From the NCBI GenBank assembly GCA_006384855.1, contig VCJN01001936.1:1-64000 (forward strand): 64,000 nt of DNA. Reading direction: 5' to 3'. The stretch's first letter is position 1. Every line of letters starts with the position of its first letter. The position numbers and the translations under genes are program-made. Shown here in pieces: positions 1 through 64,000 of the stretch. The notes below the pieces were generated by a model, which searched no databases, had not been told where the DNA came from, and saw only the letters and a program-made list of their open reading frames with translations. The DNA comes from Tetraselmis striata (Eukaryota; Chlorophyta; Chlorodendrophyceae; Chlorodendrales; Chlorodendraceae).

Positions 1-821
1 CTGCGCAGCGTATCCCGTACATCGTACCCCTACCATGCTCGCCCAAAAACCACTACTACTGCCGGCAAAGAGCCCCTCAGTATCCAAAGTGAGTATGTGA
101 ATCCCATCGACGCACTCTTTAAAAGGATTAGTCGCTAAAGGAATTGGTTGGATTCATACTTATCTCGCTTTCATGGCACGTCGATCTCCAAATTTTCTGT
201 CGCGACTACAACAATGATTTATCTTATGGCTCATTTCATCATCCTCGGTTCATATATCTCCATATATAAATATACAGCATATATTATATGTACATATGTA
301 CATATGTGTTCATATTTTACCCCAGATTACCGCATGATATGGAGACATCATATAGTCGCTACAATATGCGTATGCTCAGCATTGAACTTGCACGACGGGT
401 GCCCCCCCGGCAATGAGCCAGACAGAAAAGTCTGGACAAAAGACTTTTGGAGGATCCCAGCAGGCAGAATTGTCGTAATTGCTTCGTTACATATTCGCCA
501 ATGCTCGGACTGAAAAAGGCAAGTAGCGCGCGCACTTATTACAGCAGGCGAATTTCTTCGAACCGGGTCGGCACCCGTCTACATACCAGTACACGTTCCG
601 GTACCCTGTCGTACCGCCCGTATTATCCTCATACTGTACCTGTACCCCTAACGGGTAACTCGGTACGATCCAGCTGGCAGCGGTACCCCGGTAGTAGTCA
701 CTGTTGGCTTGCGAATGGTAGTCGCTACTATTTATACGGTCAGATGAATGGTTTTCTGACATCGCCTTCTGCAGCTAGCTAATGTACGGTAGGGATTTAT
801 ATGGTCAGATGGTAGGGATAT
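1..821. other. Intergenic, no gene recognised
   Basis: Only short overlapping open frames with no family resemblance are seen. A stretch near 265-305 is rich in TATA/CATATG steps. The region ends where the left split repeat of the DIRS-like element begins. Confidence 0.6.
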
Positions 822-990
822 GGTCATCTAGAGGTTCACAGTACATTAGCTATGTTGTACTGCGCACGACACCCGAGGTGGGCGCACTGACTAAGGCCTG
901 CCGGCCCGCACCAGCGCCACGACCTGAGGGATCCACCCTCGGGCACCGGCACTCTCTGCCTTGCGCTCGCCTCAACCGGCTCGCGCACTA
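822..990 (+). repeat. Split direct repeat A1 of the DIRS-like element
   Basis: This copy matches 5395-5555 closely. Both share the block running from catctagaggtt through the ggctcgcgcac end. It marks the left boundary of the element. Confidence 0.8.
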
Positions 991-3900
991 GCAGTCTCGA
1001 CTCTAGCAGTCGAGCAGAGTGTCAGCTTACTCTATGCCGACTCGGACCCGAGCCTGAGCCTCCCTAGACGCTACACCTTCCCCACCCCGCGACAGCAGGA
1101 TGCCCCCTCGCCCTGTACCGGAAGACGCCCCAGTCGACGACGCCCCGGGCGGCGCCACAGCGGCATCTGTCGCGGAGTTGGAAAAACGCCTGACGGCCCA
1201 AGCGGAAGCCCTGGAGAAGCGGCTGGCCGGGCAGTTTGAGGCCGCTACGGCCGCCTTGCTCGCTCGACTTGTCCCCCCCCCCCCCCAAAAAACCCGCCTC
1301 CTCCCGAAGGCACCCAGCCAACCCCGCGGGCGCGCCTGCGCCCGAGGGTGGTGAGCAAGGAGCACGAGAGCCCCTTCCTGCTGAGCTAGACGCACCCGAC
1401 AACGAGCTCGAGTACGTCAACTTTGCCTACTACTGCCGAGTCATCCCCCCCCCCCCCCCCCCCGGTCAGGAGCGCCCCTCGCGCGACGTCGACGAGCCTC
1501 GCCTGTGGACCTTGACTGACGACACCGCCCGCGCCCTCGCGGATAAGCGGAGTCGGGCAGCGTACGACGAATACTTGCACCTAGGCTGCTATGCCTTCTT
1601 CAGTAGCTGCGCCAACGAGGCGATGCGCGCCGCTCTGGAGTCGCTTTCGACCGAGTCTGCTACGGCGGAAATCAAGGCTGGCCCTTGCCGAGCTCTGAGC
1701 ATGCTACCGCACCCACTTGGCGACGGAGGAGGCCACCCGTTCCCGGTTGGGCTACCTCCGGCTCGCAAAGAACGGACCAGCGGCTACTGAAGCGGACCGA
1801 GTTTTCGCCGAGCTCGCCCACGCAAAATCCTGCACCCCACGACGCATCGCCGTGTCCGGGCAACTCGACCAACTCCGCCGAGCGTTCGACGACAAGACCC
1901 TCGAGATCAGCCTCTCCGCAGCGGGCAAGGCCCGTGCCGCGGCCGCGTTCGCCAAGGCCACCCCCGACAAGCCCGCCCCCACAGAGTCCGCCAGAGGCGC
2001 AAGCAACGCGAGCAAGCCGCAGCAGCGCGGAAGGCCGCAGCGACGGCCGCAGCAGCCGATAAGGCCAAGGCCAAGGTCACCAAATGACGGTCTGGCCCGC
2101 CGCGCCGACTCCTATACGCCTACATACCTCCCTCTACATGCGACACCGCGTGCGGAGAAGATGGCGCGACTGGGAGAGCATCGGCGCGAGCGGACAAGTC
2201 TTGAGCTGGATCCACCCAGGAGTCCGGATACGCTTCAAGAACGGGCAAAGCCCTCGCCCCTACAACCACGGCGTCTCTATGCGCGACGCCACTCAAGCAC
2301 AACTGGACTTCATGGCTACGGAACTGCCCCGCTTCGAGGCGATTGGCGCGTGGGAGCGAGGACACTGCGACAAGTGGGTACCCATAATGTTTCTAGTCCC
2401 CAAGCCCGGCGCCAACAAGTGGCGCCTCATCATCGACCTACGAGCTCAACAAGTGGTGCAATAATTTCACGATGTCTTACGAGGCGCGCCTCCAGCACCT
2501 GGCGCGCGCGGGGGACTGGTTCGTTTCGATGGACCTAGCCGATGGCTACTACGCCCTCGGGAGGAGGACCGAGACTTCTTTCGCGTGAACTACCGGGGGG
2601 AGCTGTGGCGACTGGCGTGCCTACCGATGGGTTGGACAGGTTCATCGTACTACTTCTGCAAGTTGACAGCGGCCTTTACGGACTTCCTGCGGACGCCCCT
2701 GAAGCGGCGCGACCCAGCGTTACCTCCCACAGCCCCGTCCAAGCCTACTCGCCGTTTCCTGCGCAACACTCGCTGGCGGGGCGAGCGGCTCCTACGTTAC
2801 CCTATATGGACGACTTCCTTTTCCTTGCGGACTCCCGCGAGGCAGCCCTGGAGCTACACGTCCGGTTAAACACCTTGCTGGACCGTCTGGGCCTGCTGCG
2901 CAACCCCATCAATGGAGTCTGGGAGCCCACCCAAGTTGGCCCTCACCTGGGGCTGATCGTCGATCTGCAGCGCGGCGAGTTCCGCGCCCCCGAGGAGTAG
3001 CTCATCGCGCTATCCAAGGCCGCCCAATCTCTCCTTGGCCGCGCAGCCTCCAACAAGCGCTGGCCCCCGGCCCGGCAGCTAGCGTCTTTTGTGGAAAAGG
3101 CTCAGTTCCTATACTTGGCAATTACGCCGGCCCGCTTCTTCTTGCGAGAGCTGCATTGCGTCCTCGCAACCCGGCAGGGCTGGGGCGGGCGCGTCAAGAT
3201 GACAAACCAGCTGCGCCGCGATCTGGAATGGTGGACCCAGGTGCATGCGCAGCACAATGGTCGCTCTATGCACAAGCCGGTGGAGACCGCATATATGCAC
3301 GCGGACTCCAGCTCGTATGGATGGGGGGCTGTGCTGAACAACAACAGCGCATACCAGGCGCGCTGGTTCTGGTACGAGGACGACCGCGCGCATCACATCA
3401 CGTGGAAGGAGCTTCGCTTGGTACGTCACGCGGTCGAATCGTTCCTGCCGCAGCTCCGAGGACGGCGCGTCTTGTTGCACGAGGACAACACGGCCGTGGT
3501 GGCAGCGCTGGCCAACCTTACCTCTCGTTCGCCCGTCATGAAGGAGGAGCTCCGCAAGCTATGGCACCTCCTGGACATCCACGACATCTCCATCAGGCCC
3601 CGGTACATGCATCCAGTCTGCAGCCAACGTTTGGGAAAACCAACTCATCAGGGAGCTGGACGACTCCGATTGGCAGCTCAATCCGCGAATATTCGCGTAC
3701 CTGCATAGCTTGTGGGGTCCCAACACCGTCGACAGATTTGCGTCGATGGAAAACACGCAACTTCCACGGTACAATTCCCGCTGGCGAGACCCACGTTGCG
3801 AGTCGGTGGATTCTCTCCATTTGCCGGACGAATTATGGCGCAGAGAACGCAATTATTGCAATCCCTGGTGGGCGTTGTTGGATGATTTGGCGGACAAACT

Positions 3901-5339
3901 GCGACAGTCGGGCGCGGCCGCCACGGTCATCGCGCCGCACTGGCCAAGACGACGTTGTTACCAAGCTGCTGCAAGACCTCGCCACCGAGACGATCGTCTA
4001 CCCGCCTACCCGCGACCTCTTCTTTCCTGGACGGCGGGGAACGCGCGCGGGGGTCGGACGGCCTGGCTGGAGCGTCGTGGCCTTTCGGGTGCCACGCCGG
4101 CCTGGCTGCACCTCCGCCGTGGGTCGCTAGGCCGGTCCATGGCCGTGCAGCCGTCGCTGCAGTACAGTGTACATTACCCGGGCCGCCTGTCCCACGCTCG
4201 GCGCGCGCGCTACCGGCTTGCCGTGCACCCCGGCTCTGAAGCGCCCTGGGCGGCATCGATGGGGGCGGAGCTCCAGAGTTTGTTGGGGACCGACGACATT
4301 GGTCAAGCGGCGCTCGGGTTGCTTATGGATTCGCTGGCTGCCGCAACTACGACAGCGGCATGCGCTCTTTCGCTACGTTTTCGAGCAGGAGGGCTTGCGC
4401 CCGCTGCATGCTACTACCAGCACGATCGTCCGCAACACTGCTTGGCTGGGCATTTAGGGTACCGTCGGCGCGAAGTCCCTTCTGCAGTACTACTCGTCCA
4501 TCAACAAGTACTTCCGCGACCACCAGCGCCAGCCTGTCGCCCTCGGCGAAATGGTGGCCGACGCGCGCCGTGGCGAAGCCATCCAGCAGGAGCGTCCGGC
4601 GGAGGAGGACGTCCGCGTCGCCCTGCCCGCGCCCGTTGCGGCTGACATCATGGACACCGCGATCGAACTTCGGCGAGCATTGGGGTGGGAACCCGCTAAT
4701 ATTGCGGACATCTGCGCTTTCAGAGCCGCGCTTGCGACGATTACGTCGTACGTCTTCGTATGCCGCGCGGAGTCCGGAATTAGCTGCGAGACCGGTGATG
4801 TAGTGGTCGACCGATCATCCGGAGGCATTCTGTTGTACGCCCGCAAACAGAAAGACGACCAGCAATTTAGGGTTTCCGCTAAGCCCCTGATGGACCTGCC
4901 CATCGCCGCCGTTCCGGACTTCGATGACTTGCTGGACTCGTACACCATCAGTCGCGACGCCTACTGCCGCCGTTTCTACGGCGCCAGCCCGCCGCCCAAG
5001 TTATGGAGTATCTCCCCGCTGGAGTCTTCCGCCACCTGGTCGGCTTCAGCCACTCTCACCGAGTGGTTGCGGGAAGCCTACCTGGCGGCAGGCGCCCAAC
5101 CGCCAACCGGTTTCAAGTGGACATCGCACAGTTTACGCAAGGGCGCGGCCTCCGCAGCAAGCTGCGTCGGCGTCCCCTTGCCAACCATCAGACACATGGG
5201 CGATGGGTCGAAGAACAGCGACGTGGTCACAAGGAAGTACATCGACCGTCCCTACCATGCGCCCGACTCGTCCCGCGTCCTGGAGGTTCTTCGGCTGGCT
5301 CGTTTCCGTCCGGCCGATGGACTAAGCTACATGTGTTAG

Positions 5340-5675
5340 CCTTTGGCTTTCGTCTCTGGCAAACAGTGCCTCCCTGGGTAAATGGTCATATGTAGTCATC
5401 TAGAGGTTTACAGTACATTAGCTATGGTGTACTGCTCACGACCCCCGAGGTCGGCGCACGGACTAAGGCCCGCACCAGCGCCACGACCTGAGGGATCCAC
5501 CCTCGAGCACCGGCACTCTCTGCTTTGCGCTCGCCTCAACCGGCTCGCGCACCCAGCCACCCTCAGCCATCTTTTTGCGCTAGGAGACACCAAGCCAAGC
5601 CTGTGGTTCTTGTCTTAGCCTTTAATGTAAGCGAGCTGACATTCTTTGGCAAACAGTGCATCCCTGGGTGAATGT
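5340..5675 (+). repeat. Right-end B1-A2-B2 repeat block of the DIRS-like element
   Basis: B1 (about 5340-5384) and B2 (about 5640-5675) share ggcaaacagtgc and ccctgggt. Between them lies A2, the second copy of the left repeat. The arrangement diagnoses split direct repeats and argues against LTRs. Confidence 0.75.
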
Positions 5676-7364
5676 AAGGATTAGATAGTCCTAAATTATT
5701 TTCAGCGCTACACATATGGGGCGCTAAAATCATTAAGCAGGGCAGGAGGCGGCGGAGTTACAATAATAAATATAAAGGAACATCATGTTTGAATTAATAA
5801 TCAATTTGATCAGCACGGCCCAACCCACGATGGGAGTCGCATGGCCGCGCTGGTACGCTATGGTAGTAGTCGCGAAATCGCAGTCAAACCCCTACATTCG
5901 CCCGGCGCCTAAGCCGGCCAAATGCAAAGAAAGCACGCCAGAGCACGCACACCCAAAGGTTATTTCTGGGCCCCATCGACAAAGCACATTTATTACCCTC
6001 CTAGACCATCCCTACCCTACGCGCGATGGTCGTTAGGTGGGGCGCGGTCAAGGCGCTTCATTGAGTCGGGTCAACATGGGTGCCCTATGGCAAAAATGGC
6101 CGATATGTATCCCCACGCACCAAGCGACCGCCACTGGCCAACAACGTAATTGCCACCACCAGCTTGGCCCCTTAGAGTCCACTAGCTTCACACACTCTCC
6201 CAGACTCTCGTAATTATCCGATAATGGCCCGTAATCGCGATGCTCCCACGGAATGGGCTTGTAATCGCTTTATATACCGTGTAATCGCCACTTTTATGCT
6301 AGGCTCGGTAGTCGCAATGAAGTGCCCGCCGGCTCGCCCGCGTTCCGTAATTGCTTCGAATAGCATGTTGTGCCATGCCCATAGTACATTGGGCCCACAT
6401 CGCGCCTCGCGCGTCTACCCGTAATCGTTGGGACTTTCGCCACACTGTACTTTAACGCCTCACAAGCTCCGTGACGACGCGCAACGGCCGCTTTACTACC
6501 ATGCATCGCACCAGCGCCGGAGCGCCAGTGACTAGCCTCTACCAACCCCCGCCGCTGCGAGCCGCCTCTAAAACCCCGCCGACTCCGCCGAGTTGTGGTG
6601 TGCCATGGGGCGTCGCAACTCCATGCGCCGTATTCCTGAGGGCAAGGAGGGTTGGACGCCTTCCGAGGGGACTTGTGTAGAGGTGACCAAGAAAATGCGA
6701 TGCTGATGTACTTGACCTTCTCGGGCACCCTCTACCCCACATCAGGTCATCAACCACATATGATGGCCGGAACCTTGCCATTTTGTGCAGGCCGGGATAG
6801 ATAGAGCTCACAATATTTAGACAACTAGATAGAAAGACTTGGTCCCTGAGGTGAGAGTTTTCGATTCTATGCTTGTCCGGCTGAGTTCAGGCCCATCCCG
6901 TTGTGTTGTTGGCGAAATTTGTAAAATCCTCCTTATATGATGCGAACTACATGACATCAATCAGTTTGGCGACATGTGGCGTGCAGCCTGCGCACAGATT
7001 AAGACCCACTCGTCCATTACTTTTGACGCCTGTAGTAAATACTGGTGCAGGTACTTGCCATGATTTACCGGCACGGGAAGCAATGTGGTACATTGTGTTT
7101 TTTTTACGTCGGTGCTTTAACATATGCGCACTACAAAAAACGAAAAGCAACTATGAAAGGTTGCCAGCAAACGAGAGACATGAGCTTGAAACCAAGGGTC
7201 AAGAAGGATGCCAGGGAGCCAAGAACTAATGAAGAGCCAAGGGAACCACCAAGTCGCCAAGCTGCCAAGGAGGCAACGAATCAAGGGGAACACTGAATCC
7301 AAGGAACGACCAAAAATACCGAAAGGAAAACATGAAACCAATGGGGACCACCGCCCCGGGGTAG
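5676..7364. other. Intergenic, no gene recognised
   Basis: No open frame resembles a known family. Two patterns stand out: a cluster of gtaatcg/gtaattg words at 6205-6430, and a purine-rich stretch at 7140-7330 built on irregular caagg/gccaa words. The second may be the 3' untranslated part of the LINE that follows on the minus strand. Confidence 0.5.
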
Positions 7365-7368
7365 GCCA

Positions 7369-8990
7369 TCAGCCGCGGCGAGAGCGCTTGAAGCCAATGA
7401 CCCGGGTCATAGCAACACCGGCTGACGAGCGACGCGACGCATGCGCAGGAGCACAATCACGTGCCGCGCGCGTCGCCGCGACCCCGCCAAGAACGTTGTC
7501 TGCATGTGCCATGTTGATGAGCAAGAAGAAACTGCGGCGCCACGCAGACAAGAGCTGGCCGATTTTCTGGCCAGTGTGCTTGTGGCTAGTTTTCGCGAGC
7601 TCCACCAAGAAGGCCTCAGCGTGCGGGGCCAGCAAGCCGAACTCGGAAACGGCGAAAGGAACGAAGCGAAGCATGCCGGCGGCGTTTTGGACACCCTCGT
7701 CATACTTCTGGATTTTGTGGCGCTCTGCAGGCCGCAATGTTGTCGTGGGATCCAAGCTTGGTACGCCGAGGATAGGGGCAATGGTGGTATCGACAGCAAC
7801 CGTGTTCCCGCGGATACCATCATACCCAAAAAGCCCAACATCGGCCGGCCGGCCGGCGCTGCCTTTCGGAAGAGAAACAAGCACCGACGGGTCCGTGAGG
7901 ATCGGGACACCCACGCCCAGGGCGGACTTCACGTCGTGGCAAACGTCGGAAAGGCCATGTGCCGCCCACTCGTGTGCGGCGTGATTGGAGTCGCCCCCAG
8001 AGCAACGTGACACGTGATCAGCGTACGTGACCGCCCAAGCCGAAGGAGTGAATTCCACCCCAACATCCTCAAAACTAGCCAGCATGCCTTGTACCGAGAA
8101 GGAGCAAAAAGCACAAGGGCATGGCTCGCCAAGGGAGAGGACAGGAGCCGCCGGAAGGCCAAATGTCAAGCGGCAATGCGGAACATGGAATCGTAGTACT
8201 CGGGGGAACGCTCACGGACTTCACGAAGGCGACCCTCACTTGAGGATCGGTCACCAGGAACGCTGTCGAAGCGCGCAAGAGGCGGCCCCGGAAGCGGTTA
8301 TTGTCAGGGCCGCTTGTAGGCATACGCGCGGCAAGCTTTGCAAAGCGGACCGTGTGGATGCGGTGGCACATGGTTTCTTGGACTTTCCGCATGGAGTGCA
8401 AGGGAAAATCCGAGTATAATGCCGGATAACTTGGCCGTCGGCCGCCGAGCACATCGCAGACGCCGGCTCACCTCAAGCAGCCGAGCAGCCGGCACGGGCA
8501 ACGGGAGAGCGCTTGGAGGGGCGCAACTTTAGGGCAGAGGCCAACGGCCCCGCTAGATCCTCGAGCACCCCGTCTTTACACTCGTCAACGGCACGGGTAT
8601 CAGCAACGCGAAGCTCGACAACCCACATCGGCGCCGACACGTTGGCGCCGGCATCGGGCGACAACGATGGGGTACGCCAAAGCCTGGTAAATCGAGGTAC
8701 GCCTGGTAAACAAGGTAGAGGCTATGGGGGCTGGATACGCCTGACGGCTCGGAAAGGAACGCGCCGGCGTCGTTCAGGAGGGCGTGTTGAGCACGGGGGA
8801 AGGTCACAGCTTGGCCAACCACAAGGGTTGCAGCGCCAATGTGGGGGGCAGCTGCGATAACCACGTTATCGCCGATGCAGAGGCCCCCAAATTGGACCGG
8901 AGGGGAGAGCTGCGTGTGCAACATAGAGGGTGTATCCAAGAGGTCAGGGCTAACACCCCAAATGCCGGCGAGCGTTGAAAACGCGGCGGC
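7369..8990 (-). mobile_element. Decayed LINE (non-LTR retrotransposon), 3' part
   Basis: Read on the minus strand, this is the C-terminal half of a LINE polyprotein. Around 8910-8795 is a reverse-transcriptase thumb-like stretch (PPVQFGGLCIGDN). The longest open piece (8169-7369) has a Cys pair (CPCAFC), a zinc-binding-like stretch with D-H...C...H, and then RPAD followed 14 residues on by VAVD. That spacing resembles the R/KPD-x(12-14)-D core of restriction-like endonucleases in R2/CRE-type LINEs. A downstream FVPFAVSEFG stretch is also typical of such algal elements. The coding sequence changes frame at least twice, and the RT catalytic core is not seen, so the copy is 5'-truncated and dead. 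I infer the family from motif order; the exact clade is unsure. Confidence 0.65.
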
Positions 8991-10193
8991 GTCTGCATCT
9001 TCAAGGACGTAATAGTGTCGCCATACCCCTCAGAGCTACCCAAGCCTCGAGGCGTGGAGCGGATGTGGTGGCCGAAACTTGCATTAAACGAGTAGCGGTA
9101 TGGGAGTGGAAGTGGTCGGCCAAACTGATAAGCCGGGAGCCAAATTGGTAAAAATTTTTGGGAGACGGCGAAAGCAAAATCGTATAGTGAATAGCGACTA
9201 TCTGCTATAGTGCAACTACCTCTATAGTGCAAAGGGGGGGGTCTCCCGATCTGGCATTCCCTACTGGTATAGTGAATCCCCCCTACTTTAGCCCAGCGCG
9301 GTGCGGCGGCGCGCGGCAGCGCGCGGCGCCGGCGCATGTGCTACCGGTACCGTCGTCCACCGTGCTTACGTACAGTAGCGGCTACGTGCGGTACTCTAGA
9401 AGTCGCGGTGACATGACTGCGGCCGAGCACACCGGCCCAACCCAACTCGAGTGCGGCTTCCGCCATCTCCGCCGTGCCATCCAAGATGGCGCCCCCAGGT
9501 GCTCATATGGGAAGCACTGTAGGGTTGCCGCCATGGGGCTCGCCAGCTCTCCCGACCTAGACGAGTGTGGTGCGGGATGTACGTTTTTTTCACCGTTGTA
9601 GAGCGGGTGCAGCCCGCTGAACACAAAAATTCAATGCCGTAGCAGCATGTTTATTGGTGTCCAAACGACACATGACGTAGCACATTGTCTTGAAGTCCTG
9701 CGGAGGCACAGAGTAGAACGCGTAAATGGTTAATAATGGCTCGTCGGGTTGTTCAATAGCTCGCTGGTTGCTAGGAATACCGCTCACTTCAGTGTGCGCG
9801 CAGTCGCGGGTGAGTTGCTGTGATATGAGCCACAGATGTTAAGGTTGGGACGGGGCAAGGAGACGCGCGTGGGCGGCCAGGAACCGCGCTAATTATACAA
9901 CCGAATAGAGCATTACATAGCTTGAAGATGTGTTTTTGCCGCAGATTCACTGCAGACTGCACGTCACCCAGTGTAGAAAGAATAGTGCACTATTCCATTC
10001 TTGTGGGCCAATGGGGCACACCATGTGCTGCATCGGATCATGTGTCGCATGCAGTGCCTCGCAACCACGCAGCTTGGCAATCATCATCGTTTGTGCTGGG
10101 TAGCACCCGGGTCAAGCTGCAGCACGTAGGCGGATAATCTCTTGCGTACTTGGTCTGAGAGGACGTAGTTGCCTTGCGCCATCGCGATTCAAT
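8991..10193. other. Intergenic, no gene recognised
   Basis: Short frames only. Near 9180-9290 there are several variants of tatagtg(c/a)a. 10,137-10,193 would be the 3' flank of the MATE gene; no clear poly(A) signal was identified. Confidence 0.5.
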
Positions 10194-13100
10194 CTATGCA
10201 AGCGCCCGCAGCGGCATGCTCGAGCGGAGCACACTCCACGGCGAGGCAAGGGTGGCCATATTCATGAGGAGGCGCGCGCTTTGGAACGTCAGGATGCCCA
10301 CCCACACCGCGGACAGCTGCGGCAAGCCCGCACCCAGTGCCGCGTGGAAGGCCGCCGCGACGAGAGCGCAGTTGGCGGCGAGCGAAGCCACGAGGTAGAA
10401 GTACCGGCGGCCGGCGAGCATGATGCCCTCCGTGGCCATGGAGCAGCAGTGGATGAACATGGTGGCCGCCACGAAGGGCACCAGGGCAGCCACCTGCGCC
10501 ACCACCCGCGGGTCCGCGGCAAAGGCACCCGCCCCCAGCAGCAGCACCGCCGAGGCGGCGGCCGCGTTGCCGACGCCCACCGCTGCGCCGGTGGCCAGCA
10601 GGCGCCCGCCCAGAGCGCGTGGCCGCGCCGCAACGTACCCGATCGCGGGCGGCAGAAACGCCTGCCCCGCCTGCGGCAGAACCAGCAGGACACACATCGC
10701 GGGGGCGTCAGCAAGACCCTCCTCCCCCCCCCCCCCCCCCGCTCCCCCCCCCCCCCCTCCGCTCCACTTCCTTCGCGCAAAACAAACACGAGCACTCCTT
10801 CAGGTGCCGGCACCTAGGAGAACCCGCATTACAACCCTCGTATTGTCACGGGTCAACCACGTTACATGCCACTATGATAAAAGTGACCCAGAAGCGTATA
10901 CTCCCCCACAAAAGTCTTGCCCCCAGGAAACACAGATTACGTGCCGGGGGAGGGGCGTCCCGGCTGTGCAATTAGATGGAAGTATTATTGGATATGTGGC
11001 ATTCCACCAACCGCAAGTATACTCGACAGCCACCGGGTGTATTCTCGTTAATTGGGAAATCAGATGGGTCATTCTGGCGTGGAGAAGTCGATAATAAAGT
11101 AGTGTGCGCGCGCACTGGACCAGTGTTGCAGTTTCCTCACTGTACCAGGTTACTTTCGGGGTACGTAAAGTGCCATTTTTAGCTAGCATATGTCTGCTAT
11201 TCTTCCAAATTCGCTGAGGCAGTGGTATCATGCGCCGGCTCCGAGCTTTTCATTGACTAGAAATGAGTCTCTTGGCAAAGAGTGCACGACTTTTATTAGC
11301 TTTGCCAGTGCTGGGAATGTTTTGCCGCAGTTGCAGCTCTGGTAGATCTGCCATCAGGTGCGAAATGATGTCCGACTGTAAGCGTCATCGCGCAAGGCCG
11401 CATTGGAAAGGACACGCGAAGCTAAACGCCGGATCGTGCCCTTCCCTCGGCCTGTGTATTGATGATCAGTACGTGGTTGCCCATCATTGGCTGCTCTGTC
11501 TCTAGGCTGCACACGCCGAGACAACATGCCAATTCAGCGAGGTCATACATACTCTGATGAGCGCGCCGTCACAAATGGAATATGGGTGCCGGCGGGGTAG
11601 TAGGAACACGGCGAATGAGAACCTGCCCGGCCTGCCAGCGGTGAAATGCAGACGAAACTGCAGTGGAAATAAAGTGATGTTCTTATAGATTGCCTGCAGG
11701 CCCAATCTGAGGCTTCTTATAACGAATGATAAGGGTTCTTATAGGTGCGGCAGCACATGGGGGAATGCCGTCAGCTCGCTCATGGCGCATCACTCGCGAC
11801 ACACCGAGGCAATCGCGGCCAGCCAGGGACGGGGCACACCATGGAGACGGCATCCCCAAAGACGCTGAAGAAAATGTTGACGCTGAAGGCGATGTGGTGG
11901 GCGCCCGTGCCGACGGGGCCCACGCTGGATGCCATGGCGTTTAGGACCAGGTAGGTGCCCACCTGCGCCACGGGCGAGGCGGCGGCGGGGGGGGGGGGGG
12001 GGGGGGGGGGGGGGAATTTCAGGAATGTTTAAGCTTTTTGAGGGTCAAGGGCCACCCCGGCGCATGATGCTTGATTGTATTTAATCACATGGGTGTGTCT
12101 GTGTCCATGTGTTGGGTGGGGGACTGGGAAGGGGGGGGGGGGGGGGGGGGCATTGACACCATTCAGATGCCCCCAACATATGGTAAGCACGCTTCGGGTC
12201 TCGCACAATGATGATTTTGGTCTTCCCACAAGGAAATGGAGACGATGAATAGGTCAACATATATCAGAATTAGCCAAGAATCCGCCAGTGCGCAATTCTT
12301 GACACGTGGTAGAACATTTCAATATTTGTTAATAACAAACTCGTAGCCTGTTGGGAATGGTCATGGTGCAGGTGCTGGTATGGAAAACGATGGCAAACTG
12401 GCGCTTGTGGGGATGAGTGGGTGGCGCAAGGGCATGGCGGATGAGCTTGGAAAGCGGTACGCGTGGGGAGGAAGGGCGCACATACCTTGATGAGCAGCAC
12501 CACGCCGACAGGCCCCGCAAACGTGACGAGGCGCAGCAGGCGCGCCGGCGACGGGATGCGCGCTCGCAGCCGCATCTGCCAGCCGGAGACCGGTGAGCCG
12601 GCGCGTTGCGGCTGCGGGCGCCTGGCGGCGCGCAGCAGCACCGCTGCAACCGCCGCCTAGCAAGGGATCAGCCAAACCGGTGAGAGGGTCGGCTTTTGAC
12701 TGCGGTTGTGCCAGCTCCTACGAGGGTGCAGCTCCCCTGGCGTACTACCAGGTGCCCAGACTCCTCCTCCTCAACGGCGACTCGCTCGCACTGTATCATA
12801 ACAGACCACAGATATATCTATATCTATGTCTATGTCTCTATCTATCTATATATGTATGTGTATGTGTATATCCACATATACATGTATGTCGGTATCTATC
12901 TCTTTATATTAATAAATGTCTATGTCTATCTATAACTACATCTACATCTACATCTACCGGTATGCCTATGTATGTACATATATACATATAGAAAAATCTT
13001 CATCTTTGTCTAAATATGTACTTGTATACACAGATCCATACATATCTATGTATATATGACATATCTATGTCTATTCATGTCTATGTGTCCGTGTTATTCA

Positions 13101-16100
13101 TGACTATACAGACATAGATACGTGTGGTCATGGATCCACATAAATGTATGTGGAAAGACGCCTTGCTTCTCCCCCACGGTGCAGAGCGCCCCCCCCCCCC
13201 CCCCCTCCATGAGGGAGTGGGGGGCCAAGCAGCCAGCGGGCGCCAACACCTGCGCGAAGACCGTCGCCGCGGCGGCCCCCGCGATGCCGAGGCCAAACAC
13301 TCCGCACAGCAGCATGTCGCCCGCAAAGTTGAGCAGCCCCGCGCCCGCGACGCTCAGCAGCGGCGTCAGCGGGTTGCGCGCCGCCAGAAAGAAGGACTGC
13401 ACCGCCATGCCGGGGAGCGGGGAGGGAGATGTCAGTACTAAATGAGATGTTCCAGGCATGCTCATTGGTCGGGTAGGCAGCCCTAGTTAGGTTTCAATAT
13501 TCGTGAAAATTTGATGACAGTATCAAATGAAATATCATATCTGGTTTGTATCTTCAGTTATTAGGGTTTTTTAGAGTTGATTGCCAACAGAAAGGGGCGA
13601 TAAGACATTGCCATACTTAAAGTTTAAATATTTACGACCTATGTGTGACTTTCTTGATGATATAGTATCAAATTCTTTATTATTGAGTGTCAGCAAAAGG
13701 TTTGTATTGTTAGGGTTTCTAGGGCTTATTGGACAGAAGGGGAGGGGGGGGCTATCTATGCGACATAATTGTGCTACGTCCCTCATATACGGTCGCTAGC
13801 CCCATTGTTGTACTGGAACGGCGACGCGCACCTGCAGCACAGTGGCCACCACCCCCAGCGCGTGGCCCACCGCGCGGATGCGGCAGTACACAGTCGCCGC
13901 GGGCACGATGTCGGCGCCCCCGCTGCCGGCCATGGCGCCCATGCACTGCGGCGCGAAGGCCAGCAGCGCGGCGCCGCTGATGCCGCCGAGGAGGAGCGCC
14001 GCCATGAGGGACTCGCTGAGCACCTTGGGGGGGGGGGGGGGGGGGGAGCAGCCTGCAAGGTCGGTGAAGCCACATCGCTCGCCGCACGGCCCGACGGTTA
14101 TACGCGGAGTGGACCGACAGTAAAGTTGCCACGGAATCGCAGACGCTCGTGATTGTGCGCTATAGTTGGAGCATGTTCTCGTATGGAGTTGATGACACGT
14201 GCGTACGTACGTAGTACGCGGCACATGGGCGTGGCTGGGGGTGTGAGTGCGGGCCGCCGCGCCCTGCTCTGCCTGGTCCTTGTTGCCGGCGGCAAACGCG
14301 AGGGACAGCAGGTTTGTGGTGGCGACCGCCAGGAAGTTGAAGATGTCTGCGGGGCGAGGAGGGTGGGGACAATCAGGACGGCGCACGCTGGCACGGCCAC
14401 CATATACAATTCAAATACTGACGCGATCCGCTAAAGAAATGTCTTTGGATCGCGTCATCGAAAAGCATCGTTACCATGCTGTGGGTTCCTATTTTGTCAT
14501 TCATTCCACACCTCCGCGTAGGTATTAATGCGTAGTTGGAAACAAGTTAAATAAAACGCAAATATACCACGGAATCTGCTGGTCATTGATGCAAAACAAC
14601 CATTGCTGTTGCGGCCCATGAACCCAAATGAACGATACAAGCCAATCAGCGTAATTGGGGCTATTCCAGGGTGCTGGGCGCAATTTATCCCGCCATCATG
14701 AGTGACGGGGCATGAGAATGCGTGTCTTTGACAATGGTGAGATTGCTCGAGCATGGGGTGGAGGGGGTGAGGGGGGGTGAGGGGGGGGCTGAGGAATTGC
14801 GCCAGCGGCTGAGTGGACCGCTGCATTTCGGGTTCGGGAGCGGGATGCTGTTGTTGATGGCGGTGGGATGGTGATGGTGGTGGTGGTGGTGAAGGTGGTG
14901 GGGAGTGGGGAGGGAGGGGGGGGGGGGGGGGGGGGGCAACTCACGCCCCAGGTGGTCGCAAAGCATGACGCTGGGCCCCATCGCCGCGAGCTCCAGCGAG
15001 CTGCGGCACAGCGGGCGGCGCGGCGGCTCAGTTGCACGCCAGAGGACTGGGCGCCGCCTCAAGTCCCCGCCCTCCACACCCACCCCCGTATGCGCTGCAA
15101 AGCCCGGCGAAGGACAGCGGCTGCCCAGTGTGGGAGCGGTGTGGTGTCGCGCCTCGTGCTCGGCGAGGCTTTTAGGGAGAGGACAAGGCGGCTGCGCTGC
15201 TGTAACCGCCCCTGGCTGGGGTATATATATTCATACACCAATATACTCTGCGACTGGGGTTGCTTTGGGTTCGCGGCTTCAAGGAAGGATGCATGGTTTC
15301 CCGTGGCGTTTTCCGATGGACCTTCAGATCTTTTGCCACCCAAAACTGTATCAGGGGTGTATTAGACGGGGGGCTATTGGCCTTCAGAGGGCTGCATGCT
15401 ACGGGCTACGGCCGAACCTTTGCGGGCTCATGTAGCCGGGCCGTAAGACACCTGGCCTGTGAAGCTTTGAATAAACGAGAAGGAATAGAGCTGTCAGAAA
15501 CTTCAAATTCAAATTATTGTATGGGGAAGTGAGAAAGTTCCACCAGGTAAACCCCCAAAAATGTCTTGATATGGCTCTCATAAGTGCGCCGGCAGCCGTA
15601 ACAAGGCGATAAAGACACCGGACCTTGCATCAAGACTGCCAACAGAGGGCTGCGATTGGGGCCCCTGGGGTGCGGCGGGCACCTTCAAGGCCACTGGGAA
15701 GGGGTGGAGGTGAGGGGTGAAGGGGGTAAAGGGGGAGGAGAGAGGGGGGGGGGGGGGGGTATGCCGGGGTTGGCGGCCCACCTGTGGCGCCCCACCACAG
15801 CGGTGTCCACGAGCGACAGCACGGGGTTCATGATCCAGATGCCCAGGGTGGGCAGCACGAAGCGGATGATGCGCATCGTGGTGACCGGCTCGACTGGCGC
15901 ACCGCAGATGGTTTGTGGTGACGTGACAGGGGGGAGGGGGCACAGCACAATGAGTTTGTGTCAGTGCGACTTGGCGGTTCCGGTTGGACGTATGGATGGA
16001 ATTGTGACTACAGATGCCGATGACTACAGATGCACCAACGAGAACCGGTACCATAAGGCTCAAATTGGGCTGTTATGCCACCTGTCAGACTAATACTTGC

Positions 16101-16686
16101 ACTAGTGCCATCTACATTCGACCTCTGGCACGCAGGGCAGGTTTTTACTCGTAGTGTTTTGAGCACCGCGTCGCACCCACTCACTCTTAGTCGCAGTAGG
16201 GGGGCGATCATGGTTCGCTAATTCTGCGATCTTTGTAAATACGTAATTAGGTATCTCGATTTAAGCAGTCAGGAACCCCTTGCAGCTACCTTGTGTAAAT
16301 AGTGATTTTAGGCTGACCGGCATGTGCGTGTGAGTATGGGGGGGGCAGCGGGGCGTGAGGAAGTTGTTTGCGCTCGCAGACATACGTGCAGCCGGCGGCG
16401 TCTCATCCGGGGGCGCCCGCTCGCTCTCGATCGTCGCCGCTAGTTCGTTGCTCTCTGGCGTGGCACGCAGGAGCCACGTGGCGCCACCGCGCGTGCGGCA
16501 TGCCGGCGCCGGCGGTGGCCAGCCTGATTTCGCCGCCCGGTGAAACCCTCGCGGCGCGCTCAACCCCCTCGCCTGGTGCACCCGCGCTCCCCGGGAAGCG
16601 CCCCCTCCCACCTCCACGACGCGCACCGCCGCGCCTGATCGCCCTGCCGCCATCGGCCGGCTCCTGCCGGTGAGGCCGCTACGCAT
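10194..16686 (-). CDS. MATE-family efflux transporter, probably organellar (nine exons)
   Basis: Exons on the minus strand: 16686-16386, 15893-15782, 15000-14945, 14346-14225, 14023-13832, 13396-13250, 12656-12486, 11962-11840, 10670-10194. All junctions are GT-AG, phases agree, and the sum is 1701 nt (566 aa). MATE proteins are 12-helix antiporters that export organic solutes using a Na+ or H+ gradient. Family signs: TLGIWIMNPVLSLVDTAVVG followed by SLELAAMGP; IFNFLAVATTNL; VLQSFFLAARNPLTPL; IPSPARLLRLVTFAGP; VLNAMASSVGP; and in the last exon AGQAFLPP and MATEGIMLAGRRYFYL. Order and spacing resemble plant chloroplast DTX45/46/EDS5-type members. The ~100-residue Arg/Ala/Gly-rich N-terminus looks like a transit peptide. 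The start is uncertain (16686 or the ATG at 16653). The exon 4 end is the weakest junction; it adds about 13 residues that do not look conserved. Confidence 0.85.
11609..11715 (-). repeat. Dispersed short repeat R1, copy in the 3' MATE intron
   Basis: The reverse complement carries the R1 landmarks attgggcctgca, tttcgtctgcattt and ctggcaggccgggcaggtt. Related copies occur at 16.06, 58.3, 58.44, 60.69, 61.38, 62.68 and 63.75 kb. Confidence 0.6.
12800..13100. repeat. AT-rich microsatellite (TATC/TATG/TACA mix)
   Basis: Degenerate tetranucleotide and hexanucleotide runs fill most of the intron between MATE exons 6 and 7. No coding content is seen. Confidence 0.8.
15366..15485 (-). repeat. Dispersed repeat R3, copy 1
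   Basis: The reverse complement matches the copies at 31,838-31,965 and 63,378-63,500. They share agctgtctt(a/g)cg, cccggct and gtagcccgta-ccatgcagccc-type blocks. It lies in the MATE intron between exons 2 and 3. Confidence 0.65.
16057..16165 (+). repeat. Dispersed short repeat R1, copy in the first MATE intron
   Basis: Landmarks present: aggctcaaattgggct, catctacattcgacctctgg and cagggcaggtt. The copy is diverged. Confidence 0.6.
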
Positions 16687-16689
16687 CGC

Positions 16690-17029
16690 TGCCCCCCCTC
16701 CCCCCCTTCTCCCCCCGCGCGCGTGTGCCAGCGCGCTGCTGGGAAGCGTTGCTCGTTTCGTTTGGTTCGCTTGGTTCGGGGCACCAGCCCGCGAGATGGA
16801 GTCCGCGCCCGGAAAGCGCACGCCGCACTACGTGCGCATGGGCGCGACAGCTAGCGCGCGCCGTGGAGTGACGGCCCTGGCCTTGGACGCGTCAGAGCTT
16901 GGCGATACGATCTGGGTGCGATGACAGTGGCTCGCGGCGACAACAGGGAGGCCTGACGGCGAAAGTGCACTGGCTGAACATGGCTGCTGATTGCCAGCAG
17001 GATATATATACTGCAGCAAGTACAGCATG
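16690..17029. other. Upstream region of the MATE gene
   Basis: GC-rich with CCCCCCTC runs near the MATE start. It would contain the minus-strand promoter, but no clear TATA box or other element was identified. Confidence 0.4.
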
Positions 17030-18365
17030 CCGCGCCTACTACACCTCTCCACATAAATATGTCCCAGGCCCCTTTCTCCCCGCCGAATCCAAGCTTACGA
17101 ATAGTTAGGCGGCTAAATCTAGGATTCATGACTTGAAATCCTGGAATGTTGCACATTTATACTCAGCCTTTATCACCAGAGGGTGTAAGCAAGCCCTGTG
17201 GCCGTGCCAAGTCACTTGCGCCACACTGAGCGTTTCCGGTACCCCACAACCACGGGGGTTGGTGCCCCGCACGTCCCGCCGCGCATGCATAGATCATTGC
17301 ATGGTGGGATGGCCGCAGGTGGGCAAGGAAACATGCCAGCAGAGGCTAGGGTATTTTTGGGGTGGGGTGGGGCCATAGTGGCATGCGCCCGTGCACGATG
17401 TGGCGTGATACCATCGCCAATGAAGTGCTGCCTTGTGGTGCAGCTCTCAATCTCGCGGTATCGCTCGGTGCGTTGCGAGGAAACGTCACATTTTTTAATA
17501 TAAATACCACTAAAACATACGCAAGCAGGGCTACAATTCTTACAGCTTCAACACGGTCTTCCGAGGTCAATAAGACACTTTTCGATTTAAAACAGCAATA
17601 GGTCAAAATCTGACGTCTGTGTCAGCGTGTTGTCAACACATTGGCGTGAAACTTCACGCCAAATGGATCTTAAAACCTGATAGTATTACACAATGGCGGG
17701 ACAGTGTGTTGCGTGTACTCGTGCACGGGTCATTCATACTTCGTTGGCACAAGCCTCCCTTGAGCGATGCCCACGGCCGCCACGCCGGATCCCCCCGTTC
17801 ACAACATTATTTCCACCAGCATCGTCGCATTGAGGTACACGCCATTGCCGTCCCACTGGGCTCACGATGGCGCGCTTTGAGCATGCAGCCATGCACTACT
17901 ATAGAAAAGCTTTGCCCTATGGCAAGGAGGCCGAAAGAAGCATCTCCCGCCTGGCGTGCAGCGATCACAGCCGCATTGTGTCCATGATTTTGCCCATAAA
18001 CCATCGCCATCGACACGTAGGGCTTGGTCCAGGTCATGAATGACATAATTTCAATGCCCTACGTGTATGGTGGATGGTTATCATACCAAGGGTGATGTGG
18101 TATGAGTACGGGGGCAGCAGTGCTTTCCCATGCCGATTTATGCACACAAGTGGCGCGATTTGTGGTTTTGAAGCGATAGCGCCAGAAGCTTTTTTTTTGC
18201 CTAAATGTAAGTGTTGGCGGCAACGGCTGCCGCATGGCAATATCGGGTGTATCGCGGCATTTCCAGCCGTACGACCCTGGGCAACATGCATGCACGTGCG
18301 CACAGTCTCAGTGTAGCCGCACATGGGCGTGTGGATCGAATTCGCAAACCCTGTACTTATGTGGA
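17030..18365 (+). repeat. Non-coding dispersed repeat R2, copy 1 (~1.35 kb)
   Basis: Aligns along its length with 32,425-33,855 at moderate divergence. Shared blocks include cttacgaatag/ttcacgaatag, ggttggtgcccc-cac, gcatgcatagaccattgca-type, gatggccgc, gccatagtg-catgcgccc, gcacgatgtggcg, gacgtctgtg-cagcgtg and ttttgaagcg. No long frame or protein similarity was recognised. It may be a non-autonomous transposon or a solo terminal repeat; its ends are approximate. Confidence 0.7.
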
Positions 18366-20293
18366 GGGTGTATATCCGACCGGCGGCGAGCAACAGCCCT
18401 ATCTTCATCGTTGGTACCGGTAGGAAGCGGCTTCAATTTATTTTGTGGTTTGTTATGTTGAATATGCCAGATGATGCTGCGCTGCATATATGGACATATA
18501 TGTATGTATATATAATATATGACAATATATGTGCATGTATATTATGTATGATATACCTATATGTGCATGTATATATACACTATCCGCCCCGTATATTATA
18601 AAATATATACACATGCACATACATGTATATGCATATAATATACATGTGCATGTGTATAGATATATCTTTATATGTATGTGTATGTATACATATGTATTAG
18701 CCGCCGTAAACTGCATCATCAGTGCTATCAGCGTCAGCAGCACGCGGCTGCGGGCGCGGGGGCGCATCACGACGCTTGCTGAGCCAGCAGCACCCCTGAG
18801 GGTGACGGCCCTTGCCTAGGATTGCGCCAGTAGAGCTTCGTGATACTGCTGGAGGGCAGGAAGGCCACAGCAGCAGGAAGGCTGAATTGCTCAGCACCAA
18901 CGAGTCCAAGTCTGCTAAATATTTGTGGTACCAGTAGATTCCTGTATAATTGTATTCTATGTTCCTCTCTTCGCGCGGTGGGTCAAATTACACAATGATC
19001 TATAGCGAACCCCAAAAGAGTTTTCATCAGCGCGCCCAGCATTGCTACTAAGAGCGCGCACGTTCATGCACGCTTGAGCCAGCGCGCCCCTTGGACTGGC
19101 AACCTTGGCTGAAATGCAGGGCGACAAGACAGCAGCGGCCCATCAATGCCGTCCTCAGGGCACGGACTGCCCACCCAGACACGTCCAAGGAAGTAACGGC
19201 CTACTCCGCGCTGTCACAGTTTCTCCGATCAGTGGAGGTGACGGGTTTTTAACCTGTGGTACGGCCGTTGGACTACGGGGGTGGAGGGGGGGATTGGGTG
19301 GCTGCCATGCAGTGCTGGTGGTGGCATTCAAATGCGCACTCAGTGAGTGTCATATGGGGCGATCATGGAAGGGAATTTACCGCATGTGGGATTGATATTG
19401 CCCTTTGCAGCCATATTCTTACGTGAGACAAGGTAAGATAGAATGGTGCCGCATCACAGATTACCACTCATTAGAACCCCATGTTCCGTAGGGTATGGAC
19501 TCCTAAAGTTGTAGGTCAAAATACAAGGGGCGTTGCAGCGTGAAGGCGGGGAAAACCGAGCCCAGCATTGGCCCCTCATCCTAGCGGACGCAATGCTGGC
19601 AGTATTACCTGGCATGAGGCCCACTTACTGCTGTCACTAATTCATGTCATGGATGCCTCACAAATCCGGCCAGGGCCTATGGGGATCATTCTGATAGCTA
19701 CAGATCATGAAAATGAAGAACATGTTTTCGGAATGTGTGTAGGGAGCTTGCAAGGGGGCTGGTACATGGAAACCACTATTATGGTGTGCGCTTTTTGGCT
19801 TCGCTTCTCCGCACATCTTCGAATACATGCACGTGGGTTGGCATACCTGCCACATAAGTCACAAATGATGGAAATCACCTGTTGGGTTGCAGTAATGCCC
19901 GAATTTACCTACCTGCAGTTTGATGTAGGAAGGTTATCCTGCTCTCTCTCCCTCTCCCTCTCTCTACATCACCTGCGTTTTACATAGGAGCTGCTTGCAT
20001 GCCGCAAAATTGATATAGGTGGCACAATACCAGGATAGGGTGGCTCACGCGACGGCAGGCCTCTGGGTATGGGTATCATATGTATTAATTTAGCTCCTAG
20101 GTGTAGCTGAGGAGCCTGTACCCGGCAGCGCTCCAGCCCGACCACCTTTCATGTGCAGCACTACTTAGCAACGCATATCGACATGACTGCGCACATCTAA
20201 GGCATGCGGCTCCACCCCTTGCCGAAGCTATCTGCGCCAGGCCACGCTCTCGACATTCAGTCGATAAATTTATTACTACGCATGCGGCTTCAC
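18366..20293. other. Intergenic with AT microsatellite
   Basis: 18,480-18,710 is a tatatg/tgcatg-type microsatellite. 19,939-19,970 is a CT-rich run. The rest has only short frames with no family resemblance. The 3' flank of the zinc-finger gene lies at the right edge. Confidence 0.5.
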
Positions 20294-20839
20294 TCACTGT
20301 AGCGTGGCTCCTTTCTTCGGTTTCTTCTTACTGCGGCCTTCGCCGCCGGCCGCCGCGCGCTTACCCGTCGCCTTGCCGGAGGCTTTTTGTGCTGCGCGAG
20401 GGAGCACGGTAACAGCGGCGGCCACCTCGGCCTGCTGCGCCGCGTCCAAGTCGCGAAAACCCTGAATGTCCTCCAGAGTCGGGCCATTCGATCCGAATGC
20501 CTTGGCCGCCTCGCGCAGCACGTCGTCGACGCAGCCCAGCTTGACGAACATCTTGAGGTAGTTGCAGACCGCAAAGCGTGTCTCCCCCTTGGCGAACTTC
20601 TCACCGCAGTGCTTGCACTTGGCGCGCGCGTTAGAAGCCACGTCGAGGGCGAGCTGGCCCTGGAAGCAGCTCTGGCGCAACCAGCCCACGGCCACGCGGC
20701 CCGCGATCCAAGCTTCCACCCCGAAACGTGTCTCGCCGAGGGCTATCTTCTCGCCGCAGCTCCGGCAGGAGGAGCGCCCCGAGCGGGCGCTCTCCACGCG
20801 CACCAGTGACTTGCCCGCCTCTTCGCCGTCCTGCGACAT
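20294..20839 (-). CDS. Small protein with two PARP-type zinc-finger-like modules
   Basis: An intact, intronless 181-residue frame. The start is the ATG at 20839; the frame extends six codons further upstream but without an ATG. Module 1: C25-x2-C28, then GETRFGVEAW and W53...C58. Module 2: C75-x2-C78, then GETRFAV and C103. Both fit the nick-sensing zf-PARP fold (C-x2-C, GExRxG, W-x-H-x2-C). After module 2 comes DIQGFRDLDAAQQAEV, which matches the helical tail of such fingers. The C-terminus is Lys/Ala-rich (KKKPKKG) and could be a nuclear signal or DNA contact. No PARP catalytic domain is present, so it is a stand-alone finger protein, plausibly binding nicked DNA or acting in repair. The zinc-ligand His is Arg55 in module 1 and is not evident in module 2. 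Confidence 0.75.
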   Translation of the reverse strand: MSQDGEEAGKSLVRVESARSGRSSCRSCGEKIALGETRFGVEAWIAGRVAVGWLRQSCFQGQLALDVASNARAKCKHCGEKFAKGETRFAVCNYLKMFVKLGCVDDVLREAAKAFGSNGPTLEDIQGFRDLDAAQQAEVAAAVTVLPRAAQKASGKATGKRAAAGGEGRSKKKPKKGATLQ

Positions 20840-20935
20840 CCCGCCGAGAGGCTGCACTGTATCAATTAACGTACCGCAGCAGGATTGGGGTCGCTGCGGC
20901 TCGGCCTGAATGATGCGATAAGTCCAAAGGGGCGG

Positions 20936-20937
<2 letters not shown>

Positions 20938-20968
<31 letters not shown>

Positions 20969-20970
20969 CT
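20938..20970 (+). repeat. Poly-G tract
   Basis: About thirty consecutive G upstream of the zinc-finger gene. Its length may be unreliable in the assembly. Confidence 0.8.
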
Positions 20971-21443
20971 GAACTGGCTCGAATCGCAGTCCTTGCGATT
21001 TGAGGTGCTATTCCGACCACTCGGGGAATAGCACGGCGAATTGACGGCGCGCAGCGCTTGCTTGTCAGCGGTGCACTCGCAATCGTTCATCCGGGCGCCG
21101 ACGCGCGCAAGCGACGTGGCGAGTGGATGTGCATGAACGGTGGTTTCGGAGCCAACTTCGCAACCTATACTAGTACTGAAAGCCAGCGGCGCCACGGCGG
21201 GCCCGGCGGGCGCTCGCGGCGGTTGGCGCGCGCTCGACGGTGTCGTCTACGGCGAGTCGACGACCACACGAATGATATGGTTACGGAGCACTGTGTGCTC
21301 GTCCGCGCGCCTCGCGTGTTCGCTGCGCGCGAGTTATTTTGCGGCATCGTCCCGCAACTACAGCAACGCTATCTGTTGTGCACTGAATTGCTGTTCCCAC
21401 GACTGACCGCTCTCGATAATGCGATGTATGTATATATCTCGTC

Positions 21444-21485
<42 letters not shown>

Positions 21486-23820
21486 ACTGTGTGTGCATAC
21501 ATATAATTAAATATCATCGTCGCATATGATGCTGAAAAATATTATGGAGTGATGCGGTTTCAGAGGCCGCGACCAAGGCGGCATGGTGCGTGGCTGGTCG
21601 CCACGACCTCCCCTCTCGGTCCGTCTCTCGCCCTCACACTCGTGCTCATGGGGCATCATCATCGGCCATCATCAGTTGTCATTAACGACGCTCGGCTAGA
21701 CGAAATCGCCAAATCAAACAGCGTAGCCTATATTCGTTATAGCGACTAATCCTATTGCCGCTGAGATTTCAATCACCGCGTTAGCTATCTATAGGTAGCG
21801 CTGATGAATGGAACACTACTCATCGTCGCATGCTCACGCACTGCAAGTACTAAGTTTTATTGCTAATGCTGCCTCGGGACGGCGCACTCCGCCACAGCCT
21901 TCTTCATGCTTGGCGCAAACCCACAACACCGCCCCTACTTTCTTCACGGCACTGTCTAGTTGTCCCGGGCTGCCGGTCACCCGGACGTGCGGAGATGGTT
22001 GTGACCACTGTGAACGATTGCGCGAGCCAAGCATTGACCGATCAATGACAGGCGGTGCAGGGTTCGCCTCGGCGACGATGGCGCTCGATTGCGATATATG
22101 CATGGCGATGGGGTTATTCTTGGAATAAAGCGGGTGGGAGCTGGGAGCGCGGGTCATACTTGTCGCGCTCGCCCATCAGCACCTATTCCAAGCATATTCA
22201 TGGACGGCGGCTTACTTGCAATATGGACGGCGGCTTACTTGCAGTTTTTTATTCGGCTGCTCATTATAAATATAAATATAAATATAAATATAAATATAAA
22301 TATAAATATAAATATAAATATAAATATAAATATAAATATAAATATAAATATAAATATAAATATAAATATAAATACAAATATAAATACAAATACAAATATA
22401 AATACAAATACAAATACAAATACAAATATATATATATATGTAAAAAATATAAATATAAATATATCTATACAAAAATATATATGCGTGTGGCTGGTTTTAC
22501 AATAGTCGCGATATATGTGATATCTATATTAGATATCCGGTTAATACATCAGATAATAGTATTACGTACATACATGCACTACTTGCACCACGAATACTGC
22601 GCATAAAAAGTATATTATCTATTGTATACATATATATTGGGTGTCCTCCAGCACGACCCCCACTTGGGGCAACAACACTCTAGGGCACCCCAAGGATTGC
22701 GGCGACTAAGGCGGCGCATAGCAAGTTGGTAGTGGACCAGGCATCTTCTGTGCCGATGCGGAGACAGTGTCCATCGGTACTATCCTTTTGTGGTTGAGGA
22801 CCGCGGCCGCCAGGGAAAGCCGATTGATAATTTGACAGTGGTCTACATCTTCGTTGCGTTGCTTGCCATGCGCAACTTCCACGGCTGTCCTTCCCCCCCG
22901 ACTTCGCGCTTTCTTTGTGGTCTTTCCGTACATATTCTTCGAAACTTTGTCGCCAGCCGCCTGCTGAGTTCCGCCATCACGTATCGCGCACACGGCGGGG
23001 GTTGATGCAGCGGGTCTTTGCTTGCGTGCATGGTAACTTGGCGGCATTCTCTCTCTGCCGGTGTGCATACGGCCAAGTTTGCTGCGTGTGCTCGTGGCTG
23101 CTCATCCCTCTAATTCTTCTTCTGCTGCGTCCACCTCGCAGTTGCCGTAGTGGGCGCTTCCTGGTGCCTTTTCGGGTGATTTCCCGGTCGCTTTTTGCAG
23201 CTAGCCCAATAATAGGTCATTATTTATGATTACAGGCTTAGTAGTTATTGTTGGATACACACTACTGTAGTATAAGACGACTTTACAGCCCCACGGGTAA
23301 TATATTTTGGCAACGGTCTGCTAAGGGCTATCTGTGCCAGACCTACGACTGCAAGAGGTCAAGTTCTGGGGCGGCTTCGGCCGATGTCCGCGGGCGAAAA
23401 TAAACTTTTATTTATATGATATAAGTAATATAAAATATACAATATGTGTATAGTCGCTACCGCCCGGCTTGCAATAATTTCCTTACGACTAAAATGGATA
23501 TATCTGCTTCAGCAGGACGAGATAAAAATCAGCAGCAGTCGTCATGCGCGCGGCGCGCGCGGCGTACTGTCAGGAGTCGCAGCAGGCGCTGCGTCGGCGC
23601 GGCCAGCGACGACGAGCGCATCAGCAGTCGCACGCGCCCGCTCCGCCGAATCCGTCTCAATCATTCCATCAGGCGCCAGGCAGAGTCCCGCGACTGCCAC
23701 CAGCAACACCCTTCCCCGGCCGACTATCCGCTGCTTCCGTCAATTGCGGTGCTCTTGTCCAGCGCAGCTAGGAGTCAGTTGGCGAGCCAGCCTGACACTG
23801 CGCGAGGCGACTCGGCGACG
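20971..23820. other. Intergenic with several microsatellites
   Basis: No supported gene. A (TA)n(TG)n run lies at 21,427-21,485 and a long tataaa array at 22,259-22,445. A minus-strand frame at 22,706-23,068 (about 120 residues) has no recognisable motif. The 5' flank of CCB4 lies at the right. Confidence 0.5.
22259..22445 (+). repeat. (TATAAA)n hexanucleotide array
   Basis: About thirty units, with c-for-t variants (tacaaa) toward the right end. It keeps long frames open in several phases and is not coding. Confidence 0.9.
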
Positions 23821-24059
23821 ATGGCGCCCGCGACGGCATTGGCGATGTTGCGCCCGACTGCTCTCGTCCTAGCGCGCGGTGCAATAGGTCGGTGCCGCGC
23901 AAAGCAGGCGCGCCCGGTGGAAGCCCTGGGCGTTCGGGGCCGGGGGCTACGGCAGACGAGGCCGGTTCCGGATGGCGTGGTACAGTCGGGGCACATCCGG
24001 CTGCGCGGAGGCCGGCGCACGACGCAGGTGCGGAGCCAGCCCCGCGGCTTTTCAGCCCC

Positions 24060-24090
<31 letters not shown>

Positions 24091-27000
24091 ACACACACGC
24101 CTCCAGGCCCAGCAGGATGCCCACCTGTGGACTTAAAGACGTGAGGACAGCGATGTCAATCGTATTGTCGGGGAAACACCAGGAACATTAGCCAGGTGCT
24201 CTGCCCAGGAGGTTGTCGAGACGCCGCAGCTGGCAGCACAAAGGGGGTATGTTGGACTTTGAGAAAAGGGAAGGGGCAAGGATCAGCCCGGTCGGGGGGA
24301 GGGGGGATGGGGGAGGCGCACCGCTGGTTGCAAAGATGCCACTGATAGACGCCGCCACACATTACGACCCTTGCCGTCACCTTAGATGCCGCCGACAGCG
24401 CCCTGCGCAGATCGATTCTCCATATCAGTCATGTCATGTCATGTCTCGTCATGTGTCGCCGCGGCGAGGCGGCAAGAGCTTTGGCAGGAGGGGCTTTAAC
24501 GTCGTCGGACTCCGCACTAGCAGAGCTTTAAGGAGATGCCCAGATGCCCTCCGGCAGCCTGGGACCTTGTGCAGTCGTTAAGTGGGTTCCTTCAATTCTG
24601 ACCCGCCGAGGGATCTGGCATTCTTAGGTAGCAAGACGGGTCATGCTGGCTGGGTTGCCGGTAGGAAGATGCAAAGGCGCCATTGCGTGAAGTGAACAGG
24701 AGAGGGGGGGGGGCTCTGAGTTTGCATCCTTGCACAATTCTACGGTATCGAGTCCATGCCGATTGAGATTCGCCTGCCCAGGAAGGAAAAAAGACCGCTT
24801 TCCCACACAGTGCCATCAGCCACCCATGCCCCGGTCTCCCCGCAGACGCCAACCACAAGCAGGATGTCCCGGGAGCTGCACCCAACCATGTGCTGGCACA
24901 TCCCCCCCCCCCCCCCCAGCACGTCACACTCACACATTTGCCCCACCGCGCACCCATCCCGCCGCAGCCGCTGCAGGCCGCCGCGGGTGTCGGGGAGGAG
25001 GACACTGCTGTCTCAGATGCGCTTCGCGCACTGCCACTGGCGGCCGGTGTGTTTGGGATCGTTGCCACATTGGGCAACCGCATCTTCTCGGGGGTGCGCA
25101 GCCTTACCCGCGCGGCATGCCCGCCTGCCTGCCTGCCTGCCTGCCTGGCGCGGCCTGCAGTGCAGCGAGTGGCGACGCCCCGGTCGCTGAGGCATGTGCC
25201 CCCTCCCTCCCGGCCGGTTCGCCTGCCTGCGCAGATCGCGCCGGTCGTCGACGCAAGCAGCTCGCAGTCACGGGCCGACGTGCTGGCGATCGGGCTCAGC
25301 GCGGTGCTCATCCTGACAGGCCTGCAGTGGCTGTCCGTCAAGCCGAAGACGCCCGTGGCGGTGCGCCTGCTAATACTCCTCCACCACCCCTTTCCCTCTT
25401 TCCACCCCTCGTGGCGCATCTCCCTGCTTGCTCCTTACCGATGGCTGGTGTTGCTAAGTGATCCACGGCTGCAGGTGGAGCTGAACGGCACACCGTACGA
25501 CTACATCGCCGCCGGGCTTCCGGAGGGCGCGTCCTCAGAGCTGTTGTGGTGCGGCCCACAGCGGCGCTGAGGCTCTGCTGCCCATGCGGCTGCCGCCTCC
25601 GTCCCTGCTCCGACATGGCATGCCGTGACTGACACTCAGCTCCGCGCAGGGCGTACGAGTCGCTGTCGGAGGCATCTAACGTGAAGGCAATGGTCGTCAT
25701 GTATGGGTGCGTCTCCCCCGAGGGGGGGCAAACTTTGCCATCCGCCATAAAATTCCCCCATCCCCCTCCCTCTAACCGCCGTTCCCCCGCCCCCCCGCCT
25801 CCTTCTGGGCCCACATGTCCGCACCAAACCTCCTCTTTCCCTAACCTCCCCAGCCGCCACATGCTCCCCGGGCTTGTCCGCTCCCACAGCCCTGCCATCC
25901 CGCCATCGTCCTTCCAGGCATTGTGCGCAGATACCGGGAATCCCCAGATGAAGGGGGATTCCAAACTCTGGTTGATGGGGGGGGGGGGGGGGATGGTGTG
26001 ACAAGTGAGATAATATGTGAGAGCAGCGTCCGTTCCCCCAGACTCTACGCTGAACATGAGTCCAAGCGTAATTGTCATCTCAGGACCCTGATCAAGTATC
26101 GGCCATGTTCAGAGTTGTAGCTACGGCAATCCTTGCTTATATTGCAACGCTGCCAGCCGGTCCATCTATCCTGTCAATCTATAGCGTCCCCCTCGCCCCC
26201 TTTTCCACCGTGGATGCGTCTCTCAACCGTTGCCTCCCGCCCTGTTCACCTGGCTGCTGGCTTCGTGCAGCGGGCGGTGTGTGTTCCACAAGGGGGCCGG
26301 CAAGGCCGGCGCCACGCCAGGCCAGGCGGAGCCCGGCGAGATGTGCCAGCAGGTGATGCGGAGCGGGCGGGGCAACTATGTCGCCAACCTCACGCCATAC
26401 CCAGGTGCTCGCTCTTCAACCCCCCCCCCCCCCCCCCCCCCGTCCCCCCCACACACACCCCACCCTTTCCATCCGCATAACCTGTCCACATAATACAGTA
26501 GGCAGACGTTGTTCAGACGTTCAGACTTCGCTGGCATCTCCGCCAGCGAATCACTGGTGCTCCCATGTACTAGTCTCTATTGTAGTTGTAGTTGATCTGA
26601 TCTATTACTAAACATTGGATGAGCCGCTACCGGCCGCTCATTGATGGTTTGCCATTATAAATCTCTCGGGGTACAGGCGTCACACAATGCTTTATAGGTT
26701 GTGTCAAACCCCACTCAAGGCGCAACTTTAGCTCCAGCGAAATGTTTCTGCTCAATGGTAAGGACAGACAAGGCGGGGCGCTGGTTACTGGCAACCATGC
26801 AAGGCATGCCATGCGCTGAACAGTACCTGCTCTGCTGCTGAGAGCCAAAACGCTCCATCGCTTTGTCGGTAGACACCGCGATTGCGGTATCGATCACGCC
26901 GGGCAGCAAACCTCCCGTCCTCATCCCAGGGACGGCGTCGATTATGTCAACGGAACACAACGTAACTAACACAAGCGATGAGGCTGTTGCGCCACATTAC

Positions 27001-27662
27001 ATCACATCCGTCAAAATCTCAATTAGGTTTCATGTGAAGGTGTGAGTTGCCCCACTGGTCTCATCTACCCGTATCATCTAACTGGGTTTGCGGGTCAAAA
27101 ATAATTAATTGTGTTGCAGCATCGAGTCGGAAAATTCGATTTGTATTCGTGATATATTTTGATTTGTTTCAAGATAAGTATAGCTTTTCTCTCCCCACCC
27201 AAATCCCGATTACGGTACGTAGCTTTCCTTTCACTGCCGCTCTGCCGTAAAAGGCGAGCGGTCAGCGCCGCTCGCCTCTGCGCAAGCTCCATGGTCGCCG
27301 CCACACTGGCATTGCAGCATGGCAACCGGCTGACGCCTTGCATTGCCACGCCCCGCAGGGCGCTTCGAGTTTTTCGGCTTCCTGCCTAGCAAGACCCAGT
27401 CCATCATCCTGCAGCCGCTCGGCAATCAGGGTGTGCTGGTGGTGGCCTCGGATACGCCGCGCTCCTTCACGAGTATCGACCAGGTGCAGGCCTGCGGCGA
27501 CCTGCAGTCACAGGGGCGCACGCGCCGATGATAGCGGGCCTGTGACTGAGCAGGGCTTACCCCGTGTGCATGCTGCTTCAGGCCTGGATCTCCACTCTGG
27601 CGGAGAAAATCGAAGTGACGCTGTCAGAGGACGCCACGACCAGCTCCAGCCCGTCCGCGTAG
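23821..27662 (+). CDS. CCB4: CCB4-like plastid cytochrome b6 haem maturation factor (eight exons)
   Basis: Exons: 23821-24027, 24977-25093, 25235-25360, 25475-25548, 25650-25706, 26271-26404, 27359-27483, 27582-27662. The sum is 921 nt, 306 aa, close to the plant protein's length. CCB4 works with CCB1-3 in the thylakoid membrane to attach haem ci to cytochrome b6. Signs: an Arg/Ala-rich N-terminus (exon 1) suited to a chloroplast transit peptide; a first hydrophobic segment LPLAAGVFGIVATLGNRIFS; APVVDASSSQSRAD; a second segment LAIGLSAVLILTGLQWLSVK; then a soluble part with AGLPEGASSELLWAYESL, NYVANLTPYPG, RFEFFGFLPSKTQSIILQP and FTSIDQAWISTLAEKI. Exon 1 is assigned by phase and position only, and the exon 2 start could be ten bases upstream. 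I identify the family from memory of plant CCB4; a paralogue is less likely. Confidence 0.8.
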
Positions 27663-27862
27663 TAGCCTGCGCTGTCTCACCCCTTGACCACCGTCTTGCT
27701 GGCATTATGCTGCGCCATCGCTCCGATTGATGCTTTAAACATGTGATGGAGAATGATAATTTTGTGTGCTTGGGCCTGGGGGGCAATGAGGGCATGTCGA
27801 AGCTTGCGGCGGTACTGCTATGCTGCATCCAGCGGTAGTACCTCCCAAAGAATTTAATCATA

Positions 27863-28450
27863 CAGACCGCGCACATCACCGGCACCCTTGCCTTCGTCCT
27901 CAATGGTGGGCGGTGTGACCTTCTGCGCCAAGCAGTCTTGCTGAACATCGGTAGTCATGAAGTGCCGTAATATAAATTATAATCGATAGTAGTAATAGAT
28001 AGGCATTAATAATAATCCCAACGGTCGCTAATAAATATTAATACAGTTTGAACGCTTTATATGTGGAACGGTGTATGAAGCGTATGATAATAACTGCTGC
28101 GCTACCTACCGCCGCCCGCGAGCGCGCGCGCCTCGTCGAATATAATCATGTTGTAGTACAGGTGGACCGCGCACGTCACCGGCACCCTTTATTGTCCTAA
28201 ATAGTATGGTGGGCGGTGACCTGTTGAGCAAAGCAGTCTTGCTGAACACAGAAGAATGAAGCGCCGTATTGATCTAAATAATTATTCTACTTAATGATGG
28301 TAACAACAGATAGGCATTAATAATAATCGTCCAAGGGGTCGCTGATAAATATTACTACGGTTTGAACGCTTTATATGTGGAAAGGTGTATGAGGTGTATA
28401 GAGCTACTACCTGCCGCCGCCGCGCGGGCGCGCCTCGTCGTCGTCGCGCG
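27863..28450 (+). repeat. Tandem duplication, ~301-bp unit, two copies
   Basis: The copy at 27,863-28,150 and the copy at about 28,164-28,450 share ccgcgcac-tcaccggcaccc, agcagtcttgctgaacat/c, ataggcattaataataatc and tttgaacgctttatatgtgga. The second copy runs up to the region just before the next gene. Confidence 0.8.
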
Positions 28451-28621
28451 CGCGGCGCGCGTCAGGACCAGCTCCGCGACCGATGACGGCGATGCTGGTA
28501 GTCGACCCGCGAAGGAAACTTGCAGGACAGAGCCAGCACTCAGCTGACATCGCATGGCCGCCGCGCTAAGACGCCTTGCCTCCCCAAGACGCACCGCCAA
28601 GCCACGCAGCTGCTGTAACTG

Positions 28622-30799
28622 ATGGAGGCTCTAATAGGGCGCGCGGTCCCGCTGCCAGCCGCCCCGCACACCGCGGCCGCCGGGTGTCGCGCGGCGGGGC
28701 AGCGCCGTGATGCAGGGGTGCCACCGGCCCGCTTAAACGGGTGCGGCGGTCGACAGCCGGGCGGGGGAGTGGCGGGCAGGGGCAGGGCGACGATGTCGCG
28801 CGGGGGCACGGGTGCCCGTAGGGGCATGTGGCAGCTGTTCGCGGCCGCCTTCGACCCCGAGACGACGCCGCCGGAGGAGCCGGGCCAGATTCGGGAAAGG
28901 TTTCGGCTGCGGCTGTTCGGGGAACTGCGGCAGGTGCGCGCAGACCATCATCATCAGCGGCGGGGCTCCGGTTTATTGTCATTTTATTTATGCGCCCCCC
29001 CCCCCCCCCCCCCCCCCAAGGGACAGGTACTGGCACCAGTGAATCCCTTGCAGCGTCTCTACGACGGCCTTTCAACGTCAAATTGTGTGGGCACTAAGGC
29101 AGCAATCCCGTTAGAGAGAACCCTGGGTACCTGCAGTCATCAAGCAAATTACTTATGGACAATCTGGTAATTATCTACAGCTTACCGTAACAGCGGATAT
29201 CAGCATCCGATACGGCGCAGCCGCGCGTGGGGCTGCCTCGTCGAGGAGCAGCCGGGGCTGTGGATGGACAGCGCAAGGATCCACCCGCTGGCTTCTGGCC
29301 CGGCGCGACTGACTTCTGGTTGGTTTACCCAGGCGGCTGTCAGGGCAGGGCACGATGACAAGAAGTTCGACCGGGGCGTGGCTCTGCTGGAGACGGTGGT
29401 GGGCACCTTCACGCCAGACCTGAACGCGCTGCGGGAGAGGGAGTGGGTGAGTGGGACGCCCTGCGCAGTGGGGGTGGGGGGGGGGGGGGGTACTGTATGA
29501 GCCATCATGTGTGCGGATAGTCGAGCTCCCCGGGCTGAGGTGCCGGCCGCGCACAGGTGGAGCTGGTCGTGGATGCCGGCAGCCTGGCCTCCAAGATGGT
29601 GGTCCTCAAGACGCACTTCCCCAGCCTGGATGCGACGCAGCTCATCCTGAAGAAGCCACGCGTGTTCCTCAGCCCCACTTCGGAGCTCGACACCACCTGC
29701 CAGCAGGCAGCCCCCCCCCCCCCCCCCCCCCCCCCCCCCGCCCCCCAAACTTCTTCCTACTCCTCAGTTTCATCCCCTCACCCCACCCTCCCTACTCCCT
29801 CCGGGTCCCGATGTCACTTTGGCTATTAGCTGAACTCATGCCAGAAGTATACCCAAAGGGAGACTAGAAGAGAATAATATGCGCTCATTTGCTCTGCTGC
29901 CTGGCGATTACCATAGACTTTGTCGGTCATCCTGCAAACCTGTAGGGACATTCGTTGCTGTCCCGCGAAGGTTTCGCATACATGTGACCTCATCTGGTCT
30001 TTAGGGCAGGCAGGCTCTGGTTCGCAGTAGTGTTACTGTCACCGCATCGGCACCCGGAGGCAAAGGCGCCCTGACGGCCTCCGCCCCGGTGGGTGGCATC
30101 GGCAGGTGATGCACCTCCTGAAGGATGCGCCGGACCCGGGCGCCATCATCGCGGAGACGCCCGACCTGCTGGAGCCCGCCATGGTGGCCTCCGCCATCGT
30201 GACGTTCAAGAACTGGTGGCCGGAGAAGGACCCCATCCAGGTGCGGCGGAGCGCGCTGCTCCACGAGTGTCTGGCTGACATATTTACAAATGTGTACATA
30301 TATATGTATATATATGTATATACATATATAGATATGTGTATATATATGCACACATGCTACAAACCGCTGTTAAGAGTTGCTACTCCGCTCCCCACGCCAC
30401 TGCCTGCTGCGTAGCGCCCTCAGCCGCTCCTGGGGGGGTCTGCCGCGCGCAGGTGCTGCAGGAGGAGGGGGCGTACTGGCTCCGCTTTGCGCAGGAGAAC
30501 GACATTCCGCTGGAGCCCGTCTACCACGACGGCAACTCCTGGACCGTCCCCGCTTTCGACACCAAGGCCAAACTGCCGCCCTGGTGCGCTCCGGCGGCAG
30601 TCACCCGGCAGAAAGGGCAGGGGGTGGAAGGGAGAGGGGGCATGATGCTTCGACTGGTCATGCTGCTGCGGTGACCAGCCGCTGTCAGCACTGAATGCCG
30701 CCTGGGTGGCTCTGGATGCATCGCAGGAAACACTTCATCGCGGAGAAGGCGAAGCGGGAGGAGGCGCGCGCCAAGGGCGAGCAGGGCTTCATATTCTAA
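28622..30799 (+). CDS. Predicted organellar protein with mTERF-like helical repeats (six exons)
   Basis: Exons: 28622-28933, 29333-29446, 29557-29706, 30106-30240, 30453-30583, 30727-30799. The sum is 915 nt, 304 aa. All junctions are in phase; the third intron has a GC donor (CAG then gcagcc) followed at once by poly-C. The first ~65 residues are Ala/Arg/Gly-rich and could be a transit peptide. The middle contains repeated two-helix units of the form 'FPSLD..QLILKKPRVFLS' and 'PGAIIAETPDLLEP', which resemble mTERF repeats (organelle nucleic-acid binding, transcription or RNA processing). The tail is charged (EKAKREEARAKGEQG). There are few repeats for an mTERF, so this is either a short member or another helical-repeat protein; an exon between 28,934 and 29,332 may be missed. 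The gene model is firmer than the function. Confidence 0.6.
29022..29135 (+). repeat. Dispersed repeat R4, copy 1 (intronic)
   Basis: It shares gggacagg-actggcaccag and the following block (cccttgcagcgtctctacgacggc split by small changes) with 37,559-37,655. It lies in the first intron of the mTERF-like gene. Confidence 0.65.
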
Positions 30800-32424
30800 C
30801 CCCCCCCCCCCCCCCCCTTGCGAGACCGAGCGGTGATGATTGGAGCAGCGGCTGCATTGGCATTGTCAGGGAGGAGCTGCGCGGCGGGAGGCCTCAAAGC
30901 GGGTCTACGCGCCTTTGCCCCGGACTGGTGTGCGCTACTGGCGACCTACTGCCACGCGTCCTCATGTTAGCGGACTGGTGGCCAACACCGGGGCGCAGTA
31001 CGCAATGCTGTAAAATGGCCAGGCTGGTAGCGACATGCGCCGTAACTATCCTCAGGTCCTCATGCAGACGAGGATGCAAGATACAGACACGACCGTGACC
31101 GTGTATCAGTGCGCGCCAGTCGCAGTGCCGTCCTTGACACGGGTATAGTCATATATACATACACACATATATATAGAGAGAGATATGTATACATACACTT
31201 GTATTTGTATTATCCAGCGAAGCGTCGATTTTTCGGCGGTGAGCTTTGTTGCCGTACGGGTACCCGTATAGTGCAGCGGATCGGGCCTATAGGTGCATGA
31301 CTAAAGCGCTTATCTACTGGAATGTACTACTAAGTACTATAATCCACCCACCCACCCGCCCACCAGCCCACGGTCCTTAATTACACAGCCGTCCGATTAC
31401 GATCTCACGGTTGGGAGGCTATGAGTACTGGTACTCGCTACTCGCTGCTGGTAATGGGAAAAAAAAGCACTCTGGTACTTCAAAGCGCTGGCAATGCAAA
31501 CGCTTGCTGTTGGTACTTCAAAGCGCTGGCAATGCAATTCATGGAACTGTAGGCCAGTGACATAGAACCCGTTATTTTAAAATTTTCTGAAAAATCGACG
31601 CATCGCTGATTCAACTGTCAAGTTACTTCATATGTACATATTAGAAGTACATGTTTTATCATTCTGTGCTACGGATAGCCGCAGAACCGGCGCGAGGAAT
31701 ACAACGGGGCGCTCTGAGAGCACTTGCAGGATGGGGCTGGCACAGGAGGCTGCCAAGCTCGTCGGCGCGTTGTCATTCATGGCGGGCGGACCAGTATAAG
31801 CAAAGGGCCGTGCAGTGAGAGTGCGGCGCAAATGAAATTTGGAATTCCTTACAACTTTATGCCTGCCAATTTCAAAACCTCACAGGCCAGCTGTCTTGCG
31901 ACCCGGCTGTATGAACCCCATAGGGTTGCCCGTAGCCCGTACCATGCAGCCCTTAAAGGCCACGTAGTGCGGCGTAGGTCGGCACAGATGTTGTGACGCC
32001 GCTGGCGGTTGGCACGAAAGGCAGACAGCTGTTGCTCCGTCCAATTCTCAAGTGGATGAGACATGCCAAGGCGGTGCGACATGGGTACCAGCGGGTCTCA
32101 AGCTGCTCGTTGCTGGCGCCCCCTGGGCGCTTTCAGCATGCTCCGTGCCGGCAAGCTTTCTCTACCTATTCAGCGGTGTTGGGCCTGTGGCAGCAGATAG
32201 AGGGCCTGCTTCATGGCGTTACGTTCTGGCTGATGCTCATCTCCATTACACTGATTGGATGCATGTGTGGCGTGTGCTCAAACATGCTGTCTTCTTGCGT
32301 CTCAAACAAAATGGCGTGGAGGCCCTGCCATTGCTACTAGCAACTTGTGCAGCATTAGTTACATAGTATTGGTGAGTGTGGCTGTCGCGGCGCGACCCCA
32401 TGGTGACGCGACAAAGGAAGATGG
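30800..32424. other. Intergenic, repeats only
   Basis: Poly-C lies just after the mTERF-like stop codon. A TA/TATG microsatellite is at 31,148-31,205. A ~30 bp motif around ggtacttcaaagcgctggcaa is repeated at 31,467 and 31,513. No gene was recognised. Confidence 0.5.
31838..31965 (+). repeat. Dispersed repeat R3, copy 2
   Basis: Landmarks: ttacaactttatgcctgcca, cagctgtcttgcgacccgg and gtagcccgtaccatgcagcc. Copies 1 and 3 lie at 15.37 kb (-) and 63.38 kb (+). Confidence 0.65.
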
Positions 32425-33855
32425 TGCCGACTTGAACAACACTCCTCCACAAAAGTCCCATGCCCCTTTATTTTCGCCTAATCTGAATTCACGAATAGTA
32501 CGGCAGCTGGATAATGAAGGGCTGATGACCTGCTTGAAACAATGAAATTGTGTTGCTTTATCATTTATGTTCGAACTTTATCATCATAGGGTTTAATCAA
32601 ACCATATATCCCTAACAATTGTCCTACACGCGAGTGGCCATGGCGCCACATTGGTTTAGGGTTCACCATATAAACACAGAGGTTGGTGCCCCACATGTGC
32701 CGGCGTGCCGTCACGCATGCATAGACCATTGCACGGTGGGATGGCCGCCAGGGACCGGCAAAGAGAACATGTTAGGAGAGAGCCTGCTAGGGCGTTGTTA
32801 GGTGGGGTTGGGCCATAGTGTCATGCGCCCCTGCACGATGTGGCGGGAGACCATCGCCAATGCAGTGGTGCTGCCTTGCCGTACATCCGCAGCTCTCATC
32901 CAAACAATGTTGCTCACCGCAATCTTGCGAGAAATGGTCAGAAAAATGCAACAACAGCACATAAGATAATGCAGTAGGGCTACAATCCTTATAGTTGCAG
33001 CACCGCGATCGTCCGAGGTCGTTTAGGTTGTTTTCGCGACTTTGGAAATAGTAGGTCGAAATTTGACGTCTGTGGCAGCGTGAGGTCGCCACTACATGGG
33101 CGTGGAACTTTACGCTAAGTGGATCTCAAGACCTGATACCGGGTGGCGTGACGGTGTATTGGGTGTACTTGTGCACGGAGTACTGCTCATACCTGGCACA
33201 TGTCCCGCCTCGAGGGATGCACACGGCCGCCATGCCGGAACCCCCCCCCCCCCTCCTTTTTTCGCAGCAGTGTTTCCACCTCATGAATAGAATCGACGCA
33301 GTAAAGTGCACGCCATTCCACCCATGCCACTCCGCTCGCGATGGCGCGCTATGGCCATGCGGACGTGCACTACTATAGAAAATCTTCTCCCCGAACACTC
33401 TCCCGCTTGCGCATGCAACCAATGAAAATAGCAATTTGTCAATGATTTTGCCCCGAAACCAGTGGGATGATCGATACAGCGGAGGGCTTGTTCCATACCT
33501 CGGGCAACCTAACTTCAACGCCCTACACGCAGGATGGATATTTATCGTACCAAAGGTGATGTGGGATGGGTACTGGTGTTGCTGTGCCCCACCGTTATAA
33601 GACCGATGGCGGGATTTGCGATTTTGAAGCGCTTGCTAGCGACAAAAGCTCTGCCTTTGCCTATATGAAAATGTTGATGGGAACAGCGACTACGTAGTGG
33701 CAATGCGTGGTCTATCGCGCTATTACGACAATTCCTCAAACCGTTCGATCGACCCTGAGAAACATACATGCGCATGCGCCACGCACGCACGGACTCAATG
33801 AAGCCGTGCGTATCGGCGTGTCGATCAAAATTTTTAACCCCGTAATTATGAGGAG
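32425..33855 (+). repeat. Non-coding dispersed repeat R2, copy 2 (~1.4 kb)
   Basis: Diverged partner of 17,030-18,365 in the same orientation. It contains a short poly-C insertion at 33,240 where the other copy has ggatccccccg. No protein-like frame. Confidence 0.7.
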
Positions 33856-36800
33856 GGGTGCGCTGTGTCAATTAATCTAGCGTGTAACATATCGGCGTTG
33901 CAAGCTTCGTTGAACTCCCGAAGCGCTAATTTTGTGATGCAGGAGGCGGCAGTGGTCGGATCTTGAACAGTGACCCTTGCGCCGTCATGTGCAACCTACG
34001 CTTCATTGTGCGTATGGAGCGCACGCCGGACCCGCGTGTACGGATCGGTCAGCTAGACTTTCCAGCCTTGTGTGGCCGGGAGATCAGCGCCAACTTCTCG
34101 GAAAAGGTGGGTGTTAACTTGAATCACGTCGTTGGCGACACATGCTATCATGATCTCGCAGCCGACATCAGCCGCACGCCCGTACAACATACTCTTTCGC
34201 AAAATTGCGGAAACGGCGCCCCCGGCAATCCGGCAGCATGCATGCATCACGCTGGTTTGCAGCTCGCGAGGCTTCTCTTCTCAGCACCATCGCTGATCGC
34301 GCAACTTGATTGACTTTTCATCATCACCGGCGCCACCCTTCCAAGGCGTCACGGCCCCAGTATCAGCATGCGCGTGCATACGCGCAACGCGAGAACCGCC
34401 GCGCAAAATCGGAATGGGTCAAGTAGAAGTGAATTCTCATTCACAACGGTCTGCAATGGTGTGTTTGGTGGCAAAGTTGCACGGGACGCCTTTAAATTTC
34501 TGAAGGTTAGCCTCATCATGCGTAGCTGGACACCATGTTGCGCACATGAAGATAAAGAAGGCTGGGGGCACTCTTGTAATAATTGCTACGACACCCAAGG
34601 AGATCGCTACTACTGCCGCCATACATCTACTTTACGGAGTCACATGGCGTCCGCAAGCACCGAAGTTTGATATATGTTTGCTTGAAACACCGCATGAGCT
34701 GCCGGGTGATGATATGATGACCTAGGCCAGCTGATACAGCATCTACCATAACCGTGGGCGCACGACGACCGAGACAAACCAATACCTACTTGGTCAGACA
34801 GGCTTTAAAGTAGGGTATCATACCCTATTGGCGACCCCAGATAAGGCACCTGATCGTCCAAGGTTTCATACCATAGTTACAGCCCTAGGCGGGGCTGGCA
34901 TCCGGCTGAAGGGGCTCCAACTCTGCCGCTATCTTTGGGTAGCACAGTGGCTTGCATGCGTATATGGAGCCTCCACCTGAAGTAGGCTTCTTCTTATTCA
35001 CTAGCTCCTTGTGCGTCGGTGACAATGGTTACTGCTTTTGTTGTTGTTGTTGTTGTAGCATACCCAGTCAGCCTATCGATCCATCCAAACAATGATGGGA
35101 CTTCGCATGCCCTGCCATGTCTTCTCAAGCCGTAGCTCAAGCCGTAGCACTACTCAATGTACATTAGCTTGTGGATAAAGATTGCTATGACCTTTATGTT
35201 CCATTGTCGATTGTACTAGGAACATAGATATGATATCATGTCGTCTCACTGGGTTCTCATCGTCATCATTACGCATTTTCCCGGCGACTTGTTTTCCATC
35301 CGGAGACCAACAGGGGCAAAGACAAGTGCAAGATACGCACAAACTGATGCTGCAATGGCAATCCACGCATCCATCTCTGCGCGGAATTACTTTGTGGTTG
35401 TTTGGGCGCTCTTCAGCCCGGGCGTCCGGCTGGATTGAGGCTGCTTAATATGATGACACCTCAATCCCGGCCCTTAATTTTGGCTTAATTCCTCTTCGGC
35501 TTTTCAATTTATAACAAGCGTAATTACGGACAATAACGACACGATAGTAAGTAAGAACCCACCATTTGAAATTTGAAATTTGTTGCAACTGAATCAAGGT
35601 TTCGTCTTGACAAGCTGTCTTTACCCAACACCACGGAAGAGCACGCCCCCGACCAACCCGCATATAGTCCGCTAATTACAGTGCCGCGCAGGACGGGGCC
35701 TGCTATGTAGGGAACGTGGCTTTGTTGCGGTTTAGGGTTTTAGGGCTGTATCGGGTTTTAGATCGCTGCCTGATAGTTGTATCCCCCGACGATTGCCGTA
35801 CCCGTGCGCCGGTGCCAATCATGAGAACGGCGTTTTGGATGCGGAGTTGGCTCGCATCTTTAACGCCGTCCTTTCAGTGTGCCCTACATGCATGAGGCAC
35901 GGGGCAAACGAGCTGGTGCGTGGCGGCGGAAAGTCCAGATGATGCGTTGTTTCAAGCGTTGGGGCGTGAGGAGGAGCGCCTGGCGGCAACATCTCGCGTG
36001 CAATGCGGCGAACCTAGCAGCACAACAACGGCATGATGCAGCCGCAAGCCGCCGCGGCAACAGAGTCGGAGATCGTGGACCTCGCCTCGACTAGCGAGGA
36101 CGAGGTAGAGCGCATGCATGAGCAGTTGGAGGATATCCTGATGGCCCGTGAGAGGGAGATACTATATCTCGAGGTAACAAAGGGAAGAAGACACCGGCAC
36201 TGACAGTGACATGAGATGCTATACAGCTCGGCAACCAATAGATAGTAGGCCGCGAGACCGGGAGGGTCATGGGCGTAGCCACACCATCATGTCATTGTGG
36301 GTACACATTGTATGCACTCTACCTGACATGGTCCCATTGTCTTGCACTCCCCTGAGCATTGGCATGATTGCACATGAGTAAGGAAGCGATACATGCGCAT
36401 GCACTGTAATATGTGAATTAGACCCATCTCAGTACTTTCCGCAGTGCTGGACAACTGTAACTGACAAAGTGCGGAAACCATGAAATCGTGGGGGGGGGGG
36501 GGGGGGGTAAAACTGGGTAATTAGGTCGGCAGAGCCTGATTCATCCTCTGATGAGTTAATGGATCAGTTCCGCTGCGAGTACGTACATGTATTGATAACT
36601 TCCAACCTCCGAAGACCACTTCATATTTCACGCAGCTCGCCTGATCTAATGAATCCGCTGTAGTGATCTAAGCGCGTTTCACTCATCAACAGTCCGCGGT
36701 CATGCGGTGCTACGGGCTCGTCGTCAAATAACCAATCGACGACGCTGCGATTAATATGGGCGGCCGCCGCCAGAAGCATCACTCGCGCCTACGCGACGAG

Positions 36801-38055
36801 ATGATGGGTTTGATTGCACGGGGTAAAGTCGGGCGAAGGCAAAGTATTACATGCGGCAGGCAGGCAGGGGGCGGATGTGGGGGTAAGGCACTACTGGTCA
36901 CCAAGGGGTAAAGGCGACGAGATCGTCGACCTACTGATGGTAGTCACTAGCTAGCGACCTATAGCGACTAGATATCAGGTGAGGGGCTTCGTTACACGCA
37001 AGGGGAATAATAGGGTGAAGACAAAATACTACATGCGGTTGTTGTATCTCCATTTTTTGTGGAGGGGCTGGGCCACACTCAGTTGAGATGTAAACTCAGC
37101 GCATTATTTCAGTGTTTGCTCGAAGTGGCCCCTGTCGCGCTGTAGTCTTAGCCCGTCTGAGGTGCGGGCTTTAACTGCATCGATATTCGAGATTATCGAA
37201 GAGCAGCCAAAACCTTAGACCTAACTCTTACTCCTCTGGCTTAATCGCGTAAAGCGAGGAGGGCGAGAGCGATAAAAAAAGTCGGGACCGAGCCGGAACT
37301 TGCAGACCCTTGGCTATTTGTAATGGAGGCTCCTACGACCCCCGCGGCCAAGTGGGCCTTGACCAGTGTCACTTGGTCTTCCTCTTCCGTCGCTCATCCG
37401 GTTGTTGCCCGTCAATGGGCAACGCTTCCACAGTTGGTTCAGCTGTCGCAGCTGTCGGTAGGCGTAGAATAATTATTCAATTGAATTATTCAAAACGCCG
37501 CCTGCAAATTAGCGGGGAGCGCGCGACGCGCGCGGCCGTGCCGCCCGCCTTTTTTTCCGCCCCCGGGACAGGACTGGCACCAGTGAAACCCTTGCAGCGT
37601 CTCTACGACGGCCGTTTAGGCGGCAGCAATCTAGTTACGGAAAGCCCTAGGTAGGCGACGCTCCGTTAGTTTTCAAAAAATACATCATTTCGTCGCCACT
37701 ACCACTGTCACCACACCTCCAAAGCCGGCGAACTACACCCCTGCACATAAGTTTGGGGTCCCTTTTCGGCAGTCTCAAGACTTCAGAAGTCTAGGGTACC
37801 TGAACGTAGGGTATATGACATGAAACCCTGGAATCTCAGAGGGTTTTATAAAACCTGCATGACGAGTGGCTCAAACCGAAGCTTAAAGGCGTTTGACTAG
37901 GGTGTCACGCTGCACTTGGTGCGTGGATGGGCGTCGCCTGCAGTTGCACCAAAACCAGAGTCGATATCACGCACACGCCGACGCGCGTGAGTAGACAACC
38001 AAACGGCGGGATGGCCATGAACGCGTGAGGAAACACATTGGCGACGGGCTCGGGT
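33856..38055. other. Long intergenic stretch with no supported gene
   Basis: Short frames only. A (TTG)n run lies at 35,036-35,056, a tttgaaattt doublet at 35,564-35,580 and a poly-G run at 36,490-36,507. At 36,032-36,204 a 57-residue frame reads as an acidic, coiled-coil-like peptide (SEDEVERMHEQLEDI), possibly an orphan exon. Repeat R4 copy 2 is at 37,559. Confidence 0.5.
37559..37655 (+). repeat. Dispersed repeat R4, copy 2
   Basis: It matches 29,022-29,135 over the gggacagg-actggcaccag block and the following cagcgtctctacgacggc block. Confidence 0.65.
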
Positions 38056-38085
38056 AACAGTAATTTAACCTATTTTGCACCGTGG
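38056..38085 (+). repeat. Left terminal inverted repeat
   Basis: Thirty bases starting aacagtaat. They match the reverse complement of 50,406-50,435 at 26 of 30 positions. The preceding four bases are gggt. Confidence 0.75.
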
Positions 38086-38348
38086 AATTCATTTTGCACC
38101 GTAGGGTTTGTTTATACCCTAGTTCCCGGGTTTACTATCAGTACTTAAGACTCACTGGTGATGTAGCTTGGGTTTGTAGACCTTGGGTGCAGTGCAGCAT
38201 TCAACAGCATGAAGGCCAGCCGCGACGCATATCCAATGTTGGTTTTGGAGCATTTTGTCCAAAATGGGACAAGATGAGGCAATGAAATCAATATTTATTA
38301 TGATTATTACATCCAGCGGCTAGCTAGCCACAAGACGTTGCTGATAGT

Positions 38349-41300
38349 TTATTCGTTGAGCATCCCCAACTCAAGCAAGTCCTTCTTCGTGGCTGCGTTA
38401 AACTTGACGACTCCGCCGGGTTTGCGTTGCGCTGGGGTGGTTGACATGACGTGGACGCAATTGTTTCGTGGCTGGCTGATTTGCCACCCAGTTTGCGCAT
38501 ATGTCTTCACGACTTGGACGCTTTTACCGTACCACTTCTTTCTGACCATGGTGCCGTCCTCGTTGAACACCTCTCGACTTCCCGACGCGTCGTGGATGGC
38601 CTTCGCGTACGATAGGGGGACGGCTTCAACAAGCTTCCAAGGAAGCGTCAGGCACTTCTCCCAGCTTGTGTCAACTGGCTTCTTCCCTCCTTTTGTCTGC
38701 GCGTACAACCATAGGGGCATGAGGGGTTTGCCCTTTGCATCGGCATGGAAGGGCTCGTATACGGCCACGGTCAACGTGTCTTCGGTAGTCTCGCGCGACT
38801 TCACAAGCCCGATGACGAATCTCGACTCCCAATCACCAAGAGTTTCAGGACACTTGTCTTCCTCATGCACCTAACGATGACCAAGACCGCGAGCTATGTT
38901 AGTCCCGAGCGACACGCCACGCCATTTTTGTCCCAGCTGGGACAAAATAACAAGCAAGGTAGAAGAACAAAATTGTTTTGTCCCGTAAAGGACAAAAATG
39001 ACAAACAATGGGACTCACATCGGAGACGTCGATGACAACGAGGTTCGAGCCCTTTGCATCGCTGGGCGATGTGTTGTCATGAAGCCTCTCCTTGGCGCCG
39101 GCGTGAACTCCCCGGAAGGCGCTGTCATCTTGAAGCACTTGAGCACGAACCTCGGCTTCCACGCGAGCGGCTTCGGCATTGTTGAGGTCTGCGTTGGTAG
39201 CCATCGTGTGACGTGCCTCAGCAGGCGCGGTCTGCCCGTGCTCGCGCAAGAAGTCGTCAACTTCCTCTTTATGTTGCGGCCAGAACCCGGAGAAAGCTGC
39301 CGAAGGAGCAGTTTGCATCTCATCCAAGTCGTCGAGCAGATTCTTCCAGCTCTCGCGCTCGACTGGGGAGAAGTGCCACTGGACCGCCAGGTCCGTGATG
39401 TACGACCTGACCTTCTTGAAATCATCCAAGTACCTCTGGACCTTCACCGCGTCGGGCTTCTTTTTGTCGCAGAGAGCGTACAAAAGGGGCCGGCCCGCAC
39501 GAATCTCGGGCGTCCCAGTTGGCGCGCTCTTCAAGATCTGCACGGGCTCAGAAAGCGGTGTGTTGGACCACAAGGCGGTGCGCAACGAGCCGCCAGACGC
39601 GGCGGCGTCGTCACGGGTGAACTCGAATTTGTGCGGCTTACTGATGTCTTGAATGTGGTCTTGGAAATGGGGCCTTAACCACTCAGAGAAGTCGAGGGAG
39701 AATGAGAGCTCAGCAATCTCCGGAGTGGGCGAGAATGCCTTCGCCACCAAGTCAAGAAAGGCCTCGATTGTGTAGGCGGAGCTGCGAGATAGCGCAAGAC
39801 TGATGCGGCTGAAGATCTGGTCAACCCGTTCGTGAGTGTGCCCGACAGGCAAGAAGACCAAATGAATGACATCGCAGATGCCGATAGACACAAGCCAATT
39901 GCAGAGGGCGGCCACGTTCCTATTCTTGTTCTCCCTGACGGTGTTGTCCATCTGGATTCTGATGTACGGAATCTTTCTACCACGGTGTTGAATCTCCTGC
40001 ATCGCAAACCAGATTTCATCAGTCCAGGGCTACTGGACAACCACGGCGAACCTATCGGGAGGCTAACGAGCTCACCTTCATGATCGTGATCCATATCAGA
40101 GTGCACGTCGTGGACGAATCGTGGGGAATGGTGTTGGTGTAGTAGTAGATGTCGTCCGGGCGGTATCCGTCGTACTTCACACAGGTGAGGTGGTACTTGA
40201 GGAGCATGTCGGGCTTCACAGTCTTGGGGATGCGAACCCAGTGAGGCAGCAGGGTCTTCGCGGAGTCCATGCTATCAATTTCGAAGAAGAAGAAGTTTCC
40301 ATGGCCAAGGCGCGACTGGAAGACGGCGTTGTTCAGATCCCTTCGTTCCTGGCGCACTCTCTCGAGGTGTACCTTCTGCTCAGCTCTGACCTGACGCCTC
40401 ACCAGCTGCTGATGTTGACGGTGCACTTGACGTTCCTCTGGCGTCATGTCCTTTGTGCAAATCTCGCGAGCTTGGTCTCTGAGTGCTTTGCCCGCCGCGC
40501 ATATGGGACAGTGGCTGAATCGCTTCACCTTCGGCGTGGTGACATCCGGGAAGTCTTCCTTCCAAGTCCGGCGGAAAGTGTCGAACGATGCGAGCTTCAC
40601 TTCGCTCTCGGTAGCCAAATCTACAAAGGGGCAGGGGCGTGATATGTCGGTATACAAATAAGGTCTCATAATGCGAGACAGAAAAGTTCGGTCTGAAGTG
40701 GGTCGAAATAATTATATCGGTAGTGGGTGAATAATTCTGTAATCAGCATGGCGAAACAATCTGTCAACAGTGTGACGAAACGGTATGCCAGTAGTGGGAC
40801 AAAACCGTATCTCAGCAGTGGGACAAGACGTTCTCTCTGCAGTGGGACGATATCGGCTAATTATGTGGGACAAATACTTTTGCGGTCGGTGGGACGAAAC
40901 GGTATGCCATGAGCGGTGCGAAACGTTCTGTCATCAGTGGGACGAAATCGGTCCGGCGTCGGTGGGACTAAACGTTCTGGCGATAGCGGGACGAAACGTT
41001 CTGTCATCAGTGGGACAAAACGGTTTGTCATCAACGGGACAAAACGGTTTGTCAACAGTGGGACGAAACGGTTCGTCATCAGCGGGACAAAACGGTCTGT
41101 CAGCAGCGGGACAAAACGGTTTGTCATCAGTGGGACGAAACGGTTTGTCATCAGTGGGACGAAACGGTTTGTCATCAGTGGGACGAAACGGTCTGTCATC
41201 AGTGGGACGAAACGGTTTGTCATCAGTGGGACGAAACGGTTTGTCATCAGTGGGGCGAAACGGTTTGTCATCAGTGGGACGAAACGGTTTGTCAACAGTG

Positions 41301-42432
41301 TGACGAAACGGTTTGTCATCAGTGGGACGAAAGGGTTTGTCAACAGTGTGACGAAACGTTCTGTCATCAGTGGGACGAAACGGTTTGTCATCAGTGGGAC
41401 GAAACGGTTTGTCATCAGTGGGACGAAACGGTCTGTCATCAGTGGGACGAAACGGTTTGTCATCAGTGGGACGAAACGGTTTGTCATCAGTGGGACGAAA
41501 CGGTTTGTCATCAGTGGGACGAAACGGTTTGTCATCAGCGGGACGAAACGGTCTGTCATCAGCGGGACGAAACGGTATGTCATCAGTGGGACAAAATGGG
41601 CCTCACCACGGAGAATGGCGTTGTCGTCCTCGGCCCACGACTTGTAGTAGTAGTAGACGCAAATCTTGGTCATCCAGGGAGGTAGGTGCTTCTTGAAGGT
41701 CTCGCTGTTTCCGTCATGAAAAGGCATGATCTCGACGTGACCGAGGTCATCCGAGAAGAAGTGCTCGAGAAACATGCGCACATGCTCCCTCGGTCCGGTC
41801 TGTCTGCTCTCGTATTGCTTGCGCTGCCTGATGTACGTGGGTTCGTTATCCACCACCGACCGCTGGATCACGAGACGTCTGTGTTTCGAGACCTGATGCA
41901 AGACCTCCCACGCACGCCCACACGTGTAGATGGGGCCGCGATGATCGAAAGAGCGCAAGTAGCCACCGTGATCAAACATGTAATCGAACTTGTCGGATGC
42001 CGACTCGTAGCCGCCCCTGAGAACCTGAGCGAGCCGGTCAAAGGAGCGGTTCTGATTGCCAGAGTATACAGTCAACGCACGGTCCAACACGGCATCAACG
42101 AGGGCCTCTCCGCACTGTGTGTATAGCTTGTGCACGCACTTGCGCGAACAGCATGGCGACTGCTCGCTAGCCTCCTTGGCGAGCATGAGGCGGATACAAT
42201 CGCGAGAGGTGCGCTTGCTGATCAGAGACGAGACCTTGCCATTACCGCTTTCGGCGACCTCATCGCAGCCCTTGCCCCACGTGTACTTCCTTTTCTCAGG
42301 CTCCTTACGATCACTCGCACGCGCGTCGCAATCACACGAGTATCCACTGCGGCACGAACACAGCGGTAATGTAACTGTAGTGTCCGACGCGCCGGATCCT
42401 GGAGAGGAGGCCATGCTTTCGACCGCCGCCAT
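38349..42432 (-). CDS. DDE/RNase H-like transposase candidate, DUF7869-like (four exons)
   Basis: Exons: 42432-41607, 40620-40076, 40029-39019, 38870-38349. The sum is 2904 nt, 967 aa, with all introns GT-AG and in phase. The start is the ATG at 42432 (MAAVESMA), downstream of a poly-C run in the leader. N-terminal Cys clusters (C25, C27, C33, C35 and C94-C99) suggest zinc binding. HCPIC at 312-316 is a second Cys pair. FFFFEIDSMD places acidic residues at 391/394; QMDN at 483-486 precedes ENKNR; LPVGHTHERVDQ at 517-528 follows. An acidic pair, a DN..ENKN block and a GHTHExxD block fit a DDE/D RNase H-fold nuclease; I recall this pattern from DUF7869 proteins of algae and oomycetes. D391, D485 and E524 or D527 are my catalytic guesses. 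The first intron (41606-40621) is almost wholly 24-bp satellite; the second is only 46 nt. The gene shares a 545-bp divergent upstream region with the methyltransferase-like gene. Confidence 0.7.
40737..41600 (+). repeat. 24-bp satellite array 1 (~36 units) in an intron of the transposase-like gene
   Basis: The unit is 24 bp with the core cagtgggacgaaacggtt followed by tgtcat. Left-edge units are degenerate and central units nearly identical. It fills the intron 41606-40621 of the minus-strand gene. Twenty-four is a multiple of three, so several frames stay open; the long apparent proteins are artefacts. Confidence 0.9.
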
Positions 42433-42977
42433 GCAGCGCGGGGCGAGTGGGTGGGGGGGGGGGGGGGGGGGGGAGGACTGTGATCTGTGGTGAGGAAGAG
42501 TGACGGCCGATGACCGTTCTCGGACGGGCCGTTGACCGGGGTGCATAATATTCAGGTACGGGTCAAAATAATTGATGACTCAAATACCGTGCTATTTCGT
42601 GCTTCTTTCGTATGTCGGAAATAGTTCTATACTAGTAAGTACACCCAAATCCAATCCAAGGAATATATCATCCCATGAAGGAATATTATTGCCACGCCAC
42701 TGTACTCTCGTACCGTTATGACTCTCGAGTAGAGAATATTTTATCTTCCAGTAATAGTAATATATAGTCGCAGTAGTTAGCCCTGTATATTCGTCGCGGT
42801 GCAAAATACATGAACCTGATGACGACGACGAGGTACACTATAGTGTGCGCACGCGCGCCGTTGGTCCAGCAGGGGTCAGAGCGGCGGCAGACGGAAACCA
42901 CGTCATTTCCACCTCTCCCTCACCGCTTCCCACCAAGAAACACGCTCATCTACCGCGTCAACCTACCTACCGCCACA
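42433..42977. promoter_or_regulatory. Divergent upstream region between the two element genes
   Basis: A 545-bp gap between start codons in opposite directions, so it must hold both promoters. A poly-G run lies at 42,455-42,473. Short A/T-rich blocks around 42,730-42,770 could hold core promoter elements, but no clear TATA box was fixed. Confidence 0.5.
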
Positions 42978-45900
42978 ATGGCGCCGAAGAAGAACGAGCC
43001 TGCCAAGGACAAGGAAGACAAGGACGACGCCACCCCAGGTGAGTTGCGCGCGCGTACAGTAGCTGCCTGCCTGCTCGACGCGTGATACGGCCAGATCTAG
43101 CGAGTTCGGTTAGGGTTCACTGTAGAAGCGGTGTAATCTAGGACCACTCGAGGTGTAGGCAGACGAGTGGCAGCGTACAGTAGCCGCCTGCCTGCTCGAC
43201 GCGTGATGCGGCCAGATCTAGCGAGTTCGGTTAGGGTTCCCTGTAGAAGCGGTGTAATCTAGGACCGCTCGAGGTGTAGGCAGACGAGTGGGAATATAAA
43301 CACAAACGAGACGAGCGGCATCAGGGTCCTGCATGGTAGTATTACGTCCCGTCGAGGCAGCTGTTGCAAGCAGTAAGGATGCTAATTGGTGGTGGGAGGG
43401 GGTGGGGGTGAAGAGCGGCCAGGGGGAACCTCTGCCTGTACTCCGCCGTAAGGAGTGGTTTAATATTAGTGTGAAGCGCAGTACTTACAGACATTACATT
43501 ATTAAACCGCAGTACATAATGTATTGAAAATATTTTTGTCATCAGTGGGACAAAACGGTTTGTCATCAGTGGGACGAAACGGTTTGTCATCAGTGGGACG
43601 AAACGGTTTGTCATCAGTGGGACGAAACGGTTTGTCATCAGTGGGACGAAACGGTTTGTCATCAGTGGGACGAAACGGTTTGTCATCAGTGGGACGAAAC
43701 GGTCTGTCATCAGTGGGACGAAACGGTTTGTCATCAGTGGGACGAAACGGTTTGTCATCAGTGGGACGAAACGGTTTGTCATCAGTGGGACGAAACGGTT
43801 TGTCATCAGTGGGACGAAACGGTTTGTCATCAGTGGGACGAAACGGTTTGTCATCAGTGGGACGAAACGGTTTGTCATCAGTGGGACGAAACGGTTTGTC
43901 ATCAGTGGGACGAAACGGTTTGTCATCAGTGGGACGAAACGGTTTGTCATCAGTGGGACGAAACGGTTTGTCATCAGTGGGACGAAACGTTCTGTCATCA
44001 GTGGGACGAAACGGTTTGTCATCAGTGGGACGAAACGGTCTGTCATCAGTGGGACGAAACGTTCTGTCATCAGTGGGACGAAACGGTTTGTCCTCAGTGG
44101 GACGAAACGGTCTGTCATCAGTGGGACGAAACGGTCTGTCATCAGTGGGACGAAACGGTCTGACAGGATATGATATTTTTAGGTCGGAGGTCCAAGCGGA
44201 CATCAAAACCTACCGAGAAAGCAAAAGAATTCGATGCGCTCGGAGCGCTAGTCGGGAGAAAACACAAGGCGTCATCTTCTGTGCCCGAGCAGCCGGCGGC
44301 GAAGAAGAGCCGTGCAGCCTCAGCTTCTGCAGCTGGAGCCGGCGCTGAGGCATCAGGTAACCCCTGGAAACCGAGCCTTTTAAGAGGTAGAGTGCCGGCT
44401 TACGGCACGCACTCGCAAGGAGAAAGATCGGCCGCCTTGCGTTTGAGGGCCCGAATCAAGAGCGGGCAGGTCCTCTCAGATGCTCAAATGCAGACAGCGC
44501 GAAGGCTAATCGATTACGAAAAGCTCATGCAAGCTTACTATCAATCAGGTCCTCGCCTCTCCAATCATATGATTTTTGTGAGTGCACTGTGTCATATTGA
44601 CATTGTTTGAAATCATGTGTGTTGACAGGTTCGAAAGGACGCGCACAAGAGCCAGTAGCGACTAAAGCTTCAAAGGAATCCAAGGGAAAAGAAAAAGTTT
44701 CAGAAACGATTGTGACTCCAGGTAATTGTGACTGAAAGTATCAATCCCTGCCTTCTCACTCCCTTCGATTACTTTCTCGTCAATGAGTATCTGACGTTCC
44801 AACAGGTCGTAAATTGGCGCGGGCAACCGCGAAGGAAGCAGCTGGTAGATCGGGATCCCCAGGTAAGAAAAATCACGCTTGGCTTTGATGGTGTATGGCG
44901 ATACCGTTCAGGGGTTAATCGTGACGCCCACTGCAGGTGTGTTGAGTACTCTCTACTCATTCTTTACAGGTTCCCCCAATCAAGGCTCTTCTTTGTCTAA
45001 AGGCCCGCCTCAAGTACCGGAAACAGAGCCTGAGCCTGAAATAGAGCACACTGAGCCGGAGCCGGAGCCCGAGCCGGAGCCTGAAACAGAGCCCAATGAG
45101 CCCGAGCCAGAGCCTCGGCATGAGCCTGAAACTGAGCCCGCTCTGACGGAGCCCGAGCCGGAGCCCGAGCCGGAGCCCGAGCCCACTCGGCTTGACCCGG
45201 CGCCAGAGGCCGAGCTCGAGACTCCAGCGCCGACTACCGGGCAAGCGTCCGGTTCTGGAGCCTCTTGTTCTCGAGCCCCTGTTGCCGAGGCTCCGAGAAG
45301 GGTTCCTGAATTCCTCAGTATGTGCACGGATGAAGAGGTCTTCGGCACAGAGGAAGAACAGAGGCAACGGGCGGCGGAGAAGCGTAAGCAAGCTCTCGAC
45401 ATCACCGGCACTCCCGGACCCGAGAGGAAGACAAAGCTGATGACGGTCGCCTCTTACGACGACTTCTTTGACGAGAGGGACGGGTCCCAAGAACATGACT
45501 CCTACAGCGACTTTACCTCAAGGAGCTGGACTATCCACTGGTTCAAGAACGCAAGTGACAAGGTCGAGATCTATTTGTACATCGAATTGCACAAGGCGAG
45601 CCTGCTGACTGGCAAGGACTTTTTCGATGATCCGAAGGGGCCACTTCTCGCGTGTATCGGAAAGATCAAGGACGTCAAGCTGGACTCGGCCGGAAACTAC
45701 GGGGTGAGTAAAGCTTATATGATGTCTGAATTCGTGTCAATGTCGTGTTTCAATAAGTATTAATATTCTTGTGCTTGTTACCGCAGATATCTCTTGAACC
45801 TTATCGCTTGACAGTGCACAAGGAGTACAGGATCGATGTCAGCTTTGAGAGGTTGCTACTCCACGCGATCCAACCGTCACTCCCCTTCCAACCGCGGTTC

Positions 45901-48900
45901 CAGTCTTACTACGCATGGACTTTGGTCGAGCGCAATGTGCTGGCGCAGGCGCTGACAGGTTTCGCGTCGGGTCAGATTGACATCGATGACTTGGCCAACA
46001 TTGACAAGGATTTTAAGAACGCGCTTCCATACGTCAACACGTTGGCCGTCCCGCCGGCCTTGAATGGCTTCCACAACACCGGTGCCGTCGACTGGATCTC
46101 TTACGGCCACCTCAGAGTCGAGATTGCTGATCCAGAGGTGAAGACATCTCACGGTGGCGACATCAACATGTTGTACGCCGACAGAGTCAACCTCGTGGTC
46201 AACAAGGCTACGGGGCTGCCTTACATTTTCAGCTTCATATCCGATAGGTTCGTCGCTCCGCCGCCGGAATTTGAATTCCGTTCCCCAAAGCTCCAAGACT
46301 GCAATATGGTGGCGCAAAGCTACAAGGTAAAAGCCTATCGCGACCTGTTGTACCTATCCGGATCAGATATGTGTAGACAAATATAAATCAATACACAATG
46401 CAACTTACTGACATCCCTTTATTTTGCATTTGTTATTCAGAGGAATCCTTCCCTATCCGCCGAGAATTTCTCAGTGTCCTTCCCAGTGGTTGCCAAGAAT
46501 TTAGGCTTAACGTTCCGCGAAGAGTACGAGCCCCTCGCTCTGACCATGGCCAACTTCAAGGAGCTAGTCGCAGCAGACCAAGGCGGGGAGAAGCCGAGGT
46601 TGGCGGATTCAAGTTCCTACGAGCCAGAGATCGACGTCATCGACGAGTTTCTTCGCGCCCACGGCGCGCGTCAAGCCAACATCGACGGCAGCCACAGACG
46701 GGAGGCGAAGCGCATGGTGAAAGAAAACTACCCGCAAATCTACAACGCCAACAAAGGCATCCACCTCACGTCGACTAAGATGTACATCGGCCTCTCGCCG
46801 GAAGTCTGCCGCTACATGTCTATGAAGCTCAACGAGGCGGGTCACACCGTCGTGGGAGACACGTCGATGCACAAACTCCTGGTGAGTGACCCATTCTCCC
46901 AAATTACTATTTAGCTAACCGTGGCAGCAAATAGGCGTAATGTGTGACAAAAGTCGTTCTGTCGTTAGCGGGTTAAAAATATGTCACAGTGGGACGAAAC
47001 GTTCTGTCATCAGCGGGACGAAACGGTCTGTCATCAGTGGGACAAAACGTTCTGTCATCAGTGGGACGAAACGTTCTGTCATCAGTGGGACGAAACGGTT
47101 TGTCATCAGTGGGACGAAACGGTCTGTCATCAGTGGGACGAAACGGTTTGTCATCAGCGGGACGAAACGGTCTGTCATCAGCGGGACGAAACGTTCTGTC
47201 ATCAGTGGGACGAACCGTTCTGTCATCAGCGGGACGAAACGGTTTGTCATCGAGGTACAAGCGTTCGGAATTTTGAAATCGGTGCAATTGTTTCTGCAGA
47301 ACCTTCGCAGATGTTTCGAGAGCTGGTATGCAGAACAGGATGCAAATCGCCCCGGCTTTAGGGCACTTCCGCAAATCAGGGTAGTGAAGGAGTTCAAGAA
47401 GTCTGAAGTTCTTCAAGTTGAACTTGAGAAGATCGGCATAAAAGATGAGAAGAGCAGCGAGTTCTCAAATTTGATTGACCTCTGCTCGCGCCCACAACGG
47501 TGAGCTGCGTACATGTTGAAAATTTATCGTGTTGTTAATGCTGCTAGATTCTGACAAATGATTTGCGCAGTGTTTTTGAGCCCCTTGAGCAGATTTCTGA
47601 AGCCTACCGGCATGTGGACCTCGGGGTTCGAGGATGGGACGAAGCCAGAACCAAACTCGGAGACCTATTGGTGTACTACGAGCAAGAACTCGATAGACTC
47701 AAGCGGCGCCTCAATTACGGCAGGCAACTCACCCAGAAGGAAGTGAGCAAGGTTTACGAAGCAATTCGGAAGCCTATCAATACAATCCTCGATAACAAGA
47801 AGTACGGCTTCGGGAAAGACAGAGCTCACTTCCGAGTCGCCCTCATGGAGGTAAGTTGTGACCGACCCCAGTGTCTTAATCATATGGAATACTATCATTG
47901 ATTCCTTTCTCCGTACTGAAGTTTGTTTTTCGACCCAGGATGTCGGCTTTGGCCCCGGTACGCCCTGGCTAGACGAGCCGTCTCTTGCCAAGCAGAGCGA
48001 CAGCGCGGATCTCCCTGTGGGCCAGATGTACCTTGTGGTTGGACTGCTCATCCAAGGCGAGCACAGTGTGACCCCTTGCCTCTACGAGCTGGTGGATGAC
48101 ATAAAGCACGCCGGCGACAATGGCCCCATGGCTGTTACGCACACCAACGCGGAGTGGCTCGCGATGATTGAGACCTGGCGGTTTCGCGATCTCTTGCGTC
48201 GAGCAAGCATCAAGGTCATGAATGCCATTGACACGGCCAAGGGCAGGGAGGCAATCGGACTGCTGACGCCGGACGAACCGGCCAGGAACTGGGGGAAATA
48301 TCTCTCGGACCACATCATCGATTGGGATGTGGAAGACAAAGTGTCGGATGAGCAAGCGGCCGCTCGCCTTGACGCCATCACCAAGTTCCGAGCCAAGGTT
48401 GATGACCTCGGCCCAACAGGCTTCCCCAGAAAGTTCCAGGATTTGTTCAAAGGTGCTCATCGCTCCGGTCCTTTGATGGTCTTGCTGACCCCTCCTGCCA
48501 GATGGGGGGACATGAAATCCGCCGATTGTCTCACACCACTACCGGTTCGAGAGCATATCGCGGCCACCAACACCACCATCAGGAGTGAGGCGTATCGCAT
48601 CAAGAATCAGATGCCGGACTTGGTCATCTCCTTCTTCACAGAGTTTGCTCTTCTGGCATGTGCGCCGGAGCTTATCGCGGTTTCCGCTCCGAATGTTTCT
48701 AATGAGCTGTGGATATCGATGAAGGTAACTAAGATCTTGTGCAACCACAAATGCTCTTCTGAATTTTCGTTGTGAGCTATTAACCCGAATCTGTTTTCTA
48801 ATACACACAGGCCGGGGCACTTCCGGTGATGCCCAAGGGCGAAAAGGTCGACGAGGATGAGGAGATCTGGTTAGACCAGGAGCTTTGCAAGACTTGCATT

Positions 48901-50092
48901 GTGGAGGGGAACTTCAAGGCTCCCGCGACAAAACAATTCGTCGCGGACGCCATGTCGGCAGTTCGTGCCAAAAAGGCAACAGTCTTCATTGCCGACGCGC
49001 TTTTCGGAGCTGGTTCGCACACATGGGACTCGAAGGATGCTGCGTGGGGTACGGACGACTTCAACGACGTGTTTGCTTTCGCCAGGCAAGACAACCCCCA
49101 CAACCCCGGTGCGTACTAGATGACTGTGCTTTCATTTATCTCATTCCCGATTTACCCCCGCGCAGGCAGTTGAATATCCTGACTGGATCTTCTGACGTCC
49201 ACACTGCTCTCGATGGGTGCCATTTCTTCATTCACCTCTCGGACCAGCAACTTGGATCCGCAATCACAGCCGTTCAAACACAAGCTGAGGACCTCATCTA
49301 TCACGTCCTGACTTGGGCCAAGGATTGCGGGATGAAGATGGGCAGCTCTCTGCGTCACGACGCTGAGTACTACCTCTACGTCAGGAAGCCCCCGCCAAGC
49401 ATCATAGCTGACAACATCCGTTTCAATGATCCCCGAAGGTGAGATTTGATCCGTGGAAAATAGCCGGCTTGTATATTCTACTCGCTAAGCCGGTTGTGCC
49501 TTTCCAGGTTCTCTACATCCATCATGTTGGGTCACTTCAAAGACAGTTCGAAATTGAAGGACGAGAACAGACAGACGGTGAACAAGTACCAAAAGCCTAT
49601 CGCTCTCTTCGCCAAGCACCTTAAGATGGCGGCAACAGACGGGACAACAATCGTCGACGTCACAGCCGGAACCGGGACAACCGCGGTGCGTGAGGGGTGC
49701 AACCCGGGTGAGTGTCTTAATGGGGTCAGCATAAAAAAATTAACGCCTTGTGCGGTTTGCCACGCCTTTTCCAGGTCGCTGCGGCCTTTTCCGTGTGGTG
49801 GGACCATATGGATCATAGCTACTCGTTCACACACAGGAACTTGAAGATGATCCTCATTGACAACCAGAAGACGCAAATCGCTGGGATGAAGTCCAGGATG
49901 ACCTCATGGTTCAAAGAGAAGCCATGGGACGAGACTCAACAACTGCGTCCAAGTGACTTCGAGAAGTGGCCGGGTCTACCCCGTCCAATGACCGAGTTAG
50001 AGGAGCTGGAAGAGCGTGCAGCGGCGGAGAAGAGGAGGCAACAGGCAGCGGAGCGCCGAGGGGATTATGTGATCGAAGATGAGGATATGTAG
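42978..50092 (+). CDS. Large protein with C-terminal beta-class DNA amino-methyltransferase-like domain (14 exons)
   Basis: Exons: 42978-43038, 44183-44356, 44629-44721, 44806-44862, 44970-45703, 45787-46326, 46441-46881, 47300-47499, 47571-47850, 47939-48724, 48811-49112, 49166-49438, 49508-49685, 49775-50092. The sum is 4437 nt, 1478 aa, all GT-AG and in phase; the donor at 49112 is weak. The N-terminus is Lys-rich with an E-P repeat (about 145-193). The middle ~950 residues are not recognised. The C-terminus has the circular order of beta-class amino-MTases: DALFG at 1184-1188 followed by TWD (motif IV position), a strand ending in [14 protein letters not shown] at 1343-1344, and [13 protein letters not shown] from 1364 (motif I, SAM binding), then ILIDNQ. 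This resembles DNA N6-adenine/N4-cytosine methylases. Motif IV is DALF instead of D/N/S-PP-Y/F/W, so activity is uncertain. Introns 1 and 7 hold 24-bp satellite. Confidence 0.75.
43052..43293 (+). repeat. 121-bp tandem duplication in intron 1 of the methyltransferase-like gene
   Basis: 43,052-43,172 and 43,173-43,293 are nearly identical, with a handful of substitutions. The unit contains ggttagggtt. It begins a few bases after the donor site. Confidence 0.9.
43534..44165 (+). repeat. 24-bp satellite array 2 (~26 units) in intron 1 of the methyltransferase-like gene
   Basis: Same unit and same + orientation as array 1, but more homogeneous. It ends 18 bp before the exon 2 start at 44,183. 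Confidence 0.9.
46984..47260 (+). repeat. 24-bp satellite array 3 (~11 units) in intron 7 of the methyltransferase-like gene
   Basis: Same unit and orientation as arrays 1 and 2, with more cagcgggac variants. It lies between the donor at 46,882 and the acceptor at 47,299. Confidence 0.9.
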
Positions 50093-50119
50093 TACAATTC
50101 CGCAAAATTAGCCGCTCAT

Positions 50120-50336
50120 ATGTTTTGTCCCGGCTTTGACAGAGTTTCAGCCCCGGACGGCACAAACTACTTGGTAGCCATCACGGCCCCCGCTCTTTTG
50201 TCCCAGTTTGGACAGAGTTTCAGCCCCCGGTGGCGCAAACTTCTTGTAACCATCCCGTTTCCTTCACTCTTTTGATTTGTCCCTGCTTGGACGGAATTGG
50301 TTTCCCCGACTTGGCACAAAATGAACCAACCGGCAT
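50120..50336 (+). repeat. Subterminal tandem repeats near the right end of the element (~75 bp, three diverged copies)
   Basis: Units begin near 50,121, 50,197 and 50,272. Each has a tttgtccc word, a second ggaca/gaca word about 10 bp on, and, in the first two, gagtttcagcccc. The left end (38,256-38,276) and the 39,018-38,871 intron hold similar inverted tttgtcc/gggacaa pairs. These are candidate transposase-binding sites. Confidence 0.6.
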
Positions 50337-50405
50337 TCATATTAGCTTTCAATACCACTGCTGCCCCCAAACCCTAATTTAGACCTAACCACAATGCACC
50401 GCGTG

Positions 50406-50435
50406 CCTCGGGGCAAAATAGGTTGCATTACTGTT
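50406..50435 (-). repeat. Right terminal inverted repeat
   Basis: The reverse complement matches 38,056-38,085 at 26 of 30 positions. The next four bases outward are gggt, as on the left. Confidence 0.75.
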
Positions 50436-51540
50436 GGGTGCATTTGGTTGGGGTGCAGCCGTGTGGGCGGCGGCTAGTACATGTCGCGTTGCGATACTGG
50501 CATGGCATCAGTGTCGGCCACGCTCAGCAACACCCCCTTGGCTTTAAAACGCTATAACTTCTCAGGGTTTGCTCAGAAAATTGTTTTAAAGAAACCACGC
50601 GATTGCTCGTTGAAATCTGCGTCGAGAACGTTTTTCTAAAATCAAAAATTCGAGTTTTAGGGCCCCGGGAAAAATCCCCAAAGATGATCATCCAAGTTGC
50701 CCCTCACTGCCTCATGTGCCCACCCATGTCGGGCGCGTGGCTTTGCGCCAAGTGCGTGTCTAAGCCCCATACCCGGCTGTGCGAGAGCGTTATGTGTGTG
50801 GATGACCACGGACCACCAACACTTGGCATGTGCCGCCTCCTAGCGATACACACATCTACTACCCAAAATGCCATTTTCCACAGCATTTTCAAGGCGGAAT
50901 TTCATATTAATTAAAGTCCACGCCCCTACCGCGCCATCCCGCCCACGAAACGGTGCAACTGGCATTCCACCACGCGCCCCCATAGTAGAGCATCGCCCTA
51001 CGCCAAGGGCCCCATCGAGCGCCTCTCCTACGTGCGTTCGCCACAGAAACAGCCGCATTTTCACCCCGAAATTGCTCGCCACAGTAGTGGCCAACTTGTC
51101 GTTTCGGTGTCACGTCGGGCCTATAGCGACATGCTTTCAGTGGCCTACACGGACGGTGTGTGCAACTTTATGCCAAGGGCCGTATTCACCGAGTTTGGTG
51201 CGACGAGTGCCGCAATTTCCATAGGTTTGGACGGTTGGCGCAACCCACAATTTTCCAGCGCCAACGCATCATGCACCGATTTCTCGTTTTTTAAGTGCGC
51301 CCAGAGATGGTCGTGTTGTCGCGCGGGTGGGTATAAAGCGCACAATAGGCGTTCGCCCGAACTATTCCCACTGTAGTTAGGATGTATGCACATGCAGCCG
51401 GCGTTATCCTCGCCCATGCATGCGCTTTTCGATCGAAAATGCAGAACCCGGACTTATGTAGAGGGGTGTAGACAATATCTACATATAGAGTGACCTTGTA
51501 TACCACATACTTATATATACATATATGGTCGCCACATATA
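50436..51540. other. Intergenic, no gene recognised
   Basis: Short frames only. There is an AT-rich run with tatata words at 51,480-51,540. The LINE-like frames start just to the right. Confidence 0.5.
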
Positions 51541-54160
51541 CATGTACGTACCTGGTACTCGTAGGGAGATACTCGCGGATCAATATGAGTACTCGCGCGC
51601 TTGCATCTCAGACGATACATGTACGTATGTGGCGCTACCTGTATCAATAGAGGCGTATGTGTCGCTGCTTGCGCCGTCTCAGCTCGGCGTTGGCATTTCC
51701 GCCGGCGACTCTATGATCATCCACGGCGTCCGCCTCATTGCCGAGAAGATTGGCCTACGTGGCGTCATCGTCCACACCGACCTTCGCAACGCTTACAACG
51801 AGGCGTGGCGCCGCACCATCATTCAACGGCACATCGATTGCTCTCCTCTACACCATGTCATCCCTGCGCTCCTAGCCTCCCTCTCCACAGATTCGTTTCT
51901 GCTGTTCGTGGACGATCGATCATCCGTTCCTCTACATTCGGCCCCTCGGCGGAGGGCGGCGTGCAACATCGCAGGGCGCGCCGTTGGCCACGAGTTCCTT
52001 CTGCGTTGCGATTTACCCCAAGGTGCAGGAGTGTGACATCACGTCGGAGGTCACAGGCGGGGCGGCGCGCTTCAACGCTGACGATGGATTTTTGACGGGC
52101 CTCCCGGAGCACGTCTGGCAGACCCTTCACGCCTTCCGCACGTCCATCAAGGCGTCCGTGGGGCTTGAGGTGCGCTTCGACAAGATGCACGCATACACTG
52201 CGGACATGGAGGCCGCGCGGCGTGAGGCTCCAGCCGACATCGAGTGGCCCGAGCTAGATGGCCACCACGGCAACCCGGTCCTCAACGTGCCGCTCGGATC
52301 GCGAGGGTATGTGCATGCCTACTACATGCGTGTCAAGGCGGAGGAGCTACGAGAGGAGGCGGACGCCAGCCTGCGCAAGGTTCTATCTGTCAAGCCCAGC
52401 CGTCGGTACACCCACGCCCTGCATCACCACGCATGGCCCCTACTCAAGCATTGCATGCATCACATGGCGGGGTATTGGCTCCGCAATTGCCTCCCGTCCG
52501 AGATGGAGACCTTTGGGGAGGCGGTGGATGCCGCCGTCCTCGCGGGGGTCGAGCGGGTGCTATCGGGGTCTCTTGATCCCTTCACGTACGGCACCGACAC
52601 CAATCCGGTGGTCACCGATTTTCTGGCGGAGCTTTTGCACGACCCTGACCCCATAGCAGCAAAGGCGGCTACTTTGAGCGAAGATGCAGTGGCCAGGGCG
52701 CGCAATAGGCTTCACCTCCCCACTCGGTTGAAGGGCGTTGGCATCCGCCGCATGGCTGCCGTTCGTGATGCCGCCTTTATCGGCTGCACGAATGACGTCC
52801 TCCCGAGGTTCCTCACTGTCTAGGAACTCCGACACCAACACCCCCATCCCTCGGTTCTTTGACCCACAGCTTGGGTCCGTACTTGGCCGAGGCAGCTTCA
52901 ACGCAACTTCTTCCGCCCGCGCCGGTATGACCACTTCCTCAACGATGCTTGTGGGTCGGCCAGCTACGCTGCGGCGGTGCGCGAGGCGTGGGGCCGCCTC
53001 CATGCGGCTACTGCTAGCTAGCTCAGCGACGCAGATACCCGCGTGATGGAGCGGGAAGCGGAGGCTGTGTCGGGCTCGCAAAAGGAGCTGACGGCACTTC
53101 TAGACTAGTCCAACAACTCTCGGCTTCATATTGAGGTGTGCTCTCTCTCTGTCACATGTAGGGAACGGATCTTGTTCAACCCAGCTCGATGCGGAGTCGA
53201 GCATGTGGACGGTGGCCATCCCCACCGCGCGGACGGTCGTGACTCCGCACGAGCTGCGGAGGTCGCTGCCGGGTACTTCTTTATGCCTCGCCCGTGCCTG
53301 GCCCTGGTGGTTGGGATCATTCTGCCCTCGACAAAGCACAACCCTGCCATTGTTGACCTCTATGGCGACACGCTCATGAACCTCCCGGCACCTGGCGACG
53401 CCCACTGGCGTGTACAACACGACGCTATCGCAGACGCCTTCAACGATCACTGTGTTCACGACCTGGGTATCGCTCTACGTCTGGAGGTGGAAGACTTGTT
53501 CCGGCAGTAGGCAATGCCTCTCGGCAACACTATACCCAAGGATGAACTCAAGGACCTGGTTCCGGACGCAGAGCTCTGACTCCCTCCCGGCGTTAAACGT
53601 CGTGACATGGAGCTACGATCCCCGGAGCTTTAAGTCCACGTTGCTGGAGTTCAAGACTATGAGGTACGGGGTCAAGTACACTGCGCTGTCCCCTGGACAC
53701 GGCTGTGGATCGGTTTGAGCGCACCATGTTGGGCGACATACAACGGGGGTTGGCACTGCGGGATGCGTCGTGGCACAACACGGAGCCGGGACATAAGGGC
53801 CCTACTCTTCGAGATAGATATCCTCGATATGTCGGAGTACACGGGCATGGTCTTCGGCACAGTGGGTGAGGTGGGCAATAAGGGGGTGCGTCCCAATCAA
53901 TGTGCGCCGTGTCGCATGATTGCTTGCCCGCGGATCGGGGTGCCCTCTCATCGCGGGGCTCTTGGTGCACCACCCGGGCTCACCAGGAGGCCTTAATCGT
54001 ACGAGATTTCCTCGGGGTCCCGAACTTGGTAGCGGCTCGAGAGCATGCTCGCTGCCTCATCAGAGGGCGCAGATTCGTCCGCCATCCCGTTGCACACATT
54101 GAGTTGCACATACAGCACGTCCGGGGGTCACCCTCGCACACACACGTGCACACGTGACCC
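51541..54160 (+). mobile_element. Decayed LINE (non-LTR retrotransposon) with EFK-type endonuclease remnant
   Basis: Reverse transcriptase motifs in order: VHTDLRNAYNEAWRR (motif A, about 51.77 kb); DLPQGAGV (motif B-like); FNADDGFLTGL (catalytic ADD motif, about 52.08 kb); VGLEVRFDKM; and a thumb-like PTRLKGVGIRRMAAVRDAAF (about 52.72 kb). Then comes a zinc-binding-like stretch with DAHWRVQHDAIADAF and EVEDLF (about 53.4 kb). LLEFKTMRYG (about 53.65 kb) looks like the ExK core of a PD-(D/E)xK endonuclease. The coding sequence switches frame near 52.0 kb and again after 52.82 kb (TAG at 52,821-52,823) and near 53.5 kb. The 5' end is missing. It differs from the 7.4-9.0 kb LINE, whose endonuclease core is RPAD...VAVD. 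A small hairpin (catcccgc-ctcgt-gcgggatg) lies at about 54,191-54,211, just past the 3' end. Confidence 0.7.
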
Positions 54161-54589
54161 GGACTATGAACCGTGCGCGCATCACTCATCCATCCCGCCT
54201 CGTGCGGGATGCGGGCCGCCTTGACGCGGCTTGCTGTGTTGATCTTTTAGTACTGCTTTTAGCGGTAGGTGGATTTGTGACTGGCCTTTTCTTAATTCAC
54301 GGAAGGATTAAGGGTATCTGCTGAGATGATAGTAGTCGCTAGCGACTATATCGGTATGGTCGGCCACATAGCGATCGGTCGCCCAGTCGGTTTATCGGCT
54401 AATCGGCGAATCGGCTGATCCGTAGGATCCGTACGGATACGTGCCGGCGCGTCGGGGCGCGGCACCGCGCAACTTCTGGCAATAGCGGGACCAGCGCAGC
54501 AATATCGAGGATAGCAGCGACCGCAACCAACGATCCCCGCGACCACGCCTCTGCGTCGGCACCCCACTCCTCCGCGCCACACCATCAAT
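54161..54589. other. 5' flank of the WDR70-like gene
   Basis: It holds a GC hairpin at ~54,191-54,211 and a run of cggctaatcggcgaatcgg-type words near 54,390-54,420. No TATA box was fixed. The promoter of the WD40 gene should lie here. Confidence 0.4.
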
Positions 54590-56581
54590 ATGTCCGACGA
54601 CGAGGACGAGCTGTCCGCTCTGCGCGCGGCCCGCGACGCTCGCAGCGCGGCGGGTGGGAGCGCGCGCTCGCGGCTGGCGGGCGACGCGGTGCGGCGTCCC
54701 CCCCCCCCCCCCCCCCCGCTCACCCCAGCTCGCTCGACACTTACCAAGAACCTCCTCACCTTACCCATGAGACGCTCGTAGCTGTCGAGAGTGGCGGCGG
54801 CCAGCGCCTCATGGGTGGCGGCGGATTGGGGGGCGGCGGGGGGGGGGGGGGGGGGCTCGGCGCAGCTGATTCTCACGTCGTCCCATTGCTGCACCGCATC
54901 CCCTCCTCCCCTTCCTCCCTACTCCTTCTCCCTCTCCCCAACAGGCTTTCCAGCCGCGGCAAAGCGCTCCCGCGGCGCGGTACTTTGAAGGCGCGGCCGA
55001 GCCGGAGGCGCCGCCCAGCGGCAGCAGGTACGGCTTGCTGCGCGCACAGTGGGGCACAGAGGCCTGCAAGGGGGGGGGGGGGGGGGGGGGGGGGGGGGGC
55101 TTTCGTGCTGTGGCAGTGTGTTGCATGGCACACAGGTGTCCGGTTGGATCCACAAAGGGGATGGAAGGGGGCTGGGGACATGAGACGTACTGGAGGGCTG
55201 ACAGCTGTGCCGGCACGGCTGCTGCGGTCTCAGGCCCGTAGGCGGTGAGGAGGAGGGCGATGACGGCGACGATGATGGACCGGTGGAGCTGGTGCCCCCC
55301 CCCCCCCCCCCCCCCTGCCCCCCTCGGCCCCTCACCCTGCCTCCCATCCCCCGCCCCCTGTGTGTGTCCATTTCCGCACCCGCGCCGGGACTGATGCTCT
55401 TGCCCTGATGGCCACCAGGACCCGGGGGAGATCTACACCGACGACTTCCGTTCGCAGTTTCCTGTCGCCTTTGGTACGGCGCTGCAAAGTTGTTGCGTGG
55501 CTGGCGGGCTGGGGAGCTGTGGGGGCTGCGCAGGGCGGCGGGGGGGAAGAGAGGGGGGGGGGGGGGAGGGGGGCGCATGATCGCCCAGGGTCAAGAGGCT
55601 GCCCATCTTGAGTGAATCCCCGCACCGGGCCGTGCAGGCGAGCAGGAGAAGAAGGCGCCGCTGCTGACCAAGGCGCACGAGGCGAACAAGCGCGCCAGTT
55701 TTGGCCCGCCACGCCCGCCTGGCTTTGGGCCTGTCAAGCCCCCGGCGCCGTGAGACCCCCCCCCCCCCCCATCCCACACCCTACCCTCCCCCGCCAAGCC
55801 CGAGGTTCATCCTCCCCACTCCCCTCCCAGCCTTCGCACTGCCACCACCACACCACCGCCCACTCAGGTGCCACATGTACCAGCGCAGGCAGCATGTCTT
55901 GAACATCCGGGCGGTATATGTAGCAGAGGCGCACCACCCTAGTCGACAGCCCGAGCGGGGGGGGGGGGGGGGGGGGGGGCAATCAGGCGGATGCTGAGAG
56001 CGCCTTGCAGTGTGGGAAGGGCTGCGGTCTCGCCCTTGCGTTGATGCATGCACGGCGAACCCCCAAACCAGCCCCTCCATAAATGTGCAGCCGGCAGTCA
56101 CATCCACCGCCGCACTGGGGTTCCGCGTGATGTTGCGACAGTGTCAATTCCAGCCGGCTGTGCAGTGTAGCTGCCACTGCCATTGATGTGGACGCTGCGC
56201 TCGCGTGGGCGGTGGGCAGGCCACCGGGCGGGGCAGCCTGCTGCGCAATGCCCGTCAGCCCTACCCAGCGCATGTCCATGGCAGACATGGAGCGTGACAT
56301 GGCCGACATGTACCACTCAGGCTAGCCCTGGCAGTCTTTCTGCTTGGATGTCTGCCATCCGGCAGAGACTAGGCAGTGTGTCGTGCCGAAGAGGCCCTGG
56401 GGGTGTGTGTCCAGACAGCACCTAGATGTGTGACTGGACGCCTTTGCGGTGAGCGATGTATGTCCTAGATAGCCCTAGGTACGTCCGAGGTGTGCCGGAG
56501 TAGTCTCACGTGCGCCATAGGTGCGTTTTTGGGAGCCCTAGGTCCATCATCGGTGTGCGGCAGGGCGGTTCAACTGTGCCC

Positions 56582-56629
<48 letters not shown>

Positions 56630-57628
56630 GGGGGGGTTAAGGGTGGGGGGGGGGGGGGGGGGTTGGTGCATTGGACGCCTAGGTTGTGCCCCGGGGATGC
56701 CATTTCAAGCCATTAGCGCGTCCGCAAAGGCGTGACACCATGTGGCGCGGCCGGTGGGAGCTGCCATGCACTGATTCCGGCGGCCGGGCGAACAGCTGCG
56801 CCTTGCAAGGAAGTGTGTGGAGGCTGAGGGTAGGGGAGGGAAGGGGAGGGAGGGGGGCGGTGGCAATACCGTGACAATGGACCTCATTGATGGCGCCTTT
56901 GGCCTCAGCTACATCCATCACGCGACCTGACGGGGGCGGCTGGTGTTGGCGCAGAAGCGCGGTGGTAGCCGGTGCTGCCGGGGAGGAGGGCGGGGTCGCA
57001 GAGGTGGGGCCGCCGCGACCCCCGGCGGCGGCTGGCAGCGAAGACGAGGAGGAGAAGGAAGATGAGGATGATGATGAGGAGGAGGAGGACCCATATAATC
57101 TGCCCATCTCCCATGAGATCCAGCTCAAAGGGCACAGGAAGTAGGGGCCCCTCCCTAGACCCCCCCCCCCCCCCCCCCCCATCCCCAGCCCCATGGAACC
57201 AGGTGTTGTTTCATGATGTTTGAGCCGTGACCATTTGTCCGCCCTATGAAATGGTACAGCACATGTATGTACGAATATGGGACACATATGGGCGTTGAGC
57301 ATCATGAGCCTACCTCCGCCTGATCCCTTGGCAGTCAACTCCGCACATTGGACATTGTCTTCATCTTGCTCAACCTAGAGTAGGGGACGTGGCGCCTTGC
57401 GAGCCTTCATCCACCCCCTTTATCTGCCTGCCGGGGCCTGACGCACCGCCACTCGCCCTGCCCCCCGCACAGGATGGTATCCGCTGTCGCTATCGACCAC
57501 GTTGGCGCCCGCGCCGTGACGGGATCCCTGGACTACACAGTACGCGGCCCGGCCCAGCCCAGCCCCACCTGTGCTGCTGTAAAACAGGTGCCGAGTATCT
57601 GTCCCATCTGTACGTCGGCGGCGGCGGT

Positions 57629-57686
<58 letters not shown>

Positions 57687-60600
57687 TGCGTGTTGGGGGG
57701 GGGGGGGGGGGTCCTTGGGACAAAGATAAGACTTCATAACATGTACCGGCTTGCCCCGATTGTGAATTGGGTGGTGCTTGCTAGGGGGCGCATGGCGTAG
57801 ACAGCGTACATGTCATGACTCGGCCAACACTCGCCAAGGCGCTGGCACACGCAGGGTGATGCTACTGCTCGGCCGCCGCCCCGCCCCGTTCGCGCCCGCA
57901 GGTGCAAATGTGGGACTTCAACGGCATGAAGTCCGACCTGCGCCCCTTCCGCAAGCTGGAGCCGTCCGAGGGGCACCCTGTGCTGGCGCTCAGCTTCAGC
58001 CCCTCCGGTGACCCCATCACATGTGTCGGTTCTGCCTGCCTGCGGTGCCTCTGCTGATGGAGCCGGTGGGGCTGTCAACAGAGTAGGGTCGCTGGCCTGC
58101 TCTGACGGGGACTGCTCTGCGCGCAGGCGAGGCCCTCCTGGTGGTCACCGGCAGCGCCTGCCCCAAGGTCTCCCCCCCCCCCCTTGTGATCGGTTGCAAC
58201 CGCTACCCATTCTGCATGACTGACTAGGGTCATCGCCGATCGTCCTTTCGTCCTGCTGGCGCTACACGGGTGCCGACGCGGTAACAATAATACTCCCTGC
58301 AAACGTCAGGCCCACCCTGCCTGTCAGGGATCAATGTAGACGAAATTATGGCGGAACTACAACAAACATTCTCATAGGTGACATGCAAACCCTGTTTGAG
58401 GCTTATAACAAGGGGTATTATAGGTGCGCCAGCCTGCAATACCTCAAAAGCCTGAAGTTGGGCTCGCATGCCACCTACAAGAAGGGGCAGGGGCATTGCC
58501 ACCTACAAGAACATTCGCTGATGTTCCGCTATACTTTTCTCTACATCCGATTTCCGACAGGCAGGGCAGGTTTGATACTTTAGCCGCGTCGACACCTGTG
58601 CATAGGGGTGGTCCTCGATGATACTAGCACAAGAATCGCGGCCCTGCGCCACGGCCGCTTATACCAGGTGAGTAAGGGTTGGGTTGGTAGCTCCCCCGGC
58701 TGCCCGCTGGATGCCTCTAGCTGACCCGGCTCTGCCCATCCCCTCCCCCGGCATCCCCCAGGTGTACGACCGCGACGGCCGGGAGCTGGGGGAGTTTCCG
58801 CGCGGCGACATGTACATCCGCGACTTCCGGAACACCAAGGGCCACCAGTCCGGGTGCACCTTTGGCCAGTGGCACCCCAACGACAGGTGCACCTTCGCCG
58901 CGCGTCAGCGCTCCCGCCCTCCCCCCACCCACAGCTCCCGGTCCTCCTCCCGTACCCCTGCTTTAGAAGCAGACGCCTGATAGTTGGCTCGATTCCGCTA
59001 AAAAGATTTTGACTTTTATAATGATGTCTACGTACTGTTTTGATAGCAATAATGAATACATAGGTTGGTTCCAACTCATTGCTCCTTAGTGGCAAACAAG
59101 TAGGAATGATGTTGTTGCTTCAAAAGTTCCTTGTCGCGGTGCCGTGAATTACTGCTTCCCCCCCCCCCCCCCCCCTCTTCCAATTCCACCCTCTCCCGTC
59201 GCTCTCCCGCCTGACCCGCTGTCCTATGGTGCTCTGCCGCTACTAACACCCCCCCTCCTCCGGACACAGGTACACCGCGCTCACATCCTCGGAGGACGGC
59301 TCCGTGCGGCTGTGGGACTGCGAGACGATGGTGCAAAAGACGGTCATCAAGCCGCAGCTCCTGAAACCAGGCGAGGCGCCGCCCCCACCCTCACCGGACA
59401 GCGGGGCGTCATGAGGTGACGTCGAGTTGGCGGCGGATCAGGGTAAATTGCCGGCGCTCACGTGTGCCCCATCGTACGTGCGCCCCGCAGGCCGCATCGC
59501 CGCCACGACGTGCGCGTTCAACCAGGACGGCACCATGATCGGCGCGGGCCTGCGCGATGGCACCGTCCAGCTGTGGTCCGTCAAGGGTGCGCGCACCACG
59601 CCAATACCGCCACCTAACCTCCTCCTCCCCCCCCCCCCCCAACCACCACCACCCTCATTCCCTTGGCCCCATGGATAGTGCTATAAAGGGCAGAGCCGTC
59701 TCAGGCACGGCTGTCTGACATGCCCCCCCCCCCCCCCCCCCTCCGCGACCCCCCCCCCCCAACCACCACCACCCTCATTCCCTTGGCCCCATGGATAATG
59801 CTATAAAGGGCAGAGCCGTCTCAGGCACGGCTGTCTGACATGCCCCCCCCCCCCCCCCCCTCCGCGACCCCCCCCCCCCCCCCCCCCTTCACCCTCATTC
59901 CCTTGGCCCCATGGATATTGCTATAAAGGGCAGAGCCGTCTCAGGCGCGGCTGTCTGACATGCCCCCCCCTGCGACCCCCCCTCCCCATGAGCAGGCAAG
60001 TTTGGCTCCTCGGCGGCGCTTGGCTTGGTGCCCGTCCCGCAGAAGCAGCTCGTCGCCAAGCAGACCTGGAGCTACGTGTCGCGGCCCAGCCAGCTGCTGC
60101 ACAAGGTGCGCACCTCCCCAACCCCTCCCCCCCCTTCCTTGCCAGCAAGGCGGCTGCTGCGGGCTTGCGGCAGGGCAAGTGACATCGGCTGACCTCCAAC
60201 CCTCCCCCCGGCCCCGCCCATCCCCTCCCATGCTTTGTGGCCTCGCAGGCGCACGCCGTCAGCACGGACATCACCTCCCTGGCGTTCTCACAGGACGGCA
60301 ACATGCTGCTCTCGCGCGCGGCGGACGAGACGATGAAGGCGACCCCCCCCCCCCCCCCCTCCCAACCCCGGGGCCGGTCCCGCAGGGGCGGTCTTCAGGT
60401 TGATTGGCGCTTTGGTGTTGAGAGGTGGCGGGCTGGGAGCTTTGGTCACTTTGCATTTAGCGTGCCGCCACTGCACTTCAACATATACACATGACCTCAT
60501 AAGCATTCGGCCCTTGCAAGAGCAGGCGCCTCCCTCGAGCCCGCCTACCGACCGTTCCTGCGGTAGTGGTGTCGCCGCACACGCAGTTCACGCCTACTCC

Positions 60601-63368
60601 GTGGCTGCTACCAATGGATCGCATATCCAATCTCGGCGAATTTCATAGTACGGGTGCCGGCGGGCCAATCATACATCTCATCCGTAGCATCATCATGTTG
60701 GGGCTTGCATGCAACCCGTAGGAACAATTGCCATAGTTCCGCTGTAGTTCCGTCTACGAAATCCGACAGGCAGGACAAGTTCTTCTTCGCAGCAGCAGTG
60801 CTCCCATTAATGCCGCACCGGCACTCGCAGCCAAGTATGGATTATGGCAAGGCCAGTCTTGTGTTGCCTTCACCGACACGCTGTACCCTGTGGCCCCCAT
60901 TGGATGTGGGAGAGCATTTCACAGTGCGGTAAAGGCACTGCCGTCGAGTGCATCGGCGTTTGCGCACGACCTTCACCACGGAGCTTCCGCGATAGCATCA
61001 CTACGCGGCGATCGGAGGAGGGTGTTTGGGGAGGGGCGTGAGGGGGGCGTGGGCACGGCGCGCGAGCCACTGACCGCGGCCGCTGGGGCGGCGCGGCTGC
61101 AGGTGTGGGACGTCCGCAAGCTGAAGCAGCCGCTGCGGGTGTTTGAGGACCTGACCACCACGCACACCAACACGATGTGCGGCTTCAGCCCCGACGAGCG
61201 CCTCATCATGACCGCCGTGTGCGGCAGCAGCAGCGAGGACGAGGGCGGGCTGGTCCTGTTTGACCGGTGGGCTTCCCTCTCCCCCCCCCCCCCCCCCCCA
61301 CCCCCCTCTCACCCCTGACTCCCTTCTCACCCCTGCTGGCCACCTGTTTATAAAGAATGAGAATGCACCCATACAAACTCTCATCAGTAGCCTCAAATTG
61401 GGCTCGCATGCGACCATTAAAAACACCCGCCATACTTCCGCTATATTTTCGTCTACATTTGACCTCTGGCAGGCCGGGCAGGTTCGTGTTCGCAGTGTCG
61501 GTATTCCCACGCCGGCACACATAACCGGAGGACGCGGTTACGGATTGTCGTGCATGCGCCCAACATGCGCCGTCCCTGGTTGCGCACGGTACCGAGGGCT
61601 CCACCATCCCGGGCCGCCCTCTCTCTGCGATGGCGGCCCGCTGACGCCTCCCTCGGCGCCACCGCCGGGTGACCGCAGGGAGAAGCTGGAGTTTGTGCGG
61701 CGCATCGGCATGCCGGGCAGCGTGTCCTCCTTTGCATGGCACTCCCACCTCAACCAGATCCTCGTGGGCGCGGGCGGCCGCAAGGCGGGCACCGCGCACA
61801 TGCTCTACAGCCCCACCTTCAGCGAGAAGGGCGCCCTGCGATGCGTGGGCCGCGCCCCCCGCAAGGTGCGGCATCGCTCCCCAGATTCTGCAGCAGGCCA
61901 CGCGCTGCGGCTGGCTGCTTGGCACGCTGCTGACAGAGAGATGCGGCGACGGAGATACAGCATCTGTACTCGGAAGCCGCGTGGGCTTGAGGGTCACCAC
62001 GTGGCATGGGCTATACGTCTGGAGGATAACACGATGCGCTCATGCGATTCCCCTCTATCCAGGTTTCTGCTTTGTTTCCGGTCCCCCCCCCCTCTATATA
62101 ATCTTAGTGTGTGTGTAATATAAATAAAGATATATATATATCAATGTGTCAACTAATGACCCCCCTCTCCCTCAAAGATAGATAAGTAATATATATATTA
62201 TCTATCTATCGATATAAATATAACACTTAAATCGATAGATAATATATATAATATGTATATACAAAGAGAGAGAGAGAGAGAGAGATAAAGAGAGAGAGAG
62301 AGACAGAATGCAAGCATGTGTGTGTGTGTTTGTGTGTGTGTGTTCTTCCTGGCTGTTTTCAGGTGTTTCCTCAACATCCACCCCCCATGGTGGGCAGTGG
62401 CTGGATGCATGGCTGTCCCAGCTAACGCCACATCCCCCAACATCCCCCCCCCCCCCCCCCCCCCCGCGCCCCCCGTGCAGGCTATGCCCTTTGACTTCCA
62501 GGCGCCACTCGTCATCCACAACCCCCACTCGCTGCCCCTCTTCAAGGAGGACAAGTGAGCCCCCCCTGCCCCCCCCCCTTCCATACCTTTCCTATGCCCA
62601 AGAGCTGCCCTCACGGCGCCGTTTCCCTCCCTGCATTCCCCGATGCGTGCTGATACACCCATCAGCACCCACATTCGAAGCCTCCAGTTGGGCTCGCATG
62701 CAACCATCAGGAACACTCGCTGTAGTTCCGCCATAGTTTTGTCGGCGTTTGACGTCTGGCAGGCAGGGCGGGTTCTCATCCGCACTATTCTCTGTACCAC
62801 ACCGGCACCCGTCTAAATACCCGCTATATCCCCCTCCTCACGGTGGGGCTGCCTGCAATCTGTGGTGGTACTTACCGCTGCAGTCCCGCCTGTACTCCCC
62901 CCCCCTTCCCTATATATAAGCATGGCGGGTTCTTCTTCGCAGTGCCTCTGCCATCGTGCCTGCATCCCGCAGCTCCCCGCGAGCGGCATCCAGCCCCCCC
63001 CCCCCCCTCCCCCCCTCCCCTTTGGGCTCGGCCCCCGCCTCTGGTCTGAGCGCTGCACATGCGCCGCACGCAGGGGTCGCAAGCGGCAGCGCGAGAAGGA
63101 CCGGCAGGACCCCGTCAAGTCGCGCCGCCCCGACACGAGCGGCATCACCAGCGGCCCCGGGCGCGGCGGCAAGCTGGGCTCCACCGGCGGCACGCTCCTC
63201 ACGCAGCACCTGCTCAAGCAGGCCGGCAACAAGCGCCCCGACGAGATGCTGGACACGCGCGAGGCGCGCCCCCTTGCCCCCCCCCCCCCCCCCCCGCTCG
63301 GGCTCTGCCGTCCACCACCTCGCTCCCATCCTTTGCCTGCACCGTTCAACAGAGCAAGAGTGTGTTGA
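54590..63368 (+). CDS. WDR70: WDR70-like WD40-repeat protein (18 exons)
   Basis: Exons: 54590-54688, 54945-55027, 55234-55291, 55419-55473, 55638-55749, 56955-57140, 57473-57539, 57902-58007, 58127-58167, 58762-58886, 59270-59370, 59491-59586, 59996-60105, 60249-60338, 61103-61266, 61679-61865, 62481-62554, 63074-63368. The sum is 2049 nt, 682 aa (human WDR70 is about 650). WDR70 is a nuclear WD40 scaffold linked to DDB1-CUL4 ubiquitin ligases and DNA-damage signalling. Signs: an acidic N-terminal half; LPISHEIQLKGHRKMVSAVA; WD blades such as DYTVQMWDFNGMKSD, VYDRDGRELGEF, GSVRLWDCE, GTVQLWSVK and VWDVRKLKQPL; the signature WHSHLNQILVGAG; and a C-terminal RQREKDRQDPVKSRRP followed by GPGRGGKLGSTGGTL. 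Introns 11 and 14 have GC donors. The last ~30 residues (poly-Pro) may be intron read-through after a GC donor at 63,267, in which case the true end is not resolved. Confidence 0.85.
56581..56628 (+). repeat. (GT)n microsatellite in intron 5 of WDR70
   Basis: Twenty-four GT units followed by poly-G runs. A second (GT)n run lies at 57,630-57,682 in intron 7. Confidence 0.9.
58297..58400 (-). repeat. Dispersed repeat R1 in WDR70 intron 9, inverted copy
   Basis: The reverse complement carries ttcgtctacattgatcc and a ggcagggtgggcctg end. It faces the copy at 58,440, so the two could form a large hairpin. Confidence 0.6.
58440..58580 (+). repeat. Dispersed repeat R1 in WDR70 intron 9, direct copy
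   Basis: Landmarks: aagttgggctcgcatgcca, gttccgctatacttttct and gacaggcagggcaggttt. It includes a small internal duplication of gccacctacaagaa. Confidence 0.7.
59641..59995 (+). repeat. 120-bp tandem repeat, three units, WDR70 intron 12
   Basis: Units start at 59,641, 59,761 and 59,881 (the last shortened). They share accctcattcccttggcccc, gctataaagggcagagccgt and poly-C ends. The shared single-base changes suggest recent expansion. Confidence 0.9.
60690..60800 (+). repeat. Dispersed repeat R1, WDR70 intron 14
   Basis: Landmarks: gttggggcttgcatgcaac, catagttccgctgtagttcc and gacaggcaggacaagtt. It is diverged. Confidence 0.6.
61380..61500 (+). repeat. Dispersed repeat R1, WDR70 intron 15
   Basis: The best-preserved copy: cctcaaattgggctcgcatg, ttccgctatattttcgtcta, catttgacctctggcaggcc and gggcaggttcg. 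Confidence 0.75.
62100..62345 (+). repeat. TA/GA/GT microsatellite cluster, WDR70 intron 16
   Basis: A TA-rich stretch with tatctatcgata words at 62,120-62,260, (GA)n at 62,265-62,305, then (GT)n at 62,318-62,342. Confidence 0.9.
62680..62790 (+). repeat. Dispersed repeat R1, WDR70 intron 17
   Basis: Landmarks: cctccagttgggctcgcatg, gttccgccatagttttgtcg and tctggcaggcagggcgggtt. Confidence 0.7.
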
Positions 63369-63377
63369 GATTGAATT

Positions 63378-63500
63378 GGAAATTGGTTACAACTTTATTC
63401 CTGCCAGTCTTCCACCTCCTCAGGGCAGCTGTCTTACGGCCCGGCTGCATGAACCCGCATATGATCGGCCGTGGCCCGTAGCATGCAGCCCCCCTGAAGG
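63378..63500 (+). repeat. Dispersed repeat R3, copy 3
   Basis: Landmarks: ttacaactttattcctgcca, cagctgtcttacggcccgg and gtggcccgtagcatgcagcc. Copies 1 and 2 lie at 15.37 and 31.84 kb. Confidence 0.65.
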
Positions 63501-63744
63501 CCAAAGCAAGTGTCTGTTTTGCGCTCTGTTCTCCACCTCCAAACGGAGCTGTCTCCTGTCACGAGCACATTATGGAACCCTGCTAGGAGTGGAACCCCAA
63601 AGTCTTTTTATCTTGAAGTCACACGGGTAGAAGCGAATCAAACGGTTGCAACAGCACGTCGCTCGTGGAGGTATGTGATGCTCGTGTGTACTTGTGTGGC
63701 GATGTCTATGGGTGCCGACTCCCCTAGCTACAAGAGCCCTCATT

Positions 63745-63865
63745 ACTCCCCCAAGTTGGGCTTGCAGGAACCCTACAGGAACCCTTAAAATTCGCAAGAG
63801 TTCCGCGATATACTTTCTTCTACAATTGACCTCTGGAAGGCGCTCGTTCGCAGCGTTCCTATTTG
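63745..63865 (+). repeat. Dispersed repeat R1, downstream of WDR70
   Basis: Landmarks: caagttgggcttgca, gttccgcgatatactttctt and attgacctctggaaggc. It is diverged. Besides R1 and R3, the window end (63,501-64,000) holds no recognised gene. Confidence 0.55.
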
Positions 63866-64000
63866 CACCGTGTGTAGATGAGCAAAGCAGCGAGGATGAG
63901 CTGTGGTGTGTGTGCGTGTGTAACATCGCTGTCGGCACCCGTATCCCGAGGCGACGCGGAGCACGAGTTATTGTGCTTTGCCGCCGTATGAAGGCGACCG

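What the first reader, a model, noticed from the sequence alone, without database searches (positions are those of the whole stretch)
38056..50435. A 12.4 kb element pairing a transposase-like gene with a DNA-methyltransferase-like gene
Two matching inverted ends (26/30), flanked by gggt on both sides, enclose exactly two large divergent genes. One looks like a DDE-type nuclease; the other ends in a beta-class amino-methyltransferase domain. Both close in frame over 4 and 14 exons. I know of no standard DNA transposon superfamily with this gene pair. The methyltransferase could mark the element's own DNA, protect it, or guide where it inserts; those roles are inference.
Basis: partly seen in the sequence, partly recalled or inferred. 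Interest (0 to 1): 0.88.

Follow-up and report, generated by a model that had tools for sequence, protein, structure and literature searches.

The report
Two-gene algal transposon with methyltransferase-like protein
A green alga's genome carries hundreds of ends of a 12-kilobase jumping gene that pairs a transposase-like gene with a gene for a large protein ending in a methyltransferase-like domain; that protein probably binds the element's own DNA, and its altered active site leaves it doubtful that it methylates anything.

Summary
Window 38056-50435 is a complete DNA transposon in a 224-Mb genome whose protein hits carry the JGI label Tetstr1 (read as Tetraselmis striata). Its end motif has 541 places genome-wide (reversed control 0). 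Of 20 other end pairs examined, 14 have exact 4-bp duplications, all different. All 3 insertions tested have empty sites. Of 11 copies read in full, 9 match all 18 exons.

One gene (4 exons, 967 aa) carries DUF7869. The divergent gene (14 exons, 1478 aa) ends in a beta-class amino-methyltransferase-like domain. Here the catalytic motif reads DALF, not DPPY, in 9 of 9 copies keeping the site. Exons 1-10 show purifying selection; the methyltransferase exons show none detectable.

Newly seen: one 24-bp repeat forms three arrays, intronic in the window, at corresponding places in 10 of 10 copies with both genes; its core motif is absent from the window's other 51.6 kb. I judge the second protein an accessory DNA-binding factor, likely for these repeats; binding and methylation are untested.

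The parts
38052..38055 (.). left target-site duplication GGGT
38056..38085 (+). left terminal inverted repeat (AACAGTAATTTAACC...)
38349..38870 (-). transposase-family gene exon 4 (with stop)
38926..38984 (.). TTTTGTCCC / GGGACAAAA motifs in the third intron of that gene (about 38926, 38939, 38976)
   Evidence: element positions 871, 884, 921
39019..40029 (-). transposase-family gene exon 3; DUF7869 match in the genome search at 39604-39996
40076..40620 (-). transposase-family gene exon 2
40762..41596 (+). 24-bp minisatellite array 1, inside the first intron of the transposase-family gene
41607..42432 (-). transposase-family gene exon 1 (with ATG)
42433..42977 (.). divergent intergenic region
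42978..50092 (+). second gene, 14 exons: 42978-43038, 44183-44356, 44629-44721, 44806-44862, 44970-45703, 45787-46326, 46441-46881, 47300-47499, 47571-47850, 47939-48724, 48811-49112, 49166-49438, 49508-49685, 49775-50092
43535..44159 (+). 24-bp minisatellite array 2, inside intron 1 of the second gene
46687..46707 (+). GSHRREA motif (aa 636-642); ParB-like by recollection only
   Evidence: not detected as ParB by Pfam
46982..47251 (+). 24-bp minisatellite array 3, inside intron 7 of the second gene
48994..49005 (+). DALF at the place of motif IV (DPPY)
49653..49685 (+). [11 protein letters not shown] at the place of motif I (S-adenosylmethionine binding)
50123..50204 (-). two right subterminal TTTTGTCCC motifs (about 50123 and 50196)
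   Evidence: element positions 12068, 12141
50406..50435 (-). right terminal inverted repeat
50436..50439 (.). right target-site duplication GGGT

Best explanation
This is a high-copy DNA transposon with a DUF7869 transposase-family gene and a divergent second gene, which likely moves by cut-and-paste with a 4-bp staggered cut, while the second protein is likely an accessory factor that would bind the element's own repeats and may no longer methylate DNA. Shown: matching ends, 4-bp duplications, empty sites, many copies, two genes in divergent orientation, the DALF motif, and the shared 24-bp arrays. Inferred: that DUF7869 does the cutting (DDE chemistry), that the second protein binds the GGGACRAAA-type motifs in the arrays and near the ends, and that its methyltransferase domain now serves for binding rather than catalysis.
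For: Mobility: 541 end matches, control 0; 14 of 20 pairs with distinct 4-bp duplications; joined flanks find undisturbed relatives spanning the junction in 40 of 40 scored places for the window and for C154, and 38 of the 40 best rows for C54, the other two being its own flanks. Recent activity: C54 and C154, with different duplications, differ at 1 synonymous site in the transposase-family gene. Pairing: 48 of 150 DUF7869 matches have a listed second-gene match within 15 kb in divergent orientation, against about 3 expected from density; 7 of 18 JGI proteins like the second gene have a consecutively numbered DUF7869 neighbour. Selection: pooled pN/pS 0.24 for the transposase-family gene and 0.55 for the second gene; exons 1-10 of the second gene are constrained in 3 of 3 pairs tested (p 1e-4 to 2e-7). 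Arrays: three clusters in 10 of 10 copies with both genes; the unit has 2916 exact places, control 0; GGGACRAAA 63+4 times in the element, 0 in 51,620 bases outside. Catalysis doubtful: DALF in 9 of 9 copies keeping the site and 21 of 21 Tetstr1 proteins checked; exons 11-14 p 0.39-0.87.
Against: Binding of the arrays is not shown by any search; they may be passive intron minisatellites. 98 of 150 DUF7869 matches have no listed second-gene match within 15 kb and 4 have one in another orientation (the list of second-gene matches was cut at 150 of 267). 6 of 20 end pairs lack the duplication. The motif stretch around DALF is kept in most copies, which would also fit an unusual but active enzyme. 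Both AlphaFold models were unusable (pLDDT 41.0 and 34.5), so the DDE fold rests on the family match and an inferred topology. Exons 11-14 hold few synonymous changes (7 to 13.5 per pair), so the selection test there is weak.
Confidence: 0.6

Rival explanations
1. The second protein is an active amino-methyltransferase with an unusual motif IV; it methylates the element's own DNA (6mA or 4mC) to protect it, to escape silencing or to regulate transposition.
For: Order of motif IV, QKP motif and motif I is as in beta-class enzymes; Pfam N6_N4_Mtase above cutoff; PADLOC and PHROG methyltransferase matches for the JGI relatives P0099 and P0092. Related families keep an aromatic residue in that place: DANY in metagenome protein P0044, DSNY in a second multi-copy family of this genome, the latter aligning weakly to CcrM with DSNY at DPPY. 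Proposed in print for similar proteins (PMC12477816 passages).
Against: DALF lacks both prolines; no detectable purifying selection on exons 11-14; no methylation data were within reach.
Confidence: 0.25
2. The second gene is a passenger without a role in transposition; copies move with or without it.
For: C70 (7344 bp, intact ends, 4-bp duplication) keeps a near-complete transposase-family gene but lost most of the second gene; C470 lost most of both and carries satellite DNA. The second gene is less constrained (pN/pS 0.55 against 0.24).
Against: Exons 1-10 are under purifying selection and 9 of 11 copies keep matches to all its exons. Derivatives could be mobilised in trans; the C70 transposase match itself holds one stop codon.
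Confidence: 0.14
3. Two ordinary host genes lie between chance inverted repeats; there is no transposon.
For: None found.
Against: 541 end matches, distinct 4-bp duplications and empty sites.
Confidence: 0.01

Closest known systems
Sola1-1_Ec32 of Ectocarpus (PMC12477816; passages seen)
   Same: Large algal DNA transposon; a second gene on the strand opposite to the transposase; its product has an N4/N6-type DNA methyltransferase domain.
   Different: 21.5 kb and 1104 aa there, 12.4 kb and 1478 aa here; ParB-like domain reported there, only a GSHRREA motif here, not recognised by Pfam. The motif IV of the Ectocarpus protein was not seen. Whether its Sola1 transposase is related to DUF7869 could not be tested.
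Sola2 elements of social amoebae (PMC3627910; passages seen)
   Same: 4-bp target duplications, terminal inverted repeats, a transposase of similar size (888 aa there), unrelated genes captured in some families.
   Different: AT-rich duplications there (AWWT), mixed ones here; the captured gene there is Fanzor1.
Fungal DNA transposons carrying TET/JBP dioxygenases (PMC12730594; passages seen)
   Same: A DNA transposon carrying a gene related to DNA-modifying enzymes.
   Different: Oxygenase of methylcytosine, several other transposase superfamilies; Zisupton makes 8-bp duplications, here 4 bp.
Beta-class amino-methyltransferases such as CcrM and RsrI
   Same: Motif order and the QKP and motif I stretches; the sibling DSNY family finds 6pbd (CcrM) and 1eg2 (RsrI).
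   Different: Motif IV reads DALF here; the window's own domain found no PDB chain and no phage record.

Membership tests
[quoted passage not shown]
   (14 of 20 pairs, and GGGT in the window)
[quoted passage not shown]
[quoted passage not shown]
   DUF7869 match; model unusable, pLDDT 34.5, though its strand and helix order around the conserved acids would fit; no PDB relative by sequence
Sola superfamily | 4-bp target duplication | tested here: met
   4 bp for Sola2 from PMC3627910 passages
Sola superfamily | transposase sequence related to Sola1, Sola2 or Sola3 | not testable with these tools
   no Sola reference sequence was within reach; Pfam names only DUF7869
Zisupton/KDZ | 8-bp target duplication (as given for Zisupton) | tested here: not met
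   4 bp
Algal ParB plus N4/N6-methyltransferase accessory proteins | methyltransferase-type domain encoded on the strand opposite to the transposase in one transposon | tested here: met
Algal ParB plus N4/N6-methyltransferase accessory proteins | ParB-like domain | tested here: inconclusive
   GSHRREA resembles ParB box II by recollection; no Pfam ParB match at E up to 10, no supporting plasmid hit
Beta-class amino-methyltransferase | QKP motif and motif I (GTGTT) after motif IV | tested here: met
Beta-class amino-methyltransferase | catalytic motif IV (D/N/S)PP(Y/F/W), as recalled | tested here: not met
   DALF

The most novel reading that the evidence does not exclude
The element runs a self-recognition system: its second protein, descended from a ParB/methyltransferase fusion, recognises dozens of copies of a 24-bp address repeat that the element keeps in its own introns and near its ends, and so tells element DNA from host DNA, either by coating it after loss of catalysis or by marking it with a methyltransferase of a new motif class (DALF/DANY/DSNY). 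A second multi-copy methyltransferase-like family in the same genome (DSNY motif) has its own, different 25-bp array beside it.
Probability: 0.15. Interest if true: 0.78.

Novelty: new variant of a known kind. Interest (0 to 1): 0.52.

Why it matters
It gives a young, high-copy element with near-identical copies in which a transposon-borne methyltransferase-like gene can be tested directly: native long reads would show at once whether its DNA is modified. It also suggests that such genes need not be methylating enzymes: here the N-terminal part is constrained and the methyltransferase part is not detectably so. If the array idea is right, it would be an address system by which a eukaryotic transposon recognises its own DNA.

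Tried and rejected
Host-gene pair between chance repeats: rejected by empty sites. Zisupton/KDZ: 4-bp, not 8-bp, duplication. Viral origin: no relative of either protein in viral contigs. Structure: AlphaFold models of P0044 and P0046 too poor to search with, so no fold search was made. PDB by sequence: nothing for the second protein or useful for the first. ParB domain: not supported by Pfam, plasmids or PDB. A TPPA stretch in exon 10 first taken for motif IV was dropped because relative P0002 reads TPFA there. JGI gene models leave out the start of my exon 12 (LSDQQL; 0 of the 21 Tetstr1 proteins checked contain it); I kept it because metagenome protein P0044 has LSDQQL there and the stretch is well conserved among copies. 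My note called the C70 transposase gene intact; one search shows one TAG in its match, so I withdraw that. Literature searches listed no paper that I recognised as describing this element; only passages of five papers were read. Iyer 2011 and Petroll 2025 were seen only as references.
Full report
Check of the observation. The ends at 38056-38085 and 50406-50435 are 26 of 30 complementary and GGGT lies outside both. I modelled the two genes by reading the frames between splice sites: a minus-strand gene of 4 exons and 967 aa, and a plus-strand gene of 14 exons and 1478 aa, all introns GT-AG. Pfam names DUF7869 in the first (E 2.7e-37) and N6_N4_Mtase at the C-terminus of the second (30.7 bits, cutoff 26.7).

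The genome. 43 of 44 protein hits to the methyltransferase-like domain, 47 of 48 to the transposase-family protein and 18 of 18 to the long form of the second protein carry JGI names Tetstr1, which I read as Tetraselmis striata (recalled). The two exceptions are a metagenome protein, P0044, and a DUF7869 protein of the liverwort Riccia sorocarpa (29% identity over 44%).

Mobility. The end pattern has 541 places (282 and 259), its reversed control 0. Of 20 end pairs fetched, 14 have an exact 4-bp duplication and all 14 differ; 6 do not (C58, C200, C226, C436, C455, C488). Four of the 20 pairs are 15.8 to 28 kb apart and may hold other insertions. Joined flanks were searched for three insertions. 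For C154, 40 of 40 scored places span the junction at 99%; for the window, 40 of 40 at 94-96%; for C54, 38 of the 40 best rows span it (79-97%), the other two being its own flanks. Each search scored only its best candidates (315, 1173 and 217 candidates). The window copy sits inside one unit of a 1521-bp repeat that is tandem elsewhere.

Copies. Ten further copies were read in full. With the window, 9 of 11 match all 18 exons; C140 has lost most of transposase exon 1, and C470 keeps the ends but little of either gene. Both genes read open in 3 of 11: the window, C363 and C154; the others carry stops, frameshifts, changed splice sites or losses. C54 and C154 differ at one synonymous site in the transposase-family gene, so movement is recent. 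C470 is filled with three units of the 1521-bp satellite and arrays in both orientations. C70, read later, is 7344 bp with a 4-bp duplication, a near-complete transposase-family gene with one stop in the domain match, and most of the second gene gone.

The pair. Genome-wide, 150 DUF7869 matches were scored of 548 candidates, and the search rang in 0 of 14 control genomes. Of these 150, 48 have a listed second-gene match within 15 kb in divergent orientation, 4 have one in another orientation and 98 have none; about 3 would be expected from density. Only 150 of the 267 second-gene matches were listed, so 48 is a lower bound. Among JGI models, 7 of 18 second-gene proteins have a consecutively numbered DUF7869 neighbour.

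The methyltransferase-like domain. The order is motif IV, QKP, motif I, as in the beta class. Motif IV reads DALF in 9 of 9 copies that keep the site, C238 having a deletion there, and in 21 of 21 Tetstr1 proteins checked, P0044 being the one of 22 without it. P0044 reads DANY. With P0044 as query, the same genome shows a second methyltransferase-like family: 80 matches, a few of them the present family. One locus has at least 40 relatives at 91-100% among 73 candidates. It reads DSNY and is 29% identical to the window's domain (E 1e-19). It finds CcrM (E 9e-5) and RsrI in the PDB, chiefly over the QKP and motif I stretch; DSNY lies opposite DPPY only in a weak second stretch. I take these as one clade with an altered motif IV.

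Selection. Pooled pN/pS is 0.24 for the transposase-family gene and 0.55 for the second gene. By parts, exons 1-10 of the second gene have more synonymous than non-synonymous change in 3 of 3 pairs tested (p 1e-4, 1e-5, 2e-7), while exons 11-14 do not (p 0.87, 0.65, 0.39). Few changes fall in exons 11-14, and pairs share history, so this is a pointer and no proof. The transposase-family gene and the second gene also differ in depth: synonymous divergence is higher in the second gene in nearly every pair printed (win-C363 is an exception), and exon 7 differs between two otherwise near-identical copies, which suggests exchange between copies.

The arrays. A 24-bp unit (GTGGGACGAAACGGTTTGTCATCA) forms three arrays, in the first intron of the transposase-family gene and introns 1 and 7 of the second gene. 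Three clusters at corresponding places occur in 10 of 10 copies with both genes; whether each is intronic in the other copies was not checked one by one. The unit has 2916 exact places genome-wide, control 0; the 100 places listed lie on contigs that also carry end matches. GGGACRAAA occurs 63 and 4 times (two strands) in the element and 0 times in the window's other 51,620 bases; the minus-orientation copies lie in the last transposase intron and near the right end. Outside the element the richest array of period 18-32 in the window has 4.1 copies. The DSNY locus has its own unrelated 25-bp array.

Mechanism. Shown: a DNA transposon with a 4-bp duplication and two divergent genes. Inferred: DUF7869 cuts and joins. 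The predicted order of strands and helices around the conserved acids would suit an RNase H fold, but the model is poor. Inferred: the second protein is an accessory DNA-binding factor, likely for the GGGACRAAA motifs; catalysis is doubtful. A GSHRREA motif recalls ParB, and the DSNY family has GNHRREA at a like place, but no search supports a ParB domain.

What is known. [quoted passage not shown] PMC3627910 (passages) gives 4-bp duplications for Sola2 and methyltransferases in viral Mariner elements. So the kind is known; the altered motif IV, the pattern of constraint and the arrays are what is added here.

Noticed in passing
L110, L112, L113 (G000:C761:86740-93910): A second, multi-copy methyltransferase-like family (motif IV DSNY; 40 scored relatives at 91-100% of 73 candidates) with a 25-bp minisatellite upstream; its transposase, if any, was not identified.
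   Followed up: partly
window 37727-38055 and 50436-51469; C470 interior; C83: A repeat of about 1521 bp, tandem on C83 and three times inside C470, hosts the window's insertion; its nature is unknown.
   Followed up: partly
P0010 (TSEL_005106): A JGI gene model fuses DUF7869 to the methyltransferase-like C-terminus, though the two genes are on opposite strands in the intact element: a rearranged copy or a model error.
   Followed up: no
P0052, P0053, P0058: JGI models join DUF7869 to a protein kinase, a ubiquitin hydrolase piece and a cytidylyltransferase domain; capture or mis-joined models.
   Followed up: no
window 4458-5339 (+): Open frame with TSHSLRKGAAS, which by recollection looks like a tyrosine recombinase of DIRS type; no Pfam match.
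   Followed up: partly
window 38056-50435 and C363: Near-identical copies differ sharply in exon 7 (93.65%) and exon 11 (96.6%) of the second gene, as if exchanged with other copies.
   Followed up: no
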